From IMG/VR virus record IMGVR_UViG_3300031825_000381, positions 1 through 36,625 of that record: a stretch of 36,625 bases of DNA, one strand, 5' to 3'. Positions 1 through 36,625 of this stretch are shown here, piece by piece. This DNA is from a virus. Positions within the stretch are counted from its first letter, which is position 1. Every line of letters starts with the position of its first letter. The translations under genes and the position numbers were made by a program. The notes under the pieces are model-generated. The model was not told the DNA's origin and did no database searches. It saw nothing but the letters and a program-made list of their open reading frames with translations.

Positions 1-660
1 CTATTCAAGTCGAATGACACCAACTACGATAGCAAGAGATCTGATGGCGCTTACAGGCATGTCGAAAGGTGGATATATTTCCTTATTGTCACTAACAACT
101 TGCACTGTCTTTGGATCTTTGCCAGGATAAATGCGTTTGCATATCGCGCCCTGCTCTGTATCCATTACATAAACCTTTCCCCATTGAATAAAGCTTTTAA
201 GAGTAACCTTTTTGCAAGCTACGATATCACCGTTGAAATACTTAGGGTTCATCGACGTACCTGAAATGCGAATCAAAAAATCAGCCTTCTTGTTAAACTC
301 AGGAATTATGTATCTATCAGCATCCCGGTATAAAACCTGAATATCACCATTACCAAGTCCTGCTATAGCATCCACAGGTATCAGTGGGATTCCGGACGAC
401 TTACCTTTAGAATATGGAGTTGATGCTTCATTAACCTTTCTTGAGCTCGTATCGGACATATCGGTATTTAATAGGTCGTCTATTGTGACTTTAAAGTGGT
501 TTGCCAGCAGAATCAACGTGTCTAGGTCTGGCTTGCTGTGGCCGGTTTCGTAATTACTATATCGGCTTGCTGAGGTAAATCCCAGATCAAGACTTAGTTC
601 GTGTTGTTTTTTACCGGCTTTCTTACGTAGAAATGCCAGATTATTTGAAAAATATTCCAT
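1..660 (-). CDS. LexA/CI-type phage repressor (XRE HTH + S24 peptidase)
   Basis: Probable lysogeny repressor, 219 aa. Residues 5-65 form an XRE helix-turn-helix (QHELSLDLGFTSASRYSNYE). Residues 90-219 form a LexA-type S24 self-cleavage domain with Ser136 in GTSMNP, Lys175 in ICKRI and a possible Ala100-Gly101 scissile bond in DAIAGLG. In this family RecA filaments trigger cleavage at such a bond, so SOS-linked induction is inferred; Mu's own c repressor is not of this type. It is transcribed away from the transposase genes, across a control region holding palindromes that are probably its operators. One operator-like half-site (CAGATTATTTG, 637-647) lies inside its own first codons. The stop codon is the first three bases of the window. 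Confidence 0.93.
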   Translation of the reverse strand: MEYFSNNLAFLRKKAGKKQHELSLDLGFTSASRYSNYETGHSKPDLDTLILLANHFKVTIDDLLNTDMSDTSSRKVNEASTPYSKGKSSGIPLIPVDAIAGLGNGDIQVLYRDADRYIIPEFNKKADFLIRISGTSMNPKYFNGDIVACKKVTLKSFIQWGKVYVMDTEQGAICKRIYPGKDPKTVQVVSDNKEIYPPFDMPVSAIRSLAIVVGVIRLE

Positions 661-702
661 TGAAATTCAGGCAAATAATATTTAAATTCACAAATAATTT
701 GT
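637..702. promoter_or_regulatory. Repressor operator-like repeats, left cluster
   Basis: Repeated sites of the form CAAAT-N-ATTTG. The clearest is ACAAATAATTTGT (690-702), a perfect odd palindrome centred on 696. A weaker copy, CAAATAATATT, is at 672-682, and a coding-strand-overlapping one, CAGATTATTTG, is at 637-647. With the site at 719-733 they form a multi-operator array between the repressor and the early genes. Binding by the repressor is inferred from position and symmetry. Confidence 0.6.
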
Positions 703-718
703 TGTTTGGTTAGGAAAT

Positions 719-733
719 ACCAAATTATTTGGT
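719..733. promoter_or_regulatory. Repressor operator-like palindrome next to the early promoter
   Basis: ACCAAATTATTTGGT is a perfect odd palindrome centred on 726, exactly 30 bp (about three helical turns) from the centre of the 690-702 site. Its right edge abuts the ACTTTG promoter core, so occupancy by repressor should block the rightward early promoter. Confidence 0.65.
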
Positions 734-757
734 GTACTTTGTACCGTACACAGTACA
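733..757 (+). promoter_or_regulatory. Early promoter core inside a 25-bp near-perfect palindrome
   Basis: The Bacteroidota-like -7 element ACTTTG is at 736-741 and transcription would start near 748, giving a leader of about 34 nt before the ATG at 782. The same DNA is a 25-bp palindrome centred on C745 with 11 of 12 pairs matching (TGTACT on the left, AGTACA on the right, inner GTAC-C-GTAC). Its sequence differs from the CAAAT-N-ATTTG sites, so it may bind another protein, for example the product of 782-1027. Confidence 0.6.
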
Positions 758-781
758 AATAAACGGAAAAAAGTAATAGCA

Positions 782-1027
782 ATGGAAAAAGAGGTAAAAA
801 AAGATCATCTGGATGAAGTAAAAGGGCACCTCATTACTGATTTAGCTGAAGCAGGCAGGTGCAGTAAAGAGTATGTGAGAAAAGTGATCAGCTTCGAAAG
901 AAAAGCAAATTCTAAAAAAGCAAAAGCGCTCCTGCGTGCCGCTATTGCACTAAATAGAAGCATCATTAAAGGTAAGGAGATTGTGAAGCGTGAATTATCA
1001 ATCATTTCTGAAGGGGACGAGGCGTGA
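782..1027 (+). CDS. Small basic protein in the Ner position
   Basis: An 81-aa protein rich in Lys/Arg and probably all alpha-helical, with a region (about 18-55, DLAEAGRCSKEYVRKVISFE) that could be a helix-turn-helix. It is the first gene after the divergent early promoter and overlaps the transposase start by 4 bp (GTGA), so the two are translationally coupled. In Mu this slot holds Ner, a small DNA-binding regulator of the early promoter. I see no clear family signature, so a Ner-like role is inferred from position, size and charge only. Confidence 0.7.
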   Translation: MEKEVKKDHLDEVKGHLITDLAEAGRCSKEYVRKVISFERKANSKKAKALLRAAIALNRSIIKGKEIVKRELSIISEGDEA

Positions 1028-3048
1028 GAACATTTGAATATCATAACAACATCTTGTGCGTGGTTGCAGACGTGCTTTATGAAGGCATAGGTTTAATTTC
1101 CTATGAAGCCTATTTGCAAAAAGCGCATCGCGGCACTTTGCGCCGAGAACGAAAAGCTTGTCCGGGTTCAAAAGCGTTAATCAATTACGAGCTTCTTCCA
1201 GATGCATGGAAGGAGCTTATTGTTGAGAAATACGGAAACCCTTACAGCACAGTAAAACACGAGTCGTTTATCGACTTTATAGTGAAGGATCAGGACGCTG
1301 AGCGATTTTATCGCGAATACGTATATAACGAAAATAGCTCACTCAGTTTAGAGCGCCAGAAAGAGTATTGCATCAACGCAGAGATTCTGAACACCGTCCA
1401 GATAGTAATTCAGAATCGAAAAGCTCGTTGCAAAGCACTTGGAGGTCGTGCATCGAAAGTATGGGAGAACATCAGCGCGATTTTAAACGAATTGGATAGG
1501 AAGCGCTTTCCACACACACTTCCAACAAATCAGCGCAGCCTTCAAAGAGTGTTTAAACGCTATATGGACAACGGTTATATGGGGCTTATTCACAAAAATT
1601 ACGGGAATGACAACAGTGAGAAGATTAACGATAACGCGAAAATTTGGATACTAACTCGCTGGTCGAACCAAGTTGAACGATGCGCGAATATAAATCAATT
1701 GTTCATGGAGTACAACCGGATCGCCCCTGATCGTGGTTGGAAACAACTTGAAGATCCCGCTTCGTTAAAACTGTTCCTGAATAGAGAAGACACACAACCG
1801 CTCTGGTGGGGACATCGTTACGGCGAGCTTCGTGCAAAAGAAAAGTACAGCTACCAGCATTCTACAAAACTTCCTACAATGCGCGACAGCTTGTGGTATA
1901 GTGATGGTACAAAACTGAACTACTTCTATTTGAACGCTGAAGGTAAGGTTTCAACCATCAATGTGTACGAAGTAATGGATGCTTATAGCGAAGTTTTACT
2001 TGGTTATCATATTGCAGAGAAAGAAGACTACCAAACGCAATATAGCGCCTATAAAATGGCGGTGCAATTCGCAGGCCACAAACCGTATCAGCTAGGTTTT
2101 GATAATCAGGGTGGACACAAGAAACTTGAAAACGGAAGCTTCCTTTCTAAAATCGCCCACCTCGCAATCAAAACACAGCCATACAACGGAAAATCCAAAA
2201 CAATCGAAAGCGCATTTAACCGATTTCAGTCTCAATACCTAAAGCAAGACTGGTTCTTCACCGGACAAAACATCACTGCTAAAAAACTCGAAAGCAAAGC
2301 ACAACTTGAGTTTATCAATGCTAATAAAAACAATCTTCCTTCCCTAAAGGAAATTAAAGATCGTTACAAGCAACGCCGCGATGAGTGGAATAACAGCTTA
2401 CACCATGTCACCGGTTTACCGAGACTTGAAATGTATTTGAATAGCAAAAATGAAGCTTGTCCTAAAGTAGAGATGTGGGATATGGTAGAAATCTTCTGGA
2501 TACTTCGTGAACAACCTGTAATGTACAGTGCCTATGGCCTCACTTTTCAAGAGAAAAACGAGAAGTACACCTATACAGTGTATAACGCTAACGGACTGCC
2601 TGATATGGATTGGCATGGAAAGAACATCGATAAGAAGTTCTTTATAAAGTTTGATCCTGAGGATATGGGCATGGTTCTACTTTACGAAAAAGATTCTGCC
2701 GGTGAGCTTCGCTTTGTAACTGAAGCAAAAACGAAAGTTGAAATCGCTCGCGGAAAACAAGAGCAGACAGATTTCGATCGCGCCTATTTAGCTGGAATTA
2801 AAAAAATCAATGACGAGGCGCGTGTTCAGCGTGTGGCACAAATGGAAACAATGCTACAGGAAAACGGCGTGTCTGTATCAGACTATGGATTGAATCAGCC
2901 TGCTATTCTCGGCATCAACTCTAAAAGAAAAAAAACCAAGAGATCAAAAGAGGATTTCGGCAAGCTTCAGAAGCAAGAAAGTGAACTAATACCTGTATTA
3001 GTTAACAAGGATGATGAAGAGGATATTAACATATATGATAGAATGTAA
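1024..3048 (+). CDS. MuA-like DDE transposase
   Basis: DDE recombinase of 674 aa, close to the 663 aa of Mu A. It should bind the phage ends, nick them and join them to target DNA for integration and replicative transposition. The N-terminal part (to about 280) holds DNA-binding helices. The catalytic RNase H-fold core shows Asp294 in YSDGTK, Asp360 in GFDNQGG and Glu395 in KSKTIESAFNRF. The basic C-terminus would carry the MuB-interaction region. The start is GTG at 1024, overlapping the upstream stop codon. It is followed by a hairpin and the muB-like gene, the standard transposition pair. The end sequences it recognises are outside the window. Confidence 0.95.
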   Translation: MRTFEYHNNILCVVADVLYEGIGLISYEAYLQKAHRGTLRRERKACPGSKALINYELLPDAWKELIVEKYGNPYSTVKHESFIDFIVKDQDAERFYREYVYNENSSLSLERQKEYCINAEILNTVQIVIQNRKARCKALGGRASKVWENISAILNELDRKRFPHTLPTNQRSLQRVFKRYMDNGYMGLIHKNYGNDNSEKINDNAKIWILTRWSNQVERCANINQLFMEYNRIAPDRGWKQLEDPASLKLFLNREDTQPLWWGHRYGELRAKEKYSYQHSTKLPTMRDSLWYSDGTKLNYFYLNAEGKVSTINVYEVMDAYSEVLLGYHIAEKEDYQTQYSAYKMAVQFAGHKPYQLGFDNQGGHKKLENGSFLSKIAHLAIKTQPYNGKSKTIESAFNRFQSQYLKQDWFFTGQNITAKKLESKAQLEFINANKNNLPSLKEIKDRYKQRRDEWNNSLHHVTGLPRLEMYLNSKNEACPKVEMWDMVEIFWILREQPVMYSAYGLTFQEKNEKYTYTVYNANGLPDMDWHGKNIDKKFFIKFDPEDMGMVLLYEKDSAGELRFVTEAKTKVEIARGKQEQTDFDRAYLAGIKKINDEARVQRVAQMETMLQENGVSVSDYGLNQPAILGINSKRKKTKRSKEDFGKLQKQESELIPVLVNKDDEEDINIYDRM

Positions 3049-3049
3049 A

Positions 3050-3080
3050 AAACCCTGCAAGGTTGCAACTCACAGGGTTT
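3050..3080 (+). terminator. Hairpin between the muA-like and muB-like genes
   Basis: An 8-bp stem, AAACCCTG (3050-3057) with CAGGGTTT (3073-3080), encloses a 15-nt loop containing the small palindrome GTTGCAAC. It starts just after the transposase stop. On the plus strand only TTT follows, so it is at best an attenuator or RNA-processing/stability hairpin. On the minus strand the A-run at 3047-3052 would give a T-tract, so it could end antisense transcription. Confidence 0.5.
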
Positions 3081-3105
3081 AATGTATAAACAATATAAAA
3101 AAGAG

Positions 3106-3951
3106 ATGACAAATTTAAACAAACAACAAATCAAAAACAAATTGGCGGAATACTGCGAGAGGTATGAAAGCCAAAACAAAGCAGCTAACAGCCTGAAAGG
3201 TGTAAGCGCTGGTACCATCAGCCAAATCCTTAGTGAAAAGTGGGAGCAAATAAGCGATGAGATGTGGATGAAGGTTGCAAAGCAAGTTGGGTATTCAACA
3301 AAGCATTGGAACATAGTGGAGACTCGAAACTTCAAATTCTTCTCCGCATTGCTTAAGGACGCGGCTTTCAATAGCAATGTTATTGCAGTGGTTGCACCAG
3401 CTGGTGCAAGCAAATCAGAATCAGCGAAGCATTATGTTAGTAAAAATAAACGTGCATATCGCTTGGAATGCAACGAGTACTGGAATCGGAAAATGTTCTT
3501 ATCTGAGCTTCTCACTGTTATAGGACGCGACTACAGTGGTTTAAATGTGAACGAAATGGTTGGAGAGATTGTTCGCACACTTAAGGTTCAGGATTGCCCT
3601 GTAATCATTCTAGATGAATTCGACAAGGTAAGCGACCAGGTGCTTTACTTCTTTATTACCCTATACAATCAGTTGGAAGACAATTGTGGTATTGTGGTTT
3701 GTTCAACTGATCACCTTGAGAAGCGTATTAAACGCGGATTGAGACTGAATAAAAAAGGTTATAAAGAATTCTACAGTCGCATTGGCAGAAGGTTTATTGA
3801 GCTTCCGGGAGTAACCACAACAGACATTACACAAATCTGTATTGCGAACGGTCTGCCTGATAAGGAGGATATCAAGAAAGTAATTGAGGACAGCGACTAT
3901 GATTTGCGCCGAGTAAAAAGAAAAATTCACGCATTAAAGAACGCTGCATAA
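3106..3951 (+). CDS. MuB-like AAA+ target-selection ATPase
   Basis: ATP-dependent DNA-binding partner of the transposase that would deliver target DNA and stimulate strand transfer. Numbered from an upstream ATG at 3082, an HTH-like N-terminus (about 28-72) precedes the ATPase core. The P-loop is APAGASKS (105-112), which lacks the usual second Gly before Lys. Walker B is VIILDEFDK with Asp178-Glu179. I prefer the ATG at 3106 because AAAAAAGAG precedes it and the 3082 ATG directly abuts a hairpin. From 3106 the protein has 281 aa, against 312 for Mu B. The family call rests on the HTH + AAA architecture and the position after muA. Confidence 0.88.
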   Translation: MTNLNKQQIKNKLAEYCERYESQNKAANSLKGVSAGTISQILSEKWEQISDEMWMKVAKQVGYSTKHWNIVETRNFKFFSALLKDAAFNSNVIAVVAPAGASKSESAKHYVSKNKRAYRLECNEYWNRKMFLSELLTVIGRDYSGLNVNEMVGEIVRTLKVQDCPVIILDEFDKVSDQVLYFFITLYNQLEDNCGIVVCSTDHLEKRIKRGLRLNKKGYKEFYSRIGRRFIELPGVTTTDITQICIANGLPDKEDIKKVIEDSDYDLRRVKRKIHALKNAA

Positions 3952-3957
3952 TAGTAT

Positions 3958-4740
3958 ATGACCCAGACCCCCATAGTTAACAAGAAAAGAGCTATATCAA
4001 TCGACAAACTTCTTAAAACGAAGTTTGTTGATATGCACTTCGATGGAAATTGGAAAGAGGCATTAGGTGTTCCAGAAATGTCCGGAACGTGGTTCATTTG
4101 GGGCAACTCTTCAAACGGTAAAACAAGCGGGTGTCTTAGGCTTGCCAAATACCTTACAAAGTTTTCTAAAGTAATTTACAATACACTGGAAGAGGGCGCT
4201 CGTAAAAGCATGCAGCAAGCCATTCAACGCGCCGGAATTAAAGACGTACAGAGGCGCTTTACGCTTCTTCATAAAGAGCCTATGGAAGAATTGGCCTCAC
4301 GTTTACAGAACAGAAAAAGCGCTCGCATTGTATTCATCGACAGCTTTCAGTATTGGGGACCAACCAAGAAGGAATTCATTCGCTTTACAGAACAGTTTCC
4401 AAATCATCTGTTCATTTTCGTTAGTCACGCCGAAGGAAGGGAACCAGCAGGTAAGGTTGCTAGGCATGTTAGATACCACTCTGACGTGAAAATCTTCGTT
4501 GAGGGATATAAAATGATCTGTGAATCACGATTTGGAGGCCAAGGGGAAATTGTGGTAAGCGAAGAGAGAGCCGCAAAATACTGGGGAGAAAAAACGAAAC
4601 AACAATACATGCCAAAATATGATGAGACTAAATCCAACGGAGATAGCGTTGCTGGAAGCGAGAATAGAGCAACTGCGCACTCAAAACAAACAGGAACAAA
4701 AACAAAGCGAACCAGACAAACGCCTACTGAAATACAATAA
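3958..4740 (+). CDS. RecA/DnaB-like P-loop ATPase
   Basis: A 260-aa ATPase of the RecA/KaiC/DnaB-like fold. Walker A is FIWGNSSNGKTSG (about 46-58) and the Walker B strand is RIVFIDSFQYW. A later FIFVSHAEGR segment matches the sensor strand of RecA-type cores. No helicase N-terminal or OB domain is visible. The last 45 residues are Thr/Lys/Gln-rich and look disordered. It follows the muB-like gene after 6 bp, so a role in DNA replication or transposition intermediates is likely, but substrate and partners are unknown. Mu itself has no such gene next to B. Confidence 0.75.
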   Translation: MTQTPIVNKKRAISIDKLLKTKFVDMHFDGNWKEALGVPEMSGTWFIWGNSSNGKTSGCLRLAKYLTKFSKVIYNTLEEGARKSMQQAIQRAGIKDVQRRFTLLHKEPMEELASRLQNRKSARIVFIDSFQYWGPTKKEFIRFTEQFPNHLFIFVSHAEGREPAGKVARHVRYHSDVKIFVEGYKMICESRFGGQGEIVVSEERAAKYWGEKTKQQYMPKYDETKSNGDSVAGSENRATAHSKQTGTKTKRTRQTPTEIQ

Positions 4741-4785
4741 AGAAGCGATAGTAAGAATAAGCCACTGGATAATAGACGGTAGAAA

Positions 4786-5187
4786 ATGAAACCAAACCTA
4801 AATATAATCGAACAAGCCACCAGCATCGACGCACAGCAGCGCGGCGAGATGCTAATGGAGTCTGCTTATATGTGGATTGAAAGATATTTCGGAACAGATC
4901 CAGTTATCACCAACGCGCTTAATCAGAGTGTTCATTTCTGGAAATGGTGGGCAGGACAGTGGGACAATCGTGATAACGATTTCCTATACTGGTACGACTA
5001 TCAATCAAAGCTTTATGCCCGCCTTGAAATGAGTATTTCCCGCGAGCAGGCTCTGGAGTTCTACCGCGATTTACACGACTGTGGTAAACTTGGTATAGTG
5101 CCCAATCGATTGGTGCAATCGGAATTCAACAAGCTACTTAAAAGCGAACAGGAAAAATTAAAAACCCTTAAGCAAAGTAAAAAATGA
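4786..5187 (+). CDS. Unknown early protein, Trp-rich
   Basis: A 133-aa protein that I cannot assign to a family. The centre is aromatic-rich (HFWKWWAGQWDN, FLYWYDYQSKLYARL) and the C-terminus is Lys/Gln-rich and helical. No membrane segment or enzyme motif is seen. The gene lies in the early operon 45 bp after the ATPase gene and overlaps the next start by 4 bp (ATGA), which indicates coupled translation. Confidence 0.75.
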   Translation: MKPNLNIIEQATSIDAQQRGEMLMESAYMWIERYFGTDPVITNALNQSVHFWKWWAGQWDNRDNDFLYWYDYQSKLYARLEMSISREQALEFYRDLHDCGKLGIVPNRLVQSEFNKLLKSEQEKLKTLKQSKK

Positions 5188-5549
5188 TATCTAACACGCC
5201 GGTTACTGTAAACATCCTGGTTATTAAGCATGTGCTTTACTGGCTGGAGCTTCATATTGAGGAGGTTCTTTCGCCAGTAAGCAATGATGATAAATCTTAC
5301 CGTGGTTTCGCAATGATCTGCGGGATCCTTCAGGCACCAGAGCTAAAAGACTTCTCTATGATGCCTGTCCAAATCGCAGAGTACTTCGGTCACCCGGAAG
5401 TGACAAAGTACGAAGTACAAAAAGCGACTGAAAAACATCGTCACTGCATGTACATCATGTCAGAGCATCGCATCGTAACAGAGAAGATTATCACCCGCGC
5501 GGTTCAATACATTAACAACATCACTAAAAAAGTATATGAAGAACAGTAA
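5184..5549 (+). CDS. Unknown early protein
   Basis: A 121-aa, probably alpha-helical protein with no recognised family. The segment PVQIAEYFGHPEVTKYEVQK could be a helix-turn-helix, but this is weak. It overlaps the upstream gene by 4 bp and the downstream gene by 14 bp, so all three are likely translated together. Confidence 0.7.
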   Translation: MISNTPVTVNILVIKHVLYWLELHIEEVLSPVSNDDKSYRGFAMICGILQAPELKDFSMMPVQIAEYFGHPEVTKYEVQKATEKHRHCMYIMSEHRIVTEKIITRAVQYINNITKKVYEEQ

Positions 5550-5796
5550 CGAGATACAATTACTTCAGCAGAAGCTTTCTGACCATCAGCAAAAAATAGT
5601 GGATCTGAACAATTGGTTAATGCGCAACCATGATCATCCAGACCGATCAAAAGTATGGAGCGATAAAGCATACCACGAACGCGAGCGAAGTGTTGTAGAG
5701 CGCATGATAAAAAACGTAGAGGTTGGGATACCTGCGCTAGGGTTTCCTCCAGAGATATCTGTTCCATTCGATAGTAAAACGCAAAATAAAATATAA
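5536..5796 (+). CDS. Unknown small early protein with N-terminal coiled coil
   Basis: An 86-aa protein. Residues 5-30 (EIQLLQQKLSDHQQKIVDLN) give a heptad-like coiled coil, followed by charged helices and a Pro-rich tail (GIPALGFPPEISVPF). No family recognised. The start lies inside the end of the preceding gene and the DUF3164 gene follows 4 bp after the stop. Confidence 0.65.
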   Translation: MKNSNEIQLLQQKLSDHQQKIVDLNNWLMRNHDHPDRSKVWSDKAYHERERSVVERMIKNVEVGIPALGFPPEISVPFDSKTQNKI

Positions 5797-5800
5797 TAAT

Positions 5801-6421
5801 ATGATACAAACATCAAAACAAAGCACATGGACTGATGCATCAGGCGTTCAGGTACCATTTAATCGGGTAACAAAACTCGAAAAGAATAAAGAGGCAGCTG
5901 CTGCAAAACTTCAAAAGTCAGCCAATCAAATAACTGATCTTTTAGCAGATTTTAAAGAAGTAATTGAGAAATGTACCGCTGCTTTTTACGAAGAGGTTCT
6001 GAAGGAAAACAAAGCCGACAAACGCGAACGTAAAGGAAACTTTACATGGTTCAATTTCAATAAAACCATTAAGGTTGAACGTTCAGCTACCGAGCGGATA
6101 GAATTTAAAGATGTGGAGATCCAGCTTGCAAAAGAAAAGCTTGACAGTTTCATCACTGACAGCTTAAGCAGCGCAGATGCTTTCATCAAGGAACTTGTTA
6201 ACGATGCCTTTCAAAACACTAAGGGCGGTTTAGATCCTAAGAAAGTATTAAGCCTTTTGAAATACAGATCGAAAACAAAAGCTGTTAAGTTTCACGAGGC
6301 TTTGGATCTAATTGAAAAATCAATAGAGCGTAATAGTAGTAAAACGTATTACCGCATCTCTGTTAAGAATGAGCAGTCCGGCGAGTATGAATACATCAAA
6401 CTGAACTTTAGCGATTTCTAG
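5801..6421 (+). CDS. DUF3164 family protein
   Basis: A 206-aa protein matching the pattern of DUF3164, a family common in early regions of Mu-like phages. It opens with TWTDASGVQVPFNRV, then a long helix with ADFKEVIEKC, a small domain GNFTWFNFNKTIKVERSATE, and a C-terminal helical part ending SSKTYYRISVKNEQ. Its biochemical role is not established. The position is where Mu carries kil/gam-like early genes, but it lacks the Gam (Ku-like) signature, so I do not call it Gam. The tRNA-like RNA begins 11 bp after the stop. Confidence 0.75.
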   Translation: MIQTSKQSTWTDASGVQVPFNRVTKLEKNKEAAAAKLQKSANQITDLLADFKEVIEKCTAAFYEEVLKENKADKRERKGNFTWFNFNKTIKVERSATERIEFKDVEIQLAKEKLDSFITDSLSSADAFIKELVNDAFQNTKGGLDPKKVLSLLKYRSKTKAVKFHEALDLIEKSIERNSSKTYYRISVKNEQSGEYEYIKLNFSDF

Positions 6422-6432
6422 TCGCATCCCCA

Positions 6433-6527
6433 TCCTGCATAGATCAACGCAGATCGTCTCGTTAGTTTTTGAGAGTTGTTTGTTTAATAATAGCGAGGAG
6501 ATGCCGGTTCGAGCCCGGTTGCAGGAA
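6433..6527 (+). tRNA. tRNA-like RNA (Asn-type arms) with a 32-nt anticodon loop
   Basis: Acceptor stem TCCTGCA (6433-6439) pairs perfectly with TGCAGGA (6520-6526). U8-A9 follow, then a D stem GATC/GATC (6442-6445, 6452-6455) around a shortened loop AACGCA. The anticodon stem is TCTCG (6457-6461) with CGAGG (6494-6498), followed by variable loop AGAT. The T arm is canonical: GCCGG-TTCGAGC-CCGGT (6503-6519), directly abutting the acceptor strand. Discriminator base is A6527, with no encoded CCA. The U1-A72 start and arm sequences resemble tRNA-Asn. The anticodon loop is 32 nt (6462-6493) instead of 7 and the D loop lacks the GG pair, so it is unlikely to decode normally. It could be a degenerate tRNA, a tRNA mimic or decoy, or a regulatory RNA. 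Confidence 0.6.
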
Positions 6528-6552
6528 CTGAAACCCTTATAAAACCAAAACC

Positions 6553-7017
6553 ATGCAAAAAGAAGCACAAGTCAATTTTTCACAGTTCACCGAAGAAGAG
6601 CAACTAGAAATGAGTCTTAACCAGATTCGCCGTCGCGTGTCGCCTCCATACGCGCCGTTTACACATTATCCTTTCGCTTACATCTCAGGAAAGATTAGCG
6701 GAGAGCCTGAAGGCAACAAGCACAAGTTTGAAGCGGCCAGCGATCTGCTTAACTCAAAAGGCTACTGCGCTGTAAATCCACACAAACTACCCGCCGCACA
6801 CGATAAAGAATGGCACTCATACATGCGCGAGTGCTGCTCACGCCTTAGCAAGTGTGATGTGGTGTTCGTTCTGGATGATTTCAGTAATTCCCGTGGCGCC
6901 AGAAGAGAAGTTCTTCTTGCTGAGTGGCTGAAGATCCCGGTATACTCAATCGAAAACATGAAGCGGGTTCAACTTAGCTTTTGGATGAAACTTAAAATGA
7001 TTTTAAACCTCGCTTAA
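6553..7017 (+). CDS. DUF4406 protein (nucleoside 2-deoxyribosyltransferase-like fold)
   Basis: A 154-aa protein. The core (about 40-140) reads FAYISGKISGEPEGN, then AASDLLNSKGYCAVNP, WHSYMRECCSRLSKCDVVFVLDD and SRGARREVLLAEWLKIPVY, the order of motifs in DUF4406. That family has the fold of nucleoside 2-deoxyribosyltransferases and is frequent in phages; its substrate is unknown. The stop codon TAA is followed at once by the ATG of the next gene. A nucleotide-metabolism or anti-defence role is only inferred from the fold. Confidence 0.8.
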   Translation: MQKEAQVNFSQFTEEEQLEMSLNQIRRRVSPPYAPFTHYPFAYISGKISGEPEGNKHKFEAASDLLNSKGYCAVNPHKLPAAHDKEWHSYMRECCSRLSKCDVVFVLDDFSNSRGARREVLLAEWLKIPVYSIENMKRVQLSFWMKLKMILNLA

Positions 7018-7479
7018 ATGCTACGCAACAAACAGCAAAATAAAGCGCTTCACCTTCTTGTTGGAGAACTGAACATCAGCTCCGAAATGAAGGAGGAACT
7101 TGTGTATCAGTTCACAAACGGGCGCGAGACCAGTTCATCTAAAATGCTTGTTAACGAATGTCAGTCGCTTATTAACCACTTGAACCATATTAAGAACGGC
7201 ACATCGGCAACTAACCGAAAGGTAAGTAACCACTCGGTTAGCCGTATGAGCCGCGAAGATAAAGACAAGTGCCAGAAAATGCGCCGGAAGATCCTAAGCA
7301 TCTTCCATGAAATGGGATGGAAGAAGCAAGGCCAACTGGATTGGACGCGCATAAACGAGTGGCTGTTAACTCGTGGATATCTGAAAAAAGCGCTTAACGA
7401 TTACAAGCTGGCTGAACTGCCTAAGCTGGTTTCACAAGTGGAAAAATTATTACTGCATCACTACAATGGGAAGATATAG
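7018..7479 (+). CDS. GemA-like regulator (DUF1018-type)
   Basis: A 153-aa protein whose C-terminal half carries the pattern of the GemA/gp16 family of Mu-like phages: KMRRKILSIFHEMGW, DWTRINEWLLTRGYLKKALNDY, AELPKLVSQVEKLL. In Mu, GemA is an early protein linked to changes in host gene expression and DNA topology. The N-terminal half is divergent and includes a Ser-rich linker (about 55-80). It sits directly after the DUF4406 gene with no gap, in the usual early/middle region. Confidence 0.72.
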   Translation: MLRNKQQNKALHLLVGELNISSEMKEELVYQFTNGRETSSSKMLVNECQSLINHLNHIKNGTSATNRKVSNHSVSRMSREDKDKCQKMRRKILSIFHEMGWKKQGQLDWTRINEWLLTRGYLKKALNDYKLAELPKLVSQVEKLLLHHYNGKI

Positions 7480-7486
7480 TTTTAAA

Positions 7487-7783
7487 ATGACATATATGGA
7501 CTGGACCACCGTTAGCGCTTATTTGAAAGCCACGCAGAATTACGCAGGTGTCGTTCCGCACGAGCGCTCAAAAGGCAAGCGAATCCATAATATGGTGCTT
7601 TCCGTTTTAGGTGAGCTTGCACATCGCTTGGACGTGCGCCTTTGTCGTGTAAAAAGCGAAATCAGCTTTTCAATGAAGAGATATGAAGCGCTTGCTTTCC
7701 TGTCCGCATACGAATACGGGTATCTGCCAACCGGCGTGATTCCTATTCAGGAGATAGTAACCATAATTGACAAGCAAGAATGA
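7487..7783 (+). CDS. Unknown middle-region protein
   Basis: About 98 aa from the ATG at 7487. An upstream ATG at 7466 would give 105 aa but lies inside the GemA-like gene. Basic centre (RSKGKRIHNMVLSVLGELAH) and a hydrophobic C-terminus. No family recognised. It overlaps the next gene by 4 bp (ATGA). Confidence 0.65.
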   Translation: MTYMDWTTVSAYLKATQNYAGVVPHERSKGKRIHNMVLSVLGELAHRLDVRLCRVKSEISFSMKRYEALAFLSAYEYGYLPTGVIPIQEIVTIIDKQE

Positions 7784-8187
7784 TTAAGAAGTATCAATAC
7801 TTTTCAAAAGGGTTTAACAGTAACGTAGTGCTTTGGTACCGCGATGGACTTCTTCTTAAAGTGGAAGTAGAAAACCCGCTCCCGGAAAATGTAAAGGATC
7901 CTAAGTCTTATTACATAAACCACGAGGAGAACTTTCTTAAAATGTGCCGAGCGCACAAGATTCAGTACACCGAAATGGAGCGTGAGATATCATTTGAGAT
8001 GTTCTGGGACAGATACGGTTACAAGGTTGATAAAGAACCAGCTCGTAAATCGTGGCTTAAGCTTTCTCCAACTGAGCAGATCCAAGCGTACGATTTCATT
8101 CCTACATACGAAAGCCAGCTTAAACAAAGCCAGCTCGCTAAAAAATACCCAGTTACTTATTTAAACAAAAAAACATTTATCAAGTAA
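7780..8187 (+). CDS. Stand-alone replication-protein C-terminal-like domain
   Basis: A 135-aa protein. Its second half, FEMFWDRYGYKVDKEPARKSW followed by LSPTEQIQAYDFIPTYE and KYPVTYLNKKTF, fits a pattern found at the C-terminus of many phage replication-initiation proteins (FW..Y..K..K..A...W, then Y...YP.TYLN). No DNA-binding or ATPase domain is present, so here the tail-like module stands alone. A role with the replication machinery is inferred. It overlaps the previous gene by 4 bp and the next start by one base. Confidence 0.65.
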   Translation: MIKKYQYFSKGFNSNVVLWYRDGLLLKVEVENPLPENVKDPKSYYINHEENFLKMCRAHKIQYTEMEREISFEMFWDRYGYKVDKEPARKSWLKLSPTEQIQAYDFIPTYESQLKQSQLAKKYPVTYLNKKTFIK

Positions 8188-8384
8188 TGGCATACAACAA
8201 AGAATCATTGCAACGACGGAATGAAAAAATATGGAAGGAATATCAGCGTCTTGAGGCTATGGTAACGCCAAAAGGCCGTATGAAACATTCTTATGAGGCT
8301 ATTTATGAAAAAGTAGCAGAGAAGTTCTTCCTGTCGGAACACCGGATTCAGGTAATTATTAAACAAGTAGCAAGAGAAAAATAA
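8187..8384 (+). CDS. Small protein with HTH-like C-terminus
   Basis: A 65-aa basic protein. The segment YEAIYEKVAEKFFLSEHRIQ resembles a helix-turn-helix used to read DNA. The start ATG shares its A with the upstream TAA stop. Function unknown; a small DNA-binding regulator is possible. Confidence 0.65.
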   Translation: MAYNKESLQRRNEKIWKEYQRLEAMVTPKGRMKHSYEAIYEKVAEKFFLSEHRIQVIIKQVAREK

Positions 8385-8396
8385 AAATATAACACC

Positions 8397-8846
8397 ATGC
8401 GCCAAATTAAATTTGCCAGAGTATATCCGGCACATCATCCAAAAAAAGGTCAACCAACAAACTTTGCCACCGGAGTGTGCAAAGCAATTTACGGTGAAGA
8501 TTTCGGAAAGGATCTTCCTGCTTGTGAAACAAAGTGGCACACCGTTCGCGAAGGAGAAAACTATAAGCCAGGAGATCAGTTTTCGCCAACGCAATGGACA
8601 GGCCGTCCTTACCACTCCAAAGTTGTTCCGTTCACCAACGCAATTACCGTTCAAAAAACATTCAAATTTCGCATAAACAAGAAGGGAGACTACATAGTAT
8701 CAGGGAAGAAAGTTGGCCTCGATAAACTAAAAGAAATAGCGAAAAACGACGGATTTTCAGACGTGGACGACTTTGAATTATGGTTCAAAGGCAGTAAGGA
8801 GTTTAAAGGACAAATAATCAGTTGGAGTAAAACCATTAAGTATTAA
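8397..8846 (+). CDS. Conserved phage protein, ASCH-like
   Basis: A 149-aa protein of a type common in Bacteroidota phages: FARVYPAHHPKKGQPTNF, TKWHTVREGENYKPGDQFSP, WTGRPYHSK and a C-terminal IAKNDGFSDVDDFELWF. The KxHTVR...KPGD pattern resembles ASCH/PUA-type RNA- or nucleotide-binding domains, but this is a tentative structural guess. A role in nucleic-acid interaction is inferred. The gene is followed after 2 bp by the XRE regulator. Confidence 0.65.
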   Translation: MRQIKFARVYPAHHPKKGQPTNFATGVCKAIYGEDFGKDLPACETKWHTVREGENYKPGDQFSPTQWTGRPYHSKVVPFTNAITVQKTFKFRINKKGDYIVSGKKVGLDKLKEIAKNDGFSDVDDFELWFKGSKEFKGQIISWSKTIKY

Positions 8847-8848
8847 TC

Positions 8849-9088
8849 ATGGCAATTAAATTCCTACATACAAACCTTGCCTTTCTTCGACAATGCGAAG
8901 GATTGTCACAGGCAGATCTTGTTTCTGACATAGAAACGTTTCAGGGCGTTGCCATATCTCGTTCGGCTTATGGATCCTATGAAGAGAACCGCAACGAACC
9001 GAGACTTATTGTAGTGAAAGCAATTGCTGATTACTACGAGATATCAATTGATGACTTATGCTTTAAAAATCTTTGTGCCAATGGATAA
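8849..9088 (+). CDS. XRE-family helix-turn-helix regulator
   Basis: A 79-aa protein consisting of one XRE HTH: NLAFLRQCEGLSQADLVSD, then ISRSAYGSYEENRNEPRL and IADYYEISIDDL. Both ends resemble the DNA-binding domain of the repressor at 1-660 (NLAFLR at the start, ITIDDL/ISIDDL at the end), suggesting a shared origin, but there is no peptidase domain. It could tune the early operators or take part in the late switch. Its stop codon is inside the start of the next gene (ATGGATAA). Confidence 0.85.
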   Translation: MAIKFLHTNLAFLRQCEGLSQADLVSDIETFQGVAISRSAYGSYEENRNEPRLIVVKAIADYYEISIDDLCFKNLCANG

Positions 9089-9344
9089 CTCTATATATAG
9101 CCTGAAGCCACAGTTCTTCTCTGAGCATGGAAGATATGTTATTTATCTGGATGTTAAAGGCAGAATAAACGATGGGATTATCGCCATTATAGATGCAATA
9201 CCAGGAGTGGAGCTTATAACCATCCGGTCAAAATACAGCGCTGATGTCATTATTGGAAAAATGTTCTCACCGGATATACACAACATCATGCAGCAAATTG
9301 CTGATAAGGTAATTGACTTCTATACACCAGAAACAATTATGTAA
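9081..9344 (+). CDS. Unknown protein with NifU/KH-like alpha-beta pattern
   Basis: An 87-aa protein from the ATG at 9081, chosen because it overlaps the XRE stop by 8 bp; the frame is open further upstream only within that gene. The sequence GRYVIYLDVKGRINDGIIAI, GVELITIRSKYSADVIIGKM suggests a beta-alpha-beta-beta-alpha fold. I recognise no family. Confidence 0.65.
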   Translation: MDNSIYSLKPQFFSEHGRYVIYLDVKGRINDGIIAIIDAIPGVELITIRSKYSADVIIGKMFSPDIHNIMQQIADKVIDFYTPETIM

Positions 9345-9346
9345 AC

Positions 9347-9526
9347 ATGGCAAATCAGTTTCAGCTTCAATTTCCGCCCTTTCAGTCGGACACCTTTCAA
9401 AAGGTGCGTGAAGCTTACACTCTTATTGACATACACAACCTTCAAAAGGAAATAGAAAAGCTTAAGTATTCAATTCGATCCTATAAAGGGCACGAAACAA
9501 GAAAGAAGAATGACAAAAACAAATAA
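9347..9526 (+). CDS. Small unknown protein, 59 aa
   Basis: Open frame ATG 9347 to TAA 9524-9526. The product starts MANQFQLQFPPFQS, has a helical middle (IHNLQKEIEKLKYSIRSYKG) likely to form a coiled coil, and ends in a Lys-rich tail. It begins 2 bp after the previous stop and overlaps the zinc-ribbon gene by 17 bp, which fits the tight packing of the operon. Confidence 0.55.
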   Translation: MANQFQLQFPPFQSDTFQKVREAYTLIDIHNLQKEIEKLKYSIRSYKGHETRKKNDKNK

Positions 9527-9788
9527 TTGTACTGCCTGTCGATTTAAACGAGAGGGAGTAAAAACAAGAAAGCAAATTCCACACACTTGTATAAAGGAAG
9601 TGAAGCCACAGGACGCTAATTGCCCTCGCTGCGCTATGAAGTGCGAGTACACGCATACGCTAACGTATTACGGAGTTACAAAACAATCTTTCTATTGCTA
9701 CAACTGCCAGAAGCCATTTACAATTCCGGTTGCCGGACTGAAGTTTAAAAATCTTATTAAAAACGATGAAAAAAGGACAGAATACTAA
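9510..9788 (+). CDS. Small zinc-ribbon protein
   Basis: A 92-aa protein with Cys pairs CTAC (about 8-11), CPRC (about 38-41) and CYNC (about 63-66), with a further Cys between. The last two pairs flank a beta-rich stretch (YTHTLTYYGVTKQSFYCYNC), as in a zinc ribbon. Probably a structural metal-binding fold for nucleic-acid or protein contacts; no enzyme motif seen. It overlaps the next small gene by 23 bp. Confidence 0.7.
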   Translation: MTKTNNCTACRFKREGVKTRKQIPHTCIKEVKPQDANCPRCAMKCEYTHTLTYYGVTKQSFYCYNCQKPFTIPVAGLKFKNLIKNDEKRTEY

Positions 9789-9921
9789 CTACGAGCATCA
9801 CTACTTCCAGACCGGTATTAGCCACAAAAAATGCTACTCGGATCTCCTGTCGGAAATCAAAAACAGAACTGAAAACCACAGGAAAGCCAAGAACATTAGC
9901 CGAAAGAAAAAACGTAAATAA
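9766..9921 (+). CDS. Small basic protein, 51 aa
   Basis: Open frame ATG 9766 to TAA 9919-9921. Starts MKKGQNTNYEHHYFQTGISH and ends in a very basic tail (RKAKNISRKKKRK), so it may bind nucleic acid. It starts inside the end of the zinc-ribbon gene. No family recognised. Confidence 0.5.
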   Translation: MKKGQNTNYEHHYFQTGISHKKCYSDLLSEIKNRTENHRKAKNISRKKKRK

Positions 9922-9933
9922 ACAATCAATACC

Positions 9934-10215
9934 ATGCAAATGAAAACAATTTACACCACAATCACATTGCTTCTGCTAAATACGTCAGCGGCACAAATCC
10001 TGATACCGGATTCACTTCTTGAAGATACAATCGATGGAAGCATGCACGCGGATAGTTGGGCGGATCATGTAGCAGAGCTTCTGTTACAAATTGACAAAAA
10101 GCAAAACACTGTTTATTACACCGCTGATGGAAAGGAAACACCCATTCGTTACAACGAGCTGTTGATTTCAGATTACAGAGGTAAAAGAAAGAAGATTGTT
10201 GTCATAAACCAATAA
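9934..10215 (+). CDS. Small exported protein
   Basis: A 93-aa protein with a plausible Sec signal peptide (MQMKTIYTTITLLLLNTSAA, cleavage after the SAA at about 20). The mature part is short, acidic at first and basic at the end. Periplasmic or secreted location is predicted. In an early operon such a gene could alter the host envelope (superinfection exclusion or conversion), but this is inference. Next start is 3 bp after the stop. Confidence 0.65.
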   Translation: MQMKTIYTTITLLLLNTSAAQILIPDSLLEDTIDGSMHADSWADHVAELLLQIDKKQNTVYYTADGKETPIRYNELLISDYRGKRKKIVVINQ

Positions 10216-10218
10216 ACT

Positions 10219-10446
10219 ATGAAAAAGATTGACATTAAACAAAAGGCTGAAAAATTAGCCGACAAAATTGCAACTGGAAAAAGGCAATTTGTAACCGTTG
10301 ACAGAGATATGCTTTTAAAAGTTGGTAAAATTTTTGAGAAAAAATACAATGGCGAATTTGCATGGTTTGGTCTAGGAAATGCTATTTGCATAAGAAAATC
10401 AAAAGCCCCTTTTACACTAAAAAGCACGAAGGTAAAAGCAAAATGA
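10219..10446 (+). CDS. Small basic unknown protein
   Basis: A 75-aa Lys-rich protein (KQKAEKLADKIATGKRQFVT, then EKKYNGEFAWFGLGNAICI). No family recognised. Its stop codon overlaps the first two bases of the long hairpin at 10445-10505. Confidence 0.6.
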   Translation: MKKIDIKQKAEKLADKIATGKRQFVTVDRDMLLKVGKIFEKKYNGEFAWFGLGNAICIRKSKAPFTLKSTKVKAK

Positions 10447-10505
10447 GTGATAACTATTACTGTATGGCTCGTCGTAATAATGCGAGCCATACAGAGTTAT
10501 CACTC
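10445..10505 (+). ncRNA. 23-bp intergenic hairpin with one bulge
   Basis: Outer stem GAGTGATAACT (10445-10455) pairs with AGTTATCACTC (10495-10505). Inner stem CTGTATGGCTCG (10460-10471) pairs with CGAGCCATACAG (10483-10494). All 23 pairs are perfect, interrupted only by a 4-nt bulge ATTA (10456-10459), with an 11-nt loop. No T-tract follows, so it is not a typical intrinsic terminator. It fills the gap between two small genes and may stabilise or process the mRNA, or bind a protein. Confidence 0.65.
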
Positions 10506-10529
10506 GTTTAAATTTTAGAACATAAACTA

Positions 10530-10766
10530 ATGAAATCAGCAGACAGCCTTACTTACGACATATTAAAAAGACTCAATGATGTAAATCAAATTATTGATAA
10601 CGGCCTCCTGTTGTTTAAAAAAAACATTAACAATTCATTTCGGTTTTATTACAGAGGTGGTTATTACAACATTGTTGAGTTAAAAGCAGAACTCGATAGT
10701 TATGGTGTTGAAAAGAAAAAACTTGAAAAGTTGCTTTCGTTCTATGAAGAAGTATTACAGGAATAA
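10530..10766 (+). CDS. Unknown coiled-coil protein
   Basis: A 78-aa, mostly helical protein. The C-terminal half (IVELKAELDSYGVEKKKLEK) has heptad character. No family recognised. It is preceded by the hairpin at 10445-10505 and an AT-rich leader without a strong ribosome site. Confidence 0.6.
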   Translation: MKSADSLTYDILKRLNDVNQIIDNGLLLFKKNINNSFRFYYRGGYYNIVELKAELDSYGVEKKKLEKLLSFYEEVLQE

Positions 10767-10777
10767 TTAAAAAAACT

Positions 10778-11047
10778 ATGGACAACAAAAACTACGCAAT
10801 AATAGGCACTGGGCATGGCAAGGCTGCCATAATTGAAATGATAAAAACCTTTGCAAAAGAGGGAATGGTTGTTGTGGACGCTAAAGACTTGAGTCTCGGA
10901 ACAACCTTTGATGAAATCATGAAGCAACATCCGGTATATCAAATAACTGCACCGGAAATACATGTTGCACCAACAGATTATAAAAGCGGCAAGCAATACC
11001 GCAGAGATCGCCGGGCTAAAGAACGAAAATTTAATAAACGTAAATAA
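10778..11047 (+). CDS. Unknown protein
   Basis: An 89-aa protein. The start YAIIGTGHGKAAIIEMIKTF looks like a beta-loop-alpha unit with a glycine-rich loop, and the C-terminus is very basic (YRRDRRAKERKFNKRK). No family recognised. The stop codon TAA begins the first copy of the TAAGACCATTA leader repeat. Confidence 0.6.
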   Translation: MDNKNYAIIGTGHGKAAIIEMIKTFAKEGMVVVDAKDLSLGTTFDEIMKQHPVYQITAPEIHVAPTDYKSGKQYRRDRRAKERKFNKRK

Positions 11048-11078
11048 GACCATTATGGTCTCAAAATTAAAAAATATG
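11045..11078 (+). repeat. TAAGACCATTA leader repeat, copy 1
   Basis: The upstream stop codon TAA is the start of the element. AGACCAT-T-ATGGTCT (11047-11061) is a perfect 15-nt odd palindrome, followed by an A-rich spacer and the ATG at 11076. An in-frame ATG lies inside the palindrome (11055), 21 nt upstream of that start. Copies 2 and 3 follow the next two genes. Confidence 0.7.
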
Positions 11079-11435
11079 AATACACACAAAATTCAATTCA
11101 GAGGTAAAAGCATTGGTTCACTTGAATGGATATATGGCGACCTGTGTCAAAATTACGAAGGCGATCCGCTTGGTAAGTATATTATTGACGAAGACTGCAC
11201 GTATCACAAAGTTTGCCCGGAAACGGTTGGGCAGTTTGTAGGCAAGCTTTCGTCAGGCGATGAAGTTTATATAAACGATATTATTCAACACGGGCAATCC
11301 GTTAGAATTGTGAGTTATCGAAACGGCAACACGTGTTTAGACCGCCCCTCATTAACTGAGTCAATTCTATTATCCTTTTCGGAAAACCCTAAAAAATTGG
11401 GGAACGTTTTTGATAATCCTGAACTACTTAAATAA
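11076..11435 (+). CDS. YopX-like protein
   Basis: A 119-aa protein from the ATG at 11076. The pattern KIQFRGKSIGSLEWIYGDL, then CPETVGQFVGKLSSGDEVYINDII and a short SH3-like barrel segment fits the YopX family, common in phages of Firmicutes and Bacteroidota but without a known function. An in-frame ATG at 11055, inside the leader repeat, would add seven residues. Flanked on both sides by copies of the leader repeat. Confidence 0.75.
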   Translation: MNTHKIQFRGKSIGSLEWIYGDLCQNYEGDPLGKYIIDEDCTYHKVCPETVGQFVGKLSSGDEVYINDIIQHGQSVRIVSYRNGNTCLDRPSLTESILLSFSENPKKLGNVFDNPELLK

Positions 11436-11467
11436 GACCATTAATGTCTCACAATAAAACAACTATG
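11433..11467 (+). repeat. TAAGACCATTA leader repeat, copy 2
   Basis: TAAGACCATTAATGTCTCAC begins at the stop codon of the YopX-like gene, with an A-rich spacer to the ATG at 11465. As in copy 1 an in-frame ATG lies 21 nt upstream (11444). The palindrome is partly degraded relative to copy 1. Confidence 0.7.
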
Positions 11468-11632
11468 GAAAAAGCAATTGAATTTTATGTATGGATGATT
11501 AATAATCACGAAATCACCACTGATGAAGGCGAGCTTAAGAAGCTTTATCTGGATTTCATCACCGAAGAAAAAGCAAAACAAAAGGAGTTTGAAAACTCGC
11601 TCCGAAACATTCGCAACGAACATTACAAATAA
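11465..11632 (+). CDS. Small unknown protein
   Basis: A 55-aa helical, charged protein (MEKAIEFYVWMINNHEITT), or 62 aa if the ATG inside the repeat (11444) is used. I prefer 11465 because the two downstream ATGs in copies 1 and 2 hold the same position relative to the repeat. No family recognised. Confidence 0.6.
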   Translation: MEKAIEFYVWMINNHEITTDEGELKKLYLDFITEEKAKQKEFENSLRNIRNEHYK

Positions 11633-11652
11633 GACCATTACGGTATCACAAC
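11630..11652 (+). repeat. TAAGACCATTA leader repeat, copy 3
   Basis: TAAGACCATTACGGTATCAC follows the third consecutive gene, again beginning at its stop codon. The ATG is replaced by ACG, and instead of a direct start the second repeat type (11653-11697) follows. Confidence 0.65.
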
Positions 11653-11697
11653 TAAAACCGGGAACAGGGATCTGAACGCATAATAAAATGAAAATAG
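11653..11697 (+). repeat. 45-nt leader repeat, copy A
   Basis: TAAAACCGGGAACAGGGATC and the following bases up to and past the ATG at 11688. It matches copy B (12166-12210) at 42 of 45 positions, including the start codon and the next two codons. Both copies immediately precede a small gene, so this is a duplicated leader. Confidence 0.75.
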
Positions 11698-11891
11698 AAA
11701 ATAAATTGAACGCTTCGGAATCTTCCGCTTTCAGAATGTTGGTTGAATGGTGTTGTGTTTGTAATCCCACTAAGGCTGAAAGCACTTTCGCGCCAGTAGG
11801 CGAGCCAGTAAACACGCGATGTAAATGCGGAAACGAAACAACCTACACTAAGTTAGAAACTGCATACGCGAAACACGAATCAATGCAATAA
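11688..11891 (+). CDS. Small putative zinc-binding protein
   Basis: A 67-aa protein with Cys pairs WCCVC (about 21-25) and CKC (about 45-47), a possible zinc finger. The start lies in the 45-nt leader repeat. No family recognised. Confidence 0.6.
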   Translation: MKIENKLNASESSAFRMLVEWCCVCNPTKAESTFAPVGEPVNTRCKCGNETTYTKLETAYAKHESMQ

Positions 11892-11919
11892 GTTTAACAG
11901 AAAGCGGGAAAGTAGACTA

Positions 11920-12114
11920 ATGAGAAGTGAAAATCTATACAAACCAATGAGGCACATCGTATATTTATTGGCCGCGGCAGGAATGATTATACTTTGGTTG
12001 TTTGCGTTCATGGCTACCGTGCTAATTTCTATTTACTGGTTATCTGTTGAGAAAGGTTCTTTTGGGTTAACCTGGAAAGAATTTTGGAAGTTCTCACTTA
12101 ATTTTTGGAAATAA
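11920..12114 (+). CDS. Small membrane protein
   Basis: A 64-aa protein with one long hydrophobic segment (about 13-41: VYLLAAAGMIILWLFAFMAT and on), short basic N-terminus and an aromatic C-terminus (TWKEFWKFSLNFWK). Predicted inner-membrane protein. Its place in the early accessory block and small size are compatible with superinfection exclusion or holin-like activity, but nothing specific is seen. Confidence 0.6.
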   Translation: MRSENLYKPMRHIVYLLAAAGMIILWLFAFMATVLISIYWLSVEKGSFGLTWKEFWKFSLNFWK

Positions 12115-12165
12115 TGAATTAAATAACAAAATGGTTTAAGAAGCTCTGTAGTTACTAATAATAAA

Positions 12166-12210
12166 TAAAACCGGGAACAGGGATCTGAACACACAATAAA
12201 ATGAAAACAG
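12166..12210 (+). repeat. 45-nt leader repeat, copy B
   Basis: Second copy of the leader at 11653-11697, with 3 mismatches in 45 (GCAT to ACAC in the region before the ATG, one in the third codon). The start ATG at 12201 is inside it. The 51 bases between the membrane-protein gene and this repeat hold no gene. Confidence 0.75.
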
Positions 12211-12488
12211 AAACAGTAAACACAAACTTTGTGGTAACGCGCAACAGGGAAGTTCCGTACCACGCAGATTCGAAAGTAAAAGTGGCGCAGATTTCGCTTC
12301 ATCCAGAACTACAAACGGAGGAAGACGCTCCAAACCGTAAGGCGTGGGTTGCATCTCCAGAGGGTGAGATACAGATGGCATCGCTAAACCCCGAAGCCTT
12401 CAGAAACTGGCCTATCGGAACGAAGGTTACAGTGAGCATGGTGGCGCAGCTGATGGAACCGCAACCGGTTGAAACGACCGAAGCGTAA
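12201..12488 (+). CDS. Unknown protein
   Basis: A 95-aa protein, beta-rich (FVVTRNREVPYHADSKVKVA, GTKVTVSMVAQLMEP) with an acidic tail. No family recognised. Its start is inside leader repeat copy B. The gene ends 5 bp before a strong terminator hairpin, so it closes a transcription unit. Confidence 0.6.
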   Translation: MKTETVNTNFVVTRNREVPYHADSKVKVAQISLHPELQTEEDAPNRKAWVASPEGEIQMASLNPEAFRNWPIGTKVTVSMVAQLMEPQPVETTEA

Positions 12489-12493
12489 ATTGA

Positions 12494-12515
12494 GGCGGGT
12501 ATTACCCGCCCTTTT
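12494..12515 (+). terminator. Intrinsic terminator in the accessory region
   Basis: GGCGGG (12494-12499) pairs with CCCGCC (12505-12510) around loop TATTA and is followed by CTTTT. It would end early transcription after the 12201-12488 gene, leaving the downstream genes to a separate promoter or read-through. Confidence 0.8.
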
Positions 12516-12550
12516 AATTTAAGATAACTTATACCCAATCAATATAAAAA

Positions 12551-12742
12551 ATGACTATTGATAATTATAAAACAGCAAAACTTATTAGAGAACAAATACA
12601 ACATTTTAAAATTAAGCAAACTCAAATTAGGCAAATGAAAGAAAGAATTGACGATGAAGATTTTAATAATCTCAGACGACTCGCTTTTGATGGATGCGAA
12701 TTTGCAATTAACACGTTGGAAAAAAAATTTGAGAAGCTGTAA
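12551..12742 (+). CDS. Small unknown helical protein
   Basis: A 63-aa charged helical protein (KLIREQIQHFKIKQTQIRQM, then EFAINTLEKKFEKL). No family recognised. It lies after the terminator, with an AT-rich 35-bp leader that may hold a promoter; AT content is higher than in the structural genes. Confidence 0.55.
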   Translation: MTIDNYKTAKLIREQIQHFKIKQTQIRQMKERIDDEDFNNLRRLAFDGCEFAINTLEKKFEKL

Positions 12743-12744
12743 AA

Positions 12745-12757
12745 TAGGTGTTACCTA
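12745..12757. promoter_or_regulatory. Small palindrome before exported-protein gene
   Basis: TAGGT-GTT-ACCTA forms a 5-bp inverted repeat in the 39-bp gap, followed by AACTTTAATAT just before the ATG at 12782. It could be an operator or a weak hairpin; no stronger statement is possible. Confidence 0.35.
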
Positions 12758-12781
12758 ATTTAAAATCATTAACTTTAATAT

Positions 12782-13297
12782 ATGAAAACAACTCTCACAT
12801 TCATTTTATTGATAGCAGCAACGCTCTGCTTCTCACAATCGAAACAAGATAAAATAAACAAGGCTGCGGACTTCATGTCTTCCAATATGATTAAGCAGGC
12901 CGACACCGCTTTCGCTCAGCTGAATCGCGAATATCCCGGCGACTCGTTGGTATTACGTGCCGAAGCTATCACTTACTGGAAGTATGGCCGCGTGAAAGAT
13001 AACGTTAAGCTTTTGGATCATTCACTAAAGCAATTTAAAGCGCTTGAGTCCAAATATCCTGGAAATGCCGAATTTAATTTGTTTATAGCAACCGCAAATA
13101 CAAAGAAGTGCGATGTATCATATTTCAGCCATAAAACGCCAGAAATCGAAAAGAAAGCCCTCCTAAGCGAATATAAAAGCCTTAAGGCTGACATTGAAAA
13201 ATACAGTGCTCAACTGGATCCGTTAAAGCATGGCGTGGTGTCAATCGCTAAACAGGATTTAAGCAACATTCAAAACCGTATTGAACAGCTGAAATGA
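12782..13297 (+). CDS. Exported TPR-like protein
   Basis: A 171-aa protein with a clear signal peptide (TLTFILLIAATLCFSQS, cleavage near residue 19). The mature part is helical with a TPR-like pair of helices (AFAQLNREYPGDSLVLRAEA, KQFKALESKYPGNAEFNLFI) and a coiled-coil C-terminus. Predicted periplasmic. No role in virion assembly is evident; a host-envelope or lysogenic-conversion function is inferred. The stop overlaps the next start by 4 bp (ATGA). Confidence 0.65.
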   Translation: MKTTLTFILLIAATLCFSQSKQDKINKAADFMSSNMIKQADTAFAQLNREYPGDSLVLRAEAITYWKYGRVKDNVKLLDHSLKQFKALESKYPGNAEFNLFIATANTKKCDVSYFSHKTPEIEKKALLSEYKSLKADIEKYSAQLDPLKHGVVSIAKQDLSNIQNRIEQLK

Positions 13298-13749
13298 AAG
13301 CAAGTGAATTAAGAATTGAAAACCTTGTAATGGGTGGTGATTATGAAGGTATTTGTAGGGTTCGGACTATTGATGATATCGAGAATGTATGCTACGTGTT
13401 AAGACTTGAATATTCCGGACAAATGATAAATGGCGTGCAGTTAGATTTAAACGAACTTAATCCAATTCCCCTAACAAAAGAATGGCTTGTGAAGTTTGGT
13501 TTTTTTGAAGGTAATGACGTTGCATCGGGCGAGGATGGATATTATTTTTCAGAATCAGAAATCCCGAAAATTAGAATTGCATTTGATGATGCGCATGGTG
13601 TGTTTGTAAGTATAAGATTTCATTTTACACACGAATGGACAGACTTACACAACCCATTTAAAAGCGAAAAAAGTAATTTTATTTACGTCCACCAACTTCA
13701 AAACCTTTACTTCGCCTTAACAGGCCAAGAACTAAAAATCCCCTTTTAA
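13294..13749 (+). CDS. Conserved Bacteroidota phage protein of unknown function
   Basis: A 151-aa protein with the recognisable layout KASELRIENLVMGGDYEGI, then PIPLTKEWLVKFGF and the C-terminal FIYVHQLQNLYFALTGQEL. This arrangement recurs in many hypothetical proteins of phages and mobile elements of this phylum; no function is known. Translationally coupled to the exported protein upstream. Confidence 0.7.
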   Translation: MKASELRIENLVMGGDYEGICRVRTIDDIENVCYVLRLEYSGQMINGVQLDLNELNPIPLTKEWLVKFGFFEGNDVASGEDGYYFSESEIPKIRIAFDDAHGVFVSIRFHFTHEWTDLHNPFKSEKSNFIYVHQLQNLYFALTGQELKIPF

Positions 13750-13770
13750 AAAATAAAATTTGAATATAGC

Positions 13771-14130
13771 ATGAAATGGAGTGATGTAAAAATGGTTATA
13801 AACGGGAAAACAATTAAAGGTATAATGCCAATGGTTTTTTCTGGGATGGTTGGGTGCACCAACTCAGTTAATGCACCAGCCATTATGTATACGGTTCTTG
13901 AAGATCGTTACGAGCAGTATCCCGGAAGGTATGAACTAAAGGTGCAATTGCAAGATTCTGCTACAACCGAACAGCTTCGCGAAATAGCTGAACATCTTAA
14001 GGAAACACACGGGAAGTCGGATTCGTTTATTATCTTCTTTTACTTACCCGAACAAAGTAATGCGTGGATTCGGGTGGATCTCCCGAAGTTTGAAGTTGAT
14101 GTTTTACCAAAACTGGAAAGCCCCGAATAA
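13771..14130 (+). CDS. Unknown protein, last gene of the early strand
   Basis: A 119-aa protein with an alpha-beta pattern (AIMYTVLEDRYEQYPGRYEL, SDSFIIFFYLPEQSNAWIRV). No family recognised. Its stop codon lies in the loop of the bidirectional terminator that separates it from the leftward head genes. Confidence 0.65.
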   Translation: MKWSDVKMVINGKTIKGIMPMVFSGMVGCTNSVNAPAIMYTVLEDRYEQYPGRYELKVQLQDSATTEQLREIAEHLKETHGKSDSFIIFFYLPEQSNAWIRVDLPKFEVDVLPKLESPE

Positions 14131-14143
14131 CCGGGGCTTTTTT
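14117..14143. terminator. Bidirectional terminator between convergent operons
   Basis: AAAGCCCCG (14117-14125) pairs with CGGGGCTTT (14132-14140) around AATAAC, followed by TTTTTT on the plus strand. The upstream AAA gives a T-run on the minus strand. It separates the rightward accessory operon from the leftward packaging/connector operon. Confidence 0.85.
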
Positions 14144-14144
14144 A

Positions 14145-14705
14145 TTAAAGATCTACTTGATACAGTGCAATGTTTTGGTTTTGTGGCGGCGCTGGATTAT
14201 TGTTTAGCGACACACCACCTATCTGCACGCTTTGCGTTTCTTCGTACGGAGCATAATCCCTTATTATACACGCATAGCTCTGAAAGTAACAGATAACTCC
14301 TCGGCTGTCTGTACGATATCTCCCAAATGCCACCCGATCCAATTTACTGAAGTGTACGCCATGTTTGCCCTGAAGTAACTTGTGAATTTTACGGTTTACA
14401 TTAATAAATTCCAGAGCGGTTGTTTGATTATCACTCCCTTCAAAACTGTCGCTAAGAGTATCGAACGCGTGGTAAAACGTAACAATCATATTCATGTCCT
14501 GCACATTCTTTCCGGTGGTTTCTATCTTATCAGCATTGAAGTCAATAAATACACTATGCTCGGGGAAAGGATATTCCTCGTCCTGGTTATTTATCTGCTC
14601 AAAGAACAGGTCCACATGTTTGATCTCGCTTAGTGGTCCGGTCGGATCTATTATCAATTGGGAAAGCTCTTTGTAAGCTTCGCCCCAGTTTTGTTCTGCT
14701 ACCAT
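14145..14705 (-). CDS. Putative tail terminator/neck protein
   Basis: A 186-aa protein, last in the leftward head/neck operon. The run VFIDFNADKIE, NMIVTFYHAFDT, IHKLLQGKHGVHFSKLDRVAF and YFQSYACIIRDY follows the beta-alpha-beta layout of small neck or tail-completion proteins, and its place after the gpG-like gene fits the Mu gp37 slot. The C-terminus is Asn/Pro/Gln-rich. Sequence identity to a named family is not certain. Confidence 0.6.
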   Translation of the reverse strand: MVAEQNWGEAYKELSQLIIDPTGPLSEIKHVDLFFEQINNQDEEYPFPEHSVFIDFNADKIETTGKNVQDMNMIVTFYHAFDTLSDSFEGSDNQTTALEFINVNRKIHKLLQGKHGVHFSKLDRVAFGRYRTDSRGVICYFQSYACIIRDYAPYEETQSVQIGGVSLNNNPAPPQNQNIALYQVDL

Positions 14706-14706
14706 A

Positions 14707-15255
14707 TTAGATTTTACTTAAAAGGCGTTTAAATTCTCTTTGTATTAAATTATTCAGTACCGGACTATCGCCAATAAACTGGCGCTTTGGTAAGTTCATT
14801 TTTCGGTTGTGCGATTTTACTTGGTGTCCCGCGCCACGGATACGCTTTATTCCTGTTTTAAGAGCTCTGCCGCTTTTGCTGTAACGTGTGGCAATCTTTC
14901 GGCTCGCTACCCTGCTATGCTCTCCTACGCGCACTGTTTTTCGCAATCCTTTATTATGCGCAGCTGCATAAGGTTCATCGGTACCAACTGCAACGCCAGC
15001 GTTCCAGCTTGCCCGTATAACTCGTATGCTGCGCTTCAATCGTCCGCTATCGGTTAGGATTGCGCGTCCGCTATTTCGTTTACTACCAGCTTTACGAGGC
15101 TTCCACGGTTCGGTTGTATTGCCTACCCAGTTCTGCTGCCTGAAGCGATCAAGAAAGAAGTTGTGACCAATATTGGCAGCAATTCGCGGGAATGGCTGAA
15201 GCGCCGCTTCAACCTTTTTTACATACTGCGAAAACTGTCTTCCAAAATCGTCCAC
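14707..15255 (-). CDS. Mu gpG-like virion morphogenesis protein
   Basis: A 182-aa basic protein matching the phage virion morphogenesis (Mu gpG / P2 gpS-like) family: FFLDRFRQQNW, WKPRK, AILTDSGRLKRSIRV, VGTDEPYAAAHNKGL and the C-terminal LPKRQFIGDS. The family acts in head completion or head-tail joining. A Lys/Arg-rich stretch (about 105-150) is longer than in Mu. The gene lies 1 bp after the portal/gpF fusion and 1 bp before the next gene. Confidence 0.85.
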   Translation of the reverse strand: MDDFGRQFSQYVKKVEAALQPFPRIAANIGHNFFLDRFRQQNWVGNTTEPWKPRKAGSKRNSGRAILTDSGRLKRSIRVIRASWNAGVAVGTDEPYAAAHNKGLRKTVRVGEHSRVASRKIATRYSKSGRALKTGIKRIRGAGHQVKSHNRKMNLPKRQFIGDSPVLNNLIQREFKRLLSKI

Positions 15256-15256
15256 C

Positions 15257-17353
15257 TTACTTCAGCTCTTTTGGTAATTGCTTGTTAACCTCTTTGTCAA
15301 TCTGCTTCTTGTCTGCCTTGCTGATCTCGTCGTAATACGGATGCGTATCAGGAAATGCAACGCCTGTCTTTCCAACATTGTTTTCAAACATCGGCTTCAG
15401 ATCCGGGAGGAGGATATCTTTCTTATCCGTTATCTTTCCGCTCGACAATTTCCTGATAACAGAGCGCTCACCCCAATGCAAAGGCAGGAAGTGTTTATCC
15501 CAAAACTCATCATCAGCCGGAAGCGTAACGCCATCCAGTGAGATGCAGATGTCAGTTGTACGGTTATCGAGAGTCGCATCAAATTGCAGGAGAGGTAGCG
15601 TGTCTTTTGTGTCCTGTATTTCCTGCCACTGACGAATTGCCTGGCTGCTTACAATCGCATGATCAAACTCCGCCTTCAGGTAAGTAACATTGTAGTTGTT
15701 GTGAACCTTCAGTACTTCTTTTTTAAACTCGCCCCATTGCCGTGCTTTACCGTCCTCACCAATCAGCTTGTCACTTATCGCCCGCAGCTGCTGGTATGTT
15801 TTAACACCAGAGAATACGAACATGTTTTTGTGAATGGCCTTAAGCATCTCAAGATCTCGCGTGCTCAAATCTTCATCATCCAGCGAAAAGCCAAAACCTG
15901 AAGTAACCGCTTCTTGTAAATGCTCTGCTGTCTTCTTCAGAAGATCCCGGTCGATAACGCCTGTTTTCTTCCCTTCAAACATTGCTTTAGCAACCTTTAA
16001 TACTATTTTAAGGAAACCGGGAGTAGATGCAGCAGCTGGCGAATTTAACGCCTGTTTATTACAGCAGGATGCTCCATATAATCCCCTGATTTTAGCCTCT
16101 AGGCTTTTTTTTTTATCCGATGGTAATGTTGCAGATGGAGTAGTTGTTTTTCTGCCAATAATGGGAATGCCTGTTTTAAGCGTTACAAACTCAGGATCTA
16201 CTTCAAACTCGCTAGAAAGCTTTACTACATAATCCACCACCTCGCTTACGGTAAGATCTTCAGACCTGTCCCATTCCAGTTTTAAGTTGGCCAGAGATCT
16301 GTATGCAGGACTAAGCTGAACAAGGCGCGGAATTAGAATGTCGTTAATCAGGTACTGAAGGAAAGTGAGATCTGCTTCATGGCGATCTTTACTAATCTTC
16401 TGCAAGATTTCCATGCTTCCGTAAGTGCCCTTGTTGTTATTGCTGTTGCTGGTGGAGCTCTGCCCCAGCAAGTGCATGGCCTGCTCAGCGTTCAGAATAT
16501 TAATCAGGGCTTCAAAGCATCGCGTAGGATCTGTTCCGGCAATGGTGTGAAGCTTTAACTCCTCATCCTTATTCAAGACAGCCCAACCAGCGGAGCCCAT
16601 GTTCTCGAGAATTATCGCTAATTGACTCTGGCGGACTTTATCCATATTGGAAGAGTGAACCGAACGGAATGGAATTCCCATCTTTTCGTTAAACTCAGAC
16701 CAGTGACCAATTGCATATTTCTTAGCTAGTATCGCAGGCGCAGCCTTATACAATAAGCCCAGGTCTGTTGCTTTACCAACTGGCAGATAAAACGGCGCTT
16801 GAGCGCCATCCAAATAGCCCCACCCTTTATCGTCGCCCAATTCTTTTACAACAATTCCTTTGTGCGGCTTTACGTGGTATTTGTTCACTCGTTCACATTT
16901 AGCCAGCTCTCCGTCTTCCCGGAACTCATATAACTCCAGAAGAGAATAACCTTCAAAACGGCTAGTGATTGCGTGGTGAATAAAATCTAGGAACCACTGG
17001 CGCTCAAACAAACTTTTCGCGTCGTCAATGGGTTTTTTGTTCTTATCAACAATATTAAACTTCGACTGCTGTAACTTCAGAATACGAGTTTCAATGTTTG
17101 CCGACAAAGTAAGATCCACTTGTATGTCGTCAATTACTTCATACAGTAATGTTAAGTCAGGATCTTCAGCCGTTGCCGAACGCTTAGCTTCCTTCCACTT
17201 TTTTAAGTCAATACGCTGGAAGCTGGTGCTGCTTGGCTTAATTAATGTACTAAGCGGTTGCCCTCTTCTCAACGCTGCCTCAACAAGTATTTCGTTGTCA
17301 GGAACAAACTTTAGAATTTTGTGTGATGCGCCCACGCGCGAATTTGTACTCAT
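15257..17353 (-). CDS. Portal (DUF935, Mu gp29-like) fused to Mu gpF-like head protein
   Basis: A 698-aa protein. Residues 1 to about 410 match DUF935 portal proteins of Mu-like phages (QRIDLKKWKEAKRSAT, RQWFLDFIHHAITSRFEGYS, DRHEADLTFLQYLINDILIP). After a variable linker (about 415-470, Lys- and Ala/Ser-rich), residues about 520-640 match the Mu gpF minor head protein (HAIVSSQAIRQWQEI, ATLDNRTTDICISLDG, LPLHWGERSVIRKL). Mu makes gp29 and gpF as separate proteins, both in the head; here one polypeptide would carry portal ring and internal minor-head functions. It sits between the gp36-like connector and gpG-like genes, as expected. Confidence 0.9.
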   Translation of the reverse strand: MSTNSRVGASHKILKFVPDNEILVEAALRRGQPLSTLIKPSSTSFQRIDLKKWKEAKRSATAEDPDLTLLYEVIDDIQVDLTLSANIETRILKLQQSKFNIVDKNKKPIDDAKSLFERQWFLDFIHHAITSRFEGYSLLELYEFREDGELAKCERVNKYHVKPHKGIVVKELGDDKGWGYLDGAQAPFYLPVGKATDLGLLYKAAPAILAKKYAIGHWSEFNEKMGIPFRSVHSSNMDKVRQSQLAIILENMGSAGWAVLNKDEELKLHTIAGTDPTRCFEALINILNAEQAMHLLGQSSTSNSNNNKGTYGSMEILQKISKDRHEADLTFLQYLINDILIPRLVQLSPAYRSLANLKLEWDRSEDLTVSEVVDYVVKLSSEFEVDPEFVTLKTGIPIIGRKTTTPSATLPSDKKKSLEAKIRGLYGASCCNKQALNSPAAASTPGFLKIVLKVAKAMFEGKKTGVIDRDLLKKTAEHLQEAVTSGFGFSLDDEDLSTRDLEMLKAIHKNMFVFSGVKTYQQLRAISDKLIGEDGKARQWGEFKKEVLKVHNNYNVTYLKAEFDHAIVSSQAIRQWQEIQDTKDTLPLLQFDATLDNRTTDICISLDGVTLPADDEFWDKHFLPLHWGERSVIRKLSSGKITDKKDILLPDLKPMFENNVGKTGVAFPDTHPYYDEISKADKKQIDKEVNKQLPKELK

Positions 17354-17357
17354 ATCT

Positions 17358-17906
17358 TTAGTAATAATGATCTAACTTTTCGTTACTGCCAGAGTGAATA
17401 AACGAGCTTCCTTCTAATACGAGTGGCCAGTCTGGATTTTCATCTCCGTTCTTTACATCATCAAGCCACTCAATTGCTGATGCAAATGCATTGGCTATGT
17501 CTTCAGTGATCTTGTTTGGAGCGATTGACTCCATAAAGAAGTAAATCGTCATGTTTACACAGTGAATAACTAACAGCTGGTCCCGCGGATCACTTTCCAC
17601 CCAATACGCAGTTTGCGTGGCAGGATCCTGGTTAGTACCTGGCTGAAGCGCTTTATAAATCTTGTCGTTTTTGTAAGCGTATTCATCTTTCAGGTACGCT
17701 TTTGCCGCGCTCCAATCCTGTATAGATGGAAACAACTTAACAAGGTCGTACTTGTTATTCAGCTTTGCTTTAATCATACTGAATGCGCCACCCTCTGAAG
17801 TCTTCAGAATGTGAAGGTTAGTGGTTCCATTTGTGACCTGATCGCGGAAGTACTTCTTCATTCCAACGTCGAGATCCTTGTCTGTTATAAAGCTGTATAT
17901 AGGCAT
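17358..17906 (-). CDS. Head-tail connector, Mu gp36/DUF1320-like
   Basis: A 182-aa protein. YSFITDKDLDVGMKKYFRDQ at the start, a central KAYLKDEYAYKNDKIYKA, and the helical DPRDQLLVIHCVNMTIYFFM and SAIEWLDDVKNGDENPDWPL fit helical connector proteins that sit under the portal. DUF1320 (Mu gp36) is the likely family by pattern and position beside the portal gene. Confidence 0.7.
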   Translation of the reverse strand: MPIYSFITDKDLDVGMKKYFRDQVTNGTTNLHILKTSEGGAFSMIKAKLNNKYDLVKLFPSIQDWSAAKAYLKDEYAYKNDKIYKALQPGTNQDPATQTAYWVESDPRDQLLVIHCVNMTIYFFMESIAPNKITEDIANAFASAIEWLDDVKNGDENPDWPLVLEGSSFIHSGSNEKLDHYY

Positions 17907-17912
17907 AATAAA

Positions 17913-18227
17913 TTAATCTTCGTAAGGTGGGATATCAACTGTTTGTCCTGCTAAAGGGTGTGTGCAATCAGACAGGAATTCAATTTTACCATTGCGTATA
18001 AAAGAATGGCAAACCATATCGCCTTTATTTGGTCTTGGCCACCGTACAAGAAGTGAAGGATTAAACGTAGGCTTGATTCTATTCCCGTCAAAGCTCCACA
18101 TAGCACCACAGTTATTTTTGAACTTTGTGTGAACTGCATGGTCAATTTTGCATCCCGGACAGGTAAAAATGAAAATACCTGTGCCAATGCCGTTTTCTTG
18201 TATTTCGTGTATTTCTGCCATTACCAC
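17913..18227 (-). CDS. DUF6527 family protein
   Basis: A 104-aa protein with two Cys in FTCPGCKIDH and the signature AMWSFDGNRIKPTFNPSLLV, CHSFIRNGKIEFLSDCTHPL, AGQTVDIP, which I associate with DUF6527, often found beside terminase and portal genes. The conserved Cys and His suggest a metal-binding site. Function unknown. Its start overlaps the terminase stop by 7 bp. Confidence 0.75.
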   Translation of the reverse strand: MVMAEIHEIQENGIGTGIFIFTCPGCKIDHAVHTKFKNNCGAMWSFDGNRIKPTFNPSLLVRWPRPNKGDMVCHSFIRNGKIEFLSDCTHPLAGQTVDIPPYED

Positions 18228-19744
18228 AATCCTTGTGAAAGCCCACGCGCACCAAGCAGCGGGAGTGGGTTATTATTAGGGATAAATTTGCTTAAGTAAG
18301 AGATTGCGCCTTCATCAGCATCTGGTCCATCATCGTGCGACTTATAACCAGGCTCAATACCTTTTAACTGGCTAATGCCTGTTTGCATGTCGATGTTGTA
18401 CTTCTCAGCCTCATTATAGTACGCCTTGCCGTTTTGGTAGTATGGCTGTAAGCTAACGATGCGATCAAATTTGTTTTTAACCGGACGGTCGCACTGAATA
18501 AGCGATAGCGGATAACCAGTTTCCTTTACAACTTCTTCCAGTGTCATTTTAAGAGCATCATTCCAGAACTGCGACTCAAACCTCCAGTGTATCTTAACAG
18601 TTGGCTCCCCGTCTTTTTTCGGCAACGCCTTCTCGTAATCAATCATCCAAAGCAGAACAGCTTTCATTTTGCACTTTCGAACAAACGCTTTAATGTGATA
18701 AAAGTCGTTACCCAAGAGCCCCCATACTTTCACTGCGTTGTAGTCACCTGTTTCGGTACCAGCGTAAGCCACGTCCCAGTGTCCAACAATAGTGTCGAAC
18801 TTAGTAAGCTTTGGGATAGGTCTCCACTGAATCTGTTCATCCTTGAATATCTCGCCCTCAATTTGAGGGTTGTTCATGAACTCCTTCTGAAACGCATATT
18901 CTCCAATAGCTCGTCTTCGTGCTTCAAAAAACTCTCTGGTATATTTCGCTTTCCAGCTTGGCTCACCCTTGCTGTTGATGGCGTTTACTATGCGGTGTTT
19001 GACACCCGGACGTTTTATAAGATTAGTTAATATAGTGTTGGTGCCTATGCGGTTATTTACCAGTACGAAGCGAGCGCGTATGTTATCCATTGTGTTGAAC
19101 ACCGCTTCCAGTATCCAGTTTACAATTTCCTTAACGCGTTTCTGATTCTTCACTAGCTGATCATCGTCTATATCATCACAAACGATGTAGTCAGGCCTGT
19201 GCTGGCGGTAACGTAAACCGCGCGGACTTTGACCGCGTCCGAGACTAAAAAACGCTTTACCATTCTTTGTAACAAAGTTTCCTTCTTCCCAGTTACCAAT
19301 ACCCATTTGCTCACCGAAGTCTGCAATTATTTGCGGATTCGCTTCAAACTCTGCTTGAAGATCACTTAAAAGGGTTTTAGCATCTTCCTCGCTTTTGCCA
19401 ATTAACAACATAACATTCATGTCATCGTTCATCCATAGCCAGAAAGGAATCATTATCGTAAAATGCGTACTCTTCGCGTGAGCACGAGCCCACTCTTCAA
19501 CCCCTACGTGAAATTTATTGTTACGGATATCATTAGCAGCCTGAATGTGGAAATCTGCACATTCACACTCTGCATAGTGAGGAAAGTAATAACTCACCAT
19601 GTAGGCGTAATCTTTTTTGCAACGCTCTATACGTTCCTTTTTTTCACTGGCAGTTTCATGCAGGTTAACCCTGCTTGAACGCTGAATGTGCGTAAGCTTG
19701 TCAAGATACCTTTCTAAGGCTAATTTATCGTCTTTCCTGATCAT
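18221..19744 (-). CDS. Terminase large subunit, Mu gp28-like
   Basis: A 507-aa DNA-packaging motor. ATPase: Walker A-like WARAHAKSTHF with Lys91-Ser92, Walker B YIVCDDIDDD with Asp190-Asp191, coupling-type segment RFVLVNNRIGTNTIL. Nuclease of RNase H type: first Asp324 in VGHWDVAYAGTETGDY, then WRFESQFWNDAL and a C-terminal SHDDGPDADEGAI. It would cut and pump phage DNA into proheads through the portal. The start overlaps the small-subunit stop by 4 bp, so the two are coupled. Confidence 0.93.
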   Translation of the reverse strand: MIRKDDKLALERYLDKLTHIQRSSRVNLHETASEKKERIERCKKDYAYMVSYYFPHYAECECADFHIQAANDIRNNKFHVGVEEWARAHAKSTHFTIMIPFWLWMNDDMNVMLLIGKSEEDAKTLLSDLQAEFEANPQIIADFGEQMGIGNWEEGNFVTKNGKAFFSLGRGQSPRGLRYRQHRPDYIVCDDIDDDQLVKNQKRVKEIVNWILEAVFNTMDNIRARFVLVNNRIGTNTILTNLIKRPGVKHRIVNAINSKGEPSWKAKYTREFFEARRRAIGEYAFQKEFMNNPQIEGEIFKDEQIQWRPIPKLTKFDTIVGHWDVAYAGTETGDYNAVKVWGLLGNDFYHIKAFVRKCKMKAVLLWMIDYEKALPKKDGEPTVKIHWRFESQFWNDALKMTLEEVVKETGYPLSLIQCDRPVKNKFDRIVSLQPYYQNGKAYYNEAEKYNIDMQTGISQLKGIEPGYKSHDDGPDADEGAISYLSKFIPNNNPLPLLGARGLSQGLW

Positions 19745-20211
19745 TTAAACTCTCCTGCAAGTGCTGTTAAATATTCACGTTGGAATTCTATTAACTCCAT
19801 AAACAACTTCGCGTCTCGCGCGTTAAGTGCAGCCATAAACTTTTCTATGCAATGAATGTGAACGCGTAACGAGGTGCGTCCTTCTTTTTGTATCCGGTCA
19901 ATCATTGCGGCTACCTTGCTCATCTCATCAATTACAGAAGCGTAATCCGATTTGTCTTCTTCCGTTTTTGTTTTCTTCTTTTCGAATTCCAGACGCTTGT
20001 CGAGAAGCAAACCAAGAAGCTCGTTGTGTTTAGAGATTAGAACATCAGGTGAAGACTGCTTTGCAAGGCGCAGGTTCTTCCAGTTTCCAGCTTCAGCCCA
20101 CTTGCCAATTGTCTTCTCAGAAGCTTTAATTCGTTTGGAAATTTCCTTCGCTGTTAGGCAGTGATCGATGTAAAGCGATTGTGCAATTTGTCTTTCAGCA
20201 TCTTTAGCCAT
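19741..20211 (-). CDS. Terminase small subunit, DUF1804-like
   Basis: A 156-aa protein. The N-terminus ARQIAQSLYIDHCLTAKEIS followed by KRIKASEKTIGKWAEAGNW is a helix-turn-helix like that of small terminase subunits, and the rest is a coiled-coil oligomerisation region (LLLDKRLEFEKKKTKTEEDK) ending in FQREYLTALAGEFK. It recognises DNA for packaging. First gene of the leftward late operon, just after the divergent late region. Confidence 0.82.
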   Translation of the reverse strand: MAKDAERQIAQSLYIDHCLTAKEISKRIKASEKTIGKWAEAGNWKNLRLAKQSSPDVLISKHNELLGLLLDKRLEFEKKKTKTEEDKSDYASVIDEMSKVAAMIDRIQKEGRTSLRVHIHCIEKFMAALNARDAKLFMELIEFQREYLTALAGEFK

Positions 20212-20385
20212 ACCACAAAGTTGGCATAATAAAGAGCTGTATAGAAATTACAGTTTCATGATGGTGCTGAAACCCGCACTATCATGGTGTTCAAAAGCAT
20301 ACCATCATGGAGCTAATATTTTTTTCTGGCTGAAAACCAACCAAACTTTGTACTCACGACAGGTGTAAAATCAAACCTTAAAATC
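20212..20385. promoter_or_regulatory. Divergent late control region
   Basis: 174 bp without genes between the leftward terminase operon and the rightward capsid operon. On the plus strand ACTTTGTAC at 20345-20353 matches the early promoter (ACTTTGTAC at 736-744), giving a start about 30 nt before the capsid-protease start. On the minus strand AACTTTGT lies at 20223-20216, almost at the terminase start codon. Between them are CATGATGGT (20257-20265), ATCATGGTG (20281-20289) and inverted ACCATCATG (20301-20309), probable activator or repressor sites. Confidence 0.6.
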
Positions 20386-21498
20386 TTGAAAAGAAGTCTC
20401 AAAATATCAGCAGAAGCGAAAGATAACAAAGCGATTATCCGTATAGACGGTTATATATCGCAATGGTATAATCACGCCGCTGGATTTAAAGCAAAGCTTG
20501 ATCAGTTAATAGCTGATGGAATCACAGAAGCTGAGATTTACATTAATTCAGGCGGAGGATCATGCTTTGAAGCCAACGAAATTGCTAACGAACTTAAACG
20601 CTTTACTGGTTCAAAAACAGCACGCATCGGCGCATTATGTGCAAGCGCTGCAACTTATATCGCTTGTATCTGTGATAAAGCGATTGCAGCAAGCAATATG
20701 AGCTACATGATTCACAAGCCAATGCTTGACATCTCCGGCAACTCCGACGAGATAGAAAGCGGACTGAAGCTCTTAAAAAACCTTGAAGACAATTACGCGA
20801 AGACTTACTCAGAAAAGACAGGATTAAAAGAGGAGAAGATTCGCGGAATGTGGAAGAGCGATTACTGGATGAACGCCACAGAGGCTAAATCCCTTTCGTT
20901 TATTGACGAGGTTGAAGGTGAAGAATCAGAAATTACGCCGGAGGACATTCTTACACTTGAGGCTTGTGGATACAAGAATCTTCCAAATATAGCTGCCACT
21001 ATCAAGCCTACCCAAACGCAAAATCCAGAAAAAACAGATATGAAAGAAAAACTTATAACCGTTTTAGCCTTAGCGGCTACCATGAGCGAAGCGCAAATTC
21101 TCGCTCACATCGAAAATTTAAAAGTAGAAGCCGCGAAAGCTGGTGAGTTGGAGCGTCAGCTTAACGATCTTAAGACAGAGAAAACAGCTTCAGAAATAAA
21201 AGCTGTTCTTGATGTGGCTGAGACAAATAAGCAAATCCTTCCTGCTCAGCGTGCATATTACGAGAAGCAGTTGAAAGGAGACTTTGCCGAAACAAAAGCT
21301 CACATCGAGTCGCTTCCGAAAGCCGCTCAGTTAACTAAAGAGGTTGGTTCTGGTACCGGTGGATCTGCAAGTATTGACCGCAGCAAGTGGACGTATGCAG
21401 ACTTTCAGGAAAAGGATCCGGCTGCTCTTCAGAAGCTTTCAGAGGAAGATCCTGACAAGTTCGAAGAATTGTTTAACGCTCACTACAATCAAAAGTAG
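20386..21498 (+). CDS. ClpP-type capsid maturation protease with C-terminal scaffold
   Basis: A 370-aa protein. Residues 1 to about 180 are a ClpP-like serine protease: IYINSGGGSCFEANEIANEL, Ser87 in GALCASAATYIA, His110 in SYMIHKP and probable Asp159 in KSDYWMNATEAKSLSFIDEV. After a Pro/Thr linker, residues about 219-370 are helical and charged like a scaffold. An in-frame ATG at 21040 (Met219, MKEKLITVLALAAT) could start a separate scaffold protein, as Z within I in Mu. The start codon is TTG at 20386; no ATG is near. First gene of the rightward late operon, ahead of the capsid gene. Confidence 0.88.
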   Translation: MKRSLKISAEAKDNKAIIRIDGYISQWYNHAAGFKAKLDQLIADGITEAEIYINSGGGSCFEANEIANELKRFTGSKTARIGALCASAATYIACICDKAIAASNMSYMIHKPMLDISGNSDEIESGLKLLKNLEDNYAKTYSEKTGLKEEKIRGMWKSDYWMNATEAKSLSFIDEVEGEESEITPEDILTLEACGYKNLPNIAATIKPTQTQNPEKTDMKEKLITVLALAATMSEAQILAHIENLKVEAAKAGELERQLNDLKTEKTASEIKAVLDVAETNKQILPAQRAYYEKQLKGDFAETKAHIESLPKAAQLTKEVGSGTGGSASIDRSKWTYADFQEKDPAALQKLSEEDPDKFEELFNAHYNQK

Positions 21499-21562
21499 TA
21501 ATACCCTCTCACTTATACAGTAACAAAACAACCGATATAATAATCTTAAATAATAAAGCAAA

Positions 21563-22447
21563 ATGGCAGTAGCTAAAAATACAGTTGTAGTAAAAGAGCT
21601 GGTTAAATTATTCAGAGACTCTGATGACAGTTTCCTTTCAGTGATTAAATCACACGACGACAAGGTTTTCAATGATGTAATCAACTTTAATACCATCGGA
21701 GCCGATCCGACCGTGTTAATAAATAACGCGGTGTATCCGATTGCTACGGCAGGTCGTACTGATAACTCGCAGCCCGTTTCCTTGTACAAAATGGAAACAA
21801 CAAACACCGAGATAACCGACGACGAACTTTACGCGCTTGGTTACGATAAAAAGTCAAGCGTTATGCAGCAGCATAAAGACACTTTAAAAGTGTCTTCAAT
21901 AAAGCTTGGGGCTTGGAGTTTAGCGCCAGCAGCTAACGCCGCAAACACTCCGGTTCTTAAAACCACAGGTACGCTGTCAAACGGTCTACGCGCAATGCTT
22001 CCGGCTGATTTAATCTCTTACAAGCAGAGCTGCGACGACTTGGAGATTCCAGTTGAAAGCCGCAACCTGGTGCTTAGCGCTAAGCACGTAAACGACCTTT
22101 TGTTGACCGACCAATCATTCAGAGATCGCTATTACGCAACCGAAAGCGGCAAGATGATTAAAAATATTTACGGCTTTAATATTTGGGAGAGTATCCATAA
22201 TCCGAAGTTCGACGCAACATTCAACAAGAAAGCGTTCGGTGCCGCTGGAGCTGGTACAGACCTGAACTCTTCAGTATTCTTCAGCACCGTAAATGCTATG
22301 AAGGCAATGGGATCATCTTCAGTATATCTGCGCGAAGCTTCACAGGATCCTGAGAATCGCAAAACAGTTGTAGGTTTCCGTATGTACTACATTGTTCACC
22401 CGGTGTCCGCAAAAGGATTCGGAGCGATCATAGATAACAACATTTAA
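21563..22447 (+). CDS. Major capsid protein
   Basis: A 294-aa protein in the position of Mu gpT, directly after the protease/scaffold gene. Helical N-terminus (VVKELVKLFRDSDDSFLSVI), a beta-rich loop region with NTEITDDELYALGYDKKSSV, and a C-terminal HK97-like segment (SARNLV-like AESRNLVLSAKHVNDLLLTD, IYGFNIWESIHNPKFD, GFRMYYIVHPVSAKGFGAII). I recognise it by size, order and this pattern as the capsid type of Bacteroidota Mu-like phages. Confidence 0.85.
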   Translation: MAVAKNTVVVKELVKLFRDSDDSFLSVIKSHDDKVFNDVINFNTIGADPTVLINNAVYPIATAGRTDNSQPVSLYKMETTNTEITDDELYALGYDKKSSVMQQHKDTLKVSSIKLGAWSLAPAANAANTPVLKTTGTLSNGLRAMLPADLISYKQSCDDLEIPVESRNLVLSAKHVNDLLLTDQSFRDRYYATESGKMIKNIYGFNIWESIHNPKFDATFNKKAFGAAGAGTDLNSSVFFSTVNAMKAMGSSSVYLREASQDPENRKTVVGFRMYYIVHPVSAKGFGAIIDNNI

Positions 22448-22489
22448 CCACCCATTAACCACCTATAGAGCAAGTAAACCCAGAGGAAC

Positions 22490-22519
22490 CCCCTGCCGCG
22501 ATGAAAGTCACGGCAGGGG
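22490..22519 (+). terminator. GC-rich hairpin after the capsid gene
   Basis: CCCCTGCCG (22490-22498) pairs perfectly with CGGCAGGGG (22511-22519) around a 12-nt loop. No T-run follows, so it probably lowers read-through or protects the 3' end of the capsid message, giving higher capsid than lysis expression; a true terminator is less likely. Confidence 0.55.
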
Positions 22520-22552
22520 ATTAACCGAGTAACAACCTAAAAAGTAACAGAT

Positions 22553-23821
22553 ATGTTCAAAACCCTTAAACAAGAACTACTCTTTATCCCGATCATGGCA
22601 ATTCTAATCGAGTTTGCCCGCAGAGCCATTATTCACTTCTACCCGGAAACAGCATTGTTTGATCGCGGTAGTGAGCTTGAATCGTTTCTCCTTTCGGTAT
22701 GGCAAATTACTTGGGTAACTTCAGCTTGCTGGTTATTGATGCGTGTTGTAATGCCGGACGCATACAATGGTTTAAAACGGTTTTATCTCAATTTTAAATA
22801 CCGGCCAGATAAGGAACAGGAATCATTTTCATTGAAGTTATTCCTCGTCTTCTTCTTCGGATTGGTGCTTTTACTGGCAGGAAAAAGCAATAACCATGAA
22901 ACCATCCTCCGAAAAAATTTAGTTGACTCGCTCACATCACAATTACACGTCCGGGAAGTAACCGGCAAAAACGATGGTGTTGAAGTGGAAAAATATTTGC
23001 GGTTTGTAGGCCGGTATAAAGGCGACGCCTGGTGCGCTGCATACGTAAGCTACAACCTGCACTCAGTTGGAGTAACGACAGCCCCCCGAACCGCTTGGGC
23101 GCCTGTTTACGCGAATTCTAAATACGTAATCTGGTCGCCATCCCTTTTAAAGCAGCGGAAAGCACAAACGCCGAAGCCAGGTGATTGCTTCACGGTTTAT
23201 CATGAAACAGCTAAACGGGTTGGTCACGTGGGTTTTATAGTCGGGCAGAATGATCATTACTTTATTACAAACGAAGGAAACACAGGTCTATCAGGAACTC
23301 GGGAAGGATCTGGCGTACACTCGCTCAAGCGCTCAAAGCACAAGATATACGCAATAACGAATTACATAACCCCTCATTTAAAAACAAATGAAAAAGCATT
23401 TAATTATACTCTTAGGAACACTGGTTCTCTTAGTAAGCAGCTGTCACAAAAAACTGACACAATCACTGGAAAAGACTTCCGAAGTAAAGGAATCTGTTAC
23501 CATTCGAAAGGACTCGACATCCTTCCGGGATACAACCTTCAGAGTGAAGGCCGACAGCTCACGGATACAAGCAACGGTAACAACGGACAAAAACGGCGAG
23601 GTAAACCTACCGAGTATTGTGATCGATTCGCAACGCTCGAAAGCTTCAGTATCAATTGTAAACGGAAAGCTGGACGTAAAGTGCCATTGCAAGGATCTGG
23701 AAATCCAAGCGAAGCTTCAGGAGCGCCTGATAAAAGAACAGCAAAAGCTAATCGAATTAAAGCGGCAGGAAAAGCTAATAATTCAAACTCGGGAAGTCCG
23801 TTATACGCCGCGAGGTGTTAA
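22553..23821 (+). CDS. CHAP endolysin with three N-terminal membrane segments (possible holin fusion)
   Basis: A 422-aa open frame. Three hydrophobic segments (about 9-28, 44-66, 93-110) precede a CHAP amidase/endopeptidase domain (about 135-275) with Cys161 in GDAWCAAYVSYN, His225 in RVGHVGFIVGQ and Asn240-Glu241 in FITNEGNTG. It should cut peptidoglycan at lysis; the membrane part may act as anchor or holin. No start codon separates the two parts. From about residue 279 onward (143 aa) the frame overlaps the spanin gene and looks like out-of-frame translation of it (Ser/Gly/Lys-rich, no fold), so that tail is probably dispensable. It lies between capsid and tail genes. Confidence 0.8.
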   Translation: MFKTLKQELLFIPIMAILIEFARRAIIHFYPETALFDRGSELESFLLSVWQITWVTSACWLLMRVVMPDAYNGLKRFYLNFKYRPDKEQESFSLKLFLVFFFGLVLLLAGKSNNHETILRKNLVDSLTSQLHVREVTGKNDGVEVEKYLRFVGRYKGDAWCAAYVSYNLHSVGVTTAPRTAWAPVYANSKYVIWSPSLLKQRKAQTPKPGDCFTVYHETAKRVGHVGFIVGQNDHYFITNEGNTGLSGTREGSGVHSLKRSKHKIYAITNYITPHLKTNEKAFNYTLRNTGSLSKQLSQKTDTITGKDFRSKGICYHSKGLDILPGYNLQSEGRQLTDTSNGNNGQKRRGKPTEYCDRFATLESFSINCKRKAGRKVPLQGSGNPSEASGAPDKRTAKANRIKAAGKANNSNSGSPLYAARC

Positions 23822-23906
23822 ACTGTTGGCATGGGCAGGCGGGCTCTCCCTTGTGCTCCTTCTGCTATTTGTCGCATTGAGAGTAAAGAAATTTTTTAAT
23901 AAATAA
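23388..23906 (+). CDS. Unimolecular spanin-like lipoprotein with C-terminal TM
   Basis: A 172-aa protein with a lipoprotein signal (KKHLIILLGTLVLLVSSC, Cys19 as lipid site) and a C-terminal membrane segment (about 146-166, LLAWAGGLSLVLLLLFVALR) with basic end. Between lie a beta-prone ectodomain and a helix (KLQERLIKEQQKLIELKRQE). Outer-membrane lipoprotein plus inner-membrane anchor in one chain is the topology of u-spanins such as T1 gp11, which fuse the two membranes in the final step of lysis. The start is inside the endolysin frame (434 bp overlap, different frame). No separate Rz/Rz1 pair seen. Confidence 0.78.
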   Translation: MKKHLIILLGTLVLLVSSCHKKLTQSLEKTSEVKESVTIRKDSTSFRDTTFRVKADSSRIQATVTTDKNGEVNLPSIVIDSQRSKASVSIVNGKLDVKCHCKDLEIQAKLQERLIKEQQKLIELKRQEKLIIQTREVRYTPRGVKLLAWAGGLSLVLLLLFVALRVKKFFNK

Positions 23907-23914
23907 ACATAATC

Positions 23915-24358
23915 ATGAGTGATTCTAAAAAGAGAGCATTAATGGTGGTTGCAATAGCAAACGCCTTCGTAGCAAACCCTAACGCTGACAAGATCCTTTA
24001 CACAGAGGACGGAAACTGTTTCCTTCCAACTGATAAAGGCCACGCCGATTGGCATGCCAGAAGCACTAAACAAACAGTGCTTGAAGCTGAGCGTGACCAG
24101 TATGAGGAGATGATCGATAACATCGATAAGGTAAACGCCAAGTTAAAACAAGCACTTCAGGATGAAGATAAGCTTGCAGCGGACCAGGCAGATGCCGACG
24201 CTGAAGCTGAAGCCGAAGCAATAGCGAAAGCTAAAGCAGATTCAGAAGCGGAAGAACCTGAGGCGAAAGCAAAAGCTGAAGCTGAGGAAGCAGAAGCTAC
24301 CGCAAAAGTTGATGCAGAAGCAAAGGCTGAAGCAAAAGCAAAGACTCGTAAAAAGTAA
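23915..24358 (+). CDS. Unknown late protein with Ala/Glu/Lys-rich tail
   Basis: A 147-aa protein. The first 60 residues are ordinary (MVVAIANAFVANPNADKILY, CFLPTDKGHADWHA), then a helix and, from about 90, a low-complexity Ala/Glu/Lys repeat (AEAEAEAIAKAKADSEAEE) likely to form a single alpha helix or coiled coil. Position between lysis and sheath genes suggests a minor structural or accessory tail/head protein; function unknown. Confidence 0.65.
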   Translation: MSDSKKRALMVVAIANAFVANPNADKILYTEDGNCFLPTDKGHADWHARSTKQTVLEAERDQYEEMIDNIDKVNAKLKQALQDEDKLAADQADADAEAEAEAIAKAKADSEAEEPEAKAKAEAEEAEATAKVDAEAKAEAKAKTRKK

Positions 24359-24413
24359 TCCTGCTCTTCTGTCAAATAACCCATTTAACTAACCAATAAA
24401 AAGTAATTAAACG

Positions 24414-25679
24414 ATGTTTCCGGGACCAGTAATAAATAAAGGCGATGGCAACTTAGGCGCAAAAGCCCTGAGCAGCGAAAATATTAAAGGAATAGTTTTT
24501 GGTGGTGTTCTACCAGGCGGCGGTGCAACATACACTGCGCTTAACGATTCTGTTAAGCTTATTCAAGCTTCTGACGCTGATGCCTTAGGGTTTACAGCAG
24601 CTTATGACGCGGCCAATAAAGTGCTTGTTCGTTACCATATCAATGAGTTCTTCCGCGTTAATCCAAACGGCACTCTATGGTTAATGGTGGTTGCACAAAC
24701 TACCACAATGACTGCTATGGTTGACGTTGCCCAGAACTTTGCAAAGAAGCTGGTTAACGACTCTGCTAAGACTATTAAAGCTTTAGGTGTTGTAAGAAAC
24801 CCAGCAACTGGATACACTCCAACATTAACTGGTGGAGTAGATGGTGATGTTCTTACGGCTATCACAAATGCGCAGGCGCTTGTTGATGACTTTAAATTAC
24901 AGAACTGTTATATCAACAGCATTGTAATCGAAGGCCGTGAGGTAAACGGAACTATTGCAACTGTTACCGATATGCGCACCAAAACAGCGCCAAACGTTCA
25001 TGTAGTTATTGCCCAGGATAAAGCTGTAGCTAACCTCGACGCTCTATATGCAAAACACGCAGCAGTTGGCACATTACTAGGATCAATTGGAATTCGCAGA
25101 GTGCATGAAGATTACGGATCAATTAACGTGATTGATAGTCCTGACAAGAGCAAAGAATATTACTCATTAAGCAATGCCGCAACTGGCGAATGGCTTCAGC
25201 CAGCAATCAGTTCAGGTACGCTTATGAGTGCACTGACAGCGGCTGAATTAAAAACCCTTAAGGATCGCGCGTACCTGTATGCTGATTCTTATCCAGAATA
25301 TCCTGGTGTTTATTGGGTTGGAAGTGCAGCATGTACTGTACTAACCAGTGACTTTGCTTACGGAACAAACACACGCGTGTGGAATCGTGGCGCACGTATT
25401 GCCATTCAAAAGCTTACTCCTAAAACCAACTCAAATGTTGAAACGGATGCAGCTGGCAACATTAGTGCAACTACAGCATCGGAATGGCAGGAGGATGTAA
25501 ATAACTCCCGAAACGGCTTAGGAACTCTGGTGGTTGATGGCCACGCCACCAAAACAGCTTGTTACATTGCACAGAACCAACAGGTATATACTAACTCAAC
25601 GGTGATCGTTGGTATGACCATCAAACCTTACGCTTATTCGCGTGAAATCACCGGAAACTTAGCATTCAGTATTAATTAA
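24414..25679 (+). CDS. Tail sheath protein (DUF2586-like)
   Basis: A 421-aa contractile sheath protein, in the position of Mu gpL. Pattern of DUF2586-type sheaths: GNLGAKALSSENIKGIVFGG, YHINEFFRVNPNGTLWLMVV, NSIVIEGREVNGTIATV, then the conserved YPGVYWVGSAACTVLTSDFA and the C-terminal NQQVYTNSTVIVGMTIKPYA. It implies a myovirus. Mu gpL is somewhat longer (about 495 aa). The tube gene follows 14 bp later. Confidence 0.9.
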   Translation: MFPGPVINKGDGNLGAKALSSENIKGIVFGGVLPGGGATYTALNDSVKLIQASDADALGFTAAYDAANKVLVRYHINEFFRVNPNGTLWLMVVAQTTTMTAMVDVAQNFAKKLVNDSAKTIKALGVVRNPATGYTPTLTGGVDGDVLTAITNAQALVDDFKLQNCYINSIVIEGREVNGTIATVTDMRTKTAPNVHVVIAQDKAVANLDALYAKHAAVGTLLGSIGIRRVHEDYGSINVIDSPDKSKEYYSLSNAATGEWLQPAISSGTLMSALTAAELKTLKDRAYLYADSYPEYPGVYWVGSAACTVLTSDFAYGTNTRVWNRGARIAIQKLTPKTNSNVETDAAGNISATTASEWQEDVNNSRNGLGTLVVDGHATKTACYIAQNQQVYTNSTVIVGMTIKPYAYSREITGNLAFSIN

Positions 25680-25693
25680 AATTCGAAATAAAG

Positions 25694-26131
25694 ATGGCAC
25701 AAGCTACTATTATAAACAAGTTCGGGAAAATTACAGGCTGGAACGCTATTACAACTCGCATGCTAGGTCGTGATCTGGAGGCAATTGCCGAATTGTCATA
25801 CACAGATAACCAGCAAATGGAAAATGAGTATGGTGCTGGAAAGTATCCTATTGGCCAATCCGAAGGTAACTACGCCGCGAAAGCGTCTATAAGTTTATAC
25901 AGCGAAGAGCTGAAAGCATTACAGGCATCTTTGGCGGGCACAGGTCTGCGAATTCAGGACATACCAGCCTTTCCAATCGTAGTTCAGTATGAGCACAATG
26001 GCTTTCTGTATAAGGATGTTATTCAGAACTGTCGTTTGATGGACAATGGCCGGGAGGTTAAGCAGGGAGATGGAAAGATCGTTCACAAGATCGGTGTTCT
26101 CACATCCCACATAGACTGGAACGTAAAATAA
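25694..26131 (+). CDS. Tail tube protein
   Basis: A 145-aa protein right after the sheath gene, matching Mu gpM in position and size. Beta-rich with RMLGRDLEAIAELSYTDNQQ, YAAKASISLYSEELKALQAS and HKIGVLTSHIDWN at the end. It should form the inner tube through which DNA passes. Confidence 0.82.
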   Translation: MAQATIINKFGKITGWNAITTRMLGRDLEAIAELSYTDNQQMENEYGAGKYPIGQSEGNYAAKASISLYSEELKALQASLAGTGLRIQDIPAFPIVVQYEHNGFLYKDVIQNCRLMDNGREVKQGDGKIVHKIGVLTSHIDWNVK

Positions 26132-26154
26132 GATAATTTTTTAATCAACATACC

Positions 26155-26490
26155 ATGCAAAACAAACCAAACGTGCAGGATGTCACTCAGGATATGATTG
26201 ACACCTGGAAGCAGGAAAGAACCAGAGTAAAAAAGATCACCGTTATTTCAAAAATAAACGGTAAGAAGGAATTCATTATCGCTAAGCCAAGCCGCACAAC
26301 GCTTGATGCAATCGCGAAGTACATTGACGAGAAGCAGCATAAAAAAGTGCGCGAAGTGTTGGTGGCTAATTGCGTAATGGCTGGTCCGGTTGATTTACTG
26401 GAAAGTGATATCGATCTAGGGAACGCTGTAAACGAAATGATTAACTCTTTGTTTGACAAACTGGAGGTAGTTGAGGAAAAGGAGTTGTAG
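26155..26490 (+). CDS. Tail assembly chaperone, short form
   Basis: A 111-aa protein between the tube and tape-measure genes, the slot of Mu gp41-type chaperones. It starts with helical, charged sequence (DVTQDMIDTWKQERTRVKKI), then KKEFIIAKPSRTTLDAIAKY. Most ribosomes would end at TAG 26488-26490. A -1 slip on the preceding GGAAAAG leads to the long form. Confidence 0.8.
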   Translation: MQNKPNVQDVTQDMIDTWKQERTRVKKITVISKINGKKEFIIAKPSRTTLDAIAKYIDEKQHKKVREVLVANCVMAGPVDLLESDIDLGNAVNEMINSLFDKLEVVEEKEL

Positions 26491-26711
26491 ACCTTCCCTT
26501 CGTTAATGAAGAAGATGGGAAGGACACATATCGAAAGATAAATATAGTGCTCAAATACGAGTTGGGTATTAAAGATCCGAAGTTGCTTCATGAAGAAGAG
26601 TTTAAAGAAGCGTACGCGGATTATCTGTACCTGCAAAAGTTAAAGCACAACTTCTTTGTACAAGCAATAAAACAAGCCATAATTGAAGTAACAAGCGGAA
26701 CTGAAGAATAA
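26475..26711 (+). CDS. Frameshift extension of the tail chaperone (-1 frame)
   Basis: Open -1 frame ending TAA 26709-26711, 1 bp before the tape-measure ATG. The heptamer GGAAAAG (26475-26481, zero-frame G GAA AAG) resembles lambda's GGGAAAG. It lies between a -1-frame stop at 26472-26474 and the zero-frame stop at 26488-26490, the only window in which a slip gives a fused protein. The product would have about 109 + 76 aa; the added part reads DLPFVNEEDGKDTYRKINIV and later QAIKQAIIEV. It has no start codon of its own. Confidence 0.72.
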   Translation, partial: GKGVVDLPFVNEEDGKDTYRKINIVLKYELGIKDPKLLHEEEFKEAYADYLYLQKLKHNFFVQAIKQAIIEVTSGTEE

Positions 26712-26712
26712 C

Positions 26713-28644
26713 ATGAGTGACCAAACAACTAACTGGTATTTGAAGTTAACGGATTTGGTAACCAGTCCGCTTAAGAACATCATGTCTGCTGCAACAGCTA
26801 GTCAGGCCAAGCTTAATGATGTTGCTAATACCACCAAAAGAATTGGACAGCAAGCCGTTGTTACCGGCAAAGATTTCGGAAACAGTTTAAGCCAATTGAA
26901 TGCACGACTGGAGACCTTAAAGGATCTCCAGTCGAAAGCATTTAGCATAAAGCACATGCAGAACTATCAGCGTGCTATTGATAAAACACACTCTGAAATC
27001 AATAAGATAAAAACAGCAATGATTCCTCCTGCTGGTGGTACCTGGCTGCAAAGAATGAAAGGCGATCTTATGAGCGCAGCCGATCAGGTTCCGGGATTAA
27101 CCGGAGCGCTTGGCATGATCAAGAACCCTATAATGATTGCCGCCGCTGGCGCAATGGCACTCACCACTCAACTAAAGAAGAGTGTAGATCTTACCCTTGA
27201 ATTTGATAAGGGGATGGCGAAGATTAATGCTACTGCTCAGTTAGGATCTAAACAGGTTGGCGTTCTTAAAGATCGTTTAAAGGAAATAGGAAGCGAAAGC
27301 GGGGGTAACTTCGAGCGCATTCCTGACGCATACGAGAAGATCATAAGTCAGACGGGAAAAGTTAACCTTTCTCTTGATATTCTCGAGACAGCAGTAAAAG
27401 GCGCAAAGGCTGGTTTTACTGATATTGACGTTGTGGCCGGAGCCCTTGCACAAACGCTTTCTGTAGTTGGTGAGCAAAACACCAATGCTTCAGAGGTTAT
27501 GGATACGCTTTTGAAAGCAAAGGCACTTGGTGCGGGTGAGTTTGGCGACTTCGCCCAGTATCTTCCGCAACTTATTGCAGCTGGCCGAAACCTCGGAGTA
27601 ACATTTAAAGACACAGCCGGATTATTTTCTTTTATGACCGCTAAAGGTCAGAGCGCTGCTGATTCAGCTATGCTAATGCAGAACGCATTCACAGCCCTTC
27701 AGAAAGATGATATTATTACCGGATTAGCTGGCAAAGGCATTAACCTGTTTAACAAGGATGGCATGCGCCGTAACGTTAAGGAAGTGTTTCTCGAGCTGGG
27801 CGACAAACTCAAGAGTCTTACGGATAAACAGAAAACTCAGTTTTTAATTGATATCGGATTAAAAGATGCACAAGCTCGTAATGCTTTCTCCATTCTTACT
27901 GCGGATGCTGGCAAGTTCAAAAGCATTATGGAAGGCGTTAACAACGCTATTGGAGAAACCAACGTGCAACTGGAGGCGACTGCAAACACATCGAGGTCGT
28001 GGGCTGATATTGGTGACGAGCTGAAGAATATAGGAGAGAGCATTGGCAGCTTTCTGTTGCCAGTTGTTGATACTTTAATACAAGGATTGAAAAGCATTGG
28101 AAGGGGAATTAAAGAGTTGTTTACGCTTAAGATATTACAGCGCGACACATGGAGGGATGAGGGTGAAGATGCTGTTGCTATTGCCGCAAATGCCCGAAGG
28201 GATAAAGCAATGGAGTATGCTCGACAAAGCACGCATAAACAATTTGGCACTACCGACAAGGACGTATGGAACCAAACCCAATGGGCTGTTTACCAAAAAT
28301 CATACGCCTCCTGGCTAAAAGCATTTGAAGGCGGATCAAGCAAGAATATGATTGATCCGAACGAGGGTAAAGGAAAAAGCGACCTACAGAAGGGAAAAGC
28401 TGACGCGCTAATGAAACGCAACGATGCGTTCGTTGACTTCAGTAGTATGGACGATGGAAAGGGCAAGAAGGGACACGGTAGCAGATCTTCTGGCGGTGAC
28501 GGATCCTCTGGATCTGGAAAGACGCTGATAATGAATTTACAGATACATAATCACTTTAAAGACGGTGTTGATAACGTTAAGCGCAAATTAACTGATCAGA
28601 TAGTTGATGCCGGACGCGATGGCGCAGTAACCTTAGGAATATAA
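26713..28644 (+). CDS. Tail tape measure protein
   Basis: A 643-aa protein. N-terminal helical/coiled-coil region (20-100), an amphipathic or membrane-like segment (IMIAAAGAMALTTQL, about 137-155), then the tape-measure core: FDKGMAKINATAQLG, GFTDIDVVAGALAQTLSVVG, LKAKALGAGEFGDFAQYLPQ, MTAKGQSAADSAMLMQNAFT. The Gly/Ser-rich stretch (about 585-605) precedes a short C-terminal end. At about 0.15 nm per residue it predicts a tail near 95 nm, a short-to-medium contractile tail. Stop and next start overlap by one base. Confidence 0.9.
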   Translation: MSDQTTNWYLKLTDLVTSPLKNIMSAATASQAKLNDVANTTKRIGQQAVVTGKDFGNSLSQLNARLETLKDLQSKAFSIKHMQNYQRAIDKTHSEINKIKTAMIPPAGGTWLQRMKGDLMSAADQVPGLTGALGMIKNPIMIAAAGAMALTTQLKKSVDLTLEFDKGMAKINATAQLGSKQVGVLKDRLKEIGSESGGNFERIPDAYEKIISQTGKVNLSLDILETAVKGAKAGFTDIDVVAGALAQTLSVVGEQNTNASEVMDTLLKAKALGAGEFGDFAQYLPQLIAAGRNLGVTFKDTAGLFSFMTAKGQSAADSAMLMQNAFTALQKDDIITGLAGKGINLFNKDGMRRNVKEVFLELGDKLKSLTDKQKTQFLIDIGLKDAQARNAFSILTADAGKFKSIMEGVNNAIGETNVQLEATANTSRSWADIGDELKNIGESIGSFLLPVVDTLIQGLKSIGRGIKELFTLKILQRDTWRDEGEDAVAIAANARRDKAMEYARQSTHKQFGTTDKDVWNQTQWAVYQKSYASWLKAFEGGSSKNMIDPNEGKGKSDLQKGKADALMKRNDAFVDFSSMDDGKGKKGHGSRSSGGDGSSGSGKTLIMNLQIHNHFKDGVDNVKRKLTDQIVDAGRDGAVTLGI

Positions 28645-29291
28645 TGGAGTTTCAGATACCCATAAATACATTGTTTACTCAGGTGTTTGGCATTGCTTAC
28701 CCAATGATTAAACGCTTTGAGATTCCGGGCGAACCAAAAGCGCCAGAAGGTGTACTTTTTAAAGTTGGCGAAATTATCACCGAGGAGGATTACGATTTGG
28801 TATACAGCTCACTTAATACACCAGTGCATTTCTGGATGGGCTTTGATGGTGGAGATTACCTGAAGCGTGAGCAAGGTGTACTAAAGAAGGTATTTCGTAA
28901 GGGAATGTATTTGCCGTTTACAAGCGTTGCTACAATTGGTCAGGCTAAGCGATGGGAGGAAACCCCAATGAGCGGACAAGAAGGTGCTGTAATTGAAGAA
29001 TACGGATTTGAACCGTGGGATATCAGGATTCAAGGATTTATAATTAAAAATGATCAGGAGCGTGTTACCGGAAAAAGCAGTGTTGAAGATCAGGTGAAAG
29101 AACTCTTGTCGTATTGGAAACTTAGCGATTCCGTAAAAGTGAAAGGTAAAATTTTTGAGTGGTTGGATATCCACCGTGTGGCGATCCACCGTATAAATTT
29201 TCCTGAAGCCAGGCAACTGGATATGAATGTAGTTAAGCCTTACGAGATAGTAATGCGAAGTGTTGAACCTTTAGAATTAATCGCGTTATGA
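28644..29291 (+). CDS. DUF6046-like baseplate/tail protein
   Basis: A 215-aa protein immediately after the tape measure, where Mu encodes gpN. PFTSVATIGQAKRWEETPMS, YGFEPWDIRIQGFIIKNDQE and IHRVAIHRINFPEARQ with a C-terminal YEIVMRSVEPLEL are in the order I associate with DUF6046, which carries a LysM/gpN-like hub function in related phages. It overlaps the next gene by 4 bp (ATGA). Confidence 0.65.
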   Translation: MEFQIPINTLFTQVFGIAYPMIKRFEIPGEPKAPEGVLFKVGEIITEEDYDLVYSSLNTPVHFWMGFDGGDYLKREQGVLKKVFRKGMYLPFTSVATIGQAKRWEETPMSGQEGAVIEEYGFEPWDIRIQGFIIKNDQERVTGKSSVEDQVKELLSYWKLSDSVKVKGKIFEWLDIHRVAIHRINFPEARQLDMNVVKPYEIVMRSVEPLELIAL

Positions 29292-29674
29292 CAATATTAC
29301 AATTCATTGCAACAGTTATTTCTACAGGCGGAGTCCTAACAGCTGCCGTAACTGTGTACGGTCGCATTAAAACAAAACAGATTGATGCTTTTGTAACAGA
29401 GCGCCAACAGTTTATTTCTGAGTTATCACAATTGCGCAATCAAATGACTGAGCTTTACAGTCAACACTATAAGCTAATGGCTGAGAATAGTGATTTGCGC
29501 ACAAAAATAAGGGAACTGGAGAACCATGTAACTAAAAAAAGTAACCAACTTAAGGATTACAAGGCGCTTCGAAACTATCACCAATCACTTTCGGAACTGA
29601 TTAACGGGGATTTAAACCCTTTGCAATTTTATACTGAGGTTAGGAGGCTCACTGAGAATGTATTTAGCGACTAA
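29288..29674 (+). CDS. Membrane-anchored coiled-coil protein inside the baseplate operon
   Basis: A 128-aa protein with one N-terminal hydrophobic segment (FIATVISTGGVLTAAVTVYG, about 5-24) and a long coiled coil (about 34-92, with SELSQLRNQMTELYSQHYKL). That is the topology of an inner-membrane spanin subunit, but it lies between baseplate genes, overlapping the DUF6046 gene by 4 bp and the hub gene by 17 bp. It could be a second lysis or a membrane-passage protein; a tail role is also possible. Confidence 0.6.
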   Translation: MTILQFIATVISTGGVLTAAVTVYGRIKTKQIDAFVTERQQFISELSQLRNQMTELYSQHYKLMAENSDLRTKIRELENHVTKKSNQLKDYKALRNYHQSLSELINGDLNPLQFYTEVRRLTENVFSD

Positions 29675-30641
29675 TGTTAGAATAATATTTCCGGCAAGCC
29701 GTGATCGCGGAGCGTTTCTGTTCAACACGTGCAGCTCGTTCAAGTGCCAGAGTTCGTTCAAATCATTAACGGATACTGCTGAAGTTGTTATAGCTAAAAC
29801 GCTGTATCTGGAAGAGCGCGGTCGTGTGTTTGAACTTCTTAAGGCTGGTGATCCCATTCAAATCGAGTCAGGATATAATATGGGATATAACAGGGAGTTT
29901 ACCGGGTTCATTTCTGAAATACTTGACGACATGCCAGTGCTTATAAAATGCGAGGATGCAATGTATAAGATGAAGCGCATAGCGGTTAACAAGAGTTACG
30001 GATCTGTTACGTTGGCGAACCTGCTTCGTGCAATTGTACCCGCAGAATATTCCATCGATGCAATGGATGTTAACCTGGGGTCTATCTTCTATAAAGAACA
30101 TACAGTTGCTTCAGTATTGCAGGATTTAAAGGACTCGCACGGTATTTACTCCTATTTTGTTGATAACACACTGGTGAGTGGTAAGATCTACACCGACAAT
30201 CCTCAGACACAAACCGTGAAGTATTACTTCGATGGCACGAAGCGGAATATAAAAAGTAACAACCTAAAGTATCGCCGTAAGGAAGATATACGCCTCAAGG
30301 TTACGATGACAAGCCATTTAAGTAATGGCAAGAAAATCAAAGCAACCGTTGGTGATGATGATGGACAGGAGCAGCGACTTGTATGTAGTAATGTTACTGA
30401 TCAAGCTCAAATAAAAGTGCTAGCAGAAAAGGAACTTGCCAGACTGAAAATGGACGGTTATCAAGGCGAATTAATAACGTTTGGAATTCCCTATGTGCGT
30501 CATGGATATACGGCAGATCTGGAGAACTTACGAAATCCCGACAGGAGCGGTAATTACTACGTTGATGGGGTAACAACAGAATTTAGAGACACTGGTGCCA
30601 TTGAGCGCCGTGTTAAACTTGGACCAAAAGCAGCTAATTAA
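29658..30641 (+). CDS. Late control D/gp44-like baseplate hub
   Basis: A 327-aa protein matching the gpD/VgrG-hub type: VFELLKAGDPIQIESGYNMG, REFTGFISEILDDMPVLIKC, a DLKDSHGIYSYFVDNTLVSG middle and a C-terminal NPDRSGNYYVDGVTTEF. In Mu the hub is gp44 (P2 gpD). It would join the tube to the spike. The start overlaps the preceding gene, and the stop shares a base with the next ATG. Confidence 0.82.
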   Translation: MYLATNVRIIFPASRDRGAFLFNTCSSFKCQSSFKSLTDTAEVVIAKTLYLEERGRVFELLKAGDPIQIESGYNMGYNREFTGFISEILDDMPVLIKCEDAMYKMKRIAVNKSYGSVTLANLLRAIVPAEYSIDAMDVNLGSIFYKEHTVASVLQDLKDSHGIYSYFVDNTLVSGKIYTDNPQTQTVKYYFDGTKRNIKSNNLKYRRKEDIRLKVTMTSHLSNGKKIKATVGDDDGQEQRLVCSNVTDQAQIKVLAEKELARLKMDGYQGELITFGIPYVRHGYTADLENLRNPDRSGNYYVDGVTTEFRDTGAIERRVKLGPKAAN

Positions 30642-31156
30642 TGAACGCGGGAGAAGCTGAAGAAATAAGAAAAGCTATAAGGGCGATGGTGATGAACATG
30701 ATCCCTCTTAACACTGCTTGGTGTAAAGTAAAATCAGTTAACGGCTATTCATGTAATGTAGAGTTTGATGATTTGCTTATTGAAAATATACTTCTGGGTT
30801 TTGATAAAAGCGGAGTGGTTATAAAACCTGTAATAAACAGCGATGTGCTTGTTGCTTTCATTAACAACACCAGAAACATTGGGGCGGTAATTATGGTTGA
30901 GCAAACTGATTCCGTTGAAATAATGGGCAACGTGAACGGCGGCACAGTGAAAATTAATCCGCTGAAGACAGAGCTTGCTAAGTTGAATTCAAACTTAAAC
31001 GTTCTAAAAGTCGCTACGCAGGCAGCCATAACAACTTTGTCAGGTATAATTGATGGAGGCGCATCGGCTAGTGCTTTCAATGCTGCAATTGCCGCCATGC
31101 AGTTGCAAGACTTAACACAATTAGAGAACGTAAAAATAAAACATGGCAATGGCTAA
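30641..31156 (+). CDS. Baseplate spike/gp45-like protein
   Basis: A 171-aa protein after the hub gene, as Mu gp45 after gp44. An OB-like N-terminal half (PLNTAWCKVKSVNGYSCNVE, SDVLVAFINNTRNIGAVIMV) fits the first domain of central spike proteins, followed by VNGGTVKINPLK and a helical C-terminus. Without a beta-helix or metal-binding tip motif, the tip itself may be another protein. Confidence 0.7.
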   Translation: MNAGEAEEIRKAIRAMVMNMIPLNTAWCKVKSVNGYSCNVEFDDLLIENILLGFDKSGVVIKPVINSDVLVAFINNTRNIGAVIMVEQTDSVEIMGNVNGGTVKINPLKTELAKLNSNLNVLKVATQAAITTLSGIIDGGASASAFNAAIAAMQLQDLTQLENVKIKHGNG

Positions 31157-31448
31157 CGGAGAACACTTTGACATATTACTGGATAACAATGGCGACGAGG
31201 TGATTGCTAATGGCGACTTTGTGTTGGGAGATGGACAATTAGATGATTGTAAAATCATATTCAAGTTAACTACAGGTTCGTTTAAAAACGACCCTATTCT
31301 CGGTCCTAACCTTCAAAAGATGATAAACTCAACCAATGTGGGAGTGTCAGAGATGAAGAAGGCTTTAAAGCTGCATTTAAGAAGAGACGGCAAAGAGCCA
31401 ACAAAATTAGATATCACACCTACTGGTGAAATAAAATTTGAGTTGTAA
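31143..31448 (+). CDS. Baseplate wedge protein, gp25/gp46-like
   Basis: A 101-aa protein, in the Mu gp46 position. ANGEHFDILLDNNGDEVIAN, GDGQLDDCKIIFKLTTGSFK, NDPILGPNL and a final TKLDITPTGEIKFEL agree with small wedge components of the T4 gp25 type. It overlaps the previous gene by 14 bp and shares one base with the next start. Confidence 0.68.
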   Translation: MAMANGEHFDILLDNNGDEVIANGDFVLGDGQLDDCKIIFKLTTGSFKNDPILGPNLQKMINSTNVGVSEMKKALKLHLRRDGKEPTKLDITPTGEIKFEL

Positions 31449-33079
31449 TGAGCAAGTTTATAACAGTAGATATTAACCAGAGCATATGGGACATTGCTAT
31501 ACAAGAATATGGTGATGCTTCAGGAGTTAAGCAGCTAATGATTGACAATCCGTTCTTAGGCTTTACGCAATCACTTCAGCCAGGCACAAAGCTCAAAATT
31601 ACAGGATCAGTTATTAACCAGAATGTGGTGAACTATCTATTAACCTCCGGCAATAAACCATCCACGGCGTTCATTCCTCCGCCTGTAATTACTGTTTCTC
31701 CAACAACCTTGAGCTTTAGCAGTCTTCTTATTGGTCAGGTTTCAGCGTCTCAATCTGTGGTTGTTACGGGTACGGATCTGCTTGGCAACCTTGTTGTTAC
31801 GGCTCCGACCGGATACATAATTAACACAGATAACTCCAACACAAATCAAAGCCCATTAAGTTTTGCTCCGGTCGACGGAGAGGTTAATGAAACGGTTTAT
31901 GTGAAATTTGCTCCAATCGGGAATGTAAACTATAATAATCTAACGATTTCTCTTACATCGACCAATGCAATAACAAAAACAGTAACGGTTAACGGTGTAG
32001 TAACAGTACCGACGATATCGGTAGCTCCAAACTCGCTAAGCTTTCCGAACACTTATCCGGGATCAATTTCCAGCTCAATGTCCTACGTAGTGAGTGGATC
32101 AGATCTATTGGCGCCGATAGTTATAACCGCGCCAGCAGGGTATATCATAAATACAAATAACAGCTCCAGCAACCAAAGTCCTATTTCTCTATCTCCGGTT
32201 GCAGGATCTGTTTCCGCGACTACAATTTATGTGAAGTTTAACCCTGCTACTGACGTATCATACATTGGCAACATTACGCACTCATCGACAAGTGCAACTA
32301 CGCAAAACGTCGCTTTATCTGGTACTGGTGCTTACGATACAGACGCGCAGGCGTACTTCAATCAACTGACTCCACAGCCTTCTACAGCGTTTAAAATCGC
32401 TATAAATACGCTTGTACTCACTTTGAAGTCTGATGGAAACTGGGCTCGTTTAGATAGACTCTGGATACATGGAGTAGAAAGTCAGCAGCATGCGCGTATC
32501 AGTCTGGTAAATCCAACTTCGACAGCCATTACTGAGGTAAACAGTCCGGCTTGGACAGCCAACTTTGGTTATGCAACAAATGGTTCTAATCAATATCTGA
32601 ACACAAATTATAACGCAAGCACGAACGGAGTTAACTATCTTCTCGACTCATCTTCTTTTGGATTTTATGGCAATATTAGCGGAATCGCCTTAGGTTATTC
32701 AATGGGTTGTAACGACGGAACCCGTCGTATACAAATGGGTCCTAGGGTGAATGGGCAATTTTATTATGCTATTAATACTACTACTTTAAGTTTACCTAAC
32801 AATACGGTTTCGCAAGGATCATTTGCAGTCGCAAGAACTGGCCAGAACGCGAGTCAAGCTTATGTGAATGGTAGTCAAATACATTCAAACACACTAACCA
32901 GCAGCTTGCGCCCGAACTATAACAATTACGTTGGTTGTGAAAACGCCAGTGGCACCGCAGGATCTTTTAATACCCTTACGCAATTATCATTCAGCTGGTT
33001 TGGTGGAGGTACAATATCTCAGTTAGCCTTACACAATGCGCTTCACACATTTGCAACAACAAGAGGATTTTCACTATGA
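31448..33079 (+). CDS. LysM-like tail protein with two Ig-like repeats and a lectin-like C-terminus
   Basis: A 543-aa multidomain protein. Residues 1-52 resemble LysM/tail protein X (ITVDINQSIWDIAIQEYGDA, LQPGTKLKITG). Two tandem repeats of about 105 aa (about 81-185 and 190-294) share GTDLLGNLVVTAPTGYIIN / GSDLLAPIVITAPAGYIIN and NQSPLS/NQSPIS and look like Ig-like domains. Residues about 300-543 look like a concanavalin/LamG-type glycan-binding fold (WARLDRLWIHGVESQQHARI, YVNGSQIHSNTLT, NYVGCENASGTAG). Placed in the baseplate operon, it may both attach to the baseplate and bind host glycans. A fused gpX-plus-adhesin is unlike Mu. Confidence 0.75.
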   Translation: MSKFITVDINQSIWDIAIQEYGDASGVKQLMIDNPFLGFTQSLQPGTKLKITGSVINQNVVNYLLTSGNKPSTAFIPPPVITVSPTTLSFSSLLIGQVSASQSVVVTGTDLLGNLVVTAPTGYIINTDNSNTNQSPLSFAPVDGEVNETVYVKFAPIGNVNYNNLTISLTSTNAITKTVTVNGVVTVPTISVAPNSLSFPNTYPGSISSSMSYVVSGSDLLAPIVITAPAGYIINTNNSSSNQSPISLSPVAGSVSATTIYVKFNPATDVSYIGNITHSSTSATTQNVALSGTGAYDTDAQAYFNQLTPQPSTAFKIAINTLVLTLKSDGNWARLDRLWIHGVESQQHARISLVNPTSTAITEVNSPAWTANFGYATNGSNQYLNTNYNASTNGVNYLLDSSSFGFYGNISGIALGYSMGCNDGTRRIQMGPRVNGQFYYAINTTTLSLPNNTVSQGSFAVARTGQNASQAYVNGSQIHSNTLTSSLRPNYNNYVGCENASGTAGSFNTLTQLSFSWFGGGTISQLALHNALHTFATTRGFSL

Positions 33080-33327
33080 TAGTATTAACGCTAAATCAAA
33101 AGTCTTTTCTGGATTCATTTTTAAATGACTACAGGGAACAAATGGCCTTAGATGGTTTGAGTATCGAGCCAGTTGAAATAAAGAACTCACTATGGATATT
33201 ACCAGAATCAGTTCTTGAAGATCCCCGCTGCGCAAAAGCATATAAGGCATTAGTTGACGGAGGACACTTGGCGAACATGGTAACTCGCGAGGTTTCGGAG
33301 GATGAATTAATTCAAACAACATTATAG
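33076..33327 (+). CDS. Small unknown baseplate-operon protein
   Basis: An 83-aa acidic protein (LNQKSFLDSFLNDYREQMAL, KNSLWILPESVLEDPRCAKA). No family recognised. Overlaps the previous stop by 4 bp (ATGA), 2 bp before the baseplate J-like gene. It may be a small chaperone or tail component. Confidence 0.6.
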   Translation: MIVLTLNQKSFLDSFLNDYREQMALDGLSIEPVEIKNSLWILPESVLEDPRCAKAYKALVDGGHLANMVTREVSEDELIQTTL

Positions 33328-33329
33328 AA

Positions 33330-34199
33330 ATGGCAAGATCACCGCAATATTGGTACGACGTAATAATAACAGAGAAACAAACTATGTCTACGTTAAATGG
33401 TTTAGTTCCTAATCCTGATTTAGCTCAGGATTTACTAACTGATGTTACTACTACCAGTAAGGTAGCAAGATGGAGATGGTTTGTTTGGATTGTCGCGTGT
33501 GGTATTTATGCACTCGATGTATTATTTGATTTACTGAAAATAGACATGGAGGATATCGCTAAAAAATCCCGTTTCGGGACTCTTCCGTGGTACGTTCAAA
33601 AGTCTTTTGAATTCCAATTTGGAGATGTGCTTATTCAGGATTCCAATAAAGAGTGGAAATACGCGACAATTAATACCGCAAATCAAATTATAAAAAGAGC
33701 TGCTTCACAAGAAGGAGTTAATCTTGTGGTATTAAAAGTTGCAAAACTTGTAGGAGGTGTTGCTTCGCCTTTGTCTTCAACAGAGCTTTCAGCATACGAC
33801 ACTTATATTAAAAAATTAAAGCCTCCCGGAATTAATGTAAGTATCATTACAGATGTAGCTGACGAGTTACAACTATACATTACCGTAAATTATGATCCTC
33901 TTGTATTAAGTTCAACCGGCGAGTTGCTTTCTACTCCCGGAAGTTATCCGGTAATTGATGCTGTAAATAATTACATCGATAATATTGACTTCAACGGTGT
34001 ATTTGAGCTGATGACCGCTGTTGACTATTTACAAACGGCTCAAGGAGTAAAATCAGTGTATATAACAAGTGCATTGGCAAGGTATGGTGCAAACCCATTT
34101 GTAGCCTTTACCCAGAAATATTTACCTAACGCTGGTCATCTCAAGATTGATCCGGCTAATGATTTAACAGTAACAACTACTTACACGCCTTATGTTTAA
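33330..34199 (+). CDS. Baseplate J-like protein (Mu gp47-like)
   Basis: A 289-aa protein in the Mu gp47 (P2 gpJ) slot. Pattern: WWFVWIVACGIYALDVLFDL-like N-terminal hydrophobic helix, FGTLPWYVQKSFEFQFGD, and the C-terminal GELLSTPGSYPVIDAVNNYI, VYITSALARYGANPF. These proteins build the baseplate wedge; the family call rests on order and the C-terminal pattern. It overlaps the next gene by 8 bp. Confidence 0.75.
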   Translation: MARSPQYWYDVIITEKQTMSTLNGLVPNPDLAQDLLTDVTTTSKVARWRWFVWIVACGIYALDVLFDLLKIDMEDIAKKSRFGTLPWYVQKSFEFQFGDVLIQDSNKEWKYATINTANQIIKRAASQEGVNLVVLKVAKLVGGVASPLSSTELSAYDTYIKKLKPPGINVSIITDVADELQLYITVNYDPLVLSSTGELLSTPGSYPVIDAVNNYIDNIDFNGVFELMTAVDYLQTAQGVKSVYITSALARYGANPFVAFTQKYLPNAGHLKIDPANDLTVTTTYTPYV

Positions 34200-34788
34200 T
34201 TATTCGTTTACACGAACAAAAATAATACAGGATAACCTTCCGTTGTTTCTTCAGAGGCAATGGCGAGTTGATTGGATTAAAGCGTTAATGAAACCGTTAA
34301 AGGTTATTTATACCGAGTTTTTAATTCTTAAGACAGAGTATATATACAAAGTAAGGTTTAACGGCCAACGCTGTTATCTGGAATCAATATTGAATGACAA
34401 TTTTGCGCCCGGCACAACGAACATTTATATTACAGACGGCACACCAAATCAAGTTTATATTTACAATAATATCGAAGCAATGCCTCCGGTATATTTGTAT
34501 AACACTTGGGATCCTAACTACAATTATAGCGTCAAAGAATATGCTTATTTGAATGGGGTTGTTTACGAATGTATAGCTGGTAATATAGGACAAAATCCAA
34601 GTTCATCAGCATCATGGAGTGCTACACCATTACAACCCACTTTCATTTACAATCAATCAGAAATAAACAGCGCGCCTGGCTTCATAGTTTGGGTTCCTAA
34701 CACGCTGGTCTATGATGTAAATAAAATGAAGGCTCTGATAGACTATTACAGGTTAGCTGGAAAATCATATATAATTCAAACATACTAA
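34192..34788 (+). CDS. Tail protein I-like (Mu gp48-like)
   Basis: A 198-aa protein after the J-like gene, the slot of Mu gp48 (P2 gpI). N-terminal LFLQRQWRVDWIKALMKPLK and KTEYIYKVRFNGQRCYLESI, then a Tyr/Asn-rich C-terminus with carbohydrate-binding-like WDPNYNYSVKEYAYLNGVVY. It would link baseplate and fibre. The WDPNYNYSVKEYAYLNGVVYECIAGN-like stretch resembles carbohydrate-binding modules of the CBM5/12 type (W...YN.G..V.YNG..Y.C), so it may add glycan binding. Confidence 0.68.
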   Translation: MFNYSFTRTKIIQDNLPLFLQRQWRVDWIKALMKPLKVIYTEFLILKTEYIYKVRFNGQRCYLESILNDNFAPGTTNIYITDGTPNQVYIYNNIEAMPPVYLYNTWDPNYNYSVKEYAYLNGVVYECIAGNIGQNPSSSASWSATPLQPTFIYNQSEINSAPGFIVWVPNTLVYDVNKMKALIDYYRLAGKSYIIQTY

Positions 34789-34797
34789 ATCAATACA

Positions 34798-35658
34798 ATG
34801 GATAAATTACAAATAGGCAACGGCGGACACCCATTATTAGGTGACAACATTAAATTCGTTCAGGATGCGTGGCGATCTGGATTTTCAGGTTTATTACGCG
34901 CCTTTAACTCAAATACCATTGACGATTCTGGAAAACTATATGGATGTAATATTGTAATTGCAGGTAGTAATTATACATATACTGAGGGATACGCTTGGTT
35001 AGGAGATGAAATATATTATGTGCCAGCACAAACTACGCCACAGCCTCTTGGTGTTGGCGGTTCTGCGTTTGTGTTTAGTTTTCAAAATCAGATTACTTTA
35101 ACAGGGCAATATCAGAACACAACAACTCAGAACGTTCATTACAGTAGATATGCAACCATTCTACATAACACTTCTGGAGTTTATGAAATTAATAGTGCTT
35201 GCACGTTTGAGTTTGTCCTTGCTGATTTGCTAATTACTACTGGAAAACTTACAACGCCATCTGCTCTTTCAACTGCCATTGCACCATTGGCTAATAAAAC
35301 TATAGATACTTGGCATCAAGTTGGGGCGGCTGGAGAACCTGCCTATTATGCCGGTTGGTCAGATGGTGCTTCTGGTGCTCAAGGTATACGATTTAAGAAA
35401 AACGATATTGGTACTGTAAGTTTTGTGGGCAGTGCTACAGCTGGAGGTGTAGCAACAAATTCTGTATTTAATCTTCCAGTCGGATATAGACCGCAGTTTG
35501 ATATTGTTATGCCTATAATGCAATACATTGCTGGAGCCACACGCACTATGTATTTAATGAAGATAACAAGCGCGAACGGGTTAGTCGAAATAGTTGATGC
35601 AATTAACTCAACTCCAACAGCGGCAGATTATCACTGGAATTTACAAATACCACTATAA
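34798..35658 (+). CDS. Tail fibre protein
   Basis: A 286-aa protein, last of the late operon, the place of Mu tail-fibre genes. N-terminal LGDNIKFVQDAWRSGFSGLL, a Gly/Tyr/Thr-rich middle and a C-terminal beta-rich head (GVATNSVFNLPVGYRPQFDI, MYLMKITSANGLVEIVDA). It is likely the receptor-binding fibre. There is no separate fibre-assembly gene and no invertase-like gene, so fibre switching as in Mu is not supported here. Confidence 0.75.
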   Translation: MDKLQIGNGGHPLLGDNIKFVQDAWRSGFSGLLRAFNSNTIDDSGKLYGCNIVIAGSNYTYTEGYAWLGDEIYYVPAQTTPQPLGVGGSAFVFSFQNQITLTGQYQNTTTQNVHYSRYATILHNTSGVYEINSACTFEFVLADLLITTGKLTTPSALSTAIAPLANKTIDTWHQVGAAGEPAYYAGWSDGASGAQGIRFKKNDIGTVSFVGSATAGGVATNSVFNLPVGYRPQFDIVMPIMQYIAGATRTMYLMKITSANGLVEIVDAINSTPTAADYHWNLQIPL

Positions 35659-35669
35659 TAATTTAGGAG

Positions 35670-35690
35670 GGGGGGAATAAGTAGCCCCCC
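35670..35690 (+). terminator. G/C-only hairpin after the tail-fibre gene
   Basis: GGGGGG (35670-35675) pairs with CCCCCC (35685-35690) around AATAAGTAG. It is 12 bp after the fibre stop and is followed only by a weak TTT, so it may be a pause or RNA-stability hairpin preceding the main terminator. Confidence 0.5.
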
Positions 35691-35704
35691 GGCTTTAAAA
35701 GAAA

Positions 35705-35804
35705 ACTCTCACATTTTCTTAAAAACTCGAACGATGCGCGTTCTACCGGGGGACAATATCCTCCAAGAATGCGCATCGTTTTTTTTATAAGCAAATGTGA
35801 GAGT
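35705..35804. terminator. Strong intrinsic terminator within a larger inverted repeat
   Basis: Inner hairpin: AACGATGCGCGTTCT (35730-35744) pairs with AGAATGCGCATCGTT (35766-35780), one G-T pair, continued by GGGGGA/TCCTCC (35748-35753, 35759-35764), then TTTTTT at 35781-35786. Outer arms ACTCTCACATTT (35705-35716) and AAATGTGAGAGT (35793-35804) are a perfect 12-bp inverted repeat flanking it. This ends the late transcript and isolates the methylase gene. The 175 bp between stop 35658 and ATG 35834 contain no gene. Confidence 0.8.
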
Positions 35805-35833
35805 GCTACAAAGATAATCAAAGATAAATACAT

Positions 35834-36625
35834 ATGAAAACCCCAATCACTTATTACGGTGGCAAGCAAAAGCTTGCAAACACAATTATCCAGTTAATTC
35901 CGAAGCATAAGCTATATGCAGAGCCGTTCATCGGCGGAGCTGCTGTCTTTTTTGCTAAAGACCCTTCCGAAGTGGAGGTGATTAATGACACGAACCAGGA
36001 GCTTATTAACTTTTACGAGGTTGTTAAGAATGACTATCCGTCGCTGAACCAAAAGGTCAGAATATCACTTCACAGTAGGACGCTATTTGAAGATGCTGCT
36101 CACATTGTTAAGCGTCCGCACATGTTTACGCGCATTGATCGTGCTTGGGCGATCTGGTGCCTGGCTGCTCAGGGATTCTCTGGGTTAATTGACGGTAAGA
36201 GTTGGGGGTATGACATTGTCAAGAATACTACCACGAAGAAGATAACTAACAAGCGCGAGGGGTTTGGAGAGGAATACGCTATTCGCCTGCAAAACGTGCA
36301 AATTGAATGCACTGATGCGCTGCGCATTATTCGTTCAAGAGACTCGAAGGACTCATTCTTCTACTGCGATCCGCCATACTTTAACAGTGATTGTGGTCAT
36401 TACGATGGATATTCGATTCAGGACTTTGAGAACCTGCTTCAGCTCCTGTCTACGATTCAAGGAAAGTTTCTTTTAAGCTCCTATCCGAGCCCCGTGTTGA
36501 AGTCTTTTGTGAAAAAGCATGGCTGGCACCAGAAAACGATTGAGCAGCGTGTATCGGTAAATAAAGGGGCAGGAAAGGCAAAAATAGAGGTACTTACCGC
36601 TAATTACCCTTTAACAACTGTTTAA
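35834..36625 (+). CDS. Dam-type DNA adenine methyltransferase (D12 class)
   Basis: A 263-aa N6-adenine methyltransferase. YYGGKQKLANTIIQLIP at the start, SAM-binding motif AEPFIGGAAVFFAK (about 29-42), and catalytic DPPY at residues 179-182 in FFYCDPPYFNSD. E. coli Dam has 278 aa, so it looks full length. Its target (GATC or another site) cannot be read from sequence. It lies alone at the right end after the late terminator, where Mu carries the mom modification gene, and would protect phage DNA from restriction; regulatory roles are also possible. The stop codon is the last three bases of the window. Confidence 0.93.
   Translation: MKTPITYYGGKQKLANTIIQLIPKHKLYAEPFIGGAAVFFAKDPSEVEVINDTNQELINFYEVVKNDYPSLNQKVRISLHSRTLFEDAAHIVKRPHMFTRIDRAWAIWCLAAQGFSGLIDGKSWGYDIVKNTTTKKITNKREGFGEEYAIRLQNVQIECTDALRIIRSRDSKDSFFYCDPPYFNSDCGHYDGYSIQDFENLLQLLSTIQGKFLLSSYPSPVLKSFVKKHGWHQKTIEQRVSVNKGAGKAKIEVLTANYPLTTV

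Follow-up and report, generated by a model that had tools for sequence, protein, structure and literature searches.

tRNA-like elements between phage genes and their possible role as cis-acting punctuation of operon mRNA

Two genes in the early operon of a Mu-like phage of Bacteroidota type are separated by an RNA element that displays the top half of a tRNA, and structures sharing this half recur, down to minihelices of 40-45 nt, at gene borders of other phages. The phage is transposable and is encoded by a 36.6 kb IMG/VR virus record, the whole of which is referred to here as the window. The anatomy of the elements, their recurrence, the covariation of their stems and their placement were observed directly. 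Since the elements show the anatomy and placement of t-element-like signals, we propose, and consider fairly probable, that the element is a cis-acting, tRNA-like punctuation of the phage operon mRNA that the host enzymes RNase P and RNase Z would cut.

The tRNA-like element of the window

The element extends from position 6433 to 6527 on the plus strand. Its acceptor stem comprises the 5' strand TCCTGCA (6433-6439; sequence and fold) and the 3' strand TGCAGGA, which with the discriminator base A6527 occupies 6520-6527 (sequence) and completes 7 of 7 Watson-Crick pairs; CCA is not encoded at the 3' end. These strands enclose a short D arm, GATC-AACGCA-GATC (6442-6455; sequence and fold), an enlarged anticodon-like arm (6457-6498; fold and position), the variable loop AGAT (6499-6502; sequence) and a T arm, GCCGG-TTCGAGC-CCGGT (6503-6519; sequence, fold and scans), with all five T-stem pairs formed, one of them G-U. 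Acceptor stem, T stem and a T loop of the form TTCRANY stand in tRNA register, and the sequence and its fold confirm what the original prediction had claimed for these parts and for the four-base variable loop. The short D loop described there was likewise found, AACGCA, lacking the GG of a tRNA elbow. The predicted 5-bp anticodon stem (TCTCG/CGAGG) exists and is prolonged by three more pairs into an 8-bp stem; the apical loop, given as 32 nt in the same prediction, folds as 26 nt (6465-6490) and is not the 7-nt loop that would hold a readable anticodon. With its D and anticodon-like arms the element also differs from a minihelix, in which a linker of ~9-14 nt with GG takes their place. The top half, in which acceptor and T arm form a 12-bp stack with a canonical T loop, nevertheless corresponds to a full tRNA minihelix.

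ARAGORN reported 6433-6528 on the plus strand as the sole tRNA-type match in the window, labelled "tRNA-???" with an unreadable anticodon. The minimum free energy of the fold is -28.8 kcal/mol (z-score of -1.8), a value equalled or bettered by 8 of 200 shuffled sequences, and Rfam returned nothing for the element at gathering score or at E ≤ 10; thus folding energy is not decisive by itself. The RF00005 score of a translation-competent tRNA was not reached, the covariance model R1 had no match in the window, and INPHARED phages contained no DNA relatives of positions 6000-7000.

The window encodes a MuA-like transposase (1024-3048) and a MuB-like ATPase (3082-3951). The cistron upstream of the element is a DUF3164 gene (5801-6421, plus strand; PF11363, E 1.4e-29; phrog_846), the stop codon of which lies 11 nt before the element, and the downstream cistron is a DUF4406 or nucleoside 2-deoxyribosyltransferase-like gene (6553-7017, plus strand; PF14359, E 2.6e-22; phrog_355), the start codon of which follows after about 25-26 nt, leaving a short leader at 6528-6552 (sequence). 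Neither a promoter of the sigma-70 or Bacteroidota type nor a terminator-like site was seen beside the element, which therefore probably lies within the operon transcript; what had been described as a gap lacking a gene is an intercistronic position within an operon. The tRNA-like top half, the sense strand and the gene border together are the features of t-element-like punctuation, and the putative membership of the window element in the class described below is founded on its slot, its orientation and this top half. Elsewhere in the window, a single ORF of 698 aa on the minus strand (15257-17353) matches a portal family over its N-terminal part and, over its C-terminal part, minor head/head morphogenesis families, which suggests a fused portal and head protein.

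Related elements, their placement and stem covariation

As the window element had no DNA relative in the phage collection, the neighbouring gene was used as an anchor, and about 300 loci, 230 of them distinct, were gathered through DUF3164, with Bacteroidota genomes as their main home. The search of related phages that had been suggested thus yielded relatives of the slot and no close DNA relative of the window element. Many loci hold other tRNA-like sequences downstream of DUF3164, in forms that comprise near-complete tRNAs, anticodon-altered and anticodon-less versions and minihelices of 40-45 nt. By our own assignment from sequence, L013, L108, L114 and L115 look like initiator tRNA and L063 like tRNA-Lys, and some of the near-complete tRNAs may translate. 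The tRNA D arm is kept beside a long, extended anticodon arm in L120, L258 and L272, the anticodon arm is missing from L045 (60 nt) and L018, and minihelices consisting of an acceptor, the GG-containing linker and a T arm, with a 12-bp acceptor/T stack and a T loop, occupy the slot in L256, L263, L269, L291, L203, L057, L008 and L016. The window element stands midway along this gradation. Rfam matched tRNA only in the near-complete forms and matched none of the minihelices. In one locus, L234, a match to the Rfam DUF805b RNA (3424-3456; 38.3 bits, above the cut-off) starts 4 nt past the minihelix at 3381-3420, within the same intergenic gap.

Two proposals made for the window element were weighed against these forms. 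A decoy for anticodon nucleases would need an anticodon stem-loop kept across relatives and is disfavoured, since L045, L018 and the minihelices (40-45 nt) found in this slot have no such arm; a small-intron-like insertion is disfavoured by a lower half that varies freely in size and is often missing. Most DUF3164 loci have no detectable element, so that its function would be optional. Acceptor plus T scans found no element after DUF3164 in 6 of 6 proteobacterial Mu-like phages, and in four of the five annotated ones the next gene lies within ~11 nt or overlaps.

More informative than the folding energy was a scan for an acceptor stem followed by a 5-bp T arm with a YTCRANN loop, which found matches within 400 nt after DUF3164 at 19 of 230 loci, compared with a mean of 0.05 in dinucleotide shuffles, and its strict form, run over 1.13 Mb, gave about 40 matches on the operon strand and one on the opposite strand. 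A dedicated minihelix scan of the DUF3164 loci gave 30 sense matches against 1 antisense, and all 30 sense linkers contain GG, though the scan did not demand it. The elbow of a tRNA forms when the D-loop residues G18 and G19 dock on its T loop, and the linker GG is thus most simply read as a remnant of the D loop. Two or three minihelices occur within ~5 kb of one operon in each of L241, L234, L087 and L239; several minihelices start at the nucleotide right after a stop codon, the next ATG mostly following at +14-36 nt. In every whole phage record, all minihelices placed by covariance model R1 share a strand, and the model found none in 394 other Bacteroidota genomes, a weak negative since only 15 candidates were scored per genome. 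Over all loci gathered, 101 of 144 distinct minihelices have the end of a sense ORF (≥60 aa) at most 60 nt upstream, compared with 14% of random positions. Encoded CCA is rare among the phage elements.

Covariation was assessed on sequences harvested by linker and loop motifs alone, with pairing disregarded. At least 11 of 12 pairs form in 40 of the 59 harvested 42-mers, where ~1 would be expected with shuffled partners. After removal of near-duplicates, 49 gap-free aligned sequences remained, seven visibly non-pairing ones included, and in these 83.2% of stem cells are paired, compared with 47.7% for shuffled partners. The covariation score is 0.812 against 0.184 when shuffled, a value reached by 0 of 500 shuffles, and a slide by one column destroys the signal. 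All 12 pairs show changes on both sides; the inner two T-stem pairs, fixed in the pattern that supplied part of the set, carry no weight, and the effect is seen in the other ten. In the slot itself, a compensatory T-stem change, A-U to G-C, distinguishes L256 from L269. The original prediction that the acceptor and T arms are maintained thus holds at the level of related elements: the structure of the class, as distinct from that of the window copy, is maintained by selection.

Minihelices were also found beyond Mu-like phages. A DNA pattern of linker and T loop, in which only the inner two T-stem pairs of the stems are fixed, matched at least 120 IMG/VR stretches; paired minihelices are present in 80 of the 120 matches listed, and a stricter scan of these matches gave at least 118 minihelices, with none in triplet-shuffled versions. 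The pattern favours one linker flavour, making this abundance a lower bound. One matched record represents Mycobacterium phage Cuke, and the complete genome of this phage (NC_048696) contains 12 minihelices, all on the plus strand between 30 and 39 kb and nearly all beginning 6-10 nt past a stop codon, with stem sequences that vary from copy to copy. Eight of the 12 are intergenic by annotation, the next gene following 42-50 nt on, and four (30010, 32435, 32718 and 36044) share sequence with an annotated gene, at or close to its start or end. For the minihelices at 32435, 32718 and 36044, the gene is annotated as starting upstream of, or just before, the minihelix, and these starts may be miscalled. 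Mycobacterium phage Predator has at least seven minihelices. Neither the Cuke nor the Predator record annotates them, Rfam gave no match, and the scan found none in phi80 or Mu.

Other settings were also encountered. More than 12 minihelices, spaced roughly 100-150 nt, occupy L360:2521-12879 (minus strand of a 180-kb virus contig), mostly with no adjoining ORF of ≥40 aa and with none called by ARAGORN; several are followed by a hairpin beginning AATAGGGTT, and the run resembles a series of small RNAs with tRNA-like elements as spacers. A 67-kb virus contig has ~10 in a run with few or no ORFs between them (L370:7380-8798). Conserved minihelices in Streptococcus prophages (L327, L407, L415, L424 and Javan119, L433:8994-9293) lie in a gene-poor stretch upstream of terminase genes, unlike the copies at operon borders.

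Proposed processing and alternative explanations

The D and anticodon arms vary or are missing, whereas the top half is common to the elements of the related slot and to those of unrelated phages. The conserved part consists of the T loop and 11-12 bp of stacked acceptor and T stems, the region read by processing enzymes: RNase P binds the T-arm/acceptor stack, measuring from the elbow, and needs a T loop but not the D loop (PMC4919913). In the proposed mechanism, host RNase P would recognise the minihelix top half within the long transcript and, gauging the length of the acceptor/T stack from the elbow, would cleave immediately before position 6433, some 11 nt past the DUF3164 stop codon. A cut by RNase Z after discriminator 6527 would set the 5' end of the next cistron about 25 nt before its ATG, so that the two cistrons would become separate mRNAs with defined ends. 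The freed tRNA-like piece would be a by-product for which a translation role is unnecessary, and the large anticodon-like hairpin would be tolerated since both enzymes hardly read that part. We infer the identity of the enzymes, RNase P and RNase Z, solely from the shape of the elements. That stem sequences differ within one genome fits recognition of shape, as opposed to codon, aminoacyl-tRNA synthetase or antisense identity. Three features of the window copy count against this reading: its D loop has no GG, no close relative turned up for it, and its architecture is not that of a minihelix.

The original suggestion of a mimic for tRNA enzymes pointed in the right direction, and the placement of the elements suggests cis action of RNase P and RNase Z on the mRNA, not aminoacylation. 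A trans-acting mimic, the freed RNA of which titrates or feeds CCA-adding enzyme, EF-Tu, an acceptor-end toxin or RNase P, for instance in counter-defence, is the best surviving alternative and is nonetheless unlikely. The acceptor/T half alone is what tRNA-acting enzymes bind, the canonical T loop and the stack are conserved, and several copies occur per genome, all as such a mimic would have it. It would, however, have no need to lie ~0-10 nt after a stop and ~20-50 nt before a start at every copy, or to vary its stems from copy to copy within one genome. Rather less likely is a structural mRNA element, in which a stable hairpin left uncut by tRNA enzymes shields the 3' end upstream of it or insulates the leader that follows. 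Sense intercistronic placement and a stable stack agree with it, while a plain hairpin requires neither a TTCRA T loop, nor the GG present in every sense linker (30/30), nor a stack of 11-12 bp split by a linker.

Decay of a tRNA gene, or tRNA-derived cargo the upper half of which persists by chance, is yet less probable than a structural hairpin and already unlikely for the element class. The near-complete tRNAs in the slot of L013, L108, L114, L115 and L063, as well as the broken D loop and missing anticodon of the window copy, are what decay would leave. Neutral decay, however, would not leave 7 + 5 pairs and the T loop intact amid change elsewhere, and it conflicts with the compensatory changes (L256/L269), with the strong covariation and with the 12 Cuke copies at fixed distances; the simple decay first entertained is likewise disfavoured by a 12-bp stack and T loop that persist and covary across unrelated phages and by repeated copies inside one genome. 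An antisense RNA on a tRNA scaffold, pairing its exposed 26-nt loop with a target mRNA, is very improbable: the loop (6465-6490) has a perfect 13-nt complement at 3115-3127 in the MuB-like gene, yet 6 of 200 shuffled loops also reach 13 nt and the slot is also filled by elements without an anticodon arm.

Relation to known tRNA-like elements and RNase P substrates

No description of intercistronic tRNA-like elements in phages was found in Rfam or in the literature, preprints not covered, and the set is apparently large and undescribed. We lean, with little better than even confidence, towards a cross-phylum tRNA-derived class by which Bacteroidota, mycobacterial and other tailed phages punctuate their transcripts through host RNase P and RNase Z, that is, a recurrent "t-element" system outside organelles, graded from captured tRNA gene to 40-nt minihelix. 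If true, phages would have a general route for splitting long operon transcripts into individual mRNAs by means of the host's tRNA enzymes, something otherwise known mainly from organelles. The class would account for many operon gaps of 80-100 nt in phages and lead to corrected starts for some of their genes; its members would be compact natural processing tags, and they would show captured tRNA genes shrinking to the enzyme-recognised core. The dependence of phage gene expression on RNase P would be directly testable in laboratory phages, for example Cuke and Predator.

In mitochondrial tRNA punctuation, tRNA structures between genes mark the sites at which transcripts are cut. The phage elements are likewise intergenic tRNA structures; the punctuating RNAs of mitochondria are working tRNAs, whereas most phage copies cannot decode. 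Closer are the t-elements of plant mitochondria, tRNA-like structures at mRNA ends that are cut by RNase P and RNase Z and are CCA-tailed and not charged (PMC11658184). Like the phage elements, they are tRNA-like, encode no CCA and can dispense with a translation function, and they keep a predicted tRNA-like secondary structure in organelle genomes (PMC11658184). The phage elements differ in belonging to operons of dsDNA phages, in measuring often 40-45 nt, in occurring in many copies per genome and in that their cutting is proposed from shape and placement.

RNase P also cuts the C4 RNA of P1 and P7, the M3 RNA of phi80, the T4 gene 32 mRNA and polycistronic mRNAs (PMC11143913). These non-tRNA substrates resemble the present proposal in being phage or operon RNAs processed by host RNase P; they are, however, isolated cases, in which no tRNA minihelix recurs at gene borders, and phi80, which encodes M3 RNA, has no minihelix in the scan. 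With ordinary phage tRNA genes the elements share the acceptor and T arms, and some slot loci look usable as tRNAs. In contrast, the window element offers neither an anticodon loop that could be used nor a GG in its D loop, and the minihelices are without both lower arms.
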